Below are positions 1 through 64,000 of a DNA stretch of 64,000 bases, piece after piece; position 1 is the stretch's first letter; every line of letters starts with the position of its first letter. The stretch comes from an uncultured Dehalococcoidia bacterium (GTDB lineage: Bacteria; Chloroflexota; Dehalococcoidia; Lucifugimonadales; GCA-2712585). The DNA lies in contig OX638324.1 in NCBI GenBank assembly GCA_951812825.1, positions 1,425,141-1,489,140 of the forward strand, given 5' to 3'. The translations under genes were made by a program, and so were the position numbers. The notes below the pieces were generated by a model. It worked only from the letters and a program-made list of their open reading frames with translations, ran no database searches and was not told the DNA's origin.

Positions 1-1
1 A

Positions 2-886
2 TTGCGTGGCCGGGTGGTCGCCGCTCTGGTGGAGGACTTCACGCCGGAGGAGATTGTGTCGCTGCATCGGTATGGCGCGGACTTTATTCTGGACTTGCAC
101 CACCCCAAGTTTGGGCATCCAACCAGCCCGCTGACGGCGTCCATCTTTGCGCGGGCATTGCAGGACTACGATCCCTACGCGGTGCTGTTTTCCTCCACTG
201 CCAACGGTCGCGACCTGGCTTCGCGGGCGGCGGCCCGGCTTTCGCTCGGTCTGACGGGCGATTGCATCGACCTGGAGTTGGACGAGGAGGGAAGGCTGGT
301 GCAGCTGAAGCCCGCCCTGGGCGGCAACGTGGTTGCGCCCATCCTGTCGAAGACTAAGCCGTATCTGGTGACGCTGCGACCCGGCCTGCTGACACCCGTT
401 GCTCCAGAAGACGATCCCGACTTCGATTTGGGCGCACCGGACTACTGCGTGGAAGGGACGGACACGCTGCGCCTTGTAGAAAGCCGGGTTGAAGAGGATG
501 CCGGCGGGCTGGAACTGGAGCGGGCGGACGTCGTCATTGGCGTGGGCATGGGCATCGGCGGCCCGGAATCCCTCCCCGGGATCAGGCAGGCGGCCGAGAA
601 GCTGGGCGCGTCTATCGCAGCCACCCGCAGCGTCACCGACATGGGATGGCTGCCTAAACAGCTGCAGGTGGGCCTCACGGGTCGGGCCATCGCGCCCAGG
701 CTGTATATCGCGGTCGGCATACGGGGCGACTTCAATCACGTCGTGGGCATCCAGAAGGCGGGCACGGTGGTGGGCATCAACACCACCCGCAGGCACCCCA
801 TATTCCAGGCGGCGGACTACTGCATCCTTGGTCGATGGGAAGAGTACCTGCCGGCCCTGGTGGAGGCGCTGGCTGAGAAAGCCTAA
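2..886 (+). CDS. etfA: Electron transfer flavoprotein alpha subunit (5' partial)
   Basis: EtfA holds the FAD and with EtfB passes electrons from acyl-CoA or other dehydrogenases to the quinone pool. The visible 294 residues cover the end of the N-terminal domain (a run with NGRDLASRAAARL and GDCIDL) and the full C-terminal FAD domain, with the family signatures GVGMGIGGPE, KQLQVGLTGRAIAPRLYIAVGI and VVGINT. The window begins inside the gene: the frame is open to base 2 and the first codon is TTG, so the real start probably lies upstream. It ends convergently with the transporter on the other strand, overlapping that gene by 4 bases. A second etfBA locus lies at 44984-46804, so the organism has at least two ETFs, probably serving different dehydrogenases. 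Confidence 0.93.
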   Translation: MRGRVVAALVEDFTPEEIVSLHRYGADFILDLHHPKFGHPTSPLTASIFARALQDYDPYAVLFSSTANGRDLASRAAARLSLGLTGDCIDLELDEEGRLVQLKPALGGNVVAPILSKTKPYLVTLRPGLLTPVAPEDDPDFDLGAPDYCVEGTDTLRLVESRVEEDAGGLELERADVVIGVGMGIGGPESLPGIRQAAEKLGASIAATRSVTDMGWLPKQLQVGLTGRAIAPRLYIAVGIRGDFNHVVGIQKAGTVVGINTTRRHPIFQAADYCILGRWEEYLPALVEALAEKA

Positions 887-1749
887 CGGGCCAGACGACG
901 CATGAACATGGTGGTCAGATCCACGAAGACCACCAGAATCAGGTACCAGATCAGCAGCAGCGCCACGTCCGTATAGCGGAAGAGGCTCATGTCCAGCAGG
1001 AACTCTCGTCCCAGCCCGCCGGCGCTGACCAGCCCGACGACCACCGTGGTGCGGATGACCACCTCCCACCGGTACAGCAGGTAGGTTAGAAACTGGGGCA
1101 GCGCCTGGGGCAGTATGCCGTAGGCCATCATCTGGAATACGCTGGAGCCGGACGTTCGCAAGGCGCGGGCCGACCGGGGGTCCAGGTCTTCCACCACCTC
1201 TGCGGAGAGCTTGCCGAGGATGCCGTAGTTGTGGATGCCGAGGGCGAGAGCGCCGGCGAGGATGCCCGGGCTGAAGGCAAAGACCACAATCATGGCAATC
1301 ATCAGCTCGGGTATGCCCCGGCTGAAGATGAACAGCCCCCGCAGCAGGTAGTAGAGGGCTTGGGACGGCAGCGAGGCGGAGGAGGCAAGCTCGCCCGTGG
1401 CCACGTTGCGGGCGGCGGGGAGGAAAGTCAGGAGGGCGGCAACTCCGGCTATGCCCATGGCCAGGACGCTCATGGCGAGAGTGTCGTAAGCGAGGGCGCC
1501 CGTTTCCATCCACTTGTCCCACTGGAGGAAGGCGGGGGTGCCTTCGGCGTCCAAGCCCGCCAATTGTCCTAGGAAGTCGCTCGCCTGTTGATAGGTCTCG
1601 CTCTGAAACAGCTCTCGGAAACCGCTGCCGGAGTCGACCAGAAGGTAGGCCCAGGATGCGCAGGCCAGGACGAGGAACGCGACCGCCGACAGCCACAGCG
1701 GATTCGGTCTGATAGTGGGGCGTCTGGTTGCCAGCTTGAGGAGGGTCAT
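883..1749 (-). CDS. phnE: PhnE-type ABC transporter permease (distal copy)
   Basis: Inner-membrane permease of a PhnCDE-type importer. The 288 residues show one N-terminal membrane segment, a periplasmic stretch, then the usual permease core with the EAA-like loop around RALRTSGSSVFQMMAYGILPQALPQF, followed by RWEVVIRTTVVVGLVSAGGLG, which is typical of PhnE proteins. It is the last gene of a four-gene minus-strand operon and overlaps the preceding permease by 4 bases (ATGA), a sign of translational coupling. Two different PhnE subunits in one operon are common in this transporter family and presumably form a heterodimeric channel. The substrate cannot be read from the permease; see the binding protein at 3308-4207. 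Confidence 0.9.
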   Translation of the reverse strand: MTLLKLATRRPTIRPNPLWLSAVAFLVLACASWAYLLVDSGSGFRELFQSETYQQASDFLGQLAGLDAEGTPAFLQWDKWMETGALAYDTLAMSVLAMGIAGVAALLTFLPAARNVATGELASSASLPSQALYYLLRGLFIFSRGIPELMIAMIVVFAFSPGILAGALALGIHNYGILGKLSAEVVEDLDPRSARALRTSGSSVFQMMAYGILPQALPQFLTYLLYRWEVVIRTTVVVGLVSAGGLGREFLLDMSLFRYTDVALLLIWYLILVVFVDLTTMFMRRLAR

Positions 1750-2582
1750 GAGGTGAGGTACCTCCTGACCCAGGAGCTCCAGAGGTCAACCAGCAGGACC
1801 AGTGCGACCAGGGCATAGAGGAGCGTCCAAACTTCGTCGAAATAGAGGTCAGCGAGGGAAAGCTGGATCTGCATGCCGAGGCCGCCGACGCCAACGAAGC
1901 CCATGATGGCGGCGGAGCGGATGGCGCATTCGAAGCGATAGAAGGTGTAGCTGAGCATATCGGGCAGGGCCATGGGGAGTCGTCCGTAGAGCAGCACCTT
2001 GATCTCGGAGGCGCCCGAGGCGCGGAGGGCCCGGAGGGGTTCGTCGGGGACGTCGTTGAGGATGTCGGCGTAGATGCGTCCGAGGATTCCGGCGTAGGGG
2101 ATGGCGAGGGCGAAGATGGCGGCGGCGGGGGAGAGTCCAACTGCGGCAACGAAGAACCAGGCCCAGATGAGTTCGTGGACGGCCCGCATTGCGCCAAGCA
2201 GGAAGCGGAATCCCGCTATGCCGGGGACTTTGACGCGCGGGCTTCTTGCCAGCACTCCCGAGGCGAGAATCCCGAGGGGGAGACCCAATCCGACGGCGAG
2301 GCAGATGCCTGCTACGGCGTAGGCGACGGTCTTCCACGCGGAGCCGACGACCAGGCCGAGGAATTCGGCGGAGAGGTCCGGACGGATGGCGGCCTGGAAG
2401 AACTGGCCGATGGAACCCAGGCCGCCGGGGTGGACCGGGGAGCTTCCCCAGGAGAGCGAAGTTAGGCTCCAGAGGAGGGCGGCGACCAGCAACAGGGTGA
2501 GGAAGCCGCGCCCACGGAAGAAGTCTCCCCGGGGGTTACGGGAGGCTTGGGGCGATGTCGTAGAGGCGCTTGAGGGCCTCAT
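1746..2582 (-). CDS. phnE: PhnE-type ABC transporter permease (proximal copy)
   Basis: Second permease of the PhnCDE-type importer, up to 278 residues. It has an N-terminal membrane segment, a periplasmic loop and the conserved cytoplasmic coupling loop near EPLRALRASGASEIKVLLYGRLP, followed by FYRFECAIRSAAIMGFVGVGGLGMQ, the PhnE signature. The longest frame starts at 2582 and would overlap the ATPase gene by 47 bases. A later start near the first hydrophobic segment is also possible because the first 20 or so residues are not conserved-looking. It is coupled by a 4-base overlap to the downstream permease. It differs clearly in sequence from that permease, so the two are not a recent duplication. 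Confidence 0.88.
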   Translation of the reverse strand: MRPSSASTTSPQASRNPRGDFFRGRGFLTLLLVAALLWSLTSLSWGSSPVHPGGLGSIGQFFQAAIRPDLSAEFLGLVVGSAWKTVAYAVAGICLAVGLGLPLGILASGVLARSPRVKVPGIAGFRFLLGAMRAVHELIWAWFFVAAVGLSPAAAIFALAIPYAGILGRIYADILNDVPDEPLRALRASGASEIKVLLYGRLPMALPDMLSYTFYRFECAIRSAAIMGFVGVGGLGMQIQLSLADLYFDEVWTLLYALVALVLLVDLWSSWVRRYLTS

Positions 2583-3306
2583 CCGTCAGCTGCTCCACGG
2601 GCAGATCGAATTCCAGCGTTCCTTCGCGCAGGCCAACGGCGCGGGAGAAGTATTTGCGCGTCAGGTGGGTGGAATGGACGCTGGCGATGAGGGTCTTGCC
2701 GGACTCCGTGACGATGGACACCAGCAGGTCCATCAGGTCTTCGGCGCGGGCGGGGTCGAGGGAGGCCACCGGCTCGTCGGCGAGCACCACCCTCGACTGT
2801 TGGGCCAACAGCCGGGCCATGGCGACGCGCTGCTGCTCGCCGCCGGAGAGGTGGGAGGTCCTTTCGTGCAGCTTTTCGGGGATTCCCACCCTTTCGAGGG
2901 CGCGCTCCACCATCTCGCTCTCCCGGAGGGAGACGAGGGACAGGAGGGACTTCCACAGGCTCCACCGGCCAAGCCGTCCGGCCTGAACGTTGTGCTTGAC
3001 GGAGAGATGGGGGACGAGGTCCAGCTGCTGGTGCATCATACCCACCAGTTCCGCGAGCCTGGGGCCCGCGCTCATTGAGGAGAGGGGCTGCCCGGCCAGC
3101 TGGACATGACCTTCGCTGGGCCGCTCGATGCCGGCGACGAGATGGAGGAGGGTGGTCTTGCCGCTGCCGCTGGGCCCCAGCACCGCGACGCGCTCGCCCT
3201 CGCGAATCTGAAGGGAGACGGACGCGAGGGCGGCGGTGCCGTTGTATCGCTTCGACACCGATTCCAGGCGGACGATGGTAGTCGGAGATGAGCCGTTGTG
3301 CGCCAT
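2536..3306 (-). CDS. phnC: PhnC-type ABC transporter ATP-binding protein
   Basis: ATPase that powers the PhnDCEE importer. The protein of about 256 residues contains the Walker A GPSGSGKT, Q-loop region, ABC signature LSGGEQQRVAMARLL, Walker B VVLADEP and the switch histidine in IASVHS. The start chosen is the ATG at 3306 (MAHNGSS...). It lies one base after the stop of the binding-protein gene. The longer open frame to 3423 would run through the conserved end of that gene with a low-complexity, proline- and threonine-rich peptide and is rejected. The order is binding protein, ATPase, permease, permease, as in phnDCE operons. Confidence 0.92.
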   Translation of the reverse strand: MAHNGSSPTTIVRLESVSKRYNGTAALASVSLQIREGERVAVLGPSGSGKTTLLHLVAGIERPSEGHVQLAGQPLSSMSAGPRLAELVGMMHQQLDLVPHLSVKHNVQAGRLGRWSLWKSLLSLVSLRESEMVERALERVGIPEKLHERTSHLSGGEQQRVAMARLLAQQSRVVLADEPVASLDPARAEDLMDLLVSIVTESGKTLIASVHSTHLTRKYFSRAVGLREGTLEFDLPVEQLTDEALKRLYDIAPSLP

Positions 3307-3307
3307 G

Positions 3308-4207
3308 CTATTGCAGCATCCCCAGGGACTTGGCCACGGACTCAATGGGGGCGTAGTTCTCGTTGTTGGTGGCGATGAAGGAGTCCGTGCGGAAGGCCTC
3401 CAGCAGGTCGGACTGGTTGGCATCGAGGTGCATGGACAGGAGGGCTTCCTGGAGGCGGTCGGTAAAGCCTTCGCCGAAGGTATCGTCCAGGTCGCCGCGG
3501 GCGGACCAGTTGTAGTTGGAATAGGGGGGCGTGACGCCCAGTTGGCGCACTTTCGAGACGTCTACGCGGCTTTCGGCGACGGCGCTGTCCCACACGGTGT
3601 TGCTGAGGGCGCCGGCCTGGAAGGAGCCGGACTCCACCAGTTTCCAGGTGGTGTCGTGGGAGCCGGAGAAATTGGGCAGTCCGTTGAAGTCGGTTTCAGG
3701 GTCCACGCCCGCCTGGAGCAGGTAGTGGCGAGGCATGAGGTGGCCGGAGGTGGAGCTGACGCTGCCGAAGGTGAAGGTCAGACCGGCGACGTCCTTCAGT
3801 TCCCGGGCGGGGAGGTCGGATTGGACGATGTAGACCGAGACGAATTCGGCGTCGACGGGGCGTTGGGCGATGGCGACGGCGCCGGGGGCCTGGGTGCGCG
3901 CCTGCGCGCCTGTGAGGGCGCCGAACCAGGCCAGGTGCAGGTCTTCGTTGGCGAAGGCTGTGACAACGGCGGCGTAGTCGATGCTGGGCTTGTATTCGAC
4001 GGGCACGTCCAACTTGCCGCTGAGGTAGTTGGACACGCCGTCAAAGCGGCGCACCAGCAGGGATGTGTCCTGGTCGGGGATGCCGCCGATGTAGAGGGTC
4101 GGGGAGGAATCGCCGTCGTCGCCGGCGCAGGACGCGACGAGCGCGCCGAACAGCAACAGGATAAACGCCAGGGATGCGGGGTTCCTAAATCTGAGAAGAC
4201 TCTCCAT
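3308..4207 (-). CDS. PhnD-type substrate-binding lipoprotein, putative selenate-transporter branch
   Basis: Periplasmic or membrane-anchored binding protein that should deliver an oxyanion to the PhnCEE complex. It has 299 residues with a lipoprotein signal ending in VASC (Cys27). The mature part shows PhnD-family features: GIPDQDTSLLVRRFDGVSNYL near the start, DYAAVVTAF, LAWFGALTGAQA, and FGSVSSTSGHLMPRHYL. The C-terminal part, with YNWSARGDLD and FIATNNENYAPIESVAKSLG, resembles from memory the branch annotated as putative selenate ABC transporter binding protein rather than true phosphonate binders. That assignment is family knowledge plus inference; no search was run. The first gene of the operon, it sits behind a 211-nt leader and a good promoter. 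A selenoprotein elsewhere in the window (56249-56815) makes a selenium role attractive but does not prove it. Confidence 0.8.
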   Translation of the reverse strand: MESLLRFRNPASLAFILLLFGALVASCAGDDGDSSPTLYIGGIPDQDTSLLVRRFDGVSNYLSGKLDVPVEYKPSIDYAAVVTAFANEDLHLAWFGALTGAQARTQAPGAVAIAQRPVDAEFVSVYIVQSDLPARELKDVAGLTFTFGSVSSTSGHLMPRHYLLQAGVDPETDFNGLPNFSGSHDTTWKLVESGSFQAGALSNTVWDSAVAESRVDVSKVRQLGVTPPYSNYNWSARGDLDDTFGEGFTDRLQEALLSMHLDANQSDLLEAFRTDSFIATNNENYAPIESVAKSLGMLQ

Positions 4208-4418
4208 CTCTTCTTTTGTCCTCCAGGCAGTCGATAGAGGTTATGGGACTGCTACGAAAGCCTGAAACGGGAAGAGAGAAGAACTGCTGAATGGGTAACC
4301 GTGAAAGGGTATTACCAGGGAAGCCGGAGCACTGCAGGACGCACCTCGCCCGTCCAGGCGGGGCCTCAGGTGAAGCCCTCGATGAGGGTGGGTATCCATT
4401 TAAGTGCGGGCATAAGAC
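4208..4418 (-). promoter_or_regulatory. Structured 5' leader of the phnD-type operon (candidate riboswitch-like RNA)
   Basis: Predicted transcript leader from the promoter at 4425-4453 to the ATG at 4207, about 211 nt. Read on the minus strand it contains three compact hairpins in succession: CCCTC/GAGGG closing a 3-nt loop (4377-4389), a long stem with outer arms CACCT/AGGTG around an inner GC-rich stem (about 4342-4372), and GGTAA/TTACC around a 13-nt loop (about 4295-4317). I do not recognise an Rfam family. The only long open frame here, on the plus strand, has no coding character. Confidence 0.4.
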
Positions 4419-4424
4419 AGGGGA

Positions 4425-4453
4425 ATATTATTACGGATGCAAGGTAACGTCAA
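4425..4453 (-). promoter_or_regulatory. Predicted sigma-70-type promoter of the phnD-type operon
   Basis: On the minus strand TTGACG (4453-4448) is followed after 17 bases by TAATAT (4430-4425). It lies just behind the stop of the PaREP1-like gene and faces the transporter operon. Confidence 0.55.
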
Positions 4454-4464
4454 TGGGGAGGATG

Positions 4465-4842
4465 TCAGACTGCTGCGGGGAGGAATGCCTCCGCTTTGTC
4501 GACGAATCGCGTTACGCGGTGGAGATGATTGCCAATTGACTTCTTCGCATAGGTATTTTCGTAGAAGTTCACGTGTAGGTGTGTAGCGGAGGCGAACAGG
4601 ATGCCAAGCTGATCGTCTCCAGTCTCACGTTCCAAGGAGTCCACGGTTCGCATGACATCCCGGTGGCTAAAGTGCTCCCAGCCCCTTTCCTGGGCGATGG
4701 CCTTCAGAATCTGAGTCGCTGCGCCCCAGCCCTTTTCCGAAGCTTGGGGCAGGTCTCCTCTTTCGAGTTCTTCGTAAGCCTGGGACAGGAAAATCCGGCT
4801 TTGTTTCTTGTATATATTCGTTTCTCGTATTTCTTGCGTCAT
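4465..4842 (-). CDS. PaREP1/HEPN-like helical protein
   Basis: A 125-residue, highly charged helical protein. The stretch FLSQAYEELERGDLPQASEKGWGAATQILKAIA followed by a second helical block is like the PaREP1/PaREP8 family, which has a HEPN-related helical fold and is best known from archaea and some Chloroflexota. The biochemical role of these proteins is not established; HEPN relatives can act as RNases or nucleotidyltransferase partners. No partner gene is adjacent. The base composition is lower in GC than the flanking genes, which fits lateral acquisition. It is transcribed in the same direction as the transporter operon but is separated from it by that operon's own promoter. Confidence 0.6.
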   Translation of the reverse strand: MTQEIRETNIYKKQSRIFLSQAYEELERGDLPQASEKGWGAATQILKAIAQERGWEHFSHRDVMRTVDSLERETGDDQLGILFASATHLHVNFYENTYAKKSIGNHLHRVTRFVDKAEAFLPAAV

Positions 4843-5037
4843 CCGGTCAATGGGTGCCAGCGATCAAGATAGAACAAGTGTATATCAAGTGTGGGGCCGT
4901 CGTCAACAGGGATATGGCAGTTAGCAAGGGTGGATTATTTCTACTGTTGGCTCTAGAATACCGATGAACTTTCCCCAGGGTCGGGGCGAGAAATCTCGCC
5001 CGAATTTTGCGGGAAGTGACAAATGGGAGGATGAATT

Positions 5038-5799
5038 ATGACGGTCTTTGCAAGATACCTGGCTCACGGCGATATCAACTACGGCGTTGTGGAAGGCGAC
5101 ACCGTAAAACAGATAACCACCAGTCCCTTCGAGGACTATGAGGTGACGGACCACACGCACCCCCTGGACGAGGTGAAGCTGCTGGCTCCATCCGTGCCGG
5201 GAAAGATCATAGCCGTGGGACTGAACTACCGCAGTCATTTGGGGGACCGGGCGCCCCTGGAGGAACCGCTCATATTCTACAAGACGACCACTTCGCTGGC
5301 GGGCCCGGGAGATACTATTGTCATTCCGAAGTCGTTTGACGGACGCGTGGACGAGGAGGGGGAGGTTGTGGCGATCATCAAGGACCGGTGTAAGAACGTG
5401 CCGAAGGAGGAGGCGCTGGACCACGTGCTGGGCTACACGTGCGGCAACGACGTGAGCGCGCGGCAGTGGCAGCGTGGCGACGGTCAGTGGTGGAGGGCGA
5501 AGTCTTCCGACACGTTCAGTCCCGCCGGGCCGTTCATGGTGACGGGACTCGACCCCAGCGACATGATGCTGCGGGCGCGGGTGAATGGCGAAGAGGTGCA
5601 GGCGGAGACGACGGCGATGTTCCTCTTTGACCTGCCGACGGTCATCAGCCACGTGAGCAAGACAATTACGCTGGAGCCGGGCGACATGATCTTCACGGGA
5701 ACGCCCGGAGAGCCCGCTGAATTGAAGGACGGGGACGTTTGCGAGGTGGAGGTTAAGGGCGTCGGCGTGTTGAGCAATCCCGTGGTGCGGGAAGCTTAG
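5038..5799 (+). CDS. Fumarylacetoacetate hydrolase (FAH) family protein
   Basis: Metal-dependent hydrolase, isomerase or decarboxylase of the FAH superfamily, 253 residues. The N-terminal cap is followed by the conserved core: KIIAVGLNYRSHL, EEPLIFYKTTTSLAGPGDTI, a VDEEGEVVAIIK metal site (acidic residues of the E-x-E/D type), GYTCGNDVSARQWQ, and the C-terminal DMIFTGTPGEPAELKDGDVCEVEV. This is the pattern of 2-hydroxyhepta-2,4-diene-1,7-dioate isomerase, fumarylpyruvate hydrolase and ureidoglycolate-lyase-like enzymes; the substrate cannot be fixed by sequence reading. A strong GGGAGG ribosome site precedes the ATG. It is followed 62 bases later by an aldehyde dehydrogenase, suggesting a small catabolic operon for an aromatic or keto-acid intermediate. 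Confidence 0.9.
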   Translation: MTVFARYLAHGDINYGVVEGDTVKQITTSPFEDYEVTDHTHPLDEVKLLAPSVPGKIIAVGLNYRSHLGDRAPLEEPLIFYKTTTSLAGPGDTIVIPKSFDGRVDEEGEVVAIIKDRCKNVPKEEALDHVLGYTCGNDVSARQWQRGDGQWWRAKSSDTFSPAGPFMVTGLDPSDMMLRARVNGEEVQAETTAMFLFDLPTVISHVSKTITLEPGDMIFTGTPGEPAELKDGDVCEVEVKGVGVLSNPVVREA

Positions 5800-5861
5800 T
5801 CAGTTTCGCTTTCTTGAATCTTCCTTCGTCCAGTTCAGCAAGCGAATAGGGAGGTGATTCG

Positions 5862-7274
5862 ATGAAGATGTACGTTGCGGGTCGTTGGGTGGACAGGGCC
5901 TCCGTTACCGAGGTGGTCAACCCCTTCGACGGATCGGTTATCGACACGGTGCCGCGCGCCGACGATGCGGACGTGGAAGCGGCGCTGGCTGCCGCCTCCC
6001 GGGGAGCGAGGGTTATGGGCGGGTTGACGGCATACGACCGCTATGCGCTGCTGATGAAGGCGGCAGGAATTATCTCCGAGCGGGCGGAGGAGTTCGCCCG
6101 CATCATTACGATGGAGGAAGGGAAGGTCATCGCCGAGGGTCGGGGGGAGGTGCAGCGGGCAATTCAGACACTTACGCTTTCGGCGGAGGAAGCGAAGCGG
6201 ATCCACGGCGAGACGGTGCCATTGGACGGGGTTCCCGGCGACGGCAGGCAGATGGGGTTCACCCTGCGGGTGCCGGTGGGAGTGGTTGTGGCGATCAGTC
6301 CCTTCAACTTTCCGCTGAACCTGGTGTGCCACAAAGTTGGCCCCGCGCTGGCCGCGGGCAATTCGGTAATCATCAAGCCTGCCAGCGACACTCCGTTGTC
6401 GGCGTTGAAGCTGACGGAGGCGCTGCTGGAGGCGGGGATTCCCGAGGACGGGGTGCAGTGCATCACGGGCTCCGGCGCTACCGTGGGCAACGCGCTGGTC
6501 AGAGATTCGCGGGTCCGCAAAGTCACGTTCACGGGGAGTCGGGATGTGGGGGAGCAGATAGTGAGGGCGGCGGGTCTGAAGAAGGTCACGATGGAGCTTG
6601 GCTCCAACAGTCCTCTCATCATCATGCCCGACGCCGACCTGGAGAAGGTGGCGCAGGCAACGGTGGCGAGCGGCTATTCCAACGCCGGCCAGGTGTGCAT
6701 CTCCACCCAGCGGGTGCTGGCGGACGGGCAGATATACAGCGATTTTCTGGACGCGCTCAAGCCACAGGTGGAGGCCGTCAGCACCGGCAACCCCCTGGAG
6801 GAAACGGTGCGGATGGGGCCTATGATCCGGGAGACCGACGCGGTTCGGGTGGGCGAATGGGTGCGGGAGGCTGTGGGCCAGGGGGCCAGGGTGGTGACGG
6901 GAGGGGAGAGGGAGGGGTCTATGCTGGCGCCGACGGTGGTTGCGGAGGTGAGCCCGGAGATGCGGATCTCCTGTGACGAGCTATTCGGGCCCGCGGTGGC
7001 GGTCACGCCCTTCAAGTCCATCGACGAGGCGATCAACATGGCCAACGATTCTCGGTACGGGCTGAGCGCGGGGATATTCACGCAAAACGTGGACTGGGCG
7101 ATGCGGTTTGCCAAGGAGGTGGAGTCGGGCAATTTGATGATTAACTCCGGCCCGCAGTGGCGCGCCGACCTGATGCCCTACGGCGGGCTGAAGGAGAGCG
7201 GGATGGGGAAGGAAGGCCCGCGGTATGCGGTGGAGGAGATGACGGACCTGAAGATGGTGGTGTTTCACCTGTAG
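5862..7274 (+). CDS. NAD(P)-dependent aldehyde dehydrogenase
   Basis: Oxidises an aldehyde to a carboxylate with NAD(P). The 470 residues match the normal ALDH length. Visible landmarks are the active-site Asn in SPFNFPLN (N149), the cofactor lysine in IIKPASDTP, the Rossmann FTGSRDVG, the general base in MELGSNSP (E245), the catalytic cysteine in NAGQVCIS (C279) and the DELFGPAV motif. The group that carries MELGSNSP includes phosphonoacetaldehyde, lactaldehyde and succinate-semialdehyde dehydrogenases, so the substrate is open. A GGGAGG ribosome site lies 10 bases before the ATG. The FAH-family gene upstream makes a shared catabolic route likely. Confidence 0.93.
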   Translation: MKMYVAGRWVDRASVTEVVNPFDGSVIDTVPRADDADVEAALAAASRGARVMGGLTAYDRYALLMKAAGIISERAEEFARIITMEEGKVIAEGRGEVQRAIQTLTLSAEEAKRIHGETVPLDGVPGDGRQMGFTLRVPVGVVVAISPFNFPLNLVCHKVGPALAAGNSVIIKPASDTPLSALKLTEALLEAGIPEDGVQCITGSGATVGNALVRDSRVRKVTFTGSRDVGEQIVRAAGLKKVTMELGSNSPLIIMPDADLEKVAQATVASGYSNAGQVCISTQRVLADGQIYSDFLDALKPQVEAVSTGNPLEETVRMGPMIRETDAVRVGEWVREAVGQGARVVTGGEREGSMLAPTVVAEVSPEMRISCDELFGPAVAVTPFKSIDEAINMANDSRYGLSAGIFTQNVDWAMRFAKEVESGNLMINSGPQWRADLMPYGGLKESGMGKEGPRYAVEEMTDLKMVVFHL

Positions 7275-7310
7275 GTGGTGGGGGTTGGGGTGATGGGTGT
7301 GTAAGCAGTG

Positions 7311-7375
7311 TATGGGTTCCTGCCTACGCAGGAACAAGAGTGGAGTGGGGGTTGGCCGGAATGACATTGGTGCGT
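7311..7375. repeat. Dispersed palindromic repeat block
   Basis: Contains the hairpin TTCCTGC...GCAGGAA (repeat family E here) followed by a half-copy ending in CCGGAATGACA (family C). Related copies occur near 23265, 29345, 37300 and 39480. Non-coding. Confidence 0.6.
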
Positions 7376-7400
7376 TGATGGATGCACAAGGAGGGAACCG

Positions 7401-7703
7401 ATGAGCAGCGAACGACAGTGGGGAGAGGTGGGGACGAAGCTGGTGTTTGAGAACCACCGGATCAGGATATGGGAGCTTGCCCTTGAGCCGGGCGAGTCCA
7501 GTCACTGGCATACGCACAAGCTGGACTATGTTACGGTGGGGCTGACCGAAAGCCGGATGCGGCGTCAGTTCGAAGACGGCACGTCCGACGAGACCGTGGG
7601 GTTCGCGGGGCGGCACACCTACGCCGACAAGCACCAGCCCCACGAGGTGACGAACATCGGAGACACTTCGCACAAGAACATCCTGATAGAGATAAAGGAG
7701 TAG
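7401..7703 (+). CDS. Small cupin-domain protein
   Basis: Single-domain cupin of 100 residues. The metal-site pattern HWHTHKLDYVTVGL supplies clustered histidines, and the second cupin motif is seen at H-QPHEVTNIGD. Such small cupins bind a divalent metal and act as dioxygenases, isomerases or ligand-binding proteins. A GGAGGG ribosome site precedes the ATG. The gene is followed after 2 bases by a GatC-like gene and then an amidase, forming a tight three-gene operon, so it probably works on or senses the amidase substrate. The exact function is unknown. Confidence 0.8.
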   Translation: MSSERQWGEVGTKLVFENHRIRIWELALEPGESSHWHTHKLDYVTVGLTESRMRRQFEDGTSDETVGFAGRHTYADKHQPHEVTNIGDTSHKNILIEIKE

Positions 7704-7705
7704 CC

Positions 7706-7903
7706 ATGCCGGAATCAGAGGAACTGACGATGGAGACCTTTCTCCAGATGGCGGCCGTGCAAGGGGTGGACACCAGCGACCCGGAGCACACAGCGGAGCT
7801 TTACGCCAGCGTGAAGGACATCATGGCCACCGTGAAAGAGTTGCGGAAGCTGGACCTGGGCGAGATAGAGCCAGCTAACATTTTTTCACCTAAGGACAGT
7901 TAG
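7706..7903 (+). CDS. GatC-like small protein preceding an amidase
   Basis: A 65-residue acidic helical protein (ETFLQMAAVQGVDTSDPEHTAELYASVKDIMATVKELRKLDLGEIEPANIF). The ending L-x-E-x-P-A-x-I-F resembles the C-terminal belt of GatC, the small subunit that wraps the GatA amidase in the tRNA amidotransferase. It lies 2 bases after the cupin gene and 2 bases before the amidase gene. No gatB is present, so the pair is probably a stand-alone amidase with its stabilising subunit and not the translation enzyme. The assignment rests on length, ending and position. Confidence 0.65.
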   Translation: MPESEELTMETFLQMAAVQGVDTSDPEHTAELYASVKDIMATVKELRKLDLGEIEPANIFSPKDS

Positions 7904-7905
7904 GT

Positions 7906-9315
7906 ATGAACGTCACTGAACTTTGCTTCCTGAGTGCCGTTGAACTTGGGGGGCTGATTGAGTCCAAGCAGGTGTCGCCCGTTGAGGTGGTGGAGGCGCA
8001 TCTCGAACGGATAGAGGCGACAGAACCAACGCTCAACTCCTTCATAACCCGTCCGGGCGAGGAGGCGTTGGAAGCGGCGCGGGAGGCGGAGGCGGAGATT
8101 GTGGGCGGCGGCTACCGGGGCGTGCTTCACGGCGTGCCGGTGGGGCTGAAGGACCTGTACTACGTTGCGGGGATGCCGAACACCGCCGGCTCTCGCATCT
8201 TCGGTGATTTTGTGCCCGACTACGACGGGGCGTCGGCAGCGAGCCTGAAGGAGGCGGGGGCAATTCTGATGGGCAAGCTGAACCTGCACCAGTTTGCCTT
8301 TGGGCCTACGGGTCACAACGCCGACTATGGCCACATGCACAACCCGTGGGACCCTGCACGGGTGGCGGGAGGTTCCAGCGGCGGATCGGGGTCTGCGGCG
8401 GCTGCGGGCCAGTGCGCGATTACGCTGGGGACGGACACCGGCGGTTCCATTCGGATTCCGAGCGCGCTCTGTGGGCTGGCGGGGCTGAAGCCCACCTACG
8501 GGAGGGTGAGTCGGTATGGTCTGGTGTCGCTATCGTGGTCGCTGGACCATCCAGGGCCGATGGCGCGAACGGTGGAAGACTGCGCTGCCGCCCTTCAGGT
8601 TCTGGCGGGGTACGACCCTCGGGATCCCGCTTCGGCCAATGAGCCGGTGCCGGACTACATGGCGGCGCTTTCGGAGGACCTGTCGGGTTTGAAGATTGGA
8701 GTGCCGCGGGAGTATTTCGAAGTGCCGGTGGACGCAGAGGTGGAGAGGCTGGTGCGGGCCGCGTTGAAGACGTTGGAGGACCTGGGCGCGGAAGTGGTTG
8801 AGGTGGACTGGCCGATGTACCATCGCTCCGCCGACATTTCCAAGATTATCCTCTACGCAGAGGCGGCAGCGTACCACCGAGACCTGCTGCTGCGTCGGGG
8901 CGGCGAATACGACCCTTCCGTGCGGTGGCGGTTCGAGTCGGGGCTATTCATCAGCGGCCCGGACTATCTGCGGGCGCTTCGACATCGTCGGGAGTACACC
9001 GAGTCGGCGCGGGAGCTGTTCGAGGAGGTGGACCTGCTGGCGGGGCCGATGGAGCCGGTGGTGGCGCCGCCGATAGTGGCGGATTCGGTTTCGGTGAACG
9101 GGGAGCCGGTGGGGGTTATTCCCGCGCTGACGCAGTACACGCGGCCCTTCAACCTGACGGGATATCCGGCGTTAACGGCGCCTTGCGGGTTCTCGGAAGG
9201 GCTGCCGGTGGGGTTGCAGCTGGCGGCGCGGCCATTTGAGGAGGCGACGGCGCTGCGGGCGGGGTACGCCTATCAGCAGGCGACGGAGTGGCACAAGCGG
9301 AGGCCGCCGGTTTAG
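7906..9315 (+). CDS. Amidase signature family hydrolase
   Basis: Hydrolyses a carboxamide. The 469 residues carry the complete Ser-cisSer-Lys triad: Lys82 in VGLKDLYYV, the cis-Ser in AGGSSGGSGSA (about residue 157) and the nucleophile Ser181 in GTDTGGSIRIPS. The length equals GatA and bacterial aryl- or acyl-amidases. Without gatB nearby it is better called an amidase than a subunit of Asp/Glu-tRNA amidotransferase. It closes the cupin, GatC-like, amidase operon. The substrate is unknown; the neighbouring FAH and aldehyde dehydrogenase genes suggest small-molecule catabolism. Confidence 0.92.
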   Translation: MNVTELCFLSAVELGGLIESKQVSPVEVVEAHLERIEATEPTLNSFITRPGEEALEAAREAEAEIVGGGYRGVLHGVPVGLKDLYYVAGMPNTAGSRIFGDFVPDYDGASAASLKEAGAILMGKLNLHQFAFGPTGHNADYGHMHNPWDPARVAGGSSGGSGSAAAAGQCAITLGTDTGGSIRIPSALCGLAGLKPTYGRVSRYGLVSLSWSLDHPGPMARTVEDCAAALQVLAGYDPRDPASANEPVPDYMAALSEDLSGLKIGVPREYFEVPVDAEVERLVRAALKTLEDLGAEVVEVDWPMYHRSADISKIILYAEAAAYHRDLLLRRGGEYDPSVRWRFESGLFISGPDYLRALRHRREYTESARELFEEVDLLAGPMEPVVAPPIVADSVSVNGEPVGVIPALTQYTRPFNLTGYPALTAPCGFSEGLPVGLQLAARPFEEATALRAGYAYQQATEWHKRRPPV

Positions 9316-9356
9316 GGGCCACAGCTTCGTCTTCGGGTGTGGGAGTGTGGTCCAAA

Positions 9357-9386
9357 TTGGCAATCGGGTTGGGTGTTGGCTAGAAT
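9357..9386 (+). promoter_or_regulatory. Predicted promoter of prfA-prmC
   Basis: TTGGCA (9357-9362), an 18-base spacer and TAGAAT (9381-9386), 37 bases before the prfA start. Confidence 0.5.
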
Positions 9387-9422
9387 AGGTGCTCAAGTCG
9401 AACGAGCTTTGCAGTTAATTCT

Positions 9423-10514
9423 ATGAACGTCATGAATTCATTTGTCGAACGGTTGGAGGATGTTGACGCCCGGTTTCGGGAGTTGGGGCATTTGCTGGCG
9501 CAGCCCGAGGTGGCGGTGGACTACGAACAGGTGCAGAAGCTGGCGAAGGAGAGGGCGGGGCTGGAGGACACGGTCAAGGGATACCGGGAGTTGAAGGAGC
9601 TGCAGGAGCAACGGGACGAAGCCCAGTCCATCATCGACGAGGGGGGCGATCCTGAAATGGAGGCCCTTGCCGCCGAGGAGCTTGAGGGCGTTTCCGGTCG
9701 GATAGAAAGCCTGGAGCAGGAGCTCCGGCTGGCGCTGCTGCCGAAGGACCCCAACGACGAGAGAAGCGTCATCGTGGAGATACGCAAGGGCGCGGGTGGG
9801 CAGGAGGCGGGGCTGTTCGCCGGGGACCTTTACCGGATGTATACCAGGTACGCCCACAACATGGGATGGAAGGTGGAGGTGCTGAACTCCAACCCTTCGG
9901 ACCTGGGGGGCTTCAACGAGATAGCGTTCGGCGTCGAGGGGAAGAACGCCTTCGGTCGGCTCAAGTACGAGCGGGGGGTGCACCGGGTGCAGCGCATTCC
10001 CACTACGGAGTCGTCAGGTCGTCTGCATACCTCCACCGTGACGGTGGCGGTGCTGCCGGAGGCGGAAGAGGTGGACATCAAGATTAACATGGACGATCTG
10101 CGGATTGACGTGTTCCACGCCGGCGGCCACGGAGGTCAGAACGTGAACAAGGTGGCCACGGCCATCCGGATTGTCCACAATCCCACGGGGACGGTGGTGA
10201 CGTGCCAGGATGAGCGCTCCCAGTACAAGAACAAGCAGCGGGCGTTGAACATTCTGCGGGCGCGTCTGTACGAGCAGGAGCAGCTGAAGCTGGAGAAGGA
10301 GATCATCCAGTCGCGGCGGACGCAGGTGGGCACGGGAGACAGGGCGGAGAAGATTCGCACCTATAACTTCCCGCAGGACAGGATTACGGACCATCGCATA
10401 GGGCGGAATTTCTTTGGCTGCCAGAAGTATATGGACGGGTTCATGGACGACGTCATCGACGCGCTGACGGCCCATGAGCAGGCGGGCGCGCTGGAAGCGG
10501 CTCTGGCAAGATGA
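9423..10514 (+). CDS. prfA: Peptide chain release factor 1
   Basis: RF1 reads UAA and UAG stop codons and releases the finished peptide. The 363 residues match the family. The stop-codon-reading tripeptide of the P-x-T type is seen as PTT in HRVQRIPTTESSGR, which fits RF1 and not RF2 (SPF). The catalytic GGQ is present but sits in an unusual context, HAGGHGGQNVNKVATA, where most RF1 proteins have S-G-A-G-G-Q-H-V-N. The CQDERSQYKNKQRAL and RIGRNFFG motifs are normal. prmC, which methylates the GGQ glutamine, follows 45 bases later, a classic pairing. The start codon used is the ATG at 9423; MNSFVER four codons later is an alternative. Confidence 0.95.
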   Translation: MNVMNSFVERLEDVDARFRELGHLLAQPEVAVDYEQVQKLAKERAGLEDTVKGYRELKELQEQRDEAQSIIDEGGDPEMEALAAEELEGVSGRIESLEQELRLALLPKDPNDERSVIVEIRKGAGGQEAGLFAGDLYRMYTRYAHNMGWKVEVLNSNPSDLGGFNEIAFGVEGKNAFGRLKYERGVHRVQRIPTTESSGRLHTSTVTVAVLPEAEEVDIKINMDDLRIDVFHAGGHGGQNVNKVATAIRIVHNPTGTVVTCQDERSQYKNKQRALNILRARLYEQEQLKLEKEIIQSRRTQVGTGDRAEKIRTYNFPQDRITDHRIGRNFFGCQKYMDGFMDDVIDALTAHEQAGALEAALAR

Positions 10515-10559
10515 AGGGAGCGGGGAGAGGGAAGGGATAAGAGGGATATTATCGCAACA

Positions 10560-11414
10560 ATGCTGACGCTGAGGGAGTTTCTACGGGATACGCGGGGTCG
10601 GTTGGGGAAGGTGGGGGCGCCGGAGCCTCGGCTGGAAGCGGAAGTTATGCTGTCGGACGTGCTGGGTGTGCCGCGACATCGGCTCTACGCCTATCAGGAC
10701 GATGCGATACCGGAAGAAGCGGTGGAGGCGTTGGAGAAGGTCGTGCGGCGTCGACTTGAGCGGGAGCCGTTGGCGTATATTCTGGGACACCGGGAGTTTT
10801 ACGGAGTAGACCTGACGGTTGGTCCGGGCGTCATGGTGCCACGTCCTGAGACTGAGATGCTGGTGGAGCGGGCGCTGCTGGTGTGCCTGGAGCGGATGGA
10901 CCGCGCGGGGCTGGTGGTGGCGGACGTGGGAACGGGGAGCGGGGGCATCGCGGTGAGTTTGGCCATGCACCTGCCAGGGGTCGCGCTGTACGCCACGGAC
11001 ATCTCCGCAGAGGCGTTGGAGGTGGCGCGGGCGAACGTGGAGAAGTTTGGGCTTGGTCCGCGGGTTACGCTGCTGGAGGGGGACTTACTGCAGCCGCTGC
11101 CGGGTCGGGTGGACGTTATAGTCGCGAACCTTCCGTACATCCCATCGGGGCGGCTGGAGGAGCTGCAGCCGGAATTGGCGTGGGAGCCAAGGGGGGCGCT
11201 GGATGGCGGGGACGACGGCATGGGCCTGCTACGTCGGCTTATGGGGCAGGCGGCGGGGAAGCTGGCTGACGACGGCGTGATTCTGTTGGAGATTGACCCG
11301 GGACAGGGGGAGACTCTGCGGCGGTTGGCGGGGAGACTGTTTCCGGGAGCGACGACGTCTGTGGAGGAAGACCTGGCGGGGCTGGAGCGGCTGTTTGTGT
11401 TGGAGTCGCGATAA
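10560..11414 (+). CDS. prmC: Peptide chain release factor N5-glutamine methyltransferase
   Basis: Methylates the GGQ glutamine of RF1 and RF2 using S-adenosylmethionine. The 284 residues hold the helical N-terminal domain (LREFLRDTRGRL), the EPLAYILGHREFYGVDLTV motif, the SAM motif VADVGTGSGGIAVSLA and the substrate-binding motif in the form NLPYIP, where most bacteria have NPPY. The NLPY variant is known from other Chloroflexota-type PrmC sequences as far as I recall. It is co-directional with prfA and very likely co-transcribed. Confidence 0.94.
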   Translation: MLTLREFLRDTRGRLGKVGAPEPRLEAEVMLSDVLGVPRHRLYAYQDDAIPEEAVEALEKVVRRRLEREPLAYILGHREFYGVDLTVGPGVMVPRPETEMLVERALLVCLERMDRAGLVVADVGTGSGGIAVSLAMHLPGVALYATDISAEALEVARANVEKFGLGPRVTLLEGDLLQPLPGRVDVIVANLPYIPSGRLEELQPELAWEPRGALDGGDDGMGLLRRLMGQAAGKLADDGVILLEIDPGQGETLRRLAGRLFPGATTSVEEDLAGLERLFVLESR

Positions 11415-11419
11415 GGGAC

Positions 11420-11590
11420 ACCCCCTCCCTTCGACAAGCTCAGGGCAGGCTCGAAGCCAACAAGATTCTTCGACTCCGCCGCGCACCGCACAGAATGACA
11501 TGTGGGTTGAGGGGAAGGGAGGGGACTGGATTCCGGTCCCCGTGTCGGAGCACACGGACAGGCTTTGCGCCGGAATGACGGTGGGAGAGA
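11420..11590. repeat. Composite block of dispersed repeats
   Basis: Three elements lie end to end: a CTTCGACAAGCTCAGGGCAG element, a family A element (TTCTTCGACTCCGC... to GAATGACATGTGGG) and a family C element running from GATTCCGG to CCGGAATGACGG. The block lies directly behind prmC. None of it looks coding. Confidence 0.65.
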
Positions 11591-11593
11591 GGG

Positions 11594-11737
11594 CTAGTCG
11601 GAGGAGGGTAGCTGACGGGGGGCCTGGAGGGCCATCTCTTCTTCACAGCAGAAGACCATACCGTCTCCCCGGCGCACGCAGAGGATGAGGGTGCCGCACT
11701 GCTGGCAAGCGTAACGTTTTCCTAGCTGGTTGGCCAT
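11594..11737 (-). CDS. Desulforedoxin-like mini iron protein (copy 1)
   Basis: A 47-residue protein starting MANQLGKRYACQQCG. It has cysteines at 11, 14, 30 and 31, the C-x2-C...C-C pattern that binds one iron in desulforedoxin and in the N-terminal domain of desulfoferrodoxin (neelaredoxin-type superoxide reductases). The spacing from Cys14 to the Cys-Cys pair equals that of Desulfovibrio desulforedoxin (16 positions), and the MAN...GxxYxC start matches too. It would carry electrons or protect against oxidants in the cytoplasm. It starts at the ATG at 11737 and has a paralogue 62 bases upstream. It is too short for most gene finders. The iron is inferred; zinc is possible. Confidence 0.8.
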   Translation of the reverse strand: MANQLGKRYACQQCGTLILCVRRGDGMVFCCEEEMALQAPRQLPSSD

Positions 11738-11798
11738 CTTTTTGTCCTAAAGGTTGTGCTTAGAGGGGTCGGCAGGTAAGAGAGCGATCCCAGGATGA

Positions 11799-11918
11799 CT
11801 ATTGCTTGAGCTGCGCCGGTTCACTGCAGCACTTCAGGTTGCCGTCACCGCCGCGGGTAACGAGGAATTCGGAGCCGCATTGGGAGCAAGTGTAGCGTTT
11901 GCCGGTCTCGTTGGCCAT
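11799..11918 (-). CDS. Desulforedoxin-like mini iron protein (copy 2)
   Basis: A 39-residue protein, MANETGKRYTCSQCG..., again with Cys11, Cys14, Cys30 and Cys31 in the desulforedoxin arrangement. At this length it is essentially a bare desulforedoxin domain. It shares the MAN-x2-GKRY-x-C start with the gene at 11594-11737, so the two arose by tandem duplication, but their C-termini differ (this one ends SEPAQLKQ). An AGGAG-like ribosome site (GGAGCCGCTCCC region) precedes the ATG at 11918. Probably one transcript with copy 1. No superoxide reductase catalytic domain is fused to either. Confidence 0.78.
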   Translation of the reverse strand: MANETGKRYTCSQCGSEFLVTRGGDGNLKCCSEPAQLKQ

Positions 11919-12004
11919 GGGAGCGGCTCCTTTCTTGTTGGTGTTGCGTTCGGTGGGGAAGGGTCAGGTTGGGGATTATTCTAGCGTTGGAAGAGGATTT
12001 CGGT

Positions 12005-12200
12005 CAACGGAAGGGCGGTTCGCGAACCGCCCCTACCAGAGGATGTTGATGATGGGCGTTGCGGTTGGGGTGCGTTGTGGGATGAGAGGGGAAGAGTGGG
12101 CCCCCGTGTTCGTGGGGGAACGGGAGAGGTTGGGGCGTCAACCGGTGGCGAGATTCTTCGTCGCGGGGCCTCCTCAGAATGACATGTGGTTGAAGGGGGA
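12005..12200. repeat. Composite block of dispersed repeats
   Basis: A perfect palindrome GGGCGGTTCGCGAACCGCCC (12014-12033, family B) with CTAC after it is followed by a degenerate stretch and a family A element (TTCTTCGTCGCGGGG... GAATGACATGTGG, 12149-12190). It lies between the mini iron protein genes and ridA. Confidence 0.65.
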
Positions 12201-12212
12201 AGAGGGGTGGGG

Positions 12213-12599
12213 TTAGAGGACGACGGTGGGTTCAATCTCGATGAGGAGGTTGGGGCGGGCCAGGCCGGGGCTGGCGACGAGGGTGCTGGTGGGATATTGA
12301 CCCTGAAAGTAGCGTTCCATGAGGGCTTCGAACTCGGGCTGGCGGGGCCGGAAGGCGTCCATGTCCGTGACGTAGACGACCAGCCTGACAACGTCGCTCA
12401 TTCCGGCGCCCTCGGCGTGGACGATTGCCTGGATGCGGTTGAGGGTGGCGTCTGCCTGGGCGATGACATCCTCGTTCTCGGCGGGAGTGCCGACGGCGGT
12501 ACAGCCGGCGACGTATAGGGTTGAGCCGGCGCGGATGGAGCGGACGTAGTTGCCGAGGGTGGGGGCGATGTCGGAGTGGGGGTTGCGGATTTTCTTCAT
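12213..12599 (-). CDS. RidA-family protein (reactive enamine/imine deaminase)
   Basis: RidA proteins hydrolyse toxic enamines and imines such as 2-aminoacrylate; other members act in pyrimidine or amino-acid catabolism. The 128-residue product has the family layout: NPHSDIAPTLGNYVRSIRAGSTLYVAGC, then DVIAQADATLNRIQAIVHAEGAGMSDVVRLVVYVTDMD and PTSTLVASPGLARPNLLIEIEPTVV. The catalytic-type arginine seen in many RidA proteins (R in P-x-R-x2) is replaced by the LARPNLLIEIE form, where the arginine is still present. The start chosen is the ATG at 12599, which has AAGGAGG 10 bases before it; the longer frame to 12749 runs into a terminator hairpin. Confidence 0.88.
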   Translation of the reverse strand: MKKIRNPHSDIAPTLGNYVRSIRAGSTLYVAGCTAVGTPAENEDVIAQADATLNRIQAIVHAEGAGMSDVVRLVVYVTDMDAFRPRQPEFEALMERYFQGQYPTSTLVASPGLARPNLLIEIEPTVVL

Positions 12600-12712
12600 T
12601 GGGGTGGGTTCCTCCTTGGGGGACATGGTGCAAGGGTATGGGAATGGGTTGGGGAGGGCAAGGGGAGTTTCATGGATGGGCGGGATTCTTCGTCGCGAGG
12701 GTGACGAAGGGG

Positions 12713-12747
12713 AAAAAATGAACCCCTCGGCATGTGCCGAGGGGTTC
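12713..12747 (-). terminator. Intrinsic terminator of the RskA-like gene
   Basis: A perfect 12-bp stem (12720-12731 with 12736-12747) closes an ATGT loop; on the minus strand it is followed by six T residues (12718-12713). It lies 28 bases after the stop codon of the gene at 12775-13866. Confidence 0.9.
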
Positions 12748-12774
12748 ACGTGGTTGATAAGGTTTGGGTGGCGG

Positions 12775-13866
12775 TTAAGCCTGGGCCCTGCCGCGCCGAA
12801 GGACGGCGCCTCCGCCGAGTATCAGGACTGCGCCTACGCCAAGGGCGATGAGCGCGAAGGTCGTGAAGTTTACGTCGCCGGTGTCGGGCGGCTCGACATA
12901 GATCTGGGCGTTGTAGCTGGCCATGTCTTGTGCGGCTACGTGGGCCTGAATTGCGCCGCCCTCGTTCTCACGGGTCATAATTTCGCCGTCACGGTCTTTG
13001 TCCATGCCGTTCAATGCCCGGACCGTCAGAGTATGGGCGTTGGCTGCATAGGCCCTAGCCGTAACAATATCGTTAGAGGACTTGGCGGTGAGGGCCTGGT
13101 CCCGGGCCATAGCGGCCCAAGAAGACACGTTATTGGTGGAGCTAACCACTTGGCCCGAGTAGGTGTGGAAGTTGGGATGGGCGGGAGCGGCGGTTACTGC
13201 ACCCTGGGCCTGCGCAGCGGCTGCAGCAGCGTAAGCCATTACGCCCATGCCATCGCCAGGATTTCCGGCACTGCCATCGAAGTTATCGCCTTCGGAGCCT
13301 TCGATGATGTTGATGATGTGAGAAACGTGGGACTGCACATCCTCAAGGGTCTTGGAATCCGCGGCGAATTTGCCGTGCATCATGGCTAGCTGGGCCTGGA
13401 GGACCAGGTTCACCGAAGCGCCGGATTCACTGTCCAAGAGCCCGTGGACGTACATGAGCCCTTCCATGGGAATCATGTCGTTGTAGGCAATTGTGCCGGA
13501 GGGTGCGGGGTCCGCGTCAGGGGAGGGTTCGATGGTGACGACAAACTGACTGTAGTTGGTTGCCAGGTTCATGCCGTCTGGATGTATGTAAATGTGCTCT
13601 ACGTTGCCGCCATCGTCGAGGTTGAAGACGCCGACACTAAGCATGTTGGAGCCGTCGGCCGACAATAGCCATCCTTCATAAGCGTTGCCTTCCCCGGGAC
13701 TGGGGAGGGTGTTGAGCATAACTTGCAGCGCATCGGAGGCGCCCGTTTCGGACTCCGCTATCAGAGCGGTGCCCACGGTTACCTGCCCGCGGGCGAGGCT
13801 CAGGGGGATGACGAGAGCCATCAACGATAGCAATAGAACTACTTTGAAGACTTTGGACAAGTACAT
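12775..13866 (-). CDS. Surface-anchored RskA-like protein with EF-hand loop and sorting signal
   Basis: A secreted 363-residue protein. It has a signal peptide (residues 1-28), then an extracellular domain like the C-terminal domain of anti-sigma-K factors (YEGWLLSADGSNMLSVGVFNLDD..., about 60-130). A helical middle part is rich in Ala, His and Met and carries a canonical calcium loop DKDRDGEIMTRE (about 289-300). It ends with PPDTGD (about 326), a hydrophobic segment and RRGRAQA. The tail looks like a sortase-type sorting signal of the P-P-x-T-G form, or else a simple membrane anchor. There is no cytoplasmic zinc-finger domain, so it is not a working anti-sigma factor. It has its own terminator. 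The function is unknown. Confidence 0.7.
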   Translation of the reverse strand: MYLSKVFKVVLLLSLMALVIPLSLARGQVTVGTALIAESETGASDALQVMLNTLPSPGEGNAYEGWLLSADGSNMLSVGVFNLDDGGNVEHIYIHPDGMNLATNYSQFVVTIEPSPDADPAPSGTIAYNDMIPMEGLMYVHGLLDSESGASVNLVLQAQLAMMHGKFAADSKTLEDVQSHVSHIINIIEGSEGDNFDGSAGNPGDGMGVMAYAAAAAAQAQGAVTAAPAHPNFHTYSGQVVSSTNNVSSWAAMARDQALTAKSSNDIVTARAYAANAHTLTVRALNGMDKDRDGEIMTRENEGGAIQAHVAAQDMASYNAQIYVEPPDTGDVNFTTFALIALGVGAVLILGGGAVLRRGRAQA

Positions 13867-14216
13867 CTAACCTCCTTTAACGGCTAGCGTAATCAGATGT
13901 TCTCAGGCAATTGGCAAATAACAGTGCGGAACTGCGGGCGTATTATAAAGGGTTGTCATTAAGCATTGCAATAGCTTTCTCAACTCCATAGGGGTCAATT
14001 GCCCATATTGGATTGGGCCTTTATGGATAGCCATTCTGTTCCGTCTGGAAATTCCTTTCACTTCCTCATTAGGTGCAGCAGAACCGAGTTGGGCCGGACG
14101 CCCGGGAAGGGCCATTCGGCAATGCTGCGTTCCGCTTTTCTTCTGACTGTGGGGACTTTCTTTCAGCCTCGGTCTCATTTTAGTGGATGGCGGGGCATTA
14201 AACCAGTACTTTTTGT
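13867..14216. other. Intergenic stretch, 350 bases, no gene recognised
   Basis: Lower in GC than its surroundings. Open frames here are short and have no recognisable protein character. The part next to 13866 should hold the promoter of the RskA-like gene, but I see no convincing hexamer pair. Confidence 0.5.
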
Positions 14217-14987
14217 TCACTTGCGGAGAGGTCTGCCGCGGCGTTCAATGAAATCCCGGAACCCCTCCTCGACGGCGAGGCTCTTATGGGTGGTCCTGCG
14301 GGCGAGGTGCTCCCGCTCTTTCATCTCCTCCCAGGAGCGTCCGAGGTTGCTCAGAACGAGGCTTTTGACGCCCTGCACGGAGAGGGGATGGTTGGCGGCG
14401 ATGGTCCGGGCCAGCTCAGCAGCCTTATCCATTAGCTGATCCGAGGGCACCAGATGATTAATGAGGCCGATTCTATAGGCTTCCTCCGCTTCCACCACGC
14501 GGCCCGTGTAGAGGAGTTCCTTGGCGCGAGGCCAGCCGATGATGACGGGGAGGGTCCAGGTGGAGTTCATCTGGCCGTAGGCGACGGCGAGGAAGCGAAA
14601 CTGGCTGCGCTCGCAGCCGACGAGGAAGTCGAGGGAGCTGGCGAGGACGGCGCCGCCGCCGTGGGCGAGTCCGTTGAGGGCGCCGATGATGGGCTTGGCG
14701 CAGTTGGCGATTCTCTGCTGGCCTGCGGACCGAACCTCGGCGGCCCGGGCGGACTGCTCGGTGGTGAAGGCGCGCATCTCGTGAATGTCGGCGCCGGCGG
14801 AGAAGGAACGTTGGCCGGCGCCGGTGAGGATTATGGCGCGAACTTCGTCGTCGGCTTCCAGCTCGGCGATGGCCTGTCCGAGTTCCTGAGAGAGGGCCAG
14901 GTTCATGGCGTTAAGGACCCGGGGCCGGTTGAGGGTGACGGTTGCAACGCCTTCCTGGCGGTTTACCAGTATGGTCTCGTAGCTCAT
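14217..14987 (-). CDS. Enoyl-CoA hydratase/isomerase family protein
   Basis: Crotonase-superfamily enzyme of 256 residues, the normal length. It shows VTLNRPRVLNAMN, the first oxyanion-hole block FSAGADIHEMRAF, the second block KPIIGALNGLAHGGGAVLASSLDFLVG, and the C-terminal EEMKEREHLARRTTHKSLAVEEGFRDFIERRGRPL. In true hydratases two glutamates act as acid and base. Here the block after GGG has no clear Glu at the first catalytic site (AVLASSLD), so isomerase, hydrolase or another crotonase activity is equally possible. It is a single gene with no close operon partner. Confidence 0.85.
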   Translation of the reverse strand: MSYETILVNRQEGVATVTLNRPRVLNAMNLALSQELGQAIAELEADDEVRAIILTGAGQRSFSAGADIHEMRAFTTEQSARAAEVRSAGQQRIANCAKPIIGALNGLAHGGGAVLASSLDFLVGCERSQFRFLAVAYGQMNSTWTLPVIIGWPRAKELLYTGRVVEAEEAYRIGLINHLVPSDQLMDKAAELARTIAANHPLSVQGVKSLVLSNLGRSWEEMKEREHLARRTTHKSLAVEEGFRDFIERRGRPLRK

Positions 14988-15209
14988 GGGCGGTCAGCTT
15001 GTCCTTGGGTGGCACTTAGTGCCGATTGTTGGGGATGCGTTGACATAATAGCCGCTTCCTGTTGAAGGCGCAACGGGCGGGTTGGGGGAGTCGGGTTTTT
15101 TCATTAGATTCACGCCTGAGAAGAGGGAAATTTGGGTTGAGTTGTTTGAAAAATTTTCGCTGCGGGGGATGTTGTGAGGGAATTATTGGGGACTTGGCAA
15201 TAGGAGGCG

Positions 15210-15416
15210 TTATGGAGCTGAGTCAGTGAGTTTGGACTGTTCGTCAGGTTCGGTACGGTAGGCGGGCCAGCGCCATGTGTAGCGGCGCTGGATGTTCACG
15301 AGCCTGCCGAGGATGGTGATGGCCTTGAGGGTCTGGTTCAGGTCAGCGTCGGGGTCGTTTATGAGGGCGTCCATCAATTGCTCGAATGCCTCATGCAACC
15401 GTTCTAGTTTCTCCAC
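15210..15416 (-). CDS. Hypothetical short protein
   Basis: A 68-residue frame with a GTG start (15416). The N-terminal half is an amphipathic helical stretch (LERLHEAFEQLMDALINDPDADLNQTLKAITILGRLVNIQRRY). It has no recognised domain. A clear ribosome site is missing, so it may not be expressed; the helical, charged composition and absence of a better frame on either strand are the only support. It lies alone between the hydratase and the RDD gene. Confidence 0.35.
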   Translation of the reverse strand: MEKLERLHEAFEQLMDALINDPDADLNQTLKAITILGRLVNIQRRYTWRWPAYRTEPDEQSKLTDSAP

Positions 15417-15487
15417 GGGGGGAGGGCAGTAGGGGAGGGGGCTTGTGACAAGGGGATGTTGTCACAAGGGGGATGAGGGGGAAGGGG

Positions 15488-17731
15488 TTAGAGATTTTCT
15501 ACCACTATTGTGTCGGAGATCAGATCGTGGAGGCCACGCTTGTCATTTCGAAGGGCTACCATGAAAACGCTGACCAGCAGCAACGGAGAGAGTCTAACAA
15601 GCTCTCGAAGGAAGGCGCGGCTCCAGCCAACCCGTGACCCGTCTGTTCTCAAGACTTGGAGGCGCAATAGTCGCTTGCCTGCAGTGGCGTTGTGGAGTCG
15701 TACCAAAAGGCACCCGTAGGCCACTCCAGGCAGATAGAAGTACAGCGCATAGACAGCATATGCCGACAGTCCGCTGAGGATACCGATAGCAGGCTCCCAA
15801 CCAAGAACAGTATAGAATCCCCCGCCAAGGATGCCGGAAGTGAGCACTATTTGAATGACGTAGATCACCATCAGGTCGAGGAGTCCGGCGCCAAACCGCC
15901 GGCCGAAGCCCGCTAGTAAACGCCCCCGCAAGCCAGGGATGCCCAACTTTGTTTGCGGGGCTACTTCCTGCCCCACGGATGCGCCGCAGCGGCCGCAAAG
16001 CCAAGATTCGGGAGGATTCATACTTCCACACTTGTGGCAGGGAGTATCATACGCCTTCAACCTCCGACGCATCTGGTTGGCTAACGCCAGCGCGGCGACC
16101 GACGTCAGCACCACCGCCGATGCCTTGGCCAGAAGAAGCGCAATTCCCAGATGGAGCCAAAGCATGAAGGGAAGCAACGTCAAAAAGAACATAGCCAGCA
16201 ACGAGGCCGCCGCCAGACGCCAGTGCTTCATTAACTGCCAAGAGACGGCCAGTGATGCCAGAGTCATTAAGCAGGTCAGAGTCGCTATCCCACCGAACCA
16301 AAAGTTGTACATGCTACCCGGCTCAGTGTCAGAACCTCCAAAAATAAAGAGAAGGACTCCAGCAAAACCCGCAGACACGACGCCTATACCGAGAGTAAAG
16401 ACATTTCTTCCTCTGTCTTGTCTACGCATAGATCCAATTGCAATGGCGAGGACCAAAGGGCCTAGCAGCAGAGCAGGCAGCAGTAGGGAAGGAATGAGAA
16501 CGAAAAACCCCGGAATAATTCCAACCAGGAGCAAGCCGGCCACAACCAACCCGACCAGAAGCCCTCCCACGGGATTAAACGGGATCTCCCAGTTCAAGTG
16601 ATGAAGTTGGGCGAGGATGAGGCCCATTCCCGTCATAGAGAGTGACAAGATAACTGCTACAGCCAAGAAGCCTGGATTGGTTAGAAGTCGGTGTGTCTTC
16701 CCAGCAAACGTGAAGTCCGACGGAGTCATGGCGTCCACCGTAACGTGAATCCACCTACCGTTCGGAGTACCTACCAAGGCTCCCTGGATTCCCAGGGCGG
16801 CAACGACATTGCCGGTGCCGGGATGATATACGATGCTTGACGGCTGTCGAGCCAGCCTCCGCGCGTCCAATCCAGAGGTTGCTTGCTCCTGAACCCACAC
16901 ATTGCCGGGTTTCTTCAGAAACGCCGTGGAATACACAACCCTCCGCCAAGCGCCGTCGTTCCTGACGAGGACAATATCAGGTCCCTCCAGGACATAACGT
17001 CCTCGGGGAGTGTCCACAGCATCGGCTCCCGGAGATACGGGAAATCTTCGAGATTCTTTCTGCCTCCAGGAAAAGCCGCCGTCGTCGCTGATGTATGCCC
17101 AAGTGGTCTCACCCCAATTGATGTTTGCGTAGAGTGAACCGTCCTCAACCAGCGCTACGTTCGTAACACCGTAATTGGGTTCTGGGTAGCTGGTGGCGAC
17201 GCTGGCCAGTGAAGCCACCGCAGCTACAAGCATGGCCAGCCTCATTCTCAGTTTGTGTGTAGGCACAGAGGGCCGGCGCCACACCCAGAGGGCCACGGCC
17301 CATCCGATGGGTATAACCAGCGAGTCCGTCATATCCTGGGGGGAACCGGAGGTTCCTCCGGAAGCTACGGAAATGCCCCTCAGAATCCAGTAGTGGACCG
17401 CATGAAAGCTGTTGAAGGCCAGGTACAGGAGGGGCAACCCCAGGTAGGCGGCGAGGAACGCTGCACGGGGGGAGCAGAGCCTCACGCGGACCAGGAGAGA
17501 AAGGAGGAATGCGAGGAGGGGCAGGGCCAAGACAAGCCATGCCAGGTCGCTCAACTTTCCCGTGAACCAAGCGTGGGGCCAGAGGGACTTGAACAGGAGG
17601 TCGTTGGCGAGCAGGACCGCAAGTGCAACGAGGGTGCCCGGATGGGTCAGGACAGAGGCAGACCGCTGGATGAAATCGCTACGAGATTCGGCTACATCCT
17701 GCTGCTTCGTGGATACGAAGAGGTGGTTCAT
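15488..17731 (-). CDS. Large membrane protein with zinc ribbon and C-terminal RDD domain
   Basis: About 747 residues from the ATG at 17731 (a TTG 36 bases upstream is also possible). The N-terminal third has several membrane segments. A soluble extracytoplasmic part follows with NVALVEDGSLYANINWGETTWAYISDDGGFSW, like the BNR/Asp-box repeats of beta-propellers. Then come more membrane segments, a zinc ribbon CHKCGSMNPPESWLCGRCG and a C-terminal RDD domain (GRRFGAGLLDLMVIYVI... GKRLLRLQVLRTDG... RNDKRGLHDLISDTIVV). RDD domains are found in membrane proteins linked to ion or small-solute transport, but their role is poorly known. A stand-alone RDD gene follows upstream at 17810. The unusual architecture is described under findings. 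Confidence 0.75.
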   Translation of the reverse strand: MNHLFVSTKQQDVAESRSDFIQRSASVLTHPGTLVALAVLLANDLLFKSLWPHAWFTGKLSDLAWLVLALPLLAFLLSLLVRVRLCSPRAAFLAAYLGLPLLYLAFNSFHAVHYWILRGISVASGGTSGSPQDMTDSLVIPIGWAVALWVWRRPSVPTHKLRMRLAMLVAAVASLASVATSYPEPNYGVTNVALVEDGSLYANINWGETTWAYISDDGGFSWRQKESRRFPVSPGADAVDTPRGRYVLEGPDIVLVRNDGAWRRVVYSTAFLKKPGNVWVQEQATSGLDARRLARQPSSIVYHPGTGNVVAALGIQGALVGTPNGRWIHVTVDAMTPSDFTFAGKTHRLLTNPGFLAVAVILSLSMTGMGLILAQLHHLNWEIPFNPVGGLLVGLVVAGLLLVGIIPGFFVLIPSLLLPALLLGPLVLAIAIGSMRRQDRGRNVFTLGIGVVSAGFAGVLLFIFGGSDTEPGSMYNFWFGGIATLTCLMTLASLAVSWQLMKHWRLAAASLLAMFFLTLLPFMLWLHLGIALLLAKASAVVLTSVAALALANQMRRRLKAYDTPCHKCGSMNPPESWLCGRCGASVGQEVAPQTKLGIPGLRGRLLAGFGRRFGAGLLDLMVIYVIQIVLTSGILGGGFYTVLGWEPAIGILSGLSAYAVYALYFYLPGVAYGCLLVRLHNATAGKRLLRLQVLRTDGSRVGWSRAFLRELVRLSPLLLVSVFMVALRNDKRGLHDLISDTIVVENL

Positions 17732-17809
17732 AGCTGGGATGCTAGCACGGGGCAAAAACGCCGACAACTTTTGCGATGAATAGACACGGTGGAGGGGGTT
17801 GAGGGGGGG

Positions 17810-18352
17810 TTATTCTATGCGGCTAGCGGGGATGCCGGGAGTGGCGTGGACCACGACGGTGTCGGCGAGGAGATCGTGGAGGCCGCGTTTATCGCTTCTG
17901 ATGGCCATCATGAGCAGGACGACGGGAAGCAGGGGTGAAAGTTTTATGAGTTCACGCACGACGGCGCGAGCCCAGCCAATCTTTGACTCGTCGGAGCGCA
18001 TCACCTGGATGCCCAGGACTCGCTTTCCAGCCGAGGCGCTGAAGAGTCGGAGCGTGAGGATGGCGTAGGCCAGGGCGGGCAGGTAGAGTTGACCGAGCAG
18101 TACTGCCCATGGGGGCAGTGGGTCGGGGAGTCCTCCGAGGCGAGCGGTAACGGCCAGGAACAGGCCCAAGGCCAGATACAGGAGGATTATGGCTATGAGG
18201 TCCAGGAGGCCCGCAGTCAGGCGTTGATCAAGGGCCGCGAATAGCCGATCTCCGAGGGTTGGGACGTCGAGGTTTTTTGGGAGAGCGCCGCGATTTTGGA
18301 GGGAGGCCCGGCGTCGGTCGCGATGTTTGTCTTGGATGAATTTATGCCGCAT
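17810..18352 (-). CDS. RDD family membrane protein
   Basis: A 180-residue protein made of a short basic N-terminus and one RDD domain: LTAGLLDLIAIILLYLALGLFLA, GKRVLGIQVMRSDESKIGWARAVVRELIKLSPLLPVVLLM and IRSDKRGLHDLLADTVVV. The three to four membrane segments and the Arg, Asp and Asp signature residues are visible. It is homologous to the C-terminal domain of the neighbouring protein at 15488-17731 and co-directional with it, with 78 bases between, so the pair may be one unit. The function is not established; some RDD proteins act in sodium/proton exchange or osmotic tolerance. Confidence 0.8.
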   Translation of the reverse strand: MRHKFIQDKHRDRRRASLQNRGALPKNLDVPTLGDRLFAALDQRLTAGLLDLIAIILLYLALGLFLAVTARLGGLPDPLPPWAVLLGQLYLPALAYAILTLRLFSASAGKRVLGIQVMRSDESKIGWARAVVRELIKLSPLLPVVLLMMAIRSDKRGLHDLLADTVVVHATPGIPASRIE

Positions 18353-18414
18353 CGGGGTCGCTGTGAGAGGGGTTGGGTTTGGTTGTCATGGGGGTAGTGT
18401 AGCATTTTGGGAGG

Positions 18415-18662
18415 GGGTGGAGTGGGTTTAAGGGGCAGTTCGCGAACCACCCGCACCTACGTGGCAGAGTTGTGTTGGCGGATAGGGTCCCCATGCGAGA
18501 GGAGGAGAGTGGATCCTACGGCGACGAGATCCTTCGACTTCGCTACGCTACGCTCAGGATGACATGTGGGGTGAGGGGGAGAGCGGGTTTTAAACCCACC
18601 CCTACCAGAATCTGCTGGGGGATCACCCCCATCCCAACCTTCCTCCGTCAAGGGGGAAGGGG
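18415..18662. repeat. Composite block of dispersed repeats
   Basis: Holds a family B palindrome variant (GGGCAGTTCGCGAACCACCC region, 18431-18462), a family A element (18520-18578), a second family B variant around GCGGGTTTTAAACCC (18581-18608) and a family D element (18618-18662). The block fills the entire gap between two genes. Confidence 0.65.
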
Positions 18663-19574
18663 TTAGAAGGTGGCGATGGGGTTTACGGGGGAGCCGGTGC
18701 CGCCGATGACGACGAGGGGGTTGATGCTCATCATGAAGGTGTAGCGGTTCTCTTCGGCGCAGACTTGGGCCAGGGGCTCCAGCAGGGCGTTGTCGAGGAG
18801 GGCTACGCCATAGGCGGGGATGACGCCGTGGACGGTGTGGGAGAAGCCGTAGTCGTTGGGGGCGGCGTCCATCATGTCCCAGATGAGGATGGCGATGTCG
18901 TTGTCGCGGATGAAGGGGAGACAGGAGGCGTGGAGGCCGGCGCGGGACTCGCCGCCGCCCCAGCTTCCGTATTCACGGGCGTAGGCCTCGCGGCCGCTGT
19001 AGACGGCCACGGCGTCGCCGGGTTCCAGGGTTATTTTTTCCTTCTCAAGGATGTCTTCGAGTTCCCAGCCGTGGACGGGTTCTTCCAGGGTTACGTAGGG
19101 CTTGCCGCGGTGCTTGGGGACGTCTAGGAGGACGCCGCGGGTGAGAATGCCTTCGCTCCAGGCGTCGACGGAGCCGTACTTGGCGCCGGTGAAGGTCAAC
19201 TCCTCCTTGGGGTCGCGTCCGTCCCACATGCCATCGGGGGTCCAGATGTGGCAGAGAGCGTCGATGTGGGTGGCGGAGGTGCCGTGGTAGGTGATGCCGT
19301 AGAAGTCCATGGAGGACCCCCAACCACCTTCGCGCTCGTTGGTAAATAGATACTGGAGGGCGGGACGGGGGTTTTCGATGGAGGGTTCGACGGGGAAGGG
19401 ACGGCTGAGGGAGACGGCGCGTCCTTTCTGGACAAGCTTGGCGGCGGCGAGGCGCTTTTCGTCGTCGATGAGGTTGATGGCGCCGGCGCTGCCGTTTTCC
19501 GGCCAGCGGTTCCAGTTGCTGCGGTCACGGAGGTAGGAAAGGACCTCTTCTCTGGTTGGGGGTCGACGTTCCAT
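18663..19574 (-). CDS. Cyclase-family (kynurenine formamidase-like) metal hydrolase
   Basis: A 303-residue member of the putative cyclase family, whose best-known member is bacterial kynurenine formamidase. The metal motif normally written H-x-G-T-H-x-D-x-P-x-H appears as YHGTSATHIDALCHIW, and the later HAS and E/H positions are seen at GLHASCLPFI. The start chosen is the ATG at 19574 with AGAAGG 8 bases before it; a GTG 9 bases upstream leaves no room for that site. The gene is the second of a pair with a phosphotriesterase-like gene on the same strand (22 bases between), suggesting joint breakdown of a lactone, ester or amide. Confidence 0.85.
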   Translation of the reverse strand: MERRPPTREEVLSYLRDRSNWNRWPENGSAGAINLIDDEKRLAAAKLVQKGRAVSLSRPFPVEPSIENPRPALQYLFTNEREGGWGSSMDFYGITYHGTSATHIDALCHIWTPDGMWDGRDPKEELTFTGAKYGSVDAWSEGILTRGVLLDVPKHRGKPYVTLEEPVHGWELEDILEKEKITLEPGDAVAVYSGREAYAREYGSWGGGESRAGLHASCLPFIRDNDIAILIWDMMDAAPNDYGFSHTVHGVIPAYGVALLDNALLEPLAQVCAEENRYTFMMSINPLVVIGGTGSPVNPIATF

Positions 19575-19596
19575 ATGGCTCACCTTCTATGGGGGA

Positions 19597-20574
19597 TTAC
19601 CGGCCGGTTTCTTCGAAGAAGTTGCGCGGGTTGTGTATCATCAGCTTGTTGACGGCCCCGTCGGAGACGCCCAGCTCCCGCATGTAGGGGAGGACGCCGC
19701 GGGTTATCCACAGATAGCCGTCGGGCATGCCTTCGCCCATGGAGGCGACGGGATCGCCGGAGGCCACGCCCTTCACGTTCCAGTCGTGGGAGAGCATAAT
19801 GCGGTCTTCGTAGCCGTCGTCGATGAGGTCGCGGATGAAGGCGGTGCGGGCACGCCAGTCGGGGGTTGTGGGCGGGCCGCTGGGGCTGAAGTGGTCCATG
19901 CCGAGCCAGACGCCTTGATCCATCATGCGCTTGTGGTAGTCGTGGTCGAGGGTGCTGTTGACGTGGCCGATGTAAACCTTGCTCATGTCGACGCCCTCTT
20001 CCCGGAGGATGCGGATCTGGTCGAGGCCGACGCGGGAGGTGTGGGGGGTGTGGGTGGTGATGAGGACGCCGGTGCGGAGGTGGGTGCGAGCGGCGGCGCG
20101 GAGCATCAGCTCTTCAGGGGGACGGATTGGGTCGTTTGTGGCGACCTTGATGATGCCGGCACGGATGCCGGTTTCTTCGATGCCCACTTCGATTTCACGG
20201 ACCCAGAGGTCGGCGACGGTGTCGGCGGGGATGGGATCCATCCACTCGAACATGGTCTGGTAGAAGTCGTGGGGGACGTAGAGGTGGCTGCCGGTGGCGC
20301 AGATGATGTTGATGCCGCTGGCTTTGGAGACGGCCTGGATGAGGGTCACGTCCCTATCGAGGTCCATGGGAGTGCAGTCGACGATGGTGTCGACGCCCTC
20401 CTTGCGGGCCTGGGTCAGGATATCAACGGCGACCTGCTGCACACGCTGTCGGTTCGACAGTTCCGGGTAGGTAAAGCGGAAGCCGGCGGAGCCTGTGGTT
20501 ATGTGCTCGTGGGTCAGGGTGAACCCCAAGTCGGACGTTTCCAAGGGTCCCAAGACGGAGTTGACGACGGCCAC
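19597..20574 (-). CDS. Phosphotriesterase-family (PTE/PLL) amidohydrolase
   Basis: A 325-residue TIM-barrel metallohydrolase. The N-terminal metal motif is seen in FTLTHEHI, with VDCTPMDLDRD after it, GHVNSTLDHDYHKRMMDQGVWLGMDHF later and LSHDWN near the end for the remaining metal ligands. Members hydrolyse lactones, esters or organophosphates; the natural role is usually lactonase. The start is GTG at 20574, with GGGGGTGA ahead of it. It ends KLMIHNPRNFFEETGR, the common PTE ending. It probably forms an operon with the cyclase-family gene downstream. Confidence 0.9.
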   Translation of the reverse strand: MAVVNSVLGPLETSDLGFTLTHEHITTGSAGFRFTYPELSNRQRVQQVAVDILTQARKEGVDTIVDCTPMDLDRDVTLIQAVSKASGINIICATGSHLYVPHDFYQTMFEWMDPIPADTVADLWVREIEVGIEETGIRAGIIKVATNDPIRPPEELMLRAAARTHLRTGVLITTHTPHTSRVGLDQIRILREEGVDMSKVYIGHVNSTLDHDYHKRMMDQGVWLGMDHFSPSGPPTTPDWRARTAFIRDLIDDGYEDRIMLSHDWNVKGVASGDPVASMGEGMPDGYLWITRGVLPYMRELGVSDGAVNKLMIHNPRNFFEETGR

Positions 20575-20730
20575 TTTTTCACCCCCAATGCGGTTTGTGT
20601 GGATGGGGCAAGTGTAGAGGAGAAGGGAGGGCGGGTCAAAGGCGAGCGCACTTCGACAGTCTTGGGATGAGCGTTGGGAGAGGCTGTGATAGAATAGCGG
20701 CGAGTGTTAATAGGCATCAGACGCAACTCC

Positions 20731-21738
20731 ATGAACGTAATCTACGTAACTTCCGACAGGCCCGGCGCGGGCAAGACGGTGACCGCCATGGCTTTTGTGC
20801 TTGCCTTGCGAAATCGGGGGATGAAGGCGGGATATTTCAAGCCCTTCTGCGTTGACCCGCAGAGGGACGCCGACGTGGATTTTGCGGAGCAGATGATGAA
20901 GGGTCGCGACGGGGTCATGGCGCTGGGGCCTGTGGGCCTGCGGGTGGGGGCGCTGGCGCATCCCACGCCAGCGAGGGTGGTGGAGCAGGTGGATGCCGCT
21001 GTGGCTACGGTGGAGGACTGCGACGTTCTGGTGGTGGAGGGGGCCAGCCTCACCGTTGGAGACCAAGACCTGAAAGATATCTCCTATCACGTGGCGCGGG
21101 GACTGAATGCGAAGGTGTTGGGGGTTGTGGACTATGCGGCGAGGCCGTATGCGGAAGAGATGAGCCGTATATCGGAGACCTTTGGGGAGGGCCTGCTGGG
21201 GGTGTTCGTCAACCGTGCAATCCGGCACCGGGCACGCGAGGTGGAGGAGGTGCTTGGGGCGCAAATCCTTGGGGTGGTGCCGGAGGACCGGCTGATGCTT
21301 TCGGTGAGTCTGAACCAGGTAGCAAGGGCGCTGGAGGGGAGTTGGGTTTGGGGTGAGGAGCAGGGGGAGAGCCTGGTGGAGCGGTATCTCATCGGCGGCA
21401 ACTTCATGGACTCAGGGGACAACTATTTCAACCGGGTGGACAACAAGGCTGTTATCGTGCGGGGAGACAGGCCGGACATCCAGCTTTCAGCGCTGACGGG
21501 CCCGGTGGTGGGGATGATCAACACGGGCGGGCATCAGCCAGTGGAGTACCTGCTGCACGAGGTGGAGCAGCTGGATGTGCCGTTGATGGTGACACCCCAT
21601 CGGACTGCGGCGGCGGTGGAGGCCCTGGGAGGGGCGCTGGAGGAGGCGAATCCTTACCATCCGCAGAAGGTTTCGCAGTTCCTGCAGCTTCTGCGTGAAC
21701 ACTGCGATATCGACGCGGTCCTGGAGAGGTTTGCATAA
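20731..21738 (+). CDS. BioD-like P-loop ATPase with DRTGG domain
   Basis: A 335-residue protein from the ATG at 20731 (the open frame continues 27 bases upstream to a GTG). The N-terminal half is a dethiobiotin-synthetase-like P-loop domain: VIYVTSDRPGAGKTVTAMAFVLALRNRGMKAGYFKPF. The second half is a DRTGG domain (KAVIVRGDRPDIQLSAL...GPVVGMINTGGHQP). The same pair of domains forms the N-terminal part of long phosphotransacetylases, but the acetyl-transfer domain is missing. DRTGG domains bind nucleotides or act as regulatory modules. The role is probably regulatory and coupled to acetyl-phosphate or cofactor metabolism; this last point is inference. Confidence 0.82.
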   Translation: MNVIYVTSDRPGAGKTVTAMAFVLALRNRGMKAGYFKPFCVDPQRDADVDFAEQMMKGRDGVMALGPVGLRVGALAHPTPARVVEQVDAAVATVEDCDVLVVEGASLTVGDQDLKDISYHVARGLNAKVLGVVDYAARPYAEEMSRISETFGEGLLGVFVNRAIRHRAREVEEVLGAQILGVVPEDRLMLSVSLNQVARALEGSWVWGEEQGESLVERYLIGGNFMDSGDNYFNRVDNKAVIVRGDRPDIQLSALTGPVVGMINTGGHQPVEYLLHEVEQLDVPLMVTPHRTAAAVEALGGALEEANPYHPQKVSQFLQLLREHCDIDAVLERFA

Positions 21739-21744
21739 GGGGGC

Positions 21745-21845
21745 GGGTTGTTGGAGGGGATGAGGGGGGCTTGATTTCCAGGACGAGATTCTCCGTCGCG
21801 GAGCCTCATCAGAATGACATGTGGGTTGAGGACGGAGAGGGGCAA
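21745..21845. repeat. Dispersed repeat (family A)
   Basis: Contains ATTCTCCGTCGCGGAGCC followed by CAGAATGACATGTGGG, a good copy of the family A element, between the DRTGG gene and the polyamine operon. Confidence 0.6.
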
Positions 21846-21874
21846 AGACGGACTTCATTTCCTGGATAGAGGTC

Positions 21875-21903
21875 TTGTCTCAAAATTAGCTAGGGGTTAG
21901 AAT
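21875..21903 (+). promoter_or_regulatory. Predicted promoter of speH-speE
   Basis: TTGTCT (21875-21880), a 17-base spacer and TAGAAT (21898-21903), 36 bases before the speH start. Confidence 0.5.
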
Positions 21904-21939
21904 TTTCCCTCGCGTCAAGTTCTACGAGGGGGCAGGTGA

Positions 21940-22311
21940 TTGAATGCTCTAGGGACTCATTTGCTGCTTGAACTGAGGCAGTGCAATCCGCGTCTTTTGG
22001 ACGACCTGGAATTCGTGAAGGAGACGATGATCGCCGCCGCGGAATTCATGGACGCCCAGATAATCGGAGAGTCCTTCCACCGGTTCAATCCCCAGGGGGT
22101 AACCGGAGTTCTCTCGATCGCGGAATCCCACCTGAGCATTCATACCTGGCCGGAGTTGGACTACGCAGCAGCGGATATCTTCACCTGCGGCGCGTCCTTT
22201 CAGCCGCAGGCGGCGGCGCAGATAATCATCGATCGGATGGAGTCCAAGGACCCGTCCATTCAGATAATCAAGCGGGGTATCGAGGCCCCGGCAAGCGTCG
22301 CCCGCTCCTGA
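21940..22311 (+). CDS. speH: S-adenosylmethionine decarboxylase proenzyme
   Basis: Makes decarboxylated SAM, the aminopropyl donor for spermidine. The 123 residues fit the class 1B prokaryotic enzyme. The self-cleavage site that generates the pyruvoyl group is the Ser in ESHLSIHTWPE, and the later catalytic Cys is in DIFTCGA. The start is a TTG at 21940 (reading NALGTHLLLEL), because the ATG-looking triplet nearby is out of frame. A GGGGGCAGG purine run precedes it. speE follows after 13 bases, so both enzymes of the pathway are made together. Confidence 0.94.
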   Translation: MNALGTHLLLELRQCNPRLLDDLEFVKETMIAAAEFMDAQIIGESFHRFNPQGVTGVLSIAESHLSIHTWPELDYAAADIFTCGASFQPQAAAQIIIDRMESKDPSIQIIKRGIEAPASVARS

Positions 22312-22324
22312 ATCCGGCCTGACC

Positions 22325-23242
22325 GTGAGCCTGGAAGGGAAGTGGTTCTTCGAGCTCATCACCCCCGATCTGGTGATGATGTACCGGGTGAAGAGCTACA
22401 TCTACTCCGGGAAGACGCCATACCAGTCGGTAGAGATCCTGGAGACTGATAGCCTGGGCCGTTCGCTTGTGCTGGACGGCAAGACCCAGTCGGCGACCTT
22501 CGACGAGCATATCTACCACGAAGCGCTGGTGCATCCTGCCATGCTGGTGCATCCCAACCCACGGTCGGTGTTCATTGGCGGCGGCGGAGAAGGGGCCACG
22601 CTGCGGGAGGCGCTGGCGCATCCGACGGTGGAGCGGGTGACGATGGTGGACCTGGATGCGCGAGTGGTGGAGCTGGCGCGGCTACATCTTCCCACCCACA
22701 GCCGGGGGGCCTTCGACGACCCGAAGACGAAGTTGGTCCACGAGGACGCCCGCGGGTTCCTGGAGCAGACCCAGGAGAGTTACGACGTGATGATTCTGGA
22801 CCTGGTGGACCCGCTGGAGGAGGGAACGGCTTATACCTTATATACCCGGGAGTTTTACCAGGCGGCGCTGGGGCGTTTGAATCCGGGCGGGGTGCTGGTG
22901 ACGCAGTCGGGTCCGGGCAGTCCATTGAACCACAAGGAGTGCTTTACGGCCATCGTCCATACGCTTTCCGGGTTGGCGGCGAAGGTGCTTCCCTATTCTG
23001 CCTACATAGCGTCATTCGTGACGCCGTGGACGTTTACCATGGCGGTGGCGGACGGGGACGTGCGGGTGCCGACGGAGCCGGCGGAGGTGGACGAGATAAT
23101 TCGGGAGCGGTTCGGGCGTCGGCTGCGGTTCTACGACGGGGAGACGCACCGGCACATGTTCTCGCTGCCTAGCTATTTACGGGAGGGAATAGCGTCGGAG
23201 ACGCGGGTCGTGACGGACGAGAATCCGGTTTTTATGGTTTAG
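22325..23242 (+). CDS. speE: Polyamine aminopropyltransferase (spermidine synthase)
   Basis: Transfers the aminopropyl group from decarboxylated SAM to putrescine. The 305 residues contain the N-terminal beta-domain (YQSVEILETDSLGRSLVLDGKTQSATFDEHIYHEALVHPA), the GGGEGATLREALAHPTVERVTMVDLDARVV nucleotide-binding stretch and the catalytic DVMILDLVDPLEEGTAYTLYTREFY region, in which D-x2-D-P is the proton-acceptor motif. The start is GTG at 22325. It is translated right behind speH. Substrate choice (putrescine or a longer amine) cannot be read with certainty. Confidence 0.94.
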   Translation: MSLEGKWFFELITPDLVMMYRVKSYIYSGKTPYQSVEILETDSLGRSLVLDGKTQSATFDEHIYHEALVHPAMLVHPNPRSVFIGGGGEGATLREALAHPTVERVTMVDLDARVVELARLHLPTHSRGAFDDPKTKLVHEDARGFLEQTQESYDVMILDLVDPLEEGTAYTLYTREFYQAALGRLNPGGVLVTQSGPGSPLNHKECFTAIVHTLSGLAAKVLPYSAYIASFVTPWTFTMAVADGDVRVPTEPAEVDEIIRERFGRRLRFYDGETHRHMFSLPSYLREGIASETRVVTDENPVFMV

Positions 23243-23249
23243 AGGTGGG

Positions 23250-23370
23250 AGAGGGGTTGCGAGTGGGTTCCTGTACCCGCCTCCGCGGGCACGGGTCTTC
23301 GATCGCGGGAACAAGAGGGAAGGGGCGAGGGCAGGTTCAAACCTTCCCCCGTCGAGGGGGAAGGGACGGG
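23250..23370. repeat. Composite block of dispersed repeats
   Basis: A family E variant (GGGTTCCTGTACCCGCC...CGCGGGCACGG) is followed by a family D element with CCTTCCCCCGTC paired to GAGGGGGAAGG. It separates speE from a convergent gene. Confidence 0.6.
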
Positions 23371-23390
23371 AGCGGAGAGATTTGCGGGGG

Positions 23391-23711
23391 TTAGGGGGAC
23401 CAACGGTAGGTGGCGATGTCGGTGGAGCGGACTTCGAAGTGCTTGACCCAGTATTCGCCGGCGTAGAGATGGTCGGCGGCGCGGGCGTTGGCGTGACGCT
23501 GGGGACTCTTGTCGTAGGCGTCCACTTCATCCTTGGTATCCCAGAAGGTAATGGAGATTCCCTCGTCGGGGTTTTCGGTGCTGCGTAGAAGCTGCCGACC
23601 GCTGAATCCGGGCATCTTCTCGCCGAGGGCCTGGATGTTCTCGTTGTAGTGGGCTTCGTATTCGTCCCACCGGCCGGGTTTAATTTTCCCCCAGAAGATT
23701 CTTACGTACAT
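23391..23711 (-). CDS. Antibiotic biosynthesis monooxygenase (ABM) domain protein
   Basis: A 106-residue protein with the dimeric ferredoxin-like ABM fold: MYVRIFWGKIKPGRWDEYEAHYNENIQAL, then PGFSGRQLLRSTENPDEGISITFWDTKDEVDAYDKSP. Proteins of this fold act as cofactor-free monooxygenases or haem-degrading enzymes, but many small members have no known substrate. AGGGTGA lies 6 bases before the ATG. It stands alone, convergent with speE. Confidence 0.8.
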   Translation of the reverse strand: MYVRIFWGKIKPGRWDEYEAHYNENIQALGEKMPGFSGRQLLRSTENPDEGISITFWDTKDEVDAYDKSPQRHANARAADHLYAGEYWVKHFEVRSTDIATYRWSP

Positions 23712-23799
23712 TTTTCACCCTTTTCTAAAGCATCTGCCTCTTAAGGTTTTCCCCAATATTCGAAGCGGGCAGCGGCTTCAATCATTGTTTCCATTCTTT

Positions 23800-24159
23800 T
23801 CAGTCCCTTTCGACGTCGGGGTCCAGGAGTAGGCATGGTTCTCCCCACTGATTGGGGCTTTGGAGGTCCCACGGCTCCTCGTTATCGACGGGTTTCAGCC
23901 GGATGCCCTCGTCGCCGCCGAATATGAGGGTCACTACCCCCTCACCGGAGTCTGCAACGTGGACGGCGTAGGCTGGAGCGGGCCCGTCGGAGGACCAGCC
24001 GGTGACGCTGCACATGGCGTCGACGCCCATGGGGTCGGGAGCCGCTATGGTCTTCACGGATTCGACGGGCCCCAAGGTTTGGAAGACCAGATGGAGGGGC
24101 CAGCAGTTGTCGTTTTCCTCCACTTCCACGTCGACGTATCGGGGTTGGGGCTGCTGCAT
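23800..24159 (-). CDS. Hypothetical protein
   Basis: A 119-residue acidic soluble protein without signal peptide or membrane segment. I recognise no family. It contains two cysteine-bearing regions (NDNCWPLH and DAMCSVTGW) and a C-terminal EPCLLLDPDVERD. No strong ribosome site precedes the ATG at 24159. Codon usage (third-position GC) looks coding, and the antisense frames are clearly worse. It lies upstream of the ABM gene on the same strand with an 88-base gap. Confidence 0.55.
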   Translation of the reverse strand: MQQPQPRYVDVEVEENDNCWPLHLVFQTLGPVESVKTIAAPDPMGVDAMCSVTGWSSDGPAPAYAVHVADSGEGVVTLIFGGDEGIRLKPVDNEEPWDLQSPNQWGEPCLLLDPDVERD

Positions 24160-24217
24160 AAGTCAACGTTACCATTGGTGTGGTGGCAAGTCTAGCTATA
24201 GCAGGATGCCGCCGCCA

Positions 24218-24246
24218 TTGACACTTTGGGGGTGCAATGCTAGACT
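24218..24246 (+). promoter_or_regulatory. Predicted promoter of the zinc-ribbon gene and dtd
   Basis: TTGACA (24218-24223), 17-base spacer, TAGACT (24241-24246), 62 bases before the GTG start at 24309. Confidence 0.6.
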
Positions 24247-24308
24247 GCGAAACAAGTTGGCAATCTGCCAAAGAGACTGCTAAAACGTAACGAACGGAGT
24301 GAATCACG

Positions 24309-24656
24309 GTGCCCCGCTACGATTACGAATGCCTGAATTGCAGCCACGTGTTCGAGTTGAAACAAAGCTTCAGCGACGAACCGGTGGCCGACTGCCCGGA
24401 ATGCGGCAGCCGCTCCCGGAGAAAATTCCACGCCGTCCCCGTCATCTACAAGGGGTCCGGCTTCTACACCACGGACTACGCCCGTTCCAGCCTGCGCGCT
24501 AACGGAACGGGTTCCAGCTCCTCCGACGATTCCGAGGAGAAGAAGGAGAAGTCTTCGGCCAAGTCGGAGAAGAAGGACGCGTCCAAGTCCAGCGCTTCCA
24601 AAGGCAAGAAAGACTCCGGCAGCGCGGTTTCCAGCGGTTCCCGCTCGGGGGACTAG
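24309..24656 (+). CDS. FmdB-family zinc ribbon protein
   Basis: A 115-residue protein. The first 45 residues form the FmdB-type zinc ribbon with CLNC and CPEC knuckles (YDYECLNCSHVFELKQSF...ADCPECGSRSRRKF), followed by VIYKGSGFYTTDYARSS. The last 45 residues are a low-complexity tail rich in Ser, Lys, Glu and Asp. The name comes from a putative regulator of amide degradation, but the family is widespread and its role is unclear. The start is GTG at 24309. dtd follows after 6 bases, so the two are one operon. Confidence 0.88.
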   Translation: MPRYDYECLNCSHVFELKQSFSDEPVADCPECGSRSRRKFHAVPVIYKGSGFYTTDYARSSLRANGTGSSSSDDSEEKKEKSSAKSEKKDASKSSASKGKKDSGSAVSSGSRSGD

Positions 24657-24662
24657 CGTCCT

Positions 24663-25127
24663 GTGCGAGCCCTGCTCCAACGGGCAGCGGCGGCCTCCGT
24701 TTCCATTGACGGCGAAATTACCGCCACCGTAGGCTGCGGCCTTGTTGTGCTCCTGGGGGTGGCCCGGGAAGACACGGAAGCGGACGCCGAATACCTTGTA
24801 GGCAAGACCGTCAACCTTCGTATATTTCCCGACGAGTCCGGTCACTTCAACCTGTCGGCGTTGGACGTGGGAGCGGAGCTACTGGTGGTGAGCCAGTTTA
24901 CCCTCTACGCCGGCACACGGAAGGGGCGGCGTCCGGATTTCACCGCCGCCGCGCCGCCAGGGGAGGCGGAGGCCTTGTATGAGCGGACGGTGGAGCTTTT
25001 TCGGGAATCGGGGCTGCGGGTGGCTACGGGCCGTTTCGGAGCGCTGATGACGGTGAGCATCCAAAACCACGGGCCGGTTACGATTATGCTGGACAGCGGG
25101 GACAGGCTGCGGCCGCGGAGAGGTTAG
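24663..25127 (+). CDS. dtd: D-aminoacyl-tRNA deacylase
   Basis: Removes D-amino acids (and glycine from tRNA-Ala) mistakenly loaded on tRNA. The 154 residues show the family start MRALLQRAAAASVSIDGE, the active-site SQFTLYA, and the C-terminal NHGPVTIMLDS, in which the cross-subunit Gly-cisPro motif (GPVT) enforces D-specificity. The start is GTG at 24663. It is in an operon with the zinc-ribbon gene. The length and motifs are normal. Confidence 0.95.
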   Translation: MRALLQRAAAASVSIDGEITATVGCGLVVLLGVAREDTEADAEYLVGKTVNLRIFPDESGHFNLSALDVGAELLVVSQFTLYAGTRKGRRPDFTAAAPPGEAEALYERTVELFRESGLRVATGRFGALMTVSIQNHGPVTIMLDSGDRLRPRRG

Positions 25128-25141
25128 AGGCTGTTTGCAGG

Positions 25142-25537
25142 CTATCGCAGACGCTCGATTCCAGGATAAACATCAAACCGGTTATCGAAGCTGAGTATCC
25201 GTCTTACTCCCGCCCTTTGCATGACAGCCACATGTAATGCGTCCCGGGCGGATAGACCGCTGATGGTATCCAGCAGGGCCCGCGCAGATCGTATTTCGGG
25301 CATACCGTAAGTAAGAACACTATCTATAATTCGGTCTAAGCTCGCGAAGGCCTCGTCAATTGCCCTAGGGCGCTGGATGGCCGTATATCTGTGAAGAATC
25401 TCCTGGTAAACCTCAACGCTGGTAACGAACTGTTCCCGGTCTCGTACCAACTTCGTCAATAGGGCTATCACTCTGTCCTTATTCGGATGCGGGGCGCCTA
25501 CCAAGTACATTGGCACGTTGCAGTCAACAAAGATCAC
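25142..25537 (-). CDS. PIN-domain toxin (VapC-like)
   Basis: A 131-residue PIN-domain ribonuclease. Acidic metal-binding residues are seen at MIFVDCNVP (Asp5), EVYQEILHR (Glu), SARDALHVAVM (Asp) and SFDNRFD (Asp), the full PIN set. VapC-like toxins cut tRNA or rRNA when freed from their antitoxin. The ATG overlaps the last codons of the antitoxin gene by 4 bases, so the two are translationally coupled. The pair has lower GC than its neighbours, as expected for mobile toxin-antitoxin modules. Confidence 0.88.
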   Translation of the reverse strand: MIFVDCNVPMYLVGAPHPNKDRVIALLTKLVRDREQFVTSVEVYQEILHRYTAIQRPRAIDEAFASLDRIIDSVLTYGMPEIRSARALLDTISGLSARDALHVAVMQRAGVRRILSFDNRFDVYPGIERLR

Positions 25538-25779
25538 AACAACTGGCGTCCAGCCTCGATCTCCTCTAGCATGTCTTCAATATCACCACTTGGAAACGAG
25601 TGTCGAGAGGCCTCTGCGATAGCACGCAGCTTGGCGTCCACAGAGTCCGGGTGGTCGCTTCGTGCTCGACGTAGAGCTTGCCGCACCCACTCGGCAAGGC
25701 TCATGCGGTGTCGGTGGGCGATGTCACGAATTTCTTCGTACTCTTCCTCATCCAAGAGAACTTGCAGTCGTTTAGTCAT
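25534..25779 (-). CDS. Antitoxin with ribbon-helix-helix N-terminus
   Basis: An 81-residue protein. The N-terminus MTKRLQVLLDEEEYEEIRDIAHRHRMSLAEWVRQALRRAR fits a ribbon-helix-helix DNA-binding domain, and the acidic, helical C-terminus would wrap the toxin. It precedes and overlaps the PIN toxin gene by 4 bases. Such antitoxins also repress their own promoter. A promoter with clear hexamers is not obvious upstream (25780-25820), where the sequence is AT-rich. Confidence 0.85.
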   Translation of the reverse strand: MTKRLQVLLDEEEYEEIRDIAHRHRMSLAEWVRQALRRARSDHPDSVDAKLRAIAEASRHSFPSGDIEDMLEEIEAGRQLL

Positions 25780-25820
25780 AGAAGTAGTTTATGTGACTCA
25801 TATCTAATTAGTCAATTCAT

Positions 25821-26684
25821 TTAGAGGTGGAGGGGTTCCGAGCCCCGTGAGTATTTCTCCGCAGTCACCTTGCCTCTTCTCCGGTCGCGCAGACCGGTAT
25901 ACGCCAGAATTATCAGGAATATGAGGGCGGCGAACAGTACCACGCTCGCCCCCGAAGACACGTCCACGTACCAGCTGACGTAGATGCCCGCCAGGCCGCA
26001 GAAGGCGCCAAGGGCGGTGGAGAGGATGAGCATCTTCCTGAAGGAGTGGGTGAGGAGCCGGGCGATTACCGGGGGGATGACGATGGCGGCGGCGATTAGC
26101 GTCACTCCAACCACCTGCATGGATACGACTATGGTGGCCGCAAGGACAAGGGAGAAGAAAGCGTCGACCCATCCGGTGGGTACGTTGTAGAAGGAGGCGG
26201 CCTCGGGGTCGAAGGTCGTGAAGAGCAGCAGCTTGTAGCCGACTATGAAAAAGAGGACGGCAAGGACGGTAACCACCACAATAGCAAGCAGGTCTCCCCC
26301 GGACACGCCAAGCATATTACCTATGAGGGCAGCCTCGAAGTCCCGGGTGAAGGTGTTGTATCGGCTGATTATCGCTACGCCAAGGGCGAAGGAGGCGGTG
26401 GTCACGATGCCGATGGCGGAGTCGGTGGCGATCTGACGCTTGCGGGTGGTGAGAATGATTAGCACGGAGGAAACAAAGCCCCAAACGGTGGCCCCGATAA
26501 AGAAGTTGATGGACATGACGTAGCTGACTACCGCGCCTCCGAAGACGGCGTGGGAGAGGCCGTGGCCCACGTAGGCCATTCGGCGCAGCACAATGTATAC
26601 CCCGATGAGGCCGCAGAGGGCGCCAACCAGGGTTGTGGCTATTAGCCCCTTTACAAAAAAGTCGTAGCTGAAGGGTTCCAGCAT
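25821..26684 (-). CDS. znuB: Zinc/manganese ABC transporter permease
   Basis: Permease of the ABC-3 family (ZnuB/MntB), 287 residues with about eight membrane segments. Characteristic stretches are ALCGLIGVYIVLRRMAYVGHGLSHAVFGGAV and QVVGVTLIAAAIVIPPVIARLLTHSFRKML. It is the last gene of the fur-znuACB operon, 58 bases after the ATPase gene. The metal cannot be read from the permease itself; the regulator and lack of other metal genes favour zinc, with manganese as the alternative. Confidence 0.9.
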   Translation of the reverse strand: MLEPFSYDFFVKGLIATTLVGALCGLIGVYIVLRRMAYVGHGLSHAVFGGAVVSYVMSINFFIGATVWGFVSSVLIILTTRKRQIATDSAIGIVTTASFALGVAIISRYNTFTRDFEAALIGNMLGVSGGDLLAIVVVTVLAVLFFIVGYKLLLFTTFDPEAASFYNVPTGWVDAFFSLVLAATIVVSMQVVGVTLIAAAIVIPPVIARLLTHSFRKMLILSTALGAFCGLAGIYVSWYVDVSSGASVVLFAALIFLIILAYTGLRDRRRGKVTAEKYSRGSEPLHL

Positions 26685-26742
26685 TCCTTTTACCCTTGGT
26701 CAGCGGGCGATGGGCTTGGGGTCGGTGGCGTGGTTGCGGGCA

Positions 26743-27597
26743 TCACTGGCGCTTCCTGGCGTGGGCTGCGTCCGTGGATTGCTCCGGGCCTGCGCCGTTG
26801 AAGCGGTGGGGGCTTTCGGCCACCAGCGTCATGTCCATGTACTTGATGACGGGCATTTCCGCGTCGTAGGTTAGCTTGAAAGTCTCCGGCGTAAATACTT
26901 CGGAAGGGGGGCCGCTGGCAAGTATCCGTCCGTTCAGGCACACAACCCAGGGGAGATGGGCTGCCACGGCGTTTATTTCGTGGGTAGTCATGACAATGGT
27001 CACTCCCTGGTGGTTCAGCTCGTGGAGAAGATGCAGAAACTCGTCCCTGGTCTTGATGTCGATCCCCGTCGTTGGCTCGTCCAGCAGGAGCAGGCTGGGA
27101 TTGCTGACCAGCGCCCTCGCCAGAAATACCCGCTGCTGCTGACCGCCGGACAGCTGGCGGATATGACGCTTGCGCAGGTCCTCGATTCCAAGTCGTTCCA
27201 GCATTTGATGGACCAGCTTGCGGTCCCCGGCCCGATTCCAGGGAAAGAGAGGGTTGGACATAGTCAGGCCCATCATCACCGTTTCCTCCACGGTGACGGG
27301 GAAGTTCCAGTCGATGGTCTTCAGCTGGGGCACGTAACCGATGCGGGGGCGACCGTTGCCAGTGGAGACGCCCTGGACTCTTACGTCTCCGCCGTAGAGC
27401 TCCACGGCACCGAGGATTGTCCTCAGCAGGGTGGTCTTGCCGGAACCGCTGGGGCCGAGAAGGCCAACGAAGTCGCCAGCCATCAGCTTTAGATCAACGT
27501 CGTGGAGGACGGGATCTCCGTTGTAACCGCAGGTGACGCCGAGAAGTTCGACGACGGGGTCGCCTGAGGAAGGTTGATGAGGGATGGGATGAAGCAT
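26743..27597 (-). CDS. znuC: Zinc/manganese ABC transporter ATP-binding protein
   Basis: ATPase of the metal importer, 284 residues. Walker A is GPSGSGKTTLL, the signature is LSGGQQQRVFLARAL, Walker B is LLLLDEPTTGID and the switch histidine is in VMTTHEI. The stretch GYVPQLKTIDWNFPVTVEETVMMG is typical of the Zn/Mn branch of ABC ATPases. The C-terminal 40 residues after the ABC fold end in a Pro/His/Ala-rich tail. It lies 11 bases after the binding-protein gene. Confidence 0.93.
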   Translation of the reverse strand: MLHPIPHQPSSGDPVVELLGVTCGYNGDPVLHDVDLKLMAGDFVGLLGPSGSGKTTLLRTILGAVELYGGDVRVQGVSTGNGRPRIGYVPQLKTIDWNFPVTVEETVMMGLTMSNPLFPWNRAGDRKLVHQMLERLGIEDLRKRHIRQLSGGQQQRVFLARALVSNPSLLLLDEPTTGIDIKTRDEFLHLLHELNHQGVTIVMTTHEINAVAAHLPWVVCLNGRILASGPPSEVFTPETFKLTYDAEMPVIKYMDMTLVAESPHRFNGAGPEQSTDAAHARKRQ

Positions 27598-27608
27598 GAT
27601 TCTCCGAT

Positions 27609-28619
27609 CTATTGGGGGTAGACGGCCCCACTTTCCCCTTCGAATACGGGGCTGGCGTCGAAATCCTCCAGGGCCGAGGGATTTCCGCCCAGGGCAGACA
27701 CAATGACCAGTGCGTTGGTCAGCATCATGCCCAGATAGCTGTGCAGGGGATCGCCAGGCACTCCGGGCAGGTCATCGTCCCGAAGCTGGTCGACGAATTG
27801 GGCGCCGCTCTCTCTCGCAATCTGTTCCATGACGTCGCTGTGAAACACTGCGGAGCCGAAAATGGCGGGTACGCCGCTATCTCTTACCTGGTTGATGAGG
27901 CCGGCCATTTCGCGCGCCGACGGCTGGCTGAAGTCGGAGGGCTGAATGGCCCCGATTATCTCCAAGCCGTACCGGGGCGCGAAGAAGGGAAAGGAGTCGT
28001 GGTAGGTCAGCAGTTTGCGGTTCCGGGGTGGGATGGTGTTGACGGCCACTTCTATCCGGCCATCCAAGTCCTGAATACGGGCCTGAAGTTCGTCGTAGTT
28101 TTCGTTGTAGTAGACGGTGTTGTCGGAGTCCAGGGCGGAGAGCCGATCCTTGACGATTTCGGCATACCGAAGGGCAAGGAGGGGAGCGGTCCAGAGGTGG
28201 GGATTGGGGTTGCCACCCCCTTCCGGGAAGGAGAAGTCGAAGACCCACTGGTCACGGGTTATGGCCTTGTCTGCCAGAGTGAGTATTTCCGCACTGTCTT
28301 GCTTACTCGCCTCGGCCAGTTCCAGGAACGGCTCCTCCAGAAACAGCCCGTTGAGGATGATGAGATCAGCGTCGGCCAGGCTGCGGGCGACGGAAGGCGC
28401 GGGATCGTAGGTGTGGGAGTTGACGCCCTCGGGAATAACGCCCTCCAGGGCGATGCGGCTGCCGCCCACGTTTTCCACGAGGCTGGTGATGGGGGCAACG
28501 GAACTCACCACCCGCAGGCGCCCATCGGACTCGTCGCCATCACCGGCACACGCTTGCACAGCGATGAGGGCAAGGGTCAAGAGGAAGCCCACTATGAGCG
28601 GTCGCAGGAGGAATCTCAT
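27609..28619 (-). CDS. znuA: Zinc/manganese ABC transporter substrate-binding lipoprotein
   Basis: Captures metal outside the membrane. From the ATG at 28619 it is a 336-residue lipoprotein with the signal MRFLLRPLIVGFLLTLALI and lipobox ending at Cys24. Metal ligands of the cluster A-I family are seen at EGVNSHTYDP, NPHLWTAP and later YHDSF and HSYLG regions. A long His-rich loop, typical of many ZnuA proteins, is absent, so a manganese preference is possible. The open frame continues 52 codons upstream through the fur stop codon and is not the real start. Confidence 0.9.
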   Translation of the reverse strand: MRFLLRPLIVGFLLTLALIAVQACAGDGDESDGRLRVVSSVAPITSLVENVGGSRIALEGVIPEGVNSHTYDPAPSVARSLADADLIILNGLFLEEPFLELAEASKQDSAEILTLADKAITRDQWVFDFSFPEGGGNPNPHLWTAPLLALRYAEIVKDRLSALDSDNTVYYNENYDELQARIQDLDGRIEVAVNTIPPRNRKLLTYHDSFPFFAPRYGLEIIGAIQPSDFSQPSAREMAGLINQVRDSGVPAIFGSAVFHSDVMEQIARESGAQFVDQLRDDDLPGVPGDPLHSYLGMMLTNALVIVSALGGNPSALEDFDASPVFEGESGAVYPQ

Positions 28620-28632
28620 GGGATGTATGGAT

Positions 28633-29076
28633 TCATGCTCCGAGGGCATCTGCACCGTACTTCTTGCAGTTTGAACAAACGCCGGTAACAGTGAAATTGT
28701 CCAGGTCAGGCTCGAAGTCGAACTCCACCGACAGCGTATTTCGGAATTCGTCCAGGTAATCGGGGGCGAGGTCATAGGCCCCGCCGCAGGGGCGGCAGAC
28801 CATGTGATGGTGGGGGGCCTCCGGATCGGTGATTTCGAAGTGGAGCCGGTCGCCGATGGCCACCTCGGTCACAACCCCCATGCGCCGGAAGAGATGAAGG
28901 GTGCGATAGACGGTGGCGATGTCTATATAAGGATAGGATTCCTTCGCCCTGCGAAAGACCTCATCCACCCCCATGTGACCGCCGCCGTCGGAGACGGCGT
29001 TGAGGATGAGGAGGCGCTGAGGGGTGAGCCGGACGCCTTTCCCTCTAAGTTGATTGAGGATATCCCTCTGGGCCAT
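28633..29076 (-). CDS. Fur-family metal-responsive repressor (Zur/PerR-like)
   Basis: A 147-residue regulator. The winged helix covers about 1-80 (GVRLTPQRLLILNAV... IDIATVYRTLHLFRRMGVV), followed by the metal-sensing dimer domain with the His-rich HFEITDPEAPHHHMVC and the structural zinc site CRPC and CSNC. Its position as first gene of a zinc/manganese uptake operon points to Zur or a manganese-sensing member; sequence reading alone cannot decide. It should repress its own operon through the palindrome at 29096-29107. Confidence 0.92.
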   Translation of the reverse strand: MAQRDILNQLRGKGVRLTPQRLLILNAVSDGGGHMGVDEVFRRAKESYPYIDIATVYRTLHLFRRMGVVTEVAIGDRLHFEITDPEAPHHHMVCRPCGGAYDLAPDYLDEFRNTLSVEFDFEPDLDNFTVTGVCSNCKKYGADALGA

Positions 29077-29095
29077 TCTGCAATTCTGCTCTTCT

Positions 29096-29143
29096 GCAAA
29101 CGTTTGCGGCTGCTTATACTAACATTCAGTGGCGGGTTGTCAA
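29096..29143 (-). promoter_or_regulatory. Promoter and Fur-family operator of the fur-znuACB operon
   Basis: On the minus strand TTGACA (29143-29138), 16-base spacer, TAGTAT (29121-29116). The perfect 12-bp palindrome GCAAACGTTTGC (29096-29107) covers the expected start of transcription, the right place for a repressor site. It lies 20 bases before the start codon at 29076. Confidence 0.75.
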
Positions 29144-29234
29144 GGATTGGGGGAGGATGGGAGTCACTGCGTGACGGCAAGTTTGGGGTTGGGCGTGGAA
29201 GGGGATTGGGGTTGTTGGGGAACTAATACTGCGA

Positions 29235-29500
29235 TGAGGGGGAGGGCAGGTTTGAAACCTGCCCCTACGGGACGGAGAGAGCGCCCATGAGAAGTGTCAC
29301 GGCATATGGGGTGAGTTCGAGACGGCTATGGGAGTTGGTTGTGGAGAGAGGGTGGGTTCCTGCCTTCGCAGGAACAAGGGAGGCGGGAAAGACGGTAGTG
29401 GCGATGGCAACGAGATTTTTCGACTCCGCTGCGCTCCGCTCAGAATGACACGCGGGTGAGGTGGGAGGGCGGTTCGCGAGCCGCCCCTACGAGAGGATAA
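29235..29500. repeat. Composite block of dispersed repeats
   Basis: In order: a family B variant around GGCAGGTTTGAAACCTGCCCCTAC (29245-29272), a family E hairpin TTCCTGC...GCAGGAAC (29345-29380), a family A element (29408-29458) and a family B palindrome (29466-29490). Almost the entire spacer is made of repeats. Confidence 0.7.
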
Positions 29501-29505
29501 GGAAG

Positions 29506-30084
29506 TCAAGCATCAAAGGAGCGGCGCTGGCGGCTGGCCTGGCGCATGAAGTGTCGGAGCATGGAGCCGTCGAAGCCCAGGGCGGATGCATTTTGCGCTG
29601 CTTCCTCGGCGGCGTCCTCTTCGCCCAGATAGGAGTGGGCGATGGCGGCGATAGCGTAGGCGGAGGGCCACTGGTTATTCAATTCCAAGGCCTTGGCCAC
29701 GTCTTCCAAGGCACGCCGGGGTTGGCCCAAGTCGCAGAGGGCCGCGGCCCGGTTGTTGTAGGCATCGAGGTGGTCGGGATTGAGGCGGATGGTGTGGGTG
29801 AAGTCTTCCACCGCGGGCATCTGCTCCTTGAGGTGAACGTAGGCGAGGCCGCGGTTATAGTAGGCTTCGGCGTTGTTGGGGTCCAAGCGGACGACCTGGT
29901 CGAAGTCGCGAATGGCAAGGAGGGGTTCCACCAGCTGGCCGTAGACGACGCCGCGGCGGTAGTAGGCATCTGCGTCGGTGGGGTTTTCCTTGATGACGGC
30001 CGTCAGCTCACTCACGGAGCGGTAGAGGCTATCGATCTGGGTGGAGGAATTATCGTTGGTCTGGGGGTCTTGCATAAGGAACAA
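29506..30084 (-). CDS. Tetratricopeptide repeat protein
   Basis: A soluble protein of about 190 residues built of four to five TPR units. Typical stretches are DADAYYRRGVVYGQLVEPLLAIRDFDQVVRLDPNNAEAYYNRGLAY and HLDAYNNRAAALCDLGQPRRALEDVAKALELN. TPRs mediate protein contacts. The longest frame begins with TTG at 30084; the ATG three codons later (30075) is the likelier start. No signal peptide is present. The partner is unknown; the gene stands next to tRNA-Pro on the same strand. Confidence 0.85.
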   Translation of the reverse strand: MFLMQDPQTNDNSSTQIDSLYRSVSELTAVIKENPTDADAYYRRGVVYGQLVEPLLAIRDFDQVVRLDPNNAEAYYNRGLAYVHLKEQMPAVEDFTHTIRLNPDHLDAYNNRAAALCDLGQPRRALEDVAKALELNNQWPSAYAIAAIAHSYLGEEDAAEEAAQNASALGFDGSMLRHFMRQASRQRRSFDA

Positions 30085-30109
30085 TCAGGGTGGGTTTAAG
30101 AAATAAGAG

Positions 30110-30183
30110 TCGGGGAGCCGGGATTTGAACCCGGGGCCTCTACGTCCCGAACGTAGCGCGCTGCCAAACTGCGCCACTCCCCG
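30110..30183 (-). tRNA. tRNA-Pro (anticodon CGG)
   Basis: Cloverleaf on the minus strand: acceptor stem CGGGGAG/CTCCCCG, D-arm GGCGCAGTTTGGCAGCGC, anticodon stem CTACG/CGTAG with loop TTCGGGA giving anticodon CGG, and T-arm CCGGG-TTCAAAT-CCCGG with discriminator A. CCA is not encoded. A possible promoter is TTGCCC-N18-TACAAT at 30233-30204. Confidence 0.95.
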
Positions 30184-30358
30184 ATGATGCAGGCAACCTG
30201 ACAATTGTAGCCGTCACGGGGTGAAAGGGGCAAGGGCGCAGGGTATTCCAATCGACGTCGGGATTTGGGCCGTCCCTGGTGGATGGCGTCGAAAAGAGGG
30301 CTGAAAAGTCGCCTTTCACCTACGGGAATTGCCCAGGCGGCGGGTCGTACTTGAAGGG
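30184..30358. other. Spacer between tRNA-Pro and the peptide-binding lipoprotein
   Basis: No gene seen. The side next to 30184 holds the probable tRNA promoter. The remaining bases before the promoter at 30359 show no repeat or coding frame that I can support. Confidence 0.4.
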
Positions 30359-30387
30359 TTGACAGGAAAAACCCACGATGCTACCTT
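30359..30387 (+). promoter_or_regulatory. Predicted promoter of the peptide-type binding lipoprotein
   Basis: TTGACA (30359-30364), 17-base spacer, TACCTT (30382-30387), about 97 bases before the start codon. Confidence 0.55.
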
Positions 30388-30484
30388 TACCGCTGATTCA
30401 AACGCGCCTCTTTTTTGAGGTGAGGTCCGCCTATGCGGGTTTGAATACCAGTGTTAAGCCAAAACTTCTACACTAGGAGGCAAG

Positions 30485-32311
30485 ATGGTGAGTTTACCCA
30501 GCAAACTACTAAGAAAGAGTGCGCTATTGGCATTGCTCGTGGCAGCGTCGCTGGCGCTGGTAATAGCAGCCTGCGGCACGGACGACGAGGACGATGCTCC
30601 CGCGCCTGCAGCTACGGCTGCGCCCGCGGCTACGGCTACGGCGGCGCCTGCAACCGCAGCGCCCGCGCCCACAGCTGCGCCGACGCCGGCACCGACACCG
30701 GAGCCTGAGCCGGAACTGGTAAGTCCCAGGCTCATTGTTTCCATGGCTCCGCCCACCCACCAGGTGAGGCTGCCGTACATGACCTTCCAGAGCTCCAGCG
30801 GACCTCTGCACAACCTGTATGACTACATGGTTGGCAAGGACCGCAAGACCGCCGCTGTGGAGAACACCCACGTCGCCGAGTCCTGGGAAGTCGATGCCAG
30901 CGCCAAAGTCTGGACCTTCGAGATGAAGGAAGGCATCCCCTACTACATGAATGGCGAAGCCAGCGACATCATGTTCGACCCCATAGACATTCGTTGGACG
31001 TGGCTGCTGCAAGCGGCCGTCGAGTCCGATAAGTCAAACAACTCTGGCACCTTCAGACCCTGGCTGGCCAACGAAGACGGCAGCGACATCGAAATCGATG
31101 GCAACACCGTAACCTTCAACCTGGACATAGTTCACCCGGACATGAACGTCTACGTGTCCGAGGACTGGACGTACGGGCTGATCAGCAAAGAATACTGGGA
31201 CAGGGTAGGCGGCGAGGAAGGCTACATCGATCATCCGGTTGGCATGGGCGCCTTCAGCTTCGTGGAGTACGTGGACAACCAGCACTTCCTGCTGGAGAAG
31301 AACGTAGGCCACTACCGGAAGGAGCCTTACTTCGATGAGCTCATGTTCCTGTGGAACAAGGAGGCGGCGACTATTCAGGCGCAGCTTGCGGCGAAGGAGG
31401 TCCACATCGGAGTGGTGCCCACCGACGTGCATGGCGAAATGGAGGCCATAGGGCTGAGAATCGCCAAGAGCACGCTGCCCAGCTTCCACATGTGGGGGAC
31501 AATACCCTACTACCAGCCCGTTGGGTTCAAGGGCGATGCCACGCCCAACTATGACGAGACGGTCCCGACCCGAAACGTCAAGGTAAGGGAAGCTCTCAAC
31601 ATCGCCATTGACCGGGCGAAGATAAACGACTCGTTCTTCGGCGGAGACGCCATACCGAGCGCCGTGTCGCACATGGCCGAGTGGTGGGACTTCTTCCAGG
31701 ACCGTTGGGCGCCCATACCCGGCCCCGATGGCAAAACCGGCGCGGCGGGTGGCTGGCCGTATCCCTATGACCCTGAAAGAGCCAAGGAGTTGCTAGTCGA
31801 GGCCGGCTATCCCGACGGCTTCGATCTTCATTTCTTCGCCCCCACCAACCTGGGCGGCTTGCCGGAAATCCCGGACGTTGGCGAAGCCATAGCGGCCATG
31901 TGGACAGAGATCGGGGTCAAGGTCAACTTGGAGATTTCGGAGTACGCCCCCGTCCAGTCCATGTATACCGATCGCGCAATGAACGGAAAGATCGGCATGA
32001 TTCGCTGGTCGCTGAACCCGCCGTCGGCCGGCATGGGCTGGATATGGTACGAGGCCACCAGGCCCTACTACGAGCAGCAGTTCATCACCGACTGGAAGAG
32101 AAACGTGGACACCATTGCCGATCCCGAAATTCGGGTACAGGAGTTCATCAAGCTTGGTGACTACTGGCACGAAAACTTCTTGAGCATTCCGCTGCTATGG
32201 GTGTTCGGCAAGGCCATCTACAACCCCGAAGTGCTGGAAGGCTACGAGGTTAGCCACGTGCACTTCGGCCCGGTTCGCTACCACGAGTACACGGTACCCA
32301 TCTACCAATAA
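30485..32311 (+). CDS. Family 5 (peptide/nickel/oligosaccharide-type) substrate-binding lipoprotein
   Basis: A 608-residue solute-binding lipoprotein. The signal ends in LVIAAC (Cys30), followed by an Asp/Glu run and a 40-residue Ala-Pro-Thr linker that tethers the domain to the membrane. The rest follows the SBP_bac_5 layout (VAESWEVDASAKVWTFEMKEGI, FDPIDIRWTW, HIGVVPTDVHGEMEAIG, NVKVREALNIAIDRAKIND, YPYDPERAKELLVEAGYPDGFDL). It captures peptides or other solutes for an ABC importer, but no permease genes are in the window downstream. An AGGAGG site precedes the ATG. The next gene is a GOLD-like lipoprotein behind a strong hairpin. Confidence 0.92.
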   Translation: MVSLPSKLLRKSALLALLVAASLALVIAACGTDDEDDAPAPAATAAPAATATAAPATAAPAPTAAPTPAPTPEPEPELVSPRLIVSMAPPTHQVRLPYMTFQSSSGPLHNLYDYMVGKDRKTAAVENTHVAESWEVDASAKVWTFEMKEGIPYYMNGEASDIMFDPIDIRWTWLLQAAVESDKSNNSGTFRPWLANEDGSDIEIDGNTVTFNLDIVHPDMNVYVSEDWTYGLISKEYWDRVGGEEGYIDHPVGMGAFSFVEYVDNQHFLLEKNVGHYRKEPYFDELMFLWNKEAATIQAQLAAKEVHIGVVPTDVHGEMEAIGLRIAKSTLPSFHMWGTIPYYQPVGFKGDATPNYDETVPTRNVKVREALNIAIDRAKINDSFFGGDAIPSAVSHMAEWWDFFQDRWAPIPGPDGKTGAAGGWPYPYDPERAKELLVEAGYPDGFDLHFFAPTNLGGLPEIPDVGEAIAAMWTEIGVKVNLEISEYAPVQSMYTDRAMNGKIGMIRWSLNPPSAGMGWIWYEATRPYYEQQFITDWKRNVDTIADPEIRVQEFIKLGDYWHENFLSIPLLWVFGKAIYNPEVLEGYEVSHVHFGPVRYHEYTVPIYQ

Positions 32312-32345
32312 GACCGTCGCAAGACGGCAGGCATAAGAGAACCAC

Positions 32346-32380
32346 GTGCCCCGGCCTCCCTACTGTGGAGGCCGGGGCAC
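32346..32380 (+). terminator. Strong hairpin between two lipoprotein genes (terminator or attenuator)
   Basis: A perfect 14-bp stem (32346-32359 with 32367-32380) and a 7-base loop. No T-run follows, so it may act as partial terminator or as a block to 3' decay that sets the ratio of the two lipoproteins. Confidence 0.6.
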
Positions 32381-32417
32381 GGAATAACCTTACCCCGTTG
32401 TCGAAGGAGGCAACACC

Positions 32418-32972
32418 ATCGGACGCATTAGCGGAATCTACCTAACCCCCTTCTTCAGATCCCTCGGACGTGGTCGCCCGGCCCTTGTTGCCGCGTTGCT
32501 CCTTCTCGGAAGTTTCGCTCTGGCCGCGTGTGGCGGAGGGGGCGGAGGCGACTCCAATGGCGAAGCTCCCGCGGCCGCCACACAGGCCGCTCCTGCTGCT
32601 GCGGCTACCCAGGCCGCTCCAGCCGCCGGCGAATTGACTCCCACCGGGACATTCACAGAGGAGGAGTTGATTCTGCCAGAACAGTGGGAATCTTTCGAGG
32701 TGGAACTGGTCGTGGGAGACCACGTAGTTGCCACCTACACTTCCGTGCCCAAGGCGGTCGGCGGATTCGCCGAATCCGGCGCCCTGGGCAGGCCCGGGCT
32801 CGTCTTTAACGTGAACGATCCAATCGGCGACTCCATATACCAGGGAGAGCAGGTGGCGGACGGCGGCACAGAGTTCACCGCGGAGGTGAACGGCACGTAC
32901 GAGCTCACCTTCCTGAACCCGGTTGTGCGAAACCTGCAGGAAGTCAAGCTGGAGTATATGATCAACCCGTAG
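32418..32972 (+). CDS. Small lipoprotein with GOLD-like beta domain, apparent ATC start
   Basis: About 184 residues when read from the ATC codon at 32418, which stands 7 bases after a perfect AAGGAGG (32404-32410). This start gives a complete lipoprotein signal: basic residues (Arg3, Arg14, Arg18, Arg20), a hydrophobic core and lipobox LAAC with Cys38. The first conventional start in frame, a TTG at 32496, would leave only 11 residues before the cysteine and no positive charge. After an Ala/Thr/Gln/Pro linker comes a beta-sandwich-like domain (VVGDHVVATYTSVPK..., FNVNDPIGDSIYQGEQ, FTAEVNGTYELTFLNP) that resembles GOLD domains. The role is unknown; it probably works with the preceding lipoprotein. 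Confidence 0.65.
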   Translation: MGRISGIYLTPFFRSLGRGRPALVAALLLLGSFALAACGGGGGGDSNGEAPAAATQAAPAAAATQAAPAAGELTPTGTFTEEELILPEQWESFEVELVVGDHVVATYTSVPKAVGGFAESGALGRPGLVFNVNDPIGDSIYQGEQVADGGTEFTAEVNGTYELTFLNPVVRNLQEVKLEYMINP

Positions 32973-33150
32973 GGGTTTCGGACGAGTTTTCCCTAAAACC
33001 TACATCGCTTTGACAGTTGCCGGTTTGCCCTTATATGGGGCGGCGACAGTTGAGGCGGTTTCGGTTTTCCTGGGCCTCCACCCCATACCACAGTCCCAGC
33101 ACAGCTAATTGCCCAAGTTATCCCGCGGGTGGGGGTTCTCTTGCGAGGGG

Positions 33151-34668
33151 TTAGGGCTGCTGGCGGATGAAGTCTGAGACTTTCTCGCCGATCATGATGC
33201 AGGTGGCGTTGGGGTTTACCCTGACAACGTCGGGCATTATGGACGCGTCTGCCACTCGCAGGCCCTCCAGGCCGTGGACGCGGCTGTACTGGTCGACAAC
33301 GGCCAGAGGGTCTGTATGAGGTCCCATCTTGCAGGTGCCGGAGGAGTGGTGACCCGTGGTGACGTTCTCCAGTATCCACTGATTTAGTGAATCCTCAGAC
33401 GCCATTTCCTGGTCGTTGGGGGCAACCCGCTGGGCGAGCATATGCTTCATGGCGGGGCTTTCCGCCAGTTCGATGGCGAGGTGGACGCCTTCGCGGACTC
33501 GGGCCAGGTCCCAAGGGTCCTGCAGGTAGTTGTATTCCAGATGGGGCGGGGCGGAGACATCGGCGGATGTTAGAGTCAGGCGACCGGCTCCCCGGGCGTA
33601 TTCCAGGCAGGCGCTCAAGCGAGTGTGGGGAGCGCCGTCGAAGACCCATCGGTTGTCCACGCTGATGGACATGTCGTGGGGAGTGTCCGAGCCTGCGGCG
33701 GTGTAACGGAGGAATACGAGGCTCAGGACGGAGTCCTTCTGCTTCATGCCAGCGTCCCGGTAGATGACGCCGGACACGGGGTGGTTTCGGAGGTTGCGGC
33801 CCACACCTGGAAGGTGATGCTTCGTTTCGATGCCCATGTCGGTGAGGTGATCATCGGGCCCGATGCCGGAGCGCATGAGGAGCATGGGGGAGCCGAAGGC
33901 GCCGGCGCTACAGACTATCTCATGGCCGTATACCCGGAAGGTCTGACCGTCGCTGATGACTTCCACGCCAACGGCGCGGTTGCCTTCCAGCAGAACCCGC
34001 CGAACCAGGGCATTGCTCCGGATGGTCAGATTGAGCCGGTGTCTGGCCAGGTCCAGGTAGGCCATTGCGGTATTGACGCGAAGGCCGCCGACGTTGCTGA
34101 CAGGATAGGCGCCGACGCCGGCAGCATCGGGGAGGTTCATGTCGGGACTTTCAGAGAACCCACGGTCCAGGCAGGCACGATAGAAGGCCCGGAGGTTGGG
34201 CTCCCATTCGGTTTGGGGAACGCGGCGGACGGGGAGGGGGCCTTCCTTGTTGTGGAAGTCGCCGTCGAAGTCGAGGTCTCGTTCGATGCGAAGATAGCAG
34301 GGCAGCACTCTCCGGTAGGACCATTCCGGGTTGCCCCAGGCAGCCCAGGAGTCGAAGTCGTGAGTTGCGCCACGGAGAAATATGGAGCTGTTGATGGTGC
34401 TGGTGCCGCCCATTGCTCTGCCGGAGGGCATCAGCATGGGCTCTGTCTTCTGAGGGTTGGCGCGGGCGGCGTAGTTGCGAACGTGGGGGTCTTGGTAGCC
34501 GGCCATGACGTGGTAGCCGCGGGCCAGGAGTTCCGGCAGTCGCTCAACGTTGGGATAGTCGGGGCCGTCCTCGAGCAGCAGAACGGAGCAGGAGGGATCT
34601 TCCGAGAGTCGCGCGGCAAGAGGGGCGCCGGCGGAACCGGCGCCCACAACGATAACGTCGTAACGCAA
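33151..34668 (-). CDS. GMC-family FAD oxidoreductase (choline dehydrogenase-like)
   Basis: An FAD-dependent alcohol or aldehyde oxidoreductase of about 505 residues. The N-terminal dinucleotide fold is YDVIVVGAGSAGAPLAARLSEDPS. Then come the GMC signature RAMGGTSTINSSIFLRG, the second signature CSAGAFGSPMLLMRSGIG and the C-terminal catalytic pair region (HHSSGTCKMG, with the active-site His and VNPNATCIMIGEKVSDFI). The start chosen is TTG at 34668, with GGAGG 8 bases ahead; the longer frame to a GTG at 34719 adds a proline-rich peptide. A truncated near copy of its residues about 110-185 lies at 36180-36398. The substrate is unknown. Confidence 0.92.
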   Translation of the reverse strand: MRYDVIVVGAGSAGAPLAARLSEDPSCSVLLLEDGPDYPNVERLPELLARGYHVMAGYQDPHVRNYAARANPQKTEPMLMPSGRAMGGTSTINSSIFLRGATHDFDSWAAWGNPEWSYRRVLPCYLRIERDLDFDGDFHNKEGPLPVRRVPQTEWEPNLRAFYRACLDRGFSESPDMNLPDAAGVGAYPVSNVGGLRVNTAMAYLDLARHRLNLTIRSNALVRRVLLEGNRAVGVEVISDGQTFRVYGHEIVCSAGAFGSPMLLMRSGIGPDDHLTDMGIETKHHLPGVGRNLRNHPVSGVIYRDAGMKQKDSVLSLVFLRYTAAGSDTPHDMSISVDNRWVFDGAPHTRLSACLEYARGAGRLTLTSADVSAPPHLEYNYLQDPWDLARVREGVHLAIELAESPAMKHMLAQRVAPNDQEMASEDSLNQWILENVTTGHHSSGTCKMGPHTDPLAVVDQYSRVHGLEGLRVADASIMPDVVRVNPNATCIMIGEKVSDFIRQQP

Positions 34669-34774
34669 GGGGCGAACCTCCGGTGAGTTCTTGGGTGGAA
34701 GCGGAGGATATTTTACCACCGTTCATGGAGAAGGGTGGGAATACAATCGCCACATCTGAGCATGGGGGAGCGGT

Positions 34775-35025
34775 AAAGATGGATTCCCGCCTCCGTGTCG
34801 TGGCACGAGAGCAGGCTTTGCACGGGAATGACGGAGGGTGAGGAGGGGGATTTTCATCTGTGGGCCTGACGGAGGAGTTAGATTCTTCGTCGCGGAGCCT
34901 GCTCAGAATGACAGGTTGGGGGGGTCAGGATGACATGGGGGGGTCTGTACAGCCATGATGAAATGAAGGTGGGGCGGGCGGTTCGCGAACTGCCCCTACG
35001 GAGGAGGGGGTATGTGGGTGGGTAG
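34775..35025. repeat. Composite block of dispersed repeats
   Basis: Contains a family C element (from GGATTCCCGCC to GCACGGGAATGACGG, 34780-34842), a family A element (34876-34912) and a family B palindrome GGGCGGTTCGCGAACTGCCCC (34976-34998). Confidence 0.65.
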
Positions 35026-35044
35026 GCTGCGGGGTTCCTGAGGC

Positions 35045-35971
35045 TTAGCAGAATGGCAGACTGATGGATTCGATGTCGCCAGACGGTATTCCTCTCAACC
35101 CTTCGGGTATGCATCCGGTCAGCCGGCTACTACCAACCCACAGACCTTCCAAGTTCGAGAGGCGGCCAAGTTCTGACGGCATCTCCCCCGTCCAGTTGTT
35201 ACCGTTCAGAAACAGACGCTTAAGCTCAGAGAGTTTGCCAAGCTCAGGGGGAATCTCCCCTTCCATGTCGTTACCACTCAGGTCCAGGTTTTCCAGGTTA
35301 GAGAGGTTGCCCAAATCGGGCGGTATCTCACCACTGAACTGGTTATTTTCAAGACTCAGATTTTCTAGTCTCGGGAGGTTGCCCAAATCGGGCGGTATCT
35401 CACCACTGAACTGGTTATCTCCAAGACGCAGACTTAATAGTCTCGGGAGGTTGCCCAAATCGGGCGGTATCTCACCGCTTAACTGATTGCCGCTGAGCTC
35501 CAGAGTTGCAAGATAGGTGAGGTTGGCAAGTTCCGCTGGAATCTCCCCGCTCACCTGGTTATCCGTGGTCCCCAACACAATCAGGTAGGAGAGACTGCCC
35601 AGTTCGGGCGGCAGCTCCCCACTCAGCTGATTATCGGTAAGGCGCAGATGAAAGACACGGCCAGCGCTGTTAGTGGCTACCCCATGCCATTCATCAATGG
35701 GAGCGTCGCTCAGCCAGTTGGTGTTGTTCGTCCAATTATCTCCATCCATAGCATGATAGAACGCGACCAGTGCGGCTCTGTCTGTTGCCGGGTTTCCCGC
35801 GCCTGTCGCAGACGTGCCTCCCGGTGCTGTGCCATTGGTTGAAGATCCGCCGCATGCAGACAGCAGGACTGCCGCAGAGCAGCAGAGAGCCAGCACGCCG
35901 ATAAACACAACAGCGAAGGGCGCGCTGAGGAATGAAGAATTAAGCGTTTCTTCCTTGTCTGGAGACCTCAT
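35045..35971 (-). CDS. Leucine-rich-repeat lipoprotein of the plant-type LRR class
   Basis: A 308-residue lipoprotein with a signal and lipobox LLSAC (Cys40), then a capping domain (TDRAALVAFYHAMDGDNWTNNTNWLSDAPIDEWHGV) and about eight 24-residue repeats of the L-x2-L-x-L-x2-N-x-(F/L)-S-G-E-I-P type. It ends with LTGCIPEGLRGI and a closing Cys. Such proteins are exported and bind other proteins or polysaccharides. Three neighbouring repeats are nearly identical at the DNA level, so the array is still expanding or shrinking. It stands alone. Confidence 0.88.
   Translation of the reverse strand: MRSPDKEETLNSSFLSAPFAVVFIGVLALCCSAAVLLSACGGSSTNGTAPGGTSATGAGNPATDRAALVAFYHAMDGDNWTNNTNWLSDAPIDEWHGVATNSAGRVFHLRLTDNQLSGELPPELGSLSYLIVLGTTDNQVSGEIPAELANLTYLATLELSGNQLSGEIPPDLGNLPRLLSLRLGDNQFSGEIPPDLGNLPRLENLSLENNQFSGEIPPDLGNLSNLENLDLSGNDMEGEIPPELGKLSELKRLFLNGNNWTGEMPSELGRLSNLEGLWVGSSRLTGCIPEGLRGIPSGDIESISLPFC
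35290..35490. repeat. Near-identical 72-base tandem units inside the LRR gene
   Basis: The stretch beginning GAGGTTGCCCAAATCGGGCG recurs at about 35300, 35373 and 35445, a period close to 72 bases (24 codons), with only a few differences between units. Confidence 0.8.
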
Positions 35972-36179
35972 CTTGTAACCCCTCTCAATCTGCTCTAAGA
36001 GACTAGAGTCTTTCCGAAGTTGCGTTCACTGCCAGGGCGGACACATCACTGATATTGTGAGTACGTCCGTAGAACTTTTTGAGGGATTGCTTCAGATCGA
36101 CTTTGGAAAGGCCTCTAGAGGGAGGGACGACCAAAGCAGACCTATAGCATCTCGGCTATTGTAAGACCTTGCAACGGTT

Positions 36180-36398
36180 TTCGACAAGCCTCGGGCCAGG
36201 CGGGCCCGGCAGAAGGCGCGCAGGTTGGGCTTCCACTCGCTTTGGGGGACACGGCGAACGGGCAGGGGGCCTTCCTTGTTGTGAAAGTCGCCGCCGAAGT
36301 CCAGGTCGCGCTTGATGCGAAGATAGCAGGGCAGCACTTTCCGGTAGGACCATTCAGGATTGCCCCAGGCAGCCCAGGAACCGAAGTCGTGAGTTGCG
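36180..36398 (-). pseudogene. Fragment of a GMC oxidoreductase gene (duplicate of 34150-34368)
   Basis: Read on the minus strand this gives THDFGSWAAWGNPEWSYRKV and following residues to NLRAFCRARLARGL, nearly the same as residues in the intact GMC protein (THDFDSWAAWGNPEWSYRRV...). Only about 73 codons are present. The 5' side ends abruptly at 36398, where the GMC sequence (GAGTTGCG) changes directly into a family A repeat (CTCAGGATGACATGTGG); the 3' side degrades near 36180. No start codon or FAD fold is kept. Confidence 0.85.
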
Positions 36399-36540
36399 CT
36401 CAGGATGACATGTGGGGGTGCTGCACTCAGGGTAAGGGAAGTGGGATTCACCCCCATCCCCCGCCTTTGCGGGGGCAGGCTCAAACCTTCCCCCATCAAG
36501 AGGGAAGGTTGAAGACGGCAGGGGGAAGGGGTTTTCGCGG
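36396..36540. repeat. Composite block of dispersed repeats
   Basis: A truncated family A element (36396-36418), then two family D arms with GCCTTTGCGGGGGCAGGC and CCTTCCCCCATC...GAGGGAAGG, running up to the stop codon region of the next gene. Confidence 0.6.
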
Positions 36541-36558
36541 TTAGGGGGACGGCCAGTG

Positions 36559-37122
36559 CTACTTGCGGTTCTGAGCTTCGATCCTGGTGAGGATGTCGCG
36601 AATTTCCGCCAGCAATTCGTTGGCGACGGTGGGCGTTGCTGCAAAAGCGGCGGCGGTGGGGGTGGTCTCGGCGCCGCCTTCCAACACAACCTGACGCTGG
36701 CGGAGGATGGCGTCGCGGAAGGCAACGGGGTCAACCACACCTATGAGGTCACCCTCGCTGCCGCCGTCCTGGCCTGTCCCGCCGGCCGTCTCCACCTTCA
36801 AACCCCTGACTCCGCAATAGCGCATCCACGGGTCGTCGTGCAGACGCACGTCGGTGACGCGGTTGAGGGGAATGGTGGCCTCCTTGCGAAAGAAGACGCC
36901 CTTGTTTACCTGGACGGCGTTGGTGGTAAGCCGGGCGGACATTCGCCTCAGACTTTCGGGGGCGTACCAGCGGGCGAATAGAAGCCCGAAGGGGATGAGG
37001 GGGATACCGACGACGGTGATAATCATGACAAGGACGATGACGCCGGCGGTGTACTTCTTCACCATTGGGTGGAATTCGGCTTCCATGAGGGTTTCGCCGG
37101 TTACGTCCATGGAATCATTCAT
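36559..37122 (-). CDS. PH-domain (bPH2/YdbS-like) membrane protein
   Basis: A 187-residue protein. Residues about 20-55 form a hairpin of two membrane segments (VKKYTAGVIVLVMIITVVGIPLIPFGLLFARW). The bacterial PH-like domain follows (RRMSARLTTNAVQVNKGVFFRKEATIPLNRVTDVRLHDDPWMRYCGVRGLKVETAG), and the C-terminus is helical (VANELLAEIRDILTRIEAQNRK). This is the DUF304/bPH2 layout, often seen in envelope proteins; the function is unknown. AAGGAG precedes the ATG. The C-terminal helix may form a coiled coil. Confidence 0.85.
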   Translation of the reverse strand: MNDSMDVTGETLMEAEFHPMVKKYTAGVIVLVMIITVVGIPLIPFGLLFARWYAPESLRRMSARLTTNAVQVNKGVFFRKEATIPLNRVTDVRLHDDPWMRYCGVRGLKVETAGGTGQDGGSEGDLIGVVDPVAFRDAILRQRQVVLEGGAETTPTAAAFAATPTVANELLAEIRDILTRIEAQNRK

Positions 37123-37199
37123 GATGCGGCTCCTTTGAGAAGTGAGTTAGTGGAGATATTTTCGATTTTCGGCACCTGTCTTCATAGGGGCGGGCGTTA

Positions 37200-37425
37200 C
37201 GCCGGAATGACCATTATAGGTGGGAAAAGGGCGGTTTGCGAACGGGCCCGATGGAGTTGCGGTGGAGGATTATTTTTCGTGGGGGAAGAGGGTTGCGATA
37301 GGTTCCCGGCCCAGTATTCGCGGGAACGAGAGGGATCACCCCTGTCCCAGCCTTTCCCCATCAGGGGGAAGGGGTTTCGAGGCGACGAGATTCCTCGACT
37401 TCGCCGCGCTACGCTCGGAATTGAA
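37200..37425. repeat. Composite block of dispersed repeats
   Basis: Family B variant (GGGCGGTTTGCGAACGGGCCC, 37228-37250), family E variant (GGTTCCCGGC...CGCGGGAACGAGAGG, about 37300-37332), family D (CCCCATCAGGGGGAAGGGG, about 37345-37375) and family A (37380-37420) in one continuous run. Confidence 0.65.
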
Positions 37426-37450
37426 AATGCCAGGTAATTGGATGACAGAA

Positions 37451-37550
37451 TTAGAGAGATTGTAGGGTTTCCAGGGGAGTCTTGCCGCCGAGGGCCTGGT
37501 GGGGTCTGACTGTTTGGAAGCGAGTTGGGCGGCTGTATGGACTCTCCCGG
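37451..37550 (-). pseudogene. C-terminal remnant of an integrase-core transposase
   Basis: On the minus strand a frame reads ...TRFQTVRPHQALGGKTPLE and then TLQSL before a TAA at 37451-37453. The R-P-H-Q-A-L-G-G-K-T-P motif is the hallmark of the C-terminus of IS3/IS481-type DDE transposases. Only 30 or so codons are left, and no upstream catalytic part or terminal repeats are seen. Confidence 0.6.
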
Positions 37551-37853
37551 TCAAGCTGTCTGGAAGGGCAGGCCGTTTATCAGCCATACCTTGCAGAGCT
37601 TGACTATGTCCGGTTAGGGTGGTTGTATGAGATTGCGATGAAAGGGAAAGGAGCTTGGCTTGTACATCAGGTTGACTGAGGGGTAGAGATGGGTGGACTT
37701 TCCTTAGCAAAGAGGTGAAGAAGGTGTGAAGCCAGACCTGGGTGTTACATCAAGCAAGGAATCGCCAACCGTAGGGTTGACCAAGAGAATACACTGGAAA
37801 TGAAAGATGGCGAACTTCAGAGATCGTTCGAAGAGGGACTAAGGAGTCAAAGT

Positions 37854-38048
37854 ATGTGGGAGAACATTGGGAAAGAAGAAAAAGAGTCCAGTGAGGATGA
37901 GGGATGCGGCTGTGGGTGCTTCGCAACGGTTTTATTGATAGTCGGCCTGGTGGTTGTCATTGCATGGTGGATGGGTTGGCTGGGGGTATGGTGGGACACA
38001 GCGCGGGAGTGGATTTGCGAGGTAGTGTGTAATGGGACGGTGGGATAG
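37854..38048 (+). CDS. Small single-pass membrane protein
   Basis: A 64-residue protein from the ATG at 37854, which has AAGGAG 8 bases ahead; the frame is open another 18 codons upstream. It has a charged N-terminus (ENIGKEEKESSEDEG), a CGCGC cysteine cluster right at the membrane, a hydrophobic segment VLLIVGLVVVIAWWMGWLGVWW and a short tail with another Cys pair (WICEVVC). The cysteine cluster could bind metal or be lipidated, but nothing proves this. No family recognised. It lies next to the transposase remnant. Confidence 0.5.
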   Translation: MWENIGKEEKESSEDEGCGCGCFATVLLIVGLVVVIAWWMGWLGVWWDTAREWICEVVCNGTVG

Positions 38049-38059
38049 AGGGAAGAGGG

Positions 38060-38260
38060 GAGCGTTGGGTACGAGATCCTTCGGCTGCTCGTCGCTGCGC
38101 TCAGGATGAAATGGGGGCGTTGGATTGGGATGTGTGGGTCCCCGCATCCGGAGACCTTTGCATTACCAGCGACGGACTGTCGATAGGGGTCTGTGGAGAC
38201 GCTCGCCATAGCTAAATCATAGGATTCTGGATTCCGGCTTTCGCCGGAATGACGGTTATT
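38060..38260. repeat. Composite block of dispersed repeats
   Basis: Family A element (GATCCTTCGGCTGCTCGTCG..CTCAGGATGAAATG, 38069-38110) and a clean family C hairpin GGATTCCGGCTTTCGCCGGAATGACGG (38226-38252 region) separated by unrelated sequence. Confidence 0.6.
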
Positions 38261-38337
38261 CAAAGGTCTCCATCCGCGAGGACAGGAGGGGGTTGGGGGG
38301 CCATTTTAATAGTGCCGAAAGCAATTGAGAGTTATCT

Positions 38338-39171
38338 CTAGTACATCATGGCACCGCCGGCCACGGGAATGGATAGGCCGGTGAGGTAGTCGGACTGGCT
38401 GGAAGCGAGGAAGGCAGCCGTGTCGGCTACGTCCTGGCCGTTGGCAACTCGGCCCAGGGGTATTACTTTGGCGCGTTCCGCAAACATACGGGCGCGGTAT
38501 TCTTCCGCCGATTCGCCCTCCGGAGCGAGGGCCGCGGCGATGCCGGTGATTCTTTCCGTTTCCACCAGGCCGGGGCAGATGGCGTTGACGTTGATGCCGT
38601 GGGGCGCGAGCTCCAGGGCGAGGGACTGGGTGAAGCCGATGAGGGCGAATTTGGAGGCGCAGTAGGCGGCGTAGCGGGCGATGCCCTGCTTTCCCGCGCC
38701 GGAGGAGATGATGATGATTTTCCCTTTGCGGCCATCGTGGAGCATCTGCCGCGACACAGCCCGGGAGCAGAGGAAGGTGCCCTTGACGTTGACGCGCTGG
38801 ACGGTGTCCCAGGCGTCTTCTTCGAGTTCCACGACGGGAACCCGGTCGGGACCCGCGGCAGACCCGGCGTTGTTTACGAGGATGTGGATGGGGCCGAGGC
38901 ACTCGGAGGTCTCGCGAACCATGGCTTCCACCTGGGCAGCGTCTGAAACGTCGGCGATGATGCTGATGGAGCGGCGGCCAAGGTCCCTGATTTCTTCTAC
39001 GACACTGTCCACGCCGCGCCACGAATCGCTGCCTGCGTGAGGGTTGGAGGTAACGTCGTTGACGGCGACGTCGGCGCCTTCCCGGGCCAACCGGAGGGCT
39101 ATGGCGCGGCCTATGCCGTGTTGGCCTCCGGCGCCGGTGACGAGGGCAACTTTACCTTGCAGGTTGTACAT
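38338..39171 (-). CDS. Short-chain dehydrogenase/reductase
   Basis: A 277-residue classical SDR. The cofactor site is VTGAGGQHGIGRAIALRLAREGADVAV, followed by the NNAG motif (ILVNNAGSAAG), the catalytic Ser region (IIISSGAGKQGIARYAAYCASK with Tyr and Lys of Y-x3-K) and the C-terminal IPVAGGAMMY. It is an NAD(P)-dependent alcohol/ketone oxidoreductase, close in style to 3-oxoacyl-ACP reductase-like catabolic SDRs; the substrate is unknown. The gene is isolated between repeat blocks. Confidence 0.92.
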   Translation of the reverse strand: MYNLQGKVALVTGAGGQHGIGRAIALRLAREGADVAVNDVTSNPHAGSDSWRGVDSVVEEIRDLGRRSISIIADVSDAAQVEAMVRETSECLGPIHILVNNAGSAAGPDRVPVVELEEDAWDTVQRVNVKGTFLCSRAVSRQMLHDGRKGKIIIISSGAGKQGIARYAAYCASKFALIGFTQSLALELAPHGINVNAICPGLVETERITGIAAALAPEGESAEEYRARMFAERAKVIPLGRVANGQDVADTAAFLASSQSDYLTGLSIPVAGGAMMY

Positions 39172-39469
39172 TTCAGATGCTACCAGTGGCCGTAGGTTTC
39201 ACAAGGGTTCCTGAATGGTACACCTTACGGGTATATCTCATCAAACGGGGGAGGGGGTGTGGCCGTTGAGGTGGGGAGTGGCGTTGGTGTGGATTGCCCT
39301 CCGCAGGCAAGACTCGTCACCAAGGGGGAGGTGATTACAAGAGATAGAATTTTGCGCTTAAGGATGCGCTTATGAAGTTGCCAGTTCATACTTCAGGCTG
39401 GGGCTACAGGGGATGCGCCGCACCCAGGCGGTGTGTGAGAACGTAGGTCAACGTGGGCCGCGGTGACGT
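39172..39469. other. Intergenic stretch without recognised gene
   Basis: About 300 bases upstream of the SDR gene. No supported frame or RNA. The following 140 bases are repeats (39470-39610). Confidence 0.4.
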
Positions 39470-39610
39470 GGGGGAAGGCAAAAGATGGGTCCCCGCCTTC
39501 GCGAGGACAAGAGGAATCATCCCCATACGAATCTCTCCCCATCAAGGTGGAAGGACGAAGATGGATTCCGGCTCGGGGGCCGGAATGACGGTTATCCAAA
39601 GAGCTCCATC
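39470..39610. repeat. Composite block of dispersed repeats
   Basis: Family E variant (GGGTCCCCGCCTTCGCGAGGACAAGAGG), family D variant (CTCCCCATCAAGGTGGAAGG) and family C hairpin (GATTCCGGCTCGGGGGCCGG then AATGACGG) in direct succession. Confidence 0.6.
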
Positions 39611-39639
39611 TGCTGAACGACGAAGATGGGTGGAGGCGC

Positions 39640-40548
39640 TTACATCATGCGGACGATGATCTTGTCGGACTGCTCCTTGGTGATTCCGAGGGAGCGGAAG
39701 CCAAGGGGGCCGCCCTCTCTCAGAACAGGCTCCAGACCATCCAGGGTTGGGGCCTCTCTCTGGAGGAACACGCCGGTATAGATGACGTCTCCCCAGACCA
39801 TGGCCTTTTCGCAAGCGGCTTTCCAATCGCTGGAATCGTGCCCTTCTTCCTCCAGCTTCTTGACGCGGGTCTTGAAGAAGGGGTGGGTGTTGTCCTTATT
39901 GAAGGTGACGCAGGGGCTGAACACGTCGATGAGGGAGAACCCCTTGTGCTGCATACCCTTGATGATTACTTCGGTCATGTGACGGATGTCTCCGCTGTAG
40001 GCACGGGCGACAAAAGTGGCACCGTTCATGATGGACGAGGTGATGGGGTTGACGGGGGGTTCGACGCTTCCGAAGGGGGTGCTCTTGGTCTTCATGCCCT
40101 CGGTGCTGGTGGGGGAGATCTGGCCGGTGGTAAGGCCGTAGATCTGGTTGTTCATCACTACCATGGTGAGGTCCACGTTGCGGCGGGCGGTGTGAACGAA
40201 GTGGTTGCCGCCGATGCCGTAGCCGTCGCCATCGCCGGTGGTGACGATGATGTTCATTTCGTGGTTGCCCATTTTCGCGCCTGTCGCCACGGCAAGGGCG
40301 CGGCCGTGGAGGGTGTGCATTCCGTAGGTGTTGACGTAGCCGGGCAGGTTGGATGAGCAGCCGATGCCGCTGATCACCATGATCTCGTGGGGCTGCAGGC
40401 CCTGCTCGGCGCAAGCCCTCTGAATGCTATTGAGCACGCCAAAGTCGCCGCAACCGGGACACCAGTCGGGGTTCACAGGGCCGCGAAAGTCTCTGGCCGT
40501 CAGCTTGCGTGCGGGTTTGCCCGACGCGATATCTACAACGGTTGTCAT
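39640..40548 (-). CDS. korB: 2-oxoacid:ferredoxin oxidoreductase, beta subunit
   Basis: The thiamine-diphosphate-binding subunit of a 2-oxoglutarate-type ferredoxin oxidoreductase, about 302 residues from the ATG at 40548. It shows WCPGCGDFGVL with the iron-sulfur cysteines, GIGCSSNLPGY, the ThDP motif GDGDGYGIGGNHFVHTARRN...NNQIYGLTTGQ and the distal FSPCVTFN cysteine. Together with the alpha subunit encoded just upstream in transcription order it decarboxylates 2-oxoglutarate (or a related oxoacid) to the CoA ester and reduces ferredoxin. It lies 24 bases behind korA on the same strand. Confidence 0.93.
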   Translation of the reverse strand: MTTVVDIASGKPARKLTARDFRGPVNPDWCPGCGDFGVLNSIQRACAEQGLQPHEIMVISGIGCSSNLPGYVNTYGMHTLHGRALAVATGAKMGNHEMNIIVTTGDGDGYGIGGNHFVHTARRNVDLTMVVMNNQIYGLTTGQISPTSTEGMKTKSTPFGSVEPPVNPITSSIMNGATFVARAYSGDIRHMTEVIIKGMQHKGFSLIDVFSPCVTFNKDNTHPFFKTRVKKLEEEGHDSSDWKAACEKAMVWGDVIYTGVFLQREAPTLDGLEPVLREGGPLGFRSLGITKEQSDKIIVRMM

Positions 40549-40572
40549 CCTAATCACCTCTTTGGACTATTG

Positions 40573-42354
40573 CTAGACTATTACTTCCTGGTACGGCACA
40601 TAAATATCGGTGGCGCCGCTGAGAATCTCCATGATTCCGTCGGTAACATGGTGGGGCATGAAGGGCTCACCGTCGTACTTGCGAACGTGGCCGTCTACGG
40701 AGAGGCCGGTCTCGCTACGCATGTAGCGGTGGAACTGGCCGGAGTAGTTGTTTTCCACCATGATGGTTTTCTTGGCGCTGGTAACGATTTCTGCGATTTC
40801 ATCGCCCTTGAAGGGGACTATCCACTTGATGGGCAGGTGGTTGGCGGTGACGCCGCGCTCCGCCAACTGGTCGATGGCTTCCTTGATGACGCCGTAGGTG
40901 GAACCCCAACCAATGATGGTAACGTCGGCGTCGGTGGGGCCTTCGAGTTCGGGAGCGGGGACCATACCGGTGACGTTCCGGAATTTGCGGGCGCGCTTCT
41001 CCACCATCATGCGACGCTTGTGGGGATGGGTAAATTCGTCGCTGATGAGGATAGAGTCTTCGTCATGCTCGTCGGTGGCTACCACGTGGGTGTAACCTTC
41101 GAGGCCGGGGAGGGCGCGCGGCGAGATGCCCGAGTCGGTATTGAGGTAGCGCTTGTAGCCGTTGGTAGCGGAGTGCTCCGTGATGATGTCACCCCGGTCG
41201 ATGACGGGCTGCATGTTGATGGCGTCGGGGTCGACGCTGAAGCGGCCTTCGCCGATGACGAGGTCGGAGATGACGATGCCGGGGCACTGGGCCTTGTCGA
41301 CGAGGTTGAAGAGTTCCGGCATGGTGTTGAAGGCATCGAGGGCATCCAGTGGGGCGACGATAATGCGCTCAAAGTCTCCCTGGCTGGCGCCGAGGATCTG
41401 CCAGAGGTCGCCCTGCTCCGACTTGGTGGGAACGCCGGTGGAGGGGCCGGCGCGCATGACGTCGATGAAGACAACGGGGATCTCCATCATTCCGGCGCTG
41501 CCGATGGCCTCGGTCATGAGGGCGAAGCCACCGCCGGAGGTTGCGCACATGGCGCGGCAACCGGTGTGGGCGGCGCCGATGGTCATGTTGGCGACGCCGA
41601 TTTCGTCCTCAACCTGCCGGACCATGATATCGAGGGCACGGGCGTGGGCGGCCATCCAGTGAAGAACCCCAGTGGAGGGGCTCATGGGATATGCTGCGTA
41701 GAACTTTACTCCGGCCGCCGCGCCGCCCATGGCGACAGCGTCGTTGCCGGACCATACGGCCAGGGGCTTTTCGCCCACGGGGGTGGGGTGTTCGAAGGGC
41801 TTGAAGTTTTCGATTGCATAGTCGTAGCCGGCTTTGGCGAACTTGACGTTCTCGTCCACCACAGCCTGACCGTGGCGGGCGAACCGCAGCTTGAGGCTGT
41901 CTTCGAGAATCTGGAAGTCGAGGCCGAGCATGTACATGATGGAGCCGACGGCGACGGTGTTCTGGATGAGCCGGTTTCTGCTGCCGCCGGTGAGGTGGGA
42001 GATGGGCAGGGCGCAAAGCTGCACGCCCTCCTGAGCATCGTTCACCTTGATGCGGTCGCCGTTGAAGACGACGCTGGAGCCGGGACCCATGAGGTTCACA
42101 TGGCGATCGGCGGTGTCCTGGTTGAGGCAGAGGAGAAGGTCCAACTTGTCGCCGTGGTTCTGGACTTCCTCTTCGCCCACCCGGATGGTGAGGAAGATGT
42201 GCCCGCCACGGATGATGGACTGGTAGGCGTTATAGGTGTAGAGGTGGAGGCCGCGGCGCACGAAGACGCGGGCCAGAATGTCGCCGGGGGTGGCGATGCC
42301 CTGGCCGGCCTCGCCGCCGATAGCCATGGCGAAATCGAACTTCCCTGAACTCAT
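40573..42354 (-). CDS. korA: 2-oxoacid:ferredoxin oxidoreductase, fused gamma-alpha subunit
   Basis: A 593-residue fusion. The first 185 residues form the gamma domain (AMAIGGEAGQGIATPGDILARVFVRRGLHLYTYNAYQSIIRGGHIFLTIRV). The rest is the alpha domain (GNDAVAMGGAAAGVKFYAAYPMSPSTGVLHWMA, QVEDEIGVANMTIGAAHTGCRAMCATSGGGFALMTEAIG, and a C-terminal region with IIGWGSTYGVIKEAIDQL). This gamma-alpha order is that of the two-subunit KorAB enzymes. Ferredoxin reduced here can feed biosynthesis or respiration. The enzyme replaces or complements 2-oxoglutarate dehydrogenase in the TCA cycle. Confidence 0.93.
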   Translation of the reverse strand: MSSGKFDFAMAIGGEAGQGIATPGDILARVFVRRGLHLYTYNAYQSIIRGGHIFLTIRVGEEEVQNHGDKLDLLLCLNQDTADRHVNLMGPGSSVVFNGDRIKVNDAQEGVQLCALPISHLTGGSRNRLIQNTVAVGSIMYMLGLDFQILEDSLKLRFARHGQAVVDENVKFAKAGYDYAIENFKPFEHPTPVGEKPLAVWSGNDAVAMGGAAAGVKFYAAYPMSPSTGVLHWMAAHARALDIMVRQVEDEIGVANMTIGAAHTGCRAMCATSGGGFALMTEAIGSAGMMEIPVVFIDVMRAGPSTGVPTKSEQGDLWQILGASQGDFERIIVAPLDALDAFNTMPELFNLVDKAQCPGIVISDLVIGEGRFSVDPDAINMQPVIDRGDIITEHSATNGYKRYLNTDSGISPRALPGLEGYTHVVATDEHDEDSILISDEFTHPHKRRMMVEKRARKFRNVTGMVPAPELEGPTDADVTIIGWGSTYGVIKEAIDQLAERGVTANHLPIKWIVPFKGDEIAEIVTSAKKTIMVENNYSGQFHRYMRSETGLSVDGHVRKYDGEPFMPHHVTDGIMEILSGATDIYVPYQEVIV

Positions 42355-42652
42355 TAGGCTGCTCCTTATTACTTGGTGGGCCCTACGGCAACGGGATGGC
42401 GCAAGCTGCCGGGTTAAACAGGGAAGGGCCCTGGTTAGGTTGTTAATCCACTCTTAAAGCGGCACAAACAAGAGAGGCGGGCCGAATTGGCCCCCCATTG
42501 AGCCGCAGTATAGCCAGTTCCAACAAGGAAGTATAGCGTTAGCCGTAGCGGTAGGCAACCTTAGGGGATGTTCCGTGGTGAGGATTCTGCGTGAGCGGTA
42601 CCCGCCGCGACACTGGTCATGTCAGAATGCTGGGCGGGACTAAGCTATGAGG
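42355..42652. other. Spacer between korA and vapB
   Basis: About 300 bases between divergently transcribed genes. It should hold the korAB promoter, but I found no convincing hexamer pair. The last 45 bases before vapB (42653-42696) are the vapBC promoter and operator. No coding frame supported. Confidence 0.4.
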
Positions 42653-42696
42653 TTGACAAAATTAACACGTATACTTATATTAGCAAGCGTATACGT
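42653..42696 (+). promoter_or_regulatory. vapBC promoter with flanking operator half-sites
   Basis: TTGACA (42653-42658), 17-base spacer, TATATT (42676-42681). The inverted repeat ACGTATAC (42667-42674) and GTATACGT (42689-42696) brackets the -10 box with 22 bases between centres, two turns of the helix, as expected for an autoregulating antitoxin complex. Confidence 0.8.
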
Positions 42697-42716
42697 TAAA
42701 AGGATTATGGGATTCG

Positions 42717-42944
42717 ATGAAGCAGAAGCTCACCATCACTGTAGAAGCTGTATTGATTCCGGCGGCCAAGCGGTACGCTCGCGCTCGTGGCGTATCTCTT
42801 TCGTCTCTAGTGGAACAGTCGCTTAGGGAATTGACTGAAGAGGAAACGGTATCCTTCTCTTCTCGTTGGCGCGGCAAGTTTCGCGCGGCTAAGCGCAAGA
42901 AAGACTCACGATACGACGCCCTGGCCAAGAAATATCTCCAATGA
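42717..42944 (+). CDS. Antitoxin of a PIN toxin pair (VapB-like)
   Basis: A 75-residue protein. The N-terminus KLTITVEAVLIPAAKRYARARGVSLSSLVEQSLRELTEEE reads as a ribbon-helix-helix fold, and the basic C-terminus (RWRGKFRAAKRKKDSRYDALAKKYLQ) should bind the toxin. AAAGGA lies 12 bases before the ATG. The gene overlaps the toxin gene by 4 bases. Its promoter carries a matching inverted repeat, so autoregulation is very likely. It differs in sequence from the antitoxin at 25534. Confidence 0.88.
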   Translation: MKQKLTITVEAVLIPAAKRYARARGVSLSSLVEQSLRELTEEETVSFSSRWRGKFRAAKRKKDSRYDALAKKYLQ

Positions 42945-43348
42945 TGCTCATAGACACCGACGTGCTCATTGATGTCGCGCTAGACAGGCGCCCGCACTCG
43001 GATTCAGCTTCGGAACTTTTGGACCGGATTGAGCAAGGCATGGGCTCTGCATGGGTGGCCTGGCACTCCTTGTCGAATCTCTACTACATCGTCACCCCTG
43101 TCCTAGGTAAAGAAGACACGCGTGACTTTATAGTCGAGCTTAGCCGATTTATGGACGTGGCGGAAACAGGCACCAAGGATATCCGCTATGCCGCCGAACT
43201 AGATATGGCTGACTTTGAGGACGCTATGCAGGTTTCTGCGGCCCGTGCCTGCGGTGCTCGATGCATAGTAACAAGAAACGTAAGAGACTACGCCCGCTCA
43301 CCAATTTCTGCCGTCAACCCACTGCAAGCAATTCACGAATTCATCTGA
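42941..43348 (+). CDS. PIN-domain toxin (VapC-like)
   Basis: A 135-residue PIN ribonuclease. Acidic residues of the active site are at LIDTDVLIDVALDRRP (Asp5, Asp7), the Asp/Glu of the DMADFEDAMQVSAA helix, and TRNVRDY near the C-terminus. It overlaps the antitoxin gene by 4 bases (ATGA). As with other VapC proteins it should cleave a structured RNA when the antitoxin is degraded. It is not closely similar to the toxin at 25142. Confidence 0.9.
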   Translation: MMLIDTDVLIDVALDRRPHSDSASELLDRIEQGMGSAWVAWHSLSNLYYIVTPVLGKEDTRDFIVELSRFMDVAETGTKDIRYAAELDMADFEDAMQVSAARACGARCIVTRNVRDYARSPISAVNPLQAIHEFI

Positions 43349-43391
43349 GAATTTGGAGCCGACCTAACGCGTCCCACCCATCAATCCGCCC

Positions 43392-43426
43392 AAAAAGAAA
43401 GGGACCGGTGCGAGACCGGCCCCTTT
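43392..43426 (-). terminator. Intrinsic terminator of glnII
   Basis: On the minus strand a 12-bp stem (43398-43409 with 43415-43426, one G-U pair) has a 5-base loop and is followed by CTTTTT (43397-43392). On the plus strand the same site has an A-C mismatch, so it mainly serves glnII, but it may also stop vapBC transcripts. Confidence 0.8.
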
Positions 43427-43452
43427 GTCGATAGCAACGTATGCGAGAGGGA

Positions 43453-44523
43453 TTATTCCTCGACGCCGTTTCCGTCTCCGTTTAGCCTAACGCCTGTGAT
43501 GGTCTCCATGATCAGGCGGGTGACGACGTAGGGGTCCATGTTGGCGTTGGGCCTTCGGTCTTCGATGTAGCCCTTCTGGTCGTGCTCAACCTGCCAGGGG
43601 ATGCGGACGGACGCGCCCCTATCCGACACGCCGTACCGGAATTCCTTGTAGGAGCAGGTCTCGTGGAGGCCGGTTAGCCTCTCCTCGATGCCGTAGCCAT
43701 AGTTCTCGATGTGCAGCTCGTGGCGGGTGCCCAGGGCTTCCGCCGCGTCTACGCAGGCCTGGTAGTTATTGCGCATCTCCCTGGTGGAGAAGTTGGTATG
43801 GGCGCCGGCGCCGTTCCAGTCGCCGCGGGCGGGCTTGGGGTAGAGGGTGGCGTTGATGCCGAAATCTTCCGCCACGCGGTATAGGAGCCAGCGGGCGAGC
43901 CAGAGCTGGTCGGAGACTTCAACGGCGGGTAGGGGGCCAATCTGGAACTCCCACTGTCCGGGCATTACTTCGGCGTTGATGCCGTGAATCTTCAGACCGG
44001 CCTCGAGACAGGCTTCGAGGTGGGCTTCCACTACATCCCGGCCGTGGACCTCGTCGTCGCCCACGCCGCAGTAGTAGCCGCCCTGAGGCGGGGGATAGCC
44101 GGACTCCGGAAAACCGAGGGGACGGACACCCTTGAAGAAGGTGTATTCCTGCTCGATGCCGAAGATCATTTCCTGGCCCCGGCACATTTCGGCAACGGCC
44201 ACGCAGGCGGCGCGGGTGTTGCTTTCGTGGGGGGTCAGGTCCGTGTTCAGTACCTCGGTCATGACGAGGAGGTCGCCTCGGTCCCTCTCCAGCATGGTGT
44301 CCAGCTTCTTGCGAACGGGGTCCTTGATGGAGAGAACGGGGCGAATGACGCAGTCGGAGTTTTCACCGACGGCCTGGTTTGTGCTGGAGCCGTCGAAGCC
44401 CCAGAGGCCAGGCTGCTCAACTCTCATGCCAACCCTGGTCTTGGAGCGGAGCTTGGCGGTAGGCTTGGCGCCATCTATCCAGATGTATTCTTCTCTTCGA
44501 TAGTCTTCCCTTCGTATGAGCAT
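43453..44523 (-). CDS. glnII: Glutamine synthetase, type II (eukaryote-like)
   Basis: Makes glutamine from glutamate, ammonia and ATP. The 356 residues and motifs fit GSII, not the 470-residue bacterial GSI: EYIWIDG at the start, WGFDGSSTNQAVGENSDC, IFGIEQEYTFF, GGYYCGVGDDEVHGRDVVEAHL, GINAEVMPGQWEFQIGP, GDWNGAGAHTNFST and YEDRRPxAN-like YIEDRRPNANMDPY. No adenylylation-loop Tyr as in GSI is present, so control must differ. GSII in bacteria is known from Rhizobium, Streptomyces and Frankia. GGGAGA precedes the ATG. The promoter at 44664-44692 is flanked by two operator-like dyads. Confidence 0.94.
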   Translation of the reverse strand: MLIRREDYRREEYIWIDGAKPTAKLRSKTRVGMRVEQPGLWGFDGSSTNQAVGENSDCVIRPVLSIKDPVRKKLDTMLERDRGDLLVMTEVLNTDLTPHESNTRAACVAVAEMCRGQEMIFGIEQEYTFFKGVRPLGFPESGYPPPQGGYYCGVGDDEVHGRDVVEAHLEACLEAGLKIHGINAEVMPGQWEFQIGPLPAVEVSDQLWLARWLLYRVAEDFGINATLYPKPARGDWNGAGAHTNFSTREMRNNYQACVDAAEALGTRHELHIENYGYGIEERLTGLHETCSYKEFRYGVSDRGASVRIPWQVEHDQKGYIEDRRPNANMDPYVVTRLIMETITGVRLNGDGNGVEE

Positions 44524-44640
44524 TTCTCCCTTGCAACTCCTTAAGTGGTTCTGAATTCGCGTTTTCGCAGCGTCCAGGGGTTAATTTGCCGTGTATCGGC
44601 GTGGCCCCCCAGTCAAGATTGAAGATTGGGGCGTACCCTG

Positions 44641-44706
44641 CAATCCATTGAAAACACGCAAAAAATATAGCAGAAAGCGGGATTCACTTCAATTTGCAAT
44701 GGATTG
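44641..44706 (-). promoter_or_regulatory. glnII promoter bracketed by two CAATnnATTG dyads
   Basis: On the minus strand TTGAAG (44692-44687), 17-base spacer, TATATT (44669-44664). Dyads CAATGGATTG (44697-44706) and CAATCCATTG (44641-44650) lie just upstream of -35 and shortly after the predicted start point, with 56 bases between centres. A dimeric repressor binding both could loop out the promoter. The leader to the ATG is about 134 nt. Confidence 0.65.
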
Positions 44707-44804
44707 AAAATATATGCCCGGACAGGCCAGGGGGGCGTCAATATCCCGTCGCTACGCACGGCATAAATGCCGGTGGACCTCGGGGACGGCCACGCGAGGC
44801 GAGA

Positions 44805-44868
44805 CCCTATTAAGCGTTGCGTAATAGGGATAGGGCTTATTAAGTTTTAGGGCGTAAAGCTTAATAAG
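44805..44868. repeat. Two nested inverted repeats upstream of etfB
   Basis: CCCTATTA/TAATAGGG (44805-44812 with 44822-44829) and CTTATTAAG/CTTAATAAG (44836-44844 with 44860-44868). They are AT-rich islands in a GC-rich stretch and may be operators or RNA hairpins in the etfBA leader. Confidence 0.5.
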
Positions 44869-44983
44869 GGGCGGTGCTCATGGTTTATGTACGGGCACTC
44901 TTTCCTTACTTCCAGCTTTGACACCTTTTGGGGCCGATGGTATATTTCCCAGCGACTTTTGAACCGAGCCTCGGGAGGCGGCT

Positions 44984-45784
44984 TTGCCCCTGAATATATT
45001 CGTCCTGGCCAAGCAGGTAATTGACCCGGAGATGCCCCGCTCCGCCTTCCAGGTGGACAGGGAGAATCGAAGAGTCGTCACCCCTCCAACGCTGCCGCCG
45101 GTGGTGAACGGCTTCGACGAAAACGCCGTTGAAGCCGCCCTTCGTATCAAGGACTCCGAACCCGCCGAGATAACGGTGATTTCCATGGGGCAGAGCTTTG
45201 CCCTGGACGTGATGAAGAAACCGCTTTCGATGGGCGCGGACAGTCTGGTTCTGCTGCAGGACGATGCTTTCGACAATACGGTGGACAGTTTTGCCGTGGC
45301 GCGGGCGCTTACGGCGGCAATTCAGAAGATCGGCCCCTTCGACCTCATCATTGCAGGCAGACAAGCCTCCGACTGGGACAACGCCCAGGTCCCGCTGGCG
45401 GTGGCGGAGCTGCTGGGTCTGCCCAGCGTCACCATTGGCAAGAAGGTGGAGGTGGGCGACGGACGGGTGACGGTGGAGCGGCAGATGCCGGATGGCACGG
45501 AGATTGTGGAATCGCCCATGCCCGCCCTGGTGACGGTGAGCAACGAGCTGGGCCAGCCTCGGTATCCGACTCTGCGGGGCATAATGGCCGCCACTCGGAA
45601 GCAGCCCGTGGTGTGGTCTTTGGAGGACTTGGGACTGGACGGGGAGCAGCTGGAGCCCCAAGTGGAGACGGTGGACCTGTACGTGCCGGTAACTGAGGCG
45701 GACTGCGAGTTTATCGAAGGGGAGGATGACGCAGACGCGGGGCGTTTGCTGGCCCTGAAGCTGCGGGAGGCGAAGCTGGTCTAG
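44984..45784 (+). CDS. etfB: Electron transfer flavoprotein beta subunit
   Basis: Forms with EtfA the FAD/AMP-binding carrier that takes electrons from acyl-CoA and other dehydrogenases. The 266 residues contain NIFVLAKQVIDPEMPRSAFQVD, the AMP site region DLIIAGRQASDWDNAQVPLAVAELLGLPSVT and the recognition-loop segment RYPTLRGIMAATRKQPV. The start is TTG at 44984 with GGGAGG 5 bases before it. The partner etfA follows after about 24 bases. A second etfA, without its partner, is at the left window edge. Confidence 0.93.
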   Translation: MPLNIFVLAKQVIDPEMPRSAFQVDRENRRVVTPPTLPPVVNGFDENAVEAALRIKDSEPAEITVISMGQSFALDVMKKPLSMGADSLVLLQDDAFDNTVDSFAVARALTAAIQKIGPFDLIIAGRQASDWDNAQVPLAVAELLGLPSVTIGKKVEVGDGRVTVERQMPDGTEIVESPMPALVTVSNELGQPRYPTLRGIMAATRKQPVVWSLEDLGLDGEQLEPQVETVDLYVPVTEADCEFIEGEDDADAGRLLALKLREAKLV

Positions 45785-45808
45785 CGGGCCAGCTCAGAGG
45801 GAGTGGAT

Positions 45809-46804
45809 ATGGCTGATTCAGCAGGGGTTCTGGTTCTGGCCGAGACGGAAGGGGGCGCGCTTTCGCCAACTGCGGCGGAACTTGTGACGGCGGGTTTGGA
45901 GGTGGCGGCGGGACTGGGACTGCCGCTATCCGTGGCGATGGCGGGAAGCGACGTTGAGGCTACGGTGCAGGAGGCTGCGAGTCTGGGAGCGCAGCGGGTG
46001 TACGCCGTGGAGGACGGAATTCTTTCCACCGATAAACCGGAGCTACTACTGGAGGCGTGGGCCCAGATATGCCGGCAAACGAATCCCGCCGTGGTCTTGA
46101 TTGCGAGGACTACGGCGGGCCGGGATTTGGCACCGCGACTGGCGGCGCGGCTGGGAGTGGGGCTGGCGCAGGATTGCCTGGAAGTCAAAGTCGACGAGGA
46201 TTCTGGGCGAATGATAGCGCATCGTCCCGTCTACGGCGGCAACGCCATGGCCGCGGTGGTATGTAACGGAACGCCCCAGATGGCGTGTATTCGTCCCAAA
46301 GCCTACGAACCTTGCGAGCCGGATGATTCACGGACGGCGGAGGTTGTTTCCCTCAGCATTACCCTGGACGAATCGATGGCCAGGGTGAAGCTTGTGGAGC
46401 GGGTGGCGGAAGAGTCGGAGGGTGTGCGGCTCGAATCCGCCAAGATAGTCGTCGCCGGAGGACGGGGGCTGGGATCGCCGGAACCCTTCAAAGACCTGGA
46501 AGTCATCGCCGGACTGCTGGGGGCGGGCATCGGAGCGTCGCGGGCGGCGGTGGATGCGGGTTGGGTGCCACCGTCCTGGCAGATTGGGTTGACGGGGAAG
46601 ACGATCACGCCGGACCTGTACATAACTGTGGCTATCAGCGGGGCGAGCCAGCACATGGCGGGCTGTTCCGGCTCCAAGGTGATAGTAGCGGTGAACAAGG
46701 ACGCAGAGGCCAATATCTTCAAGGAGGCCCGCTACGGCGTGGTGGGGGACTGGGAGAAGGTGATGCCCAGCTTTACGGAGACGCTTCGGGAGCTGCTGAG
46801 TTAA
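45809..46804 (+). CDS. etfA: Electron transfer flavoprotein alpha subunit
   Basis: About 331 residues from the ATG at 45809 (GTG at 45803 also possible). The N-terminal domain is followed by the FAD domain with ARTTAGRDLAPRLAARLGVGLAQDCLE, VVAGGRGLGSPEPF, WQIGLTGKTITPDLYITVAISGASQH, and VNKDAEANIFKEARYGVVGDWEKVMPSF. It lies directly behind etfB. It is only moderately similar to the EtfA at 2-886, which points to two separate electron-transfer routes. Confidence 0.95.
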   Translation: MADSAGVLVLAETEGGALSPTAAELVTAGLEVAAGLGLPLSVAMAGSDVEATVQEAASLGAQRVYAVEDGILSTDKPELLLEAWAQICRQTNPAVVLIARTTAGRDLAPRLAARLGVGLAQDCLEVKVDEDSGRMIAHRPVYGGNAMAAVVCNGTPQMACIRPKAYEPCEPDDSRTAEVVSLSITLDESMARVKLVERVAEESEGVRLESAKIVVAGGRGLGSPEPFKDLEVIAGLLGAGIGASRAAVDAGWVPPSWQIGLTGKTITPDLYITVAISGASQHMAGCSGSKVIVAVNKDAEANIFKEARYGVVGDWEKVMPSFTETLRELLS

Positions 46805-46805
46805 C

Positions 46806-47045
46806 CTAGCTTCGCGTCTCTGCCACCGTTGCCAGCTTGCGGCGGGCTTGGGACAGGTCATAGCCTGGCTGGCGGCGCATCCAGAAGTCTGCGGTGCTGC
46901 ATCCGATACGCTCCAGTGCAAGTGGTACCGACGGCAAGATGCCCCAAAGTCCATTTAGCAAGCGCGAAGCCGTGTTGCGACTAACGCCGAGGCGAGCATC
47001 GAATTCGTTGACGGTCCAGCCCTCTTCCTCCAAATCGTCTCGCAA
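46806..47045 (-). CDS. HigA-like antitoxin, probably a remnant without start codon
   Basis: The 79 residues from the TTG at 47045 (LRDDLEEEGWTVNEFDARLGVSRNTASRLLNGLWGI... STADFWMRRQPGYDLSQARRKL) match the XRE-type HTH antitoxin HigA. The conserved N-terminal H-P-G-x-x-L motif is still readable upstream in the same frame (DDLTHPGPSL), inside or next to the 3' end of panC, but no ATG, GTG or TTG is found there. The HigB toxin is absent. It may be a dead or non-canonically started antitoxin left after toxin loss. Confidence 0.6.
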   Translation of the reverse strand: MRDDLEEEGWTVNEFDARLGVSRNTASRLLNGLWGILPSVPLALERIGCSTADFWMRRQPGYDLSQARRKLATVAETRS

Positions 47046-47098
47046 GCTAGGACCCGGATGGGTCAGATCGTCACGGCCAATAGTGATAATCTTCCAGG

Positions 47099-47977
47099 TT
47101 AATGTCCACGGCTTCGAGGACTTCTTTGCCCCTGGCAGACCCCGTTCAAGATCAGGTTGTCTATGAGGCGGACGTTGCCTATATGCACTGCGGTGGAGAG
47201 CATGGCGCCTGAGGTTGCTATGTCCAGTTCCTTCATGGTCTCGCCGACGGCGATGCTGACGTAGTCGATTTTTTGGACCAGTGGTTCAGCGTTCAGGATG
47301 GTTCGCATACGTTGTTTAAGCACGTCGGCGCGGGTTTCACCGGCAAGCCACAGCTTCTCGGCTGCTCGCAGGGTGCGGTAAACGACGGGGGAGGCGCGTC
47401 GTTCTGCGGGGTTGAGGCGGCTGTTGCGGCTGCTGCAGGCCAACCCGTCGGACTCTCGCACGGTTGGCGATACTACTATATGTACGGGCATGTTGAGGTC
47501 TCTGACCATAGCCTTTACAACCGCCGCCTGCTGTCCATCCTTCTGGCCGAAGTAGGAGTGGGTGGGCGAGGTGATGTTGAACAGCTTGGCAACCACCGTC
47601 GCGACGCCTCGAAAGTGTCCGGGGCGGTGGACGCCTTCCAGTCGGCGGGAGACTGCGCCTACTTCCACCCAGGTATCCATGGCCGGTGGGTAAAGTTCCG
47701 ATGCCGGGGGTGCGAAGACCAGGTCTACGTTTTTGCTTTCGAGGATGGCCAGGTCGCGGGCCATGTCACTGGGGTAGGCGCTAAGGTCTTCGCTGGGACC
47801 AAACTGGGTGGGATTGACGAAAATGGTGACCACCACGGAGGCGTTTTCTTTCCGGGCGCGATTAACGAGGGATATGTGGCCGGGATGGAGAAAGCCCATG
47901 GTGGGCACGAGACCCAGGGGACGGGGCAGGTTGGCGCAAGCCGAAACCGCTTGCGAAACAGTTTCGATGACACGCAA
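47099..47977 (-). CDS. panC: Pantothenate synthetase
   Basis: Joins pantoate and beta-alanine with ATP to make pantothenate, the precursor of coenzyme A. The 292 residues contain LGLVPTMGFLHPGHISLVNRARKENASVVVTIFVNPTQFGP, the pantoate/ATP site YFGQKDGQQAAVVKAMVRDLN, and ACSSRNSRLNPAERR, all catalytic-site landmarks. The start is TTG at 47977. It lies 5 bases behind panB in a DUF2520-panB-panC operon. Its 3' end runs into the HigA remnant. Confidence 0.95.
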   Translation of the reverse strand: MRVIETVSQAVSACANLPRPLGLVPTMGFLHPGHISLVNRARKENASVVVTIFVNPTQFGPSEDLSAYPSDMARDLAILESKNVDLVFAPPASELYPPAMDTWVEVGAVSRRLEGVHRPGHFRGVATVVAKLFNITSPTHSYFGQKDGQQAAVVKAMVRDLNMPVHIVVSPTVRESDGLACSSRNSRLNPAERRASPVVYRTLRAAEKLWLAGETRADVLKQRMRTILNAEPLVQKIDYVSIAVGETMKELDIATSGAMLSTAVHIGNVRLIDNLILNGVCQGQRSPRSRGH

Positions 47978-47982
47978 GGCTT

Positions 47983-48819
47983 TTAGCCGTCCAGCAGGTC
48001 TTGAAGCAGGGCCTCGTCCATGCCGAAGCTCTCATTGGAGGTGGGGAAGGCGCCGTCGCGGACCTCTTGGGCGTATCGCCCAAGGGCGAGGGCGATGGTC
48101 TCCGAGAGTCTCAGATACTGGCGAGTATGCTTGGGTACGAAGTCGTCGTAGAGGCCAAGGATGTCATGGACTACCTGCACCTGTCCGTCGCAGTGGGGCC
48201 CTGCGCCGATGCCGATGGTGGGGATGGTGAGTTTGTTGGTGATAACGCGAGCCAAGGGCGCGGGCACAAGCTCAAGCACCAGGGAGTAGGCGCCGGCGTC
48301 TTCCAATGCGCGGGCATCCTCCAACAGTCGGAGGGCGTCTTTTCTGGCCTTTCCCTGGACACGATAGCCACCGAATTGATGCACCGATTGAGGGGTGAGG
48401 CCAAGATGTCCCATGACGGGGATGCCCGCTTCCACGATGCGGCGCACTTTCTCCACGGTGGGGCCGGCGCCTTCCAGCTTGACCGATTGGGCGCCGCCTT
48501 CCTGCACCAGTCTGCCAGCGTTCTTGAGGGCTTCCTCTGCGCTGGGCTGAAAGCTCATGAAGGGCATGTCCGTCACTACCAGAGCATGTTCCGTACCGTT
48601 GACCACAGCCCTGGTGTGTCGCACCATGTCGTCCATTGTGACGGGGATGGTTGAGTCGTAGCCCAGGCAGACCATGCCAAGGCTGTCGCCCACGAGGACG
48701 ATGGGAAAGCCCGCCCTGTCCACAAGTCGAGCCATTGTGTAGTCGTAGGCAGTGACAACGGGGATACGTTGTCCTTTGGCCTTCATGGTCCGTATTCGCC
48801 GGGCCGTCATTCTATGCAT
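47983..48819 (-). CDS. panB: 3-methyl-2-oxobutanoate hydroxymethyltransferase
   Basis: First step of the pathway: transfers a hydroxymethyl group from methylene-tetrahydrofolate to ketoisovalerate, giving ketopantoate. The 278 residues show TAYDYTMARLVDRAGFPIVLVGDSLGMVCLGYDSTIPVTMDDM, VVTDMPFMSFQ, VKLEGAG, PVMGHLGLTPQS and IPTIGIGAGPHCDGQVQVVHDILGL, the family motifs with the magnesium Asp residues. It overlaps the DUF2520 gene by 8 bases and is followed by panC after 5 bases. Confidence 0.96.
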   Translation of the reverse strand: MHRMTARRIRTMKAKGQRIPVVTAYDYTMARLVDRAGFPIVLVGDSLGMVCLGYDSTIPVTMDDMVRHTRAVVNGTEHALVVTDMPFMSFQPSAEEALKNAGRLVQEGGAQSVKLEGAGPTVEKVRRIVEAGIPVMGHLGLTPQSVHQFGGYRVQGKARKDALRLLEDARALEDAGAYSLVLELVPAPLARVITNKLTIPTIGIGAGPHCDGQVQVVHDILGLYDDFVPKHTRQYLRLSETIALALGRYAQEVRDGAFPTSNESFGMDEALLQDLLDG

Positions 48820-49963
48820 GGAACTGGCCTCCGTCGTTGTGGTTGCTACCGGATGCGGAAAGTTTCTTCATCTGTCGTGAATCCGCCCCATGGAATTTTG
48901 CCAGTAAGCGCTCCAGCTCACTTCGTTTCTGTCCACTGAGGGAAGATGCGTGGGCAACCAGCACCCTTGTCAGTTCCGTATAGAGGGGGAGAATATCAGG
49001 AGCGAGGGATTGCAGGGCTTGCAGATGTGTACGAACGGTGTCCACATCTCCCCGGGCCACGGGGCCGGTGGTGGCCGCTTCCTCGCCCAAGGCGGCCGCG
49101 TTCTCCAGGGTGGTACGGGCAAGGGGAAGGAGGGCTCGAAAGGCCGTTTTCTGGTCGACACCCATGGCTTGCCAGAGGGCGGCGGCGGAGTGGAGCAGGG
49201 CGATTAGAGCACCGCAACTCATGACTGCCGAGGCGTGGTACAGGGGGCGATTTTCCGGCGAGACCTCGATGGTATGACCTCGGAGGTCCGCGGCAATGGA
49301 CTGCAGGGCTTGCCGGAGCCAGCCGGTTCCTTCTATGGCGAAGGTCACGCCGTGGAGCCGCTTCCGTGCGAGAGTGGCGAGAGTGGTGGGGTCTTCATTC
49401 GTCGGCAAGGGAGTGAAGGTCTGGAGGGGGTGGAAGGAACCACAGAGGGCGCCCGCGCCCTGGGCGGGGCTGAGGAGGGCCGACGTGCCTGCGCCGCAGC
49501 AGTGGACTACTCCCCGACCTTCCGGCCAGTCGATGGAGGACGCCACTTGAGAGATTGCGTCGTCGGGGACGGTAAGGAAGATGAGGCGGCAGCGGTCGAC
49601 GACGCCCTGGGGATCGGCCTCGACGTGGCAGCCGGGGATGCGCCGGCCGAGCCGACGGGCGGATGAGTTTGAGCGGCTGGCGACGGCTTCGACCTTCCAT
49701 CCGGCGTCGGAGAGGGCGATTGCCAGGGTTGAGGCCAGGGCGCCGACGCCGATGAAGCCGACGTTTGGACGTTTATCTTCTTCGTAGGCCAGCGGGGAGG
49801 AGAATTCTTCTGGCGCAGCCTGGCTTGAGGCTGAGCGAACGGGGGTGAATTGACCGGTTGATTCCCCATCGGAAACTACAGGGCCGACATCCCCCAATGA
49901 AGCAATCGCAGGGATGCTTGAAAAGGGGAAAAGAGATTCCGGCGTTGCCGTCTCGGTCCTCAT
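48812..49963 (-). CDS. Rossmann-fold DUF2520 protein, candidate ketopantoate reductase
   Basis: About 383 residues from the ATG at 49963 (a GTG at 50002 is possible). After a 65-residue low-complexity N-terminus comes a Rossmann domain (RPNVGFIGVGALASTLAIALSDAGWKVEAVASRS) and the DUF2520 helical domain (HPLQTFTPLP, YHASAVMSCGALIALLHSAAALW). The family resembles 6-phosphogluconate/ketopantoate-type dehydrogenases. It is the first gene of the operon with panB and panC, which lack panE here, so reduction of ketopantoate to pantoate is a reasonable proposal. This is inference from position and fold. Confidence 0.8.
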   Translation of the reverse strand: MRTETATPESLFPFSSIPAIASLGDVGPVVSDGESTGQFTPVRSASSQAAPEEFSSPLAYEEDKRPNVGFIGVGALASTLAIALSDAGWKVEAVASRSNSSARRLGRRIPGCHVEADPQGVVDRCRLIFLTVPDDAISQVASSIDWPEGRGVVHCCGAGTSALLSPAQGAGALCGSFHPLQTFTPLPTNEDPTTLATLARKRLHGVTFAIEGTGWLRQALQSIAADLRGHTIEVSPENRPLYHASAVMSCGALIALLHSAAALWQAMGVDQKTAFRALLPLARTTLENAAALGEEAATTGPVARGDVDTVRTHLQALQSLAPDILPLYTELTRVLVAHASSLSGQKRSELERLLAKFHGADSRQMKKLSASGSNHNDGGQFHA

Positions 49964-50121
49964 GGGATCCCAGCGGCCTCCTGAACTTGACGGAAGGCTC
50001 ACCCCCCGGAAGGGTGGATGGCGGGGCTATGATACCACCGTGGGGATGGGGCTTCAACGTGGGGTTTGGGAGCGCAATTGAGAATATTCCTGCAAACTTC
50101 ACGATGAATTAGCACAGCAGG

Positions 50122-50221
50122 TTGACAGATGGCGGTAGTTGTGTAGACCATATGGGCCTACCCCTCTGTGGGCTTCAGCCCCAGGGCGCGAGGCTGCCGA
50201 ATGGCGGCCTCAGCTTTTTTT
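50122..50221 (+). ncRNA. Candidate small RNA with own promoter and terminator
   Basis: TTGACA (50122-50127), 16-base spacer, TAGACC (50144-50149) predicts a start near 50156. A hairpin around GGGCTTCAGCCC follows, then a 9-bp stem GAGGCTGCC/GGCGGCCTC (50190-50198 with 50203-50211) with a GAAT loop and seven T residues (50215-50221). The product would be about 65 nt. No convincing coding frame lies in it, and no plus-strand gene upstream needs this terminator. Confidence 0.45.
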
Positions 50222-50279
50222 GGATAATTCGCAACCACGCCATCCACCAGGTTGGCTCCCTTCCATCCATTGGTTGTTC

Positions 50280-50309
50280 TTGACACTGGAAACATACCTT
50301 ATCTATAAT
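50280..50309 (+). promoter_or_regulatory. Near-consensus sigma-70 promoter of the DUF1800 operon
   Basis: TTGACA (50280-50285), 18-base spacer, TATAAT (50304-50309). Both hexamers are perfect. The leader to the ATG at 50387 is about 70 nt. Confidence 0.8.
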
Positions 50310-50386
50310 GGCGACACCTCTATTTGACCTCGGCGAAAGCCGTGGGCTGTTAGGGGTGTACGTACTTTGAAGAAAGGAGTGGCTTA

Positions 50387-51802
50387 ATGGGAAACAAGGA
50401 CATCGCATTGATGGCCCACCTGATGCGCCGCGCCGGTTTCGGGGCCTCCTATGACGAGCTCGAAGCACGAGCCGCCAAGGGTTATGAAGCCACCGTAGAA
50501 GAGTTGGTAGACCCGGACGCCAACGGTGTGCCTGAGTACGACGAGCTGACACTGGCTCGGTACTTCCCGGACATGGAGGTGCCTTCCGCACCCGCTATGG
50601 GCACGGCCAACTTCATGTACCACCTGTACACGACCCCTCGTCCGCTGGTGGAGAAGATGACTCTCTTCTGGCACATGGTCTTCGCCACCGGAAATTCCAA
50701 GGTGGACAACCCGCCGGAGATGCTCCAGCAGATTCAGATGTTCCGTGATCACGGAATGGGCAACTACAAGGAGCTGCTGGTCCGTCTTTCCAAGGACCCA
50801 TCCATGATTTTCTGGCTGGACAACAACGAAAACCACAAGCAGGCCCCCAACGAGAACTGGGGACGGGAGCTTCTGGAGTTGTTCTCCATGGGCCAGGGCA
50901 ACTATACAGAGGACGACGTGAAGATGGCAGCACGGGCCTTCACCGGCTGGACCATTCTTCCAAAGATTCCGCGAACGCCCTACCAGCGCCATCATTGGAA
51001 GTTCATCTACAAGGCGGAAGACCACGACCACAGTGAGAAGACCTTCCTAGGCCACACGGGCCGCTTCAACGGCGAGGACATCATAGACATCGTCGTAGAG
51101 CAGCCGGCGACGGCCAACTTCATGGCCCGCCACCTGTACAACTTCTTCGTTGCCGACGAGGTGCAGGTGCCCAGCTGGCTGGACGTGCCACCCAAGGACC
51201 CCGAGGCCGTCGAAGCCATCGCCAAGGTCTTCGTCGAATCCGAATTTGATATCAAGACCACCCTGCGCTTCATCTTAAACTCAGACTTCTTCAAGGACGA
51301 AAGCGTGTGGTTCGCCAAGGTGAAGAATCCCGCCGAGGTGGTGGCAGGGACTATCCGCCTCGTCGGAGACTTTCAGGAGCCCCGCCCGGGGGTGCTTCCC
51401 ATGGGACTGGAAGGCACCTACCAGGGCCAGGACCTGATCAATCCCCCCAGCGTCGAAGGCTGGCACACGGGCCGAGAGTGGATAGACACCGGCTCACTGG
51501 TCCGCCGCGTCAACTTCGTCGCCGACAGTTTCAGCAACGCTGACATGCCCGGAATCAAGTCCATCATCAACCGGCTGGGCGCCAGCGAAACCCTCAGCCC
51601 CGAGGAAGTCGTAGACGGCTGCCTGGAGCTCCTGGGCGCCGTTCAGATAAACGACGAGACCCGCGAGCAGCTTCTCACCCACGTGCGAGCCAGCGGAGAC
51701 CTGAGCCGCGGTTCCACGGAGGAGGAGACACAGGCCTTCGGGAAGAGGGTCACGGAAGTACTGCAACTAATAGCCGCAACCAGGGAATACCAGTTCGGCT
51801 AG
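50387..51802 (+). CDS. DUF1800 family protein
   Basis: A 471-residue protein of a widespread but uncharacterised family. Conserved stretches are HLMRRAGFGASYDELEARAAKGYEATVEELVDP, PLVEKMTLFWHMVFAT, DPSMIFWLDNNENHKQAPNENWGRELLELFSMGQGNYTEDDVKMAARAFTGW and EDIIDIVVEQPATANFMARHLYNFFV. Members nearly always sit next to a DUF1501 gene, as here (51 bases downstream), and the two are thought to act together on an unknown extracellular or periplasmic substrate. No signal peptide is visible. AAGGAG precedes the ATG. A near-perfect promoter suggests strong expression. Confidence 0.92.
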   Translation: MGNKDIALMAHLMRRAGFGASYDELEARAAKGYEATVEELVDPDANGVPEYDELTLARYFPDMEVPSAPAMGTANFMYHLYTTPRPLVEKMTLFWHMVFATGNSKVDNPPEMLQQIQMFRDHGMGNYKELLVRLSKDPSMIFWLDNNENHKQAPNENWGRELLELFSMGQGNYTEDDVKMAARAFTGWTILPKIPRTPYQRHHWKFIYKAEDHDHSEKTFLGHTGRFNGEDIIDIVVEQPATANFMARHLYNFFVADEVQVPSWLDVPPKDPEAVEAIAKVFVESEFDIKTTLRFILNSDFFKDESVWFAKVKNPAEVVAGTIRLVGDFQEPRPGVLPMGLEGTYQGQDLINPPSVEGWHTGREWIDTGSLVRRVNFVADSFSNADMPGIKSIINRLGASETLSPEEVVDGCLELLGAVQINDETREQLLTHVRASGDLSRGSTEEETQAFGKRVTEVLQLIAATREYQFG

Positions 51803-51853
51803 AAGATTGGAAAGCTAAGATGAACCTGAACCCCAAAGAAAGGAGACAACGTC

Positions 51854-52978
51854 ATGGCTAAAGATCCAGTCTTGGTAATTTTTCAGCTGACCGGAGGTAA
51901 CGATTACCTCAACACGATTGTGCCCCGACAGAACCCCCTCTACAGGGACTACCGAAAGCTGGTGGTTATCCCGGAGGGTGAAGAGGTGCCCATCGACGAC
52001 GACTATGGGTTCCATCCTGAGATGGCCCCCATCAAGCAGTTCTGGGACGAGGGCAAGATGGCTCTCATTCACGGCATCGGATACGACAACTCCCCCAGGT
52101 CCCACTTCCGCTCGATGGACATCTGGCACACCTGCGAGCCGGACAAGGTAGGCACCGAGGGTTGGGTGGGTCGCTCCATCCAAGCCGTTGACCCCGACAA
52201 GGAGAACGTGCTCACCGGCGTGAACTTCGGACAGGGCCTGCCCCGAGCCATGGCTCTTCCGGGCGTACCCGTAGCCTCCGTCTCCGACATTGAGAACTAC
52301 GGCGTGCTGACCGGTATCACGGACGAGGAGCAGCGAATGCGCGCTCTCGACCGCTTCCAGCGGATCTACTCCCCGGCCATTGGACGTGGACCCGTGATGG
52401 ACTATCTGGGTCAGACGGGTCTCGACGCCCTCAAGGGCGCCGACATTCTGAAGACCGCTCCGGAGATGTACAGCTCCAGCGTGGAATACGCCGCGACGCC
52501 CATCGCCCAGAAGCTGCGAGGCATCTCCATGGTGCACCAGGCCAACCTGGGCACGCGCTTCTTCTACACTCAGCATGCCAGCTTCGACACCCACGCCAGC
52601 CAGATGGCCGGGCACGAGCAGCTCTGGAAGGACTCGGCAGCAGCCATCTCGGACTTCTTCGCCGACCTGCGGGCCAACGACGCCGCTGAGAACGTGGTTC
52701 TGATCATGTTCAGTGAGTTCGGCCGCCGCGTCCGCGACAACGGCTCCGGCACCGACCACGGCGCCGGCGGAATCGCCTTTGCAATCGGCGACCCCGTCGC
52801 AGGCGGTCACTACTCCGAGTACCCGTCCATGGACGAGAAGGACCTCCAGGAGGGCGACCTAGCCCCCAACTACGACTTCCGTGGCTTCTACTCGACACTG
52901 CTCGAGCAGTTTATGGGTCTGGACCCGACGGAGATCGTAGGCGGCACCTTCGAGCAGCTGGACTTCATCGCAAAGTAA
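51854..52978 (+). CDS. DUF1501 family protein (sulfatase-like fold)
   Basis: A 374-residue partner of the DUF1800 protein. The family is related to the alkaline phosphatase/sulfatase superfamily. Typical blocks are DPVLVIFQLTGGNDYLNTIVPRQNPLYRDYR, ALIHGIGYDNSPRSHFRSMDIWHT, FFYTQHASFDTHASQMAGHEQLW, VLIMFSEFGRRVRDNGSGTDHGAGG and ending with a glycine-rich region. Many relatives start with a Tat signal; this one begins MAKDPVLV and has none, so it seems cytoplasmic or is exported with its partner. GAAAGGAG lies 10 bases before the ATG. Confidence 0.93.
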   Translation: MAKDPVLVIFQLTGGNDYLNTIVPRQNPLYRDYRKLVVIPEGEEVPIDDDYGFHPEMAPIKQFWDEGKMALIHGIGYDNSPRSHFRSMDIWHTCEPDKVGTEGWVGRSIQAVDPDKENVLTGVNFGQGLPRAMALPGVPVASVSDIENYGVLTGITDEEQRMRALDRFQRIYSPAIGRGPVMDYLGQTGLDALKGADILKTAPEMYSSSVEYAATPIAQKLRGISMVHQANLGTRFFYTQHASFDTHASQMAGHEQLWKDSAAAISDFFADLRANDAAENVVLIMFSEFGRRVRDNGSGTDHGAGGIAFAIGDPVAGGHYSEYPSMDEKDLQEGDLAPNYDFRGFYSTLLEQFMGLDPTEIVGGTFEQLDFIAK

Positions 52979-53020
52979 GCTCTCGTTGCCGAGGGACCCC
53001 ATAGGTATCCGGTAACAAAC

Positions 53021-53060
53021 GACGGGCCATCCCGCCGCAAGGGGTGGCCCGTCTGTAATT
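53021..53060 (+). terminator. Intrinsic terminator after DUF1501
   Basis: Stem GACGGGCCATCCC (53021-53033) with GGGGTGGCCCGTC (53041-53053) and a 7-base loop, followed by TGTAATTTT. It ends the DUF1800-DUF1501 unit before the NHL gene. Confidence 0.8.
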
Positions 53061-53087
53061 TTCACCAAATCAGCAAAGGATTGACAA

Positions 53088-54095
53088 ATGCCAGTAACGC
53101 AGATAGCGACAGGCCGAGCCTTCAGCTACAGGGATAACATCGGCCAGATCGGAACCTCCGCCACCAGCCTACGCCATCCCGTAGGGCTCGCCCGCGGCGC
53201 CAACGACGTTCTATACGTGGCCAACTGGGGCACGGAGTCCCAGGGTGGAGCCAGGATCACCAAGTGCGTCATGGGTACCCAGGAGTGGCTGGCGGATATC
53301 GGCAGGCCAGGCTCGGGAGACGGGGAGTTCCTCTGGCCGGGCGGCCTCACAACAGACTTGGACGAGAACCTCTACCTGACGGACCAGGCGGGCAGCAAGG
53401 TGGTCATATTCGACAAGGAGGGCGGGTTCATCGGCAAGTGGGGAGAGGAAGGCTCAGGACCCGGCCAGATGATGAGACCCAGCGGTATCGTCTTCGACTC
53501 CGAGGAGAACCTGCTCATTTCGGATACGCGCAATCATCGCATCCAGAAGTTCACCAAGGACGGGCAGTTCCTGGACGCTTTCGGTTCTCGCGGCGACGGC
53601 CCTGGCGAGTTCGACCTGCCCTGGGGCCTCGCGGTGGACGGCGACGGTAACATATACGTGGCCGATTGGGGCAACAGCCGGGTCCAGAAGTTGTCAGTTT
53701 CGGGCCTGCACCTGCAGAGCTTCGGCGAGGCGGGTCAGGACCAGGTTGAGCTGAACCATCCCAGCGACGTTTCGGTGGACAAGGACGGGGACGTGTTTGT
53801 GGCGGACTGGGCCAACAACCGGGTTGTCATCTATCAGTCGGACGGCACCTTCCTGGTGAATTTGGTTGGAGACGCGACCAACCTTTCGAAGTGGGCCCAG
53901 GCGAAGGTGGCGGCGAATCCGGACCTGGCGAAGGCCCGCGCTCGGGCAGACCTGGAGCCGGAATGGAGGCTGTGGCATCCGCAGGCTATATTGGTGGACG
54001 ACGAGTACAACATCATAATAGCCGAGGCCCAGCACATGCGCGTCCAGATCTACCAGAAGGACCCGGACTACTTCGAGGCACAGTTTACGCTGTAA
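53088..54095 (+). CDS. NHL-repeat beta-propeller protein
   Basis: A 335-residue protein composed of about six NHL repeats forming one propeller. Typical units are RHPVGLARGANDVLYVANWG, FLWPGGLTTDLDENLYLTDQAGSKVVIFDKEG, MMRPSGIVFDSEENLLISDTRNHRIQKFTKDG and FDLPWGLAVDGDGNIYVADWGNSRVQKLS. No signal peptide. Such propellers serve as lyases or binding scaffolds. AAAGGA lies 12 bases before the ATG. It follows a terminator, so it is probably separately transcribed, and is itself ended by a terminator at 54124-54156. Confidence 0.9.
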   Translation: MPVTQIATGRAFSYRDNIGQIGTSATSLRHPVGLARGANDVLYVANWGTESQGGARITKCVMGTQEWLADIGRPGSGDGEFLWPGGLTTDLDENLYLTDQAGSKVVIFDKEGGFIGKWGEEGSGPGQMMRPSGIVFDSEENLLISDTRNHRIQKFTKDGQFLDAFGSRGDGPGEFDLPWGLAVDGDGNIYVADWGNSRVQKLSVSGLHLQSFGEAGQDQVELNHPSDVSVDKDGDVFVADWANNRVVIYQSDGTFLVNLVGDATNLSKWAQAKVAANPDLAKARARADLEPEWRLWHPQAILVDDEYNIIIAEAQHMRVQIYQKDPDYFEAQFTL

Positions 54096-54123
54096 CCGAA
54101 AACGTCAACCACGACAGACAAAT

Positions 54124-54156
54124 AAAGGGGCGGCTCAGGTGAGCTGCCCCTTTTTC
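54124..54156 (+). terminator. Intrinsic terminator after the NHL gene
   Basis: Stem with arms AAAGGGGCGGCTCA and GAGCTGCCCC around a GGT loop, followed by TTTTTCTTT. One G-U pair. Very strong. Confidence 0.88.
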
Positions 54157-54222
54157 TTTGATTGCAACGCCACATAGGCACAGACTCACCCCAGCCATCG
54201 TCTCACCAACCCGCCCCGCAGG

Positions 54223-54251
54223 TTGAACTACAGCGTGTTCACGCTTATAAT
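54223..54251 (+). promoter_or_regulatory. Predicted promoter of the class IV aminotransferase gene
   Basis: TTGAAC (54223-54228), 17-base spacer, TATAAT (54246-54251); the start codon is 33 bases on. Confidence 0.7.
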
Positions 54252-54283
54252 GCCGCTATTCTACGGATTCTGGAGGATTCATA

Positions 54284-55198
54284 ATGGCAGATGAGATTAT
54301 TGCCTACTTTAACGGCGAATGGATTCCCAAGAGCGAATGCAAGATTACTATGGACAACAGAGGATTTCGTCTCGGCGACGCAGTCTTCGAGGTCGACCGA
54401 ACCTACGCTGGGAAGTTCCACAACACGGACGACCACATGGACCGGCTCTTTCGCTCCCTGAAGTACACCCGCATCGACCCCGGCATCTCCCGGGAGGAGA
54501 TGATCGCCATTACCAATGAGGCGGTGGCGCGGAACTGGCACCTGGTGCCCGAGGGCGGCGACATGAACGTGCGGCAGATGGTTACCCGCGGCGAGGGTTT
54601 CTCCGTCAGCGACAACTCTCCCGCAACGGTGTTCGTAGCCGCCTACCCAATGGACTTCAACCGCTACGCCCATCTGTATGACGAGGGCGCTCACGTGGTG
54701 TTCTCCCGCACGCGCTCCTACCATCCCGACTCTCTCGACCCGAAAGTGAAGCACGTAAGCCGGATGAACTTTGTGCTGGCGGAACTGGAAGCCCACGACG
54801 TGGACCCGGAGTCGTGGCCCGTCCTGCTGGACTTGGACGGCAACATCTCGGAGGGCACGGGCTTCAACTTCTGGATCGTCACTGACGGCAAGCTGCGCAC
54901 TGCCGGCGACCGCACCCTCCTGCAGGGCGTGTCCCGGAAGACGCTGCTGAGCCTGGCGGACGAACTGGGCATCGAGGTGGAGATGGATGACATCCAGCTC
55001 TACGACGCCTACACTGCCGACGAGGCTTTCGTTTCCGGCACGAGCCACTGTCTGCTGCCCGTGTCCAAGCTGGACAACCGGCCGCTGGAAGGGGAAACCC
55101 CCGGCCCGGTGGTCTCTCGACTTCTGGCCGCATGGGGCGAACGGGTGGGCGTGGACCTGGTCGGTCAAGCACAAGCGCAGGCCGGCATCTCCAGCTAG
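54284..55198 (+). CDS. Class IV PLP-dependent aminotransferase (BCAT/D-amino-acid aminotransferase-like)
   Basis: A 304-residue fold type IV enzyme. Seen are the start IIAYFNGEWIPKSECKITMDNRGFRLGDAVFEVDRTYAGK, the catalytic lysine region PKVKHVSRMNFVLAELEAH, and EGTGFNFWIVTDGKLRTAGDRTLLQGVSRKTLLSLADELGIEVE. It transfers amino groups among branched-chain or D-amino acids; the sequence SRMNF next to the lysine differs from the common L-N-Y-L-N in standard IlvE, so a D-amino-acid or (R)-amine substrate is plausible. A GGAGG site precedes the ATG. Confidence 0.9.
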   Translation: MADEIIAYFNGEWIPKSECKITMDNRGFRLGDAVFEVDRTYAGKFHNTDDHMDRLFRSLKYTRIDPGISREEMIAITNEAVARNWHLVPEGGDMNVRQMVTRGEGFSVSDNSPATVFVAAYPMDFNRYAHLYDEGAHVVFSRTRSYHPDSLDPKVKHVSRMNFVLAELEAHDVDPESWPVLLDLDGNISEGTGFNFWIVTDGKLRTAGDRTLLQGVSRKTLLSLADELGIEVEMDDIQLYDAYTADEAFVSGTSHCLLPVSKLDNRPLEGETPGPVVSRLLAAWGERVGVDLVGQAQAQAGISS

Positions 55199-55296
55199 CG
55201 CTATTCACATCCCTTGCTACAATTGACGTCCGGGCCGGAAGTTTCGGCCCGGACGCCTGCTGAAAAAATCCAAGAAAGAATACGGGGGTACTCTTC

Positions 55297-56226
55297 ATGC
55301 GAAAAATGACTCTAGGTAGAACGGGATACGAGGTAACCCAGCTTGGCTACGGCGCCCTTGAAGTCCGAGGTACCAGCCAGGACGACGAACGAGGGCGGAT
55401 GCCCAACGAAGATCGGGCCGACCAGATTTTGAACGCCGTGCTGGATTCCGGCATCAATTTCATCGACACGGCCTGGTGCTACGGCCGCAGCGAAGAGATG
55501 ATGGGTAAGTTCATCGGCAAGCGGCGTGACGATTACGTTCTGGCCGCCAAGACGGGCCACGGTCGCTGCAGCGCCGACAATTATGCGAGCTACACCCGCA
55601 AGGACATGCTGGAGTGCCTGGAGGAGAGCCTGCGCAACCTGGGCACTGACCACCTGGACATTGTGCAGCTGCACAACCCCACGGCCGAGGACGTGGAAGA
55701 GACGGGCGCCATCGAGACGCTGCAGGAGATTAAGGCCCGCGGCCTGACCAAGTTCATCGGCGTCTCCAGCGTGCTGCCTCACCTTGAGAAGCACCTGGCC
55801 ACGGGCGTCTACGACGTGTTCCAGATTCCGTACTCGGCGCTGGAGCCGGACCACCACGACATCATCACTAAGATCGCCGAGGCCGGTGGTGGGACCATCA
55901 TTCGCGGCGGCGTGGCCAAGGGCGAGCCGGGGGCCGGCGTGGGCGCGGAAGGCCGCGTCCACAGCACGGGCGGCAAGCGGTGGGACGCCTTCGAGGAGGC
56001 GAACCTGGACGAGCTTCGAGAGGAGGGGGAGTCGCGCACAGCCTTCCTGCTTCGATTCACCATGTCGCATCCCCACGCGCACACCATCATCGTGGGTACG
56101 CAGAACCCGGCGCACCTGAGCGAAAACGTGGCGGTGGCGGCCAAGGGGCCGCTGGCCGACGACGTATACGCGGAGACGAAGAAGCGGCTGGCGACTATAG
56201 GACTGGTCCACGGGAACCAGTCCTAG
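55297..56226 (+). CDS. Aldo/keto reductase
   Basis: A 309-residue NADPH-dependent TIM-barrel oxidoreductase. The family pattern is present: TLGRTGYEVTQLGYGALEVRG, GINFIDTAWCYGRSEEMMGKFI with the catalytic Asp and Tyr, VLAAKTGHG with the Lys, LDIVQLHNPT with the His, and the C-terminal cofactor segment PHAHTIIVGTQNPAHLSENVAVAAKG. The substrate is unknown. GGGGGT lies 11 bases before the ATG. It ends convergently with the selenoprotein operon, 22 bases apart. Confidence 0.93.
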   Translation: MRKMTLGRTGYEVTQLGYGALEVRGTSQDDERGRMPNEDRADQILNAVLDSGINFIDTAWCYGRSEEMMGKFIGKRRDDYVLAAKTGHGRCSADNYASYTRKDMLECLEESLRNLGTDHLDIVQLHNPTAEDVEETGAIETLQEIKARGLTKFIGVSSVLPHLEKHLATGVYDVFQIPYSALEPDHHDIITKIAEAGGGTIIRGGVAKGEPGAGVGAEGRVHSTGGKRWDAFEEANLDELREEGESRTAFLLRFTMSHPHAHTIIVGTQNPAHLSENVAVAAKGPLADDVYAETKKRLATIGLVHGNQS

Positions 56227-56248
56227 CCAAAACGCCTCAGGGGTGGAG

Positions 56249-56815
56249 CTAGGCTCGGGGCATCAGCTCCGAAACTTCCACTCCGGTAAGAACGGCAACA
56301 ACGGGGTCGGCCAGTTGGCCGGCCCTTTCCTTTACGCCATCACGGTCTAGGGCGCCGACTGGGTGGTGGGTGTAGATAACGGGGAAGTCGGGAGCGCCCC
56401 AAGTTTCCGCCATACCCTTCGCCGTGACCTCAAACCGGTCGGTGCAGATTACGGCTGCGGGGATGCCTGCCTTCTCAACGTGAATTCCGTCGTGCACACT
56501 GCACGCGCTGCAGGACCCTCAATCACCCACCGCGACAATTGCTCCGTCGCACTCCTCCGCTATCTGCCCCACCACCTGGGGGTCGGCGGGCTTGGAGGCG
56601 GAAGGCTTGCGATGGTACAGAGCCACGGAGGTCTCGTATCGGTCTTCCAGGATGGTGGCCAGGTCTTCCAGAAGCTCCCTGGCGTTGGTCTTGCTGTCGT
56701 CGATGAGGCCGATTCGCTTGCCGCGGATGTCCATAAGCCTGGGCGCAACGTTAAAGCTCGCCACCAGGGGTTGAGTAGTGGGGTCTACCAGGTTGAAAGC
56801 GCCGTTCTTCTTCAT
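56249..56815 (-). CDS. UGSC-family selenoprotein (in-frame UGA read as selenocysteine)
   Basis: A 188-residue protein in which codon 99 is TGA (56521-56519). Both sides are one frame: KRIGLIDDSKTNARELLEDL... DGAIVAVGD, then U99, then GSCSACSVHDGIHVEKAGIPAAVICTDRFEV. The motif U-G-S-C(102)-S-A-C(105) is exactly that of the UGSC family of (seleno)proteins, where the first residue is Sec or Cys. It is a thiol/selenol redox motif; the reaction is unknown. The predicted SECIS hairpin 56491-56505 begins 13 nt past the UGA. AAGGAG precedes the ATG. It is the last gene of an operon with a family partner (56897) and a GlcG-like gene (57999). A standard translation would split it into two false genes. 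Confidence 0.88.
56491..56505 (-). promoter_or_regulatory. Predicted bacterial SECIS hairpin
   Basis: On the minus strand CGTGCA-GTG-TGCACG, a perfect 6-bp stem with loop GTG. The loop starts 19 nt after the UGA and begins with G, matching the bacterial SECIS rule (loop 16-37 nt from UGA, G among the first two loop bases). Functional proof is lacking. Confidence 0.65.
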
Positions 56816-56848
56816 GTTTCGCTCCTTTTGGTGGTTCTGCGGATTTGC

Positions 56849-56878
56849 ATCGGGCGGTTACGCGAACCGCCACTACAT
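56849..56878. repeat. Dispersed repeat (family B)
   Basis: GGGCGGTTACGCGAACCGCC followed by ACTAC, an imperfect member of the palindrome family, lying inside the operon between the selenoprotein gene and its partner. Confidence 0.6.
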
Positions 56879-56896
56879 AGTTTCAGGCAATGGACG

Positions 56897-57970
56897 TTAG
56901 GGTGGGGGCCAGTGGATTCGGCGGGTCACCGAAGTCGAGGAGACTTTGGGTCCCCAGCTGGGAATGACCGCCATGTGAGAATCCTCCGCGCCACCAGCGA
57001 ATACCAGCATTATATCCTCTGGAGAGAGAATAAGCTGCAGGAATTCGTCCTCGTCCCTGTCAGTTATGGAGCCATCCAGCGCACCGGCCCGCTTCAGGTC
57101 GGCGAGGGAACGCTTCAGGCGGGGGTGCAGGTAGCGACGGACATCGTCCTTCGTCCAATCCTCCCAAACATCGCTGGTGCCGGCGAAGACTATTGCTACC
57201 TCTCCCTGGCGCAACACTTCCGAAGTATCGCCAACGGAGCCGACGGAAGCCATGGAGGTGCCGAGGCTGGATATGACATCGGCGGTTGCGTAGAGCATGG
57301 TCTGCGGCCTGTTGCTGGACCGCACCTGACGCGGGCCCTCACAGGCGAAGACGGTGACGGCGCTGTCCCCTTGCTTGAGGCCGCGCTCCACGTGATGGGG
57401 AGTCCAGTGGGTCCCGGCTTCGTTTTCGGCGATGCAGTAGCTGAACTTGCCCGGGTGGCCGAGGATGGTGCGGTCGAAGAGGCCAGGGATGGCGGCGCAG
57501 GTGTTCATCAGGATGAGCCGAACGGCCCGGCCAATGGTAGAGTTGGCGCGGTTGCCGGGGCCGAACAGGTTGTTGCGACTGTTGATGCCGAGGGCGGGAA
57601 CCACGGGGCCGTTGACGATGACGAGGATGCCGGCGCCGCCAAGGCTGGATGAGGGGCCGATGAGGTTGAAGGCGGGATCGAGCATGGCCTCCGCCGTGGC
57701 GAGCACCACGGGGAAGTACTCCGGCTGACAGCCCGCCATGACAGCGTTGGCGGCGACTTTGCCGACGGTTACCTCCCGGCGGCGCTCAGGCAGGCCGCCG
57801 ATGACTTCGTCAGCGGGTCGCTGTCCGACGGCTAAGAACTCCTCCACCCGCTGCACTGTGGGAGGCACTACGGGCAAACCGTCGGTCCAGCCAAGGGCGT
57901 AGCACTGCTCGACGGCCTCTACCGGGTCGTTCCACTGGGCCTGAACGAGGGAGCCTAATCCTGCGGTCAT
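56897..57970 (-). CDS. UGSC-associated large conserved protein
   Basis: A 357-residue protein with strong conserved-looking stretches: CYALGWTDGLPVVPPTVQRVEEFL, VGKVAANAVMAGCQPEYFPVVLATAEAMLDP, LVIVNGPVVPALGINSRNNLFGPGNRANSTIGRAVRLILMN and GHPGKFSYCIAENE. I recognise this family, from memory, as the usual neighbour of UGSC proteins; its biochemical role has not been described to my knowledge. It has no signal peptide. Cysteines at MAGCQ and FSYCIAE could work with the selenol of the partner. It is 81 bases upstream of the selenoprotein gene in the same operon. Confidence 0.75.
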   Translation of the reverse strand: MTAGLGSLVQAQWNDPVEAVEQCYALGWTDGLPVVPPTVQRVEEFLAVGQRPADEVIGGLPERRREVTVGKVAANAVMAGCQPEYFPVVLATAEAMLDPAFNLIGPSSSLGGAGILVIVNGPVVPALGINSRNNLFGPGNRANSTIGRAVRLILMNTCAAIPGLFDRTILGHPGKFSYCIAENEAGTHWTPHHVERGLKQGDSAVTVFACEGPRQVRSSNRPQTMLYATADVISSLGTSMASVGSVGDTSEVLRQGEVAIVFAGTSDVWEDWTKDDVRRYLHPRLKRSLADLKRAGALDGSITDRDEDEFLQLILSPEDIMLVFAGGAEDSHMAVIPSWGPKVSSTSVTRRIHWPPP

Positions 57971-57998
57971 TTCTCTACCTTCTGGAGCGTGGGGTTTT

Positions 57999-58406
57999 CT
58001 ATTGTCCTACGGCGGCAGCGCCGGCGCCTGAAATCTCTTCGTCTTCCTCGCCGGACCCGCCGGCGGTGCCGACGGCGCCGACCAGGACGCCGTCCTTAAA
58101 GACGGGCATGGCGCCCTGCTGGGGCATGAAGCGTCCGTGGAACATTTGCTGGAGGCCGTGGGCCACGGGACGGGAGGAACGTTCCAGGAGCTCGCCGCTG
58201 GGGACGCCCTCGTAGGCGACGGTGGCGACGGCCTTGCCCCGGCTGCTTTCCGTCCACCACCAGATGGCGTTGTCCATCCTGGCGGCGGCGACCAGGTCGC
58301 CACGGGCGTCGACGATGGAGACGGCGACGGTGAGGCCGAGGCTGCGGGCCTTGTCGAAGGCTGCCTCGAGGATGTTCATACCGTCTTGCAGGGTGATGCG
58401 GGGCAT
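57999..58406 (-). CDS. GlcG/HbpS-like protein
   Basis: A 135-residue protein of the GlcG/HbpS family (ITLQDGMNILEAAFDKARSLGLTVAVSIVDARGDLVAAARMDNAIWW, then SRGKAVATVAYEGVPSGEL and GAMPVFKDGVLVGAVGTAGGSGEEDEEISGAG). Members bind haem or small molecules and often sit with glycolate, diol or corrinoid metabolism genes. It is the first gene of the UGSC operon, 28 bases before the next gene, so it may bind the substrate or cofactor of the selenoprotein system. Confidence 0.85.
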   Translation of the reverse strand: MPRITLQDGMNILEAAFDKARSLGLTVAVSIVDARGDLVAAARMDNAIWWWTESSRGKAVATVAYEGVPSGELLERSSRPVAHGLQQMFHGRFMPQQGAMPVFKDGVLVGAVGTAGGSGEEDEEISGAGAAAVGQ

Positions 58407-58436
58407 GGTCGCCTCCCGTCGTCAGGGGTTGAGGCC

Positions 58437-58466
58437 AGAATAGCGCAAGGGGGGAGAGGTGGTCAA
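58437..58466 (-). promoter_or_regulatory. Predicted promoter of the UGSC selenoprotein operon
   Basis: On the minus strand TTGACC (58466-58461), 18-base spacer, TATTCT (58442-58437), 31 bases before the start of the GlcG-like gene. Confidence 0.5.
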
Positions 58467-58657
58467 ACGGGATCCGGTCGAAAAGTTGTTTGTGTCCGCC
58501 TAATTTCTTAGAATACCGAAGATGCGTCGGTTGAAAACCTTATCATCATTTTTAGTAGCCGCAGGCACAGAATCCAACACTGACTCACACACCAGTTGAA
58601 CGAAGCGTCCACAACCTGACGGGACAAGTCACCAGCGATACTTGTGCGTCAGATCGC

Positions 58658-59947
58658 GTGACTGAAGGCCCGGCGCCATGGCTAGGCGGCCTGTTACTCG
58701 TCTCGCTTCTGTTCATGCTGAACGCCCATCTGTTCTTCACCCTAAATACGGGGATGGACCTGTATGGCTTCTATACGATGGCCAGGGTGGCAGCCTACCC
58801 GATGCCGGCTGTATTGTCGACTCTGCTCAATATCGCGCTCGCCGTGGCAGCCTACCTCTTCTATGGCTGGCTCTATCGTCACCAAGCCTGGTTTACCGGA
58901 GGATGGTGGGGGCCGTTCACTCGAGGAGCCGTGCTATCCGCCGCGCCCGTGGTTCTGGCCTACGCGCCGAGTATCTTACTAACCAGCGTAGGAGGGAAGC
59001 CCACGCTCATCGCAGTGGCGGGACTCATGTCCGGATCGCTGTGCGTTACCCACGCTCTCACAGACTCGGAAGCAAGGCTCGACCCAACTCTCGCCCGGTA
59101 CCTGTTCATCGGGTCGGTAGCCGCCATCCTGGTGTTCCTTGTTTTGTCGGTCGCGGCAATGCTGGCGCTGTATTCGGCGGAGTGGCCGACACCAACGGAC
59201 AATTTTCTCTGGAAATGGGACTTCGAGTGGTCGGACATGGGCTATCCGCGCGAAGAGTTCCAGCAGCGTCAGAGAGAGGCTCTCGTAGGCTTTACTATAA
59301 CAGGCGCCGGATTCATGATAGTAGCTCTCGGCGGAAGCATGTTAGGCGCAATCCTAAGGTGGACGCGAGAGCCGCAATCCATCGACCCACGGCCTACCCC
59401 CAATGAGCATCGTCATGCCGCCCCGTTGTGGGCCGCCCAAGTAGTGCGACGGCTGGAATCCCTCGGCCCGCTGCCTCCGGGCGAATCGGAGTACCTCGCC
59501 ATTCTCAACGGACACGAGATCGGGATCACCAGGGACCAATATCTGGCTCTCACCATCGACAAAGACGACTTCATTCGGGAAGTCGACCTGCTCGTCGACA
59601 AGTCCCTCGGCAACGCCCAACTCAGGGACGGTCGAACCTGGCAAAATCTTCATTTCCGCGCAGGAAAGACCCGCGCCGCCAGAAGGAGCGGCCCCTTCGC
59701 TCTCCTGTGTATCTATGCCCGTTACCCCGGAAGGACGTTCTCCATCAGCCAGCTGCGCGCTATGCTTGATGCAGAACTTCCCAACCACTTCTCCATAAAC
59801 ATCAGCGACTTCATTAACCAGCTCCGCGCCAAGAAACCCACCCTCCCAATACACAAAGGCCACGGTGGGACCCACCTCTCCGAGGCGATAAAGATTTGCC
59901 TACTGCAACGTCGCCCAAAATCACCCCGCCCCCCGGCAAAACCATAA
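58658..59947 (+). CDS. Membrane protein with C-terminal winged-helix-like domain
   Basis: A 429-residue protein with a GTG start (58658). The first 250 residues hold about six membrane segments. The last 170 are soluble; the segment SGPFALLCIYARYPGRTFSISQLRAMLDAELPNHFSINISDFINQLRAK followed by IHKGHGGTHLSE reads like an OmpR/PhoB-type winged helix (recognition helix, then a GxGG hairpin). The protein could thus be a membrane-bound one-component regulator. The order (membrane part first, DNA-binding part last) is the reverse of CadC/ToxR proteins. The DNA-binding call is tentative. Direct repeats at 60019-60062 behind it may be its site. Confidence 0.6.
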   Translation: MTEGPAPWLGGLLLVSLLFMLNAHLFFTLNTGMDLYGFYTMARVAAYPMPAVLSTLLNIALAVAAYLFYGWLYRHQAWFTGGWWGPFTRGAVLSAAPVVLAYAPSILLTSVGGKPTLIAVAGLMSGSLCVTHALTDSEARLDPTLARYLFIGSVAAILVFLVLSVAAMLALYSAEWPTPTDNFLWKWDFEWSDMGYPREEFQQRQREALVGFTITGAGFMIVALGGSMLGAILRWTREPQSIDPRPTPNEHRHAAPLWAAQVVRRLESLGPLPPGESEYLAILNGHEIGITRDQYLALTIDKDDFIREVDLLVDKSLGNAQLRDGRTWQNLHFRAGKTRAARRSGPFALLCIYARYPGRTFSISQLRAMLDAELPNHFSINISDFINQLRAKKPTLPIHKGHGGTHLSEAIKICLLQRRPKSPRPPAKP

Positions 59948-60018
59948 AATTAACGTACGGACTATAGCCGCATTGGGATTCCGTTAGCGCATCTTTCCTG
60001 TGTGACTTAGGTCGCCCC

Positions 60019-60062
60019 AAATCCTAACAGGCCCTCACTCGCGAAATCCTAACCTAATCCTA
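60019..60062 (+). promoter_or_regulatory. Direct repeats AAATCCTAAC upstream of the DUF805 fusion gene
   Basis: AAATCCTAAC at 60019-60028 and 60044-60053, plus AATCCTA at 60056-60062. Spacings of 25 and 11 bases are near whole helix turns and resemble PhoB-type direct-repeat sites. Confidence 0.35.
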
Positions 60063-60185
60063 TGCCTATTCATCTTCCCCATCTCCGTGTTGCTATGGTA
60101 AAAGACTGTTAAGTCGGATGGAGGGCTAGGCGGCAATTCCCGCGGCCCATTCCACCCACAGCCTGCTCCGTAAGGCGGCACATTC

Positions 60186-61382
60186 ATGTCGATCACAACG
60201 GTCTTATTCAGCTTCGACGGCAGAATCGACCGTTCAACGTATTGGTTGCAGGGCTACTTGCCTTTGGCCGGACTCTCCTTCGTTTTCATTGTCCTCTTGG
60301 TATTGGTGCAATTGATAGCGCCTCTGCTGCAAATACCCTTGTTATTGGCAGCAGTCAGCAGCCTTACATGGGGCCACTTTGCAGTCTCTGTGAAACGATG
60401 CCACGACTTCGACAAATCGGGCTGGTGGGGCTTGCTCGCGGCATTGATTCCCATCGGCTTCATCGTCTTAGGCGTCATGGAAGGCACGGACGGGGATAAT
60501 GGGTACGGACCGAAACCGGGGGATGCACGCGAGCAGCATGAAACCCGTAGGATACGAGCTGTGAACGGGAGAATCATCTTTACCGGCAGCTTCTGGCACT
60601 ACTCCTTCAAGGGGATCCTCATCTCCGTATTGATGCTTATCTTGAGTCCCTTCACCCTTGGGCTTTCGCTCATGTACATCCCTTATTGGAACGTGGAATA
60701 CTTTTTCGCAAACATGGAGATAGAGGCACCGCAGCCCCAGCCCGGCGCAGGCAGCGATCTCCGGCAGAGGAGAGGGAGAATCATCTTTACCGGCAACTTC
60801 TGGCGGTATTCTTTCAAGGGGATCCTTATCTCCGTATTGATGCTCATTTTGAGTCCCTTCACCCTTGGGCTTTCGCTCATGTACATTCTCTACTGGAACG
60901 TCGAATACTTTTACGCAAACATGCAGGTAGAGATGCCGCAGCCCCAGCCCGGGGCCAGCAACGGTCCAATGGAAAGTGAAGGGAAAGTCGCAGTCCAACG
61001 AGATGCAGTCCCTTTAGAACTGATAAAAGGCACGTTCCTTGGTCTTCTTGTCACAGTCTTGCTCTATCTGATCCCTGGCATCAACTTGATCGCACCATTG
61101 CTGGGAGGCCTGGCAGGCGGTATGACGGCAAGACAGGGCCTCGCGGGTGGAGTGGCAGTAGGGTTCTTGATGACGGCCGTCATGCTGCTCCCGGGGTTGG
61201 CTCTCGCCTATGCGGTTAATAATTTCCTTGGTTCCATCGAGCTGTTCAGCGCGTTCCAGTGGATCGGCGAAGTTGCCGCAGGTCACGTGCTACTGATATG
61301 GGCAGCTCTGATATCGCATACTGCAATACTGGGCTTCATCGGCGCCGTAATCGGAGGGGCCGCGGCCGGAAGAGAAACGTAA
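60186..61382 (+). CDS. DUF805 protein fused to duplicated membrane modules and a DUF5518-like end
   Basis: A 398-residue membrane protein. The N-terminus is a DUF805 domain (FSFDGRIDRSTYWLQGYLP, VKRCHDFDKSGWWGLLAALIP, GTDGDNGYGPKPG). Then come two nearly identical 69-residue modules (about 127-195 and 196-264) with RIIFTGxFWxYSFKGILISVLMLILSPFTLGLSLMY and WNVEYFxANM, like a piece of a DUF898/YjgN-type protein. It ends with a glycine-rich hydrophobic domain (LIKGTFLGLLVTVLLYLIPG..., TARQGLAGGVAVGFL) like DUF5518. The function is unknown. The duplicated part is also duplicated in DNA. Confidence 0.78.
   Translation: MSITTVLFSFDGRIDRSTYWLQGYLPLAGLSFVFIVLLVLVQLIAPLLQIPLLLAAVSSLTWGHFAVSVKRCHDFDKSGWWGLLAALIPIGFIVLGVMEGTDGDNGYGPKPGDAREQHETRRIRAVNGRIIFTGSFWHYSFKGILISVLMLILSPFTLGLSLMYIPYWNVEYFFANMEIEAPQPQPGAGSDLRQRRGRIIFTGNFWRYSFKGILISVLMLILSPFTLGLSLMYILYWNVEYFYANMQVEMPQPQPGASNGPMESEGKVAVQRDAVPLELIKGTFLGLLVTVLLYLIPGINLIAPLLGGLAGGMTARQGLAGGVAVGFLMTAVMLLPGLALAYAVNNFLGSIELFSAFQWIGEVAAGHVLLIWAALISHTAILGFIGAVIGGAAAGRET
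60567..60957 (+). repeat. Tandem 207-base duplication inside the DUF805 fusion gene
   Basis: The segment beginning GGGAGAATCATCTTTACCGG at 60567 recurs at 60774, with long nearly identical stretches between. The unit is 69 codons. Confidence 0.85.
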
Positions 61383-61469
61383 CGTCAAACTCTCCGGGGA
61401 CTTCAGTTCGCGCTGCCGCGTCCAGACATACAAGAAAAAAGCCCATTCGATGAACTAGGAAACCTCTGA

Positions 61470-61585
61470 ATAACCCCTTCCCCCTTTGGTTGGGGAAGGT
61501 TGGGATGGGGTGACTAGCCTCACTTCAAGCTGCCTCTTGCTTTGTGCGCTTCCTGGATACCGGCTTTCGCCGGTATGAGGGAGTT
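61470..61585. repeat. Composite block of dispersed repeats
   Basis: Family D element (CCCCTTCCCCCTTTGGTTGG then GGAAGGTTGGGATGGGG) and a family C hairpin (GATACCGGCTTTCGCCGGTA then TGAGGG). The remaining bases to 61846 hold no supported feature apart from the ribosome site of the next gene. Confidence 0.6.
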
Positions 61586-61846
61586 TGTTCAGACTTTCCC
61601 TAGACCGGACCGTCTTTTTCGCTGTCCAACCCATTGCTGCAATAGACCTGAGGTAGAACAACGTGTAAGCTGTCTCTATTGTCCATGCACCCCTAGAGAG
61701 AGCTTGGGTGAGGGTGATTGACCTATTCAACGGCCTTCTGAATGTGAAGCGGCATAAGAAGGCGGCTGCGCCAGCTAGCCCTTTCTGCTGTGTTGTGGAC
61801 ATTCCATTGGGGGCCGGCGATTTTAGGCCATAGGAAGGAGCCAACT

Positions 61847-63427
61847 ATGGCGGACGTTGTTATTCGGAATGGGAAGATTATTGATGGGGCGGGGAACCCC
61901 TGGTATCACGGGGACGTGGCTGTTTCGGGCGGGGTGATTACCGCCGTGGGGGAGGTGCGGGAGTCGGCGTCGACGGTTATCGACGCTCAGGGGATGTGCG
62001 TCTGTCCCGGCTTCATCGACATGCATTCGCATCCTGACCTGACGCTGTTCTATAAGGACGTGGAGGACTACAAGCTGCGGCAGGGGGTTACGACGGAGGT
62101 TGGGGGCAACTGCGGTTTCACCGCCGCGCCTCTCAGCGAAGCCACCGGCGACGATCTGCAACGCTACACGGCGTTCATCACGCCGCCCAAGGGGGTGACG
62201 TGGGAGTGGCGCACCTTTGGCGAATATCTGATGGCGGTGGAGGAGTCGAGGCCCGCAACCAATCTGGCGCCGTTGGTAGGGCAGGGCACCGTCCGAATCG
62301 CGGTTATGGGGTTCCAGGAGCGCGCCCCTTCATCTGACGAGATTCGACAGATGCAGGAATTAGTCAGAGAAGCCATGGAAGCCGGGGCATTCGGCATCTC
62401 CACCGGCCTCATTTACGTGCCCGGGGCTTATGCTGAAACGGAGGAGATAGCCGCCATGGCGCAGGTGGCGTCCCGGTTTGGGGGCTTCTACGCAACGCAT
62501 ATGCGCAACGAAGGCGACCACCTGATGGAGTCTATCCAGGAGACGCTGACCATCGGGCGGGAGGCGAACCTGCCCGTGCAGATATCTCACCACAAGGCGA
62601 CGGGGAGCCGCAATCACGGCAAGGTTACCCAGTCTTTGGAGCTCATCGCCGAGGCGCGAAGGCAAGGGATGGACGTGACGGTGGACCAGTACCCCTACGC
62701 CGCCGCGAGCACCACGCTGCAGGCGATACTGCCTCCGTGGGCCCAGGAGGGCGGCGTTGACCGGATTGTGTCGCGGCTGCAAGACCCGGAAACCCGAGGC
62801 GTCATCGAAAGCGAGTTGCTCAACGAGAATGGAGAGATTCGCACCGGGGGCGTCCTCGCGGACATTCTCATAACATCGGCGAAATCGGAGGCCAACCAGC
62901 GTTTTGCCGGACACACTATCGGCGAGATCAGCGACGTCAAGAACAGCTCGCCGGTGAATACGGCGCTGAACCTGCTGGTGGAGGACCGGTGCGCGGTGGG
63001 CATGGTGATCTTCTCCATGGACGAGGAGGACGTGCGGACGGTGATGGCAAGCCCCCACACGATGATCGGCTCCGACGGGCTGTTCCAGCTGGGGAATCCC
63101 CATCCACGGATCTACGGCACCTATCCCCGCGTTCTGGGCCGGTACGTGAGGGAGGAGGGGGTTCTCACGCTGGAGGAGGCGGTGCGGAAGATGACGTCGT
63201 TCCCCGCCCAGAGGTTGGGCCTGCACAACAAGGGGACGCTGCGTCCGGGGGCCGACGCGGACATCGTAGTCTTCGACCCGGACACCGTCGTGGATAGGGG
63301 AACGTTCCGGGACCCCAACCAGTACCCTGTGGGTATCGAGCACGTGCTGGTGAACGGGCGAGTGAGCGTGTCGGAGGGACGGTTTACCGGGGAGACGGCG
63401 GGGCGGGTGCTGCGGAAGGGGCGGTAG
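61847..63427 (+). CDS. N-acyl-D-amino-acid deacylase family amidohydrolase
   Basis: A 526-residue zinc amidohydrolase. The start used is the ATG at 61847 with AGGAAGGAG ahead; the frame is open 57 bases further. Metal and active-site motifs are GFIDMHSHPDLTLF (first H-x-H), EVGGNCGFTAAP with the bridging Cys of D-aminoacylases, YATHMRNEGDHLMESI, ISHHKATG, and TMIGSDG with the catalytic Asp. The C-terminal RLGLHNKGTLRPGADADIVVFDPDTV closes the beta domain. It removes acyl groups from D-amino acids or hydrolyses hydantoin-like amides. Confidence 0.93.
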   Translation: MADVVIRNGKIIDGAGNPWYHGDVAVSGGVITAVGEVRESASTVIDAQGMCVCPGFIDMHSHPDLTLFYKDVEDYKLRQGVTTEVGGNCGFTAAPLSEATGDDLQRYTAFITPPKGVTWEWRTFGEYLMAVEESRPATNLAPLVGQGTVRIAVMGFQERAPSSDEIRQMQELVREAMEAGAFGISTGLIYVPGAYAETEEIAAMAQVASRFGGFYATHMRNEGDHLMESIQETLTIGREANLPVQISHHKATGSRNHGKVTQSLELIAEARRQGMDVTVDQYPYAAASTTLQAILPPWAQEGGVDRIVSRLQDPETRGVIESELLNENGEIRTGGVLADILITSAKSEANQRFAGHTIGEISDVKNSSPVNTALNLLVEDRCAVGMVIFSMDEEDVRTVMASPHTMIGSDGLFQLGNPHPRIYGTYPRVLGRYVREEGVLTLEEAVRKMTSFPAQRLGLHNKGTLRPGADADIVVFDPDTVVDRGTFRDPNQYPVGIEHVLVNGRVSVSEGRFTGETAGRVLRKGR

Positions 63428-63457
63428 GGAGAAGTCTTAGAAGTCAACGACAGCCCA

Positions 63458-63898
63458 TTGGCGCTGATCTCCATGCCGCAGGTGGCTGGATACCTGGCCA
63501 TGAAGGAGCGCACCATCTATGACTGGGCGCAATCTGGCAAAATTCCCGCGTTCAAGCTGGGCGCCACCTGGCGTTTTCGCCTGTCGGGAACAGACGCGTG
63601 GCTGGAGACACATCGAACAGGGATCGACGTCTCTTCCCTACGCGCTCCCCTTATACCTCGAGCGCAACCACCGTTGACAGGGTGGGATGTCCTACGGCAG
63701 AAGGAAGAGGCTCATCAACGACTATTGGAGGCCTGCCGGGAAGAGATTAAGAAGATCATTCGCGATAAAAGTCGGAACGTGTTCGTTATTGACCAGATTA
63801 CATACCAGTTCGGGGTAGACGTGGTGAGGGAATTTGATGCCTTTCTGAATTATTGTGTATTACTTGTGTATGACACGCACCAACGTGGATATGGATGA
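63458..63898 (+). CDS. Excisionase-type helix-turn-helix protein
   Basis: A 146-residue protein. The N-terminus (ALISMPQVAGYLAMKERTIYDWAQSGKIPAFKLGATWRFRLSGTDAWLETH) is the MerR-like DNA-binding domain of the excisionase family, with the wing arginine in WRFR. The C-terminal part (LLEACREEIKKIIRDKSRNVFVIDQITYQFGVDVVREFDAFLN) is helical and of unknown role. The start is TTG at 63458; no strong ribosome site. Its 3' end overlaps the VapB gene by 29 bases. It may be a plain regulator, since no integrase is in view. Confidence 0.75.
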   Translation: MALISMPQVAGYLAMKERTIYDWAQSGKIPAFKLGATWRFRLSGTDAWLETHRTGIDVSSLRAPLIPRAQPPLTGWDVLRQKEEAHQRLLEACREEIKKIIRDKSRNVFVIDQITYQFGVDVVREFDAFLNYCVLLVYDTHQRGYG

Positions 63899-64000
63899 CC
63901 AGGCGTGCGCCGAAGTTATGCGGAGATATCAGTTGAGAACGAAACGCGAGGCAATCAGCTTTGCCCTACACTCCCTGGCTGGAGAGTGCTTCTCCATTGA
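63870..64000 (+). CDS. VapB-type antitoxin (3' partial)
   Basis: The frame from the ATG at 63870 reads MTRTNVDMDDQACAEVMRRY, then QLRTKREAISFALHSLAGECFSI, and is still open at the window end. The pattern R-T-N-(I/V)-D-(I/M)-D-D...L-x-T-K-R-E-A-(I/V) is the conserved core of VapB antitoxins that pair with VapC. The toxin gene should lie just beyond the window. It overlaps the preceding gene by 29 bases. Confidence 0.75.
   Translation, partial: MTRTNVDMDDQACAEVMRRYQLRTKREAISFALHSLAGECFSI

Follow-up and report, generated by a model that had tools for sequence, protein, structure and literature searches.

A UGSC-family selenoprotein gene in a Dehalococcoidia genome, its near-constant partner gene, and an apparent distant kinship with the selenocysteine domain of GrdB and PrdB

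Results

The window, a 64,000-nucleotide stretch of contig OX638324.1 from an uncultured Dehalococcoidia bacterium, carries on its minus strand the gene of a UGSC-family selenoprotein (56249..56815), which starts with ATG at 56815, ends with TAG at 56251-56249 and encodes 188 aa with selenocysteine (Sec) as residue 99. The sequence itself places a Shine-Dalgarno-like AAAGGAG (56822..56828, minus strand) 6 nt 5' of the ATG. Codon 99 is an in-frame TGA (56519..56521, minus strand), the sole stop in the frame before the TAG; the bases that follow, GGG TCC TGC AGC GCG TGC, keep the phase, and the frame remains open until the TAG at 56249. The read-through product around Sec is ...VGDUGSCSACSVHDGIHVEKAGIP..., where U is residue 99. 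Just past the TGA lies a bacterial SECIS hairpin (56491..56505, minus strand), with the stem CGUGCA/UGCACG (56505-56500 with 56496-56491) and the apical loop GUG (56499-56497). The downstream half of the gene has no start codon at 56518, and its first candidate start, GTG at 56497, overlaps the SECIS loop. Upstream, across a gap of 81 bp, is the gene of a 357 aa protein (56897..57970, minus strand), here called the partner, which has conserved cysteines at positions 81 and 179 and whose family is modelled in neither Pfam nor NCBIfam. An HbpS-like (PF03928) gene (57999..58406) on the same minus strand precedes the partner gene by 28 bp and possibly shares its operon; in our survey of neighbours at 80 loci it was not a conserved neighbour of UGSC or the partner.

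The initial annotation had described two abutting minus-strand frames in one phase, split by the TGA and flanked by unbroken family sequence, and had expected a standard annotation to report two short hypothetical proteins or a pseudogene. The frames lie as described over 56815-56249, and a standard gene caller sees exactly that pair. The Pfam UGSC model (PF24696) matches residues 9-177 and so covers both halves (E 3.2e-56, 190.6 bits against a cut-off of 25); the NCBIfam UGSC model (NF041046) scores 146.2 bits against a curated cut-off of 125. Because the family match spans the TGA, the frame reflects a real gene rather than chance.

Among 78 near-full-length homologues on GTDB contigs, the codon at residue 99 is TGA in 75 and Cys in 3, which settles whether Sec or Cys stands there in other members. 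The three Cys forms belong to a member of the Geodermatophilaceae, to Luminiphilus and to the haloarchaeon Natrialba asiatica. Residues U/C99 and C102 are invariant (77/77 homologues), so that the resolving Cys expected of the UGSC family is in place. The last motif cysteine, C105, is found in 45/77 only; of UGSCSAC, which had been proposed as the defining motif, the UGSC part stands as the motif of the family and the final Cys does not. In a phylum sample of 301 genomes, UGSC genes occur in 32, nearly all matches have exactly one in-frame TGA, and some genomes have many matches, up to 11 in one of them.

Passages of the 2008 GOS survey (PMC2398784) describe the UGSC family and rank it, by abundance, in the top five selenoprotein families of that ocean survey, and a passage of a 2026 review (PMC13188914) still counts its function as largely uncharacterised. 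The protein described here shares with the family (PF24696, NF041046) a whole-length match, the UxxC motif, Sec at that motif and a predominance of Sec over a few Cys forms. Nothing essential differs; this is a Chloroflexota member whose partner is a separate gene. It is a further member of a family known since 2008, not a new type of selenoprotein; of the initial claim of a selenoprotein of clear interest, the selenoprotein holds and the novelty stands only in part. Beyond the known family, the present analysis contributes the partner family and the GrdB/PrdB link.

The initial annotation had made its reading depend on selA, selB, selC and selD, and all four components are found in the same genome, a single contig of 2.47 Mb: a tRNA-Sec with anticodon TCA (76 bits, cut-off 47), SelA (550 bits, cut-off 268), SelB (350 bits, cut-off 242) and SelD (375 bits, cut-off 125). 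Because the SelD gene (G000:C1:1058509-1059423, plus strand) has an in-frame TGA within a CAGU motif, SelD is probably itself a selenoprotein. Across the phylum sample, SelA is present in 31/32 genomes with UGSC, compared with 244/301 overall. Two side observations concern neighbours of this machinery: a gene for a leucine-rich-repeat protein with repeated domains lies near tRNA-Sec in the same genome (L017:2640-4805), and the UGSC gene of Sheuella amnicola is followed, some 2 kb further downstream, by a SelB-like gene (L119:9763-11670).

The SECIS, the other feature by which the selenoprotein reading could be checked, was recovered as a covarying hairpin downstream of the UGA at 84 distinct homologous sites. 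Counted from the U of UGA, its six pairs join positions 16-21 and 25-30 around a loop at 22-24; this puts the hairpin just past the UGA; its apical loop is of the G/U type, and its stem is complete in the window. Ninety-six percent of stem cells are paired, and two-sided changes occur in five of the six pairs (59 cells), whereas slid controls reached at most 64% paired and at most 17 double-sided cells. The loop opens with GU in 77/84. We also scanned 103 UGSC genes in 45-nt segments and compared these with synonymous recodings. The mean folding-energy minimum fell on the segment that begins with the UGA (-16.4 kcal/mol, compared with roughly -12 in the other segments), and this segment was more stable than its recodings (-13.0 kcal/mol, p 1e-14); segments further downstream had no such excess. 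The support for the SECIS is comparative, because the mRNA of the window folded alone does not pick the hairpin as its minimum-energy structure and does no better than shuffles.

It is virtually certain, then, that the frame 56815-56249 encodes a UGSC-family selenoprotein. Two short frames in a standard gene call are also what a sequencing error, or the true stop of a decaying gene, might produce, and this explanation has a negligible probability against a TGA shared by 75 of the 78 homologues in many genomes of several phyla, a conserved SECIS and a frame free of any other stop; since independent genomes have the same TGA, an error for TGC or TGT is ruled out in practice. Some bacteria possess Cys-UCA tRNAs, and a suppressor tRNA might insert Cys or some other amino acid at UGA, which is just as improbable here, where the TCA tRNA scores as tRNA-Sec, SelA and SelD are present and SelD has its own in-frame TGA. 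On the conserved TGA, the SECIS and the tRNA-Sec, we reject sequencing error, pseudogene and Cys suppression.

Homologues of the partner adjoin UGSC in nearly every locus. In 80 loci on GTDB contigs, found from the partner alone, UGSC is present in 74, and in 67 it lies on the same strand within 700 bp of the partner, mostly at 0-150 bp; it is absent from six, two of which end near the locus edge. Of the genomes in the phylum sample with either gene, 31/33 have both. In several Chloroflexota the two form one polypeptide, UGSC first, which very probably corresponds to the 'UGSC/Unknown_1' fusion that a passage of the 2008 GOS paper (PMC2398784) mentions. We are confident that UGSC and the partner are a functional pair. 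Two Poribacteria loci have a member of the partner family and no UGSC within 6 kb; there, the partner possibly acts on its own or together with a subunit encoded far away.

No third conserved gene emerged beyond these two in the 80 loci, as far as crude gene calls allow. Neighbours in other genomes, read by eye, include short-chain dehydrogenases (SDRs), CoA transferases, amidohydrolases and tricarboxylate receptor proteins, and because of these the neighbourhood suggests small-molecule metabolism. In Natrialba asiatica, the Cys-form UGSC and its partner lie beside CoA-transferase-like and enoyl-CoA-hydratase-like genes, again by eye.

The partner itself has no Pfam or NCBIfam match, and none is convincing for any of its relatives. 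Among 77 homologues, C81 is conserved in 75 and C179 in 71, and several polar residues are invariant or nearly so; the conserved positions include N143, R148, E182 and W189. Its predicted structure is confident (pLDDT 91), and a fold search returned nothing above Z 5 and no clear relative. The top match was a class I fumarase alpha subunit (Z 5.0, rmsd 4.9, 175 aligned), an identity that we reject for want of any sequence relation; identity with GrdE is likewise rejected, at a profile probability of 0.3% against a rough GrdE alignment with a few wrong frames.

Profile comparison suggests a relationship of a different kind for UGSC. HHalign aligned it to the Sec domain of GrdB with a probability of 96% and an E-value, for this one single comparison, of 3e-9, with Sec aligned on Sec. 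With the motif masked the probability was still 81%, and 30 column-shuffled controls reached at most 10%. Apart from the UGSC model, just five of 18,950 NCBIfam models matched, namely GrdB/GrdF/GrdH/PrdB models, with every match placed over the Sec site (E 0.002-0.05); reciprocally, a Chloroflexota GrdB matches the UGSC model at E 4e-5. The homology spans about 80-130 residues and lies far under the curated cut-offs of those models: as full-length GrdB, the protein scores 17.3 bits against 602 (TIGR01917) and 14.2 against 65 (TIGR01918). PF07355 does not match the UGSC protein, and that model stops just before the Sec site. It is therefore well supported, at the level of sequence profiles, that UGSC and the Sec domain of the B subunits of glycine, sarcosine, betaine and D-proline reductases are distant homologues. 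By the same comparisons UGSC is not a member of the GrdB family, as the N-terminal part is missing and the scores are far below the cut-offs.

The likenesses and differences can be followed along the proteins. With GrdB/GrdF/GrdH (PF07355, TIGR01917/01918), UGSC shares Sec on Sec, the U-x-x-C-x-x-C pattern that a passage of PMC13188914 describes for GrdB (UGSCSAC here, UGTCTRC in GrdB) and the downstream (I/V)E..GIP and HP(L/I)G elements. However, the N-terminal domain of GrdB is missing from UGSC (188 aa, compared with about 430), and the UGSC partner, set against the same rough GrdE alignment, is unrelated by sequence to the pyruvoyl partner GrdE; the architecture of glycine reductase is therefore not conserved. 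PrdB (TIGR04483) is alike in being a small Sec subunit with UxxC that works with a second protein, and around the Sec site it is weakly homologous (E 0.045). The UGSC partner, however, does not appear to be recognisable as PrdA, and the same genome has a separate PrdB-like selenoprotein. Passages of the literature that name both UGSC and GrdB keep the two families apart and do not connect them, and in the passages that our literature search returned, no statement on the partner family or on a GrdB/PrdB link was found. A sequence search found no solved structure of a GrdB relative.

The AlphaFold2 model of UGSC (mean pLDDT 92) has five strands with a helix after each, and U99 stands at the start of the helix that follows the third strand. 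Structurally it comes closest to Rossmann, flavodoxin and receiver-type folds, a common kind that names no family. The predicted fold is thus an alternating beta/alpha one, Rossmann/flavodoxin-like and not a thioredoxin (Trx) core. Passages of PMC2398784 suggest a Trx-like fold for UGSC, and a passage of PMC13188914 lists it among Trx-fold proteins; such a fold is unsupported by the predicted model, in which a helix separates every successive pair of strands and the beta-alpha-beta-alpha-beta-beta-alpha core with its terminal beta-hairpin does not appear.

Discussion

Glycine and proline reductases use the B-subunit selenol to act on a substrate that is activated on a second subunit. Because of the homology with the GrdB/PrdB Sec domain, we propose a comparable selenol-reductase mechanism for UGSC and its partner. 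SelB, recruited by the hairpin at 56505-56491, would deliver tRNA-Sec, and the ribosome would decode the UGA of codon 99. UGSC would then form the small Sec-bearing subunit of an enzyme made of two proteins, and the gene at 56897-57970 would encode the other. The partner may hold or activate a small organic substrate, which the U99 selenolate would most likely attack and reduce, or reductively cleave; oxidised U99 would be resolved by C102 as a selenenyl-sulfide, and a thioredoxin-type donor would re-reduce it. A physical complex between the two proteins, the reductase chemistry and the class of substrate are what we infer here rather than observe. By analogy with the known reductases, we favour, with moderate confidence, the whole explanation of a two-subunit selenol-dependent reductase in small-molecule metabolism; taken by itself, selenol chemistry of the GrdB/PrdB type acting on a small molecule has in our judgement about an even chance.

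It could also be that the partner is the catalytic enzyme, weakly like the alpha subunit of class I fumarase, and that UGSC merely supplies it with electrons or repairs it. The conservation of C81, C179 and many polar residues would speak for this, as would the best fold matches, which are class I fumarases. Yet a Z of 5 lies in the chance range, a sequence relation to fumarases was not found, and the class I fumarase cluster requires three Cys, of which the partner conserves two. We regard a catalytic partner of this kind as unlikely.

About equally unlikely, in our view, is that UGSC acts as a thioredoxin-like thiol/selenol oxidoreductase or peroxidase in protection against oxidants. A UxxC redox motif that opens a helix would fit, as would the Trx-like fold suggested in the literature cited above. 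The confident model speaks against it, with its inter-strand helices, missing terminal beta-hairpin and Rossmann, flavodoxin and receiver-type matches, and the sequence homology points instead to GrdB/PrdB. Further, a dedicated large partner and as many as 11 matches per genome fit a diversification of substrates better than a general defence.

Returning to the two-subunit reductase, a broader reading is possible, which we offer more tentatively: UGSC and its partner may be widespread Sec-dependent reductases of two subunits that form a branch within the GrdB/PrdB superfamily, one whose substrate-binding subunit is new. Their range, on that tentative reading, would take in Chloroflexota, Proteobacteria, Rokubacteria, Acidobacteria and Actinobacteria, with a Cys form in a haloarchaeon. 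If it is true, paralogues within one genome would serve different substrates. The SECIS, the near-obligate partner and the link to reductases of known chemistry make the reaction of UGSC concretely testable; the partner family merits a model of its own, and the Trx-fold label of UGSC needs rechecking.

Some further selenoprotein genes may be recorded alongside these. The PrdB-like gene of the same genome (G000:C1:956000-956900, match from C1:956287, plus strand) has its in-frame TGA within LVPAUPVCHQSVG and matches TIGR04483 at E 1.7e-47, below the cut-off of that model. PrdB-like or related UxxC selenoproteins are common in Chloroflexota (L173, L174, L176, L178-L180), with motifs such as UPICHQSVG, UGLCNQSVG and UPLCHRTV, and Cys forms occur at two loci (L175, L177). 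In another Chloroflexota genome (G169; L161-L172), GrdB genes number eight or more and GrdE genes are also numerous, which is an unusual expansion.
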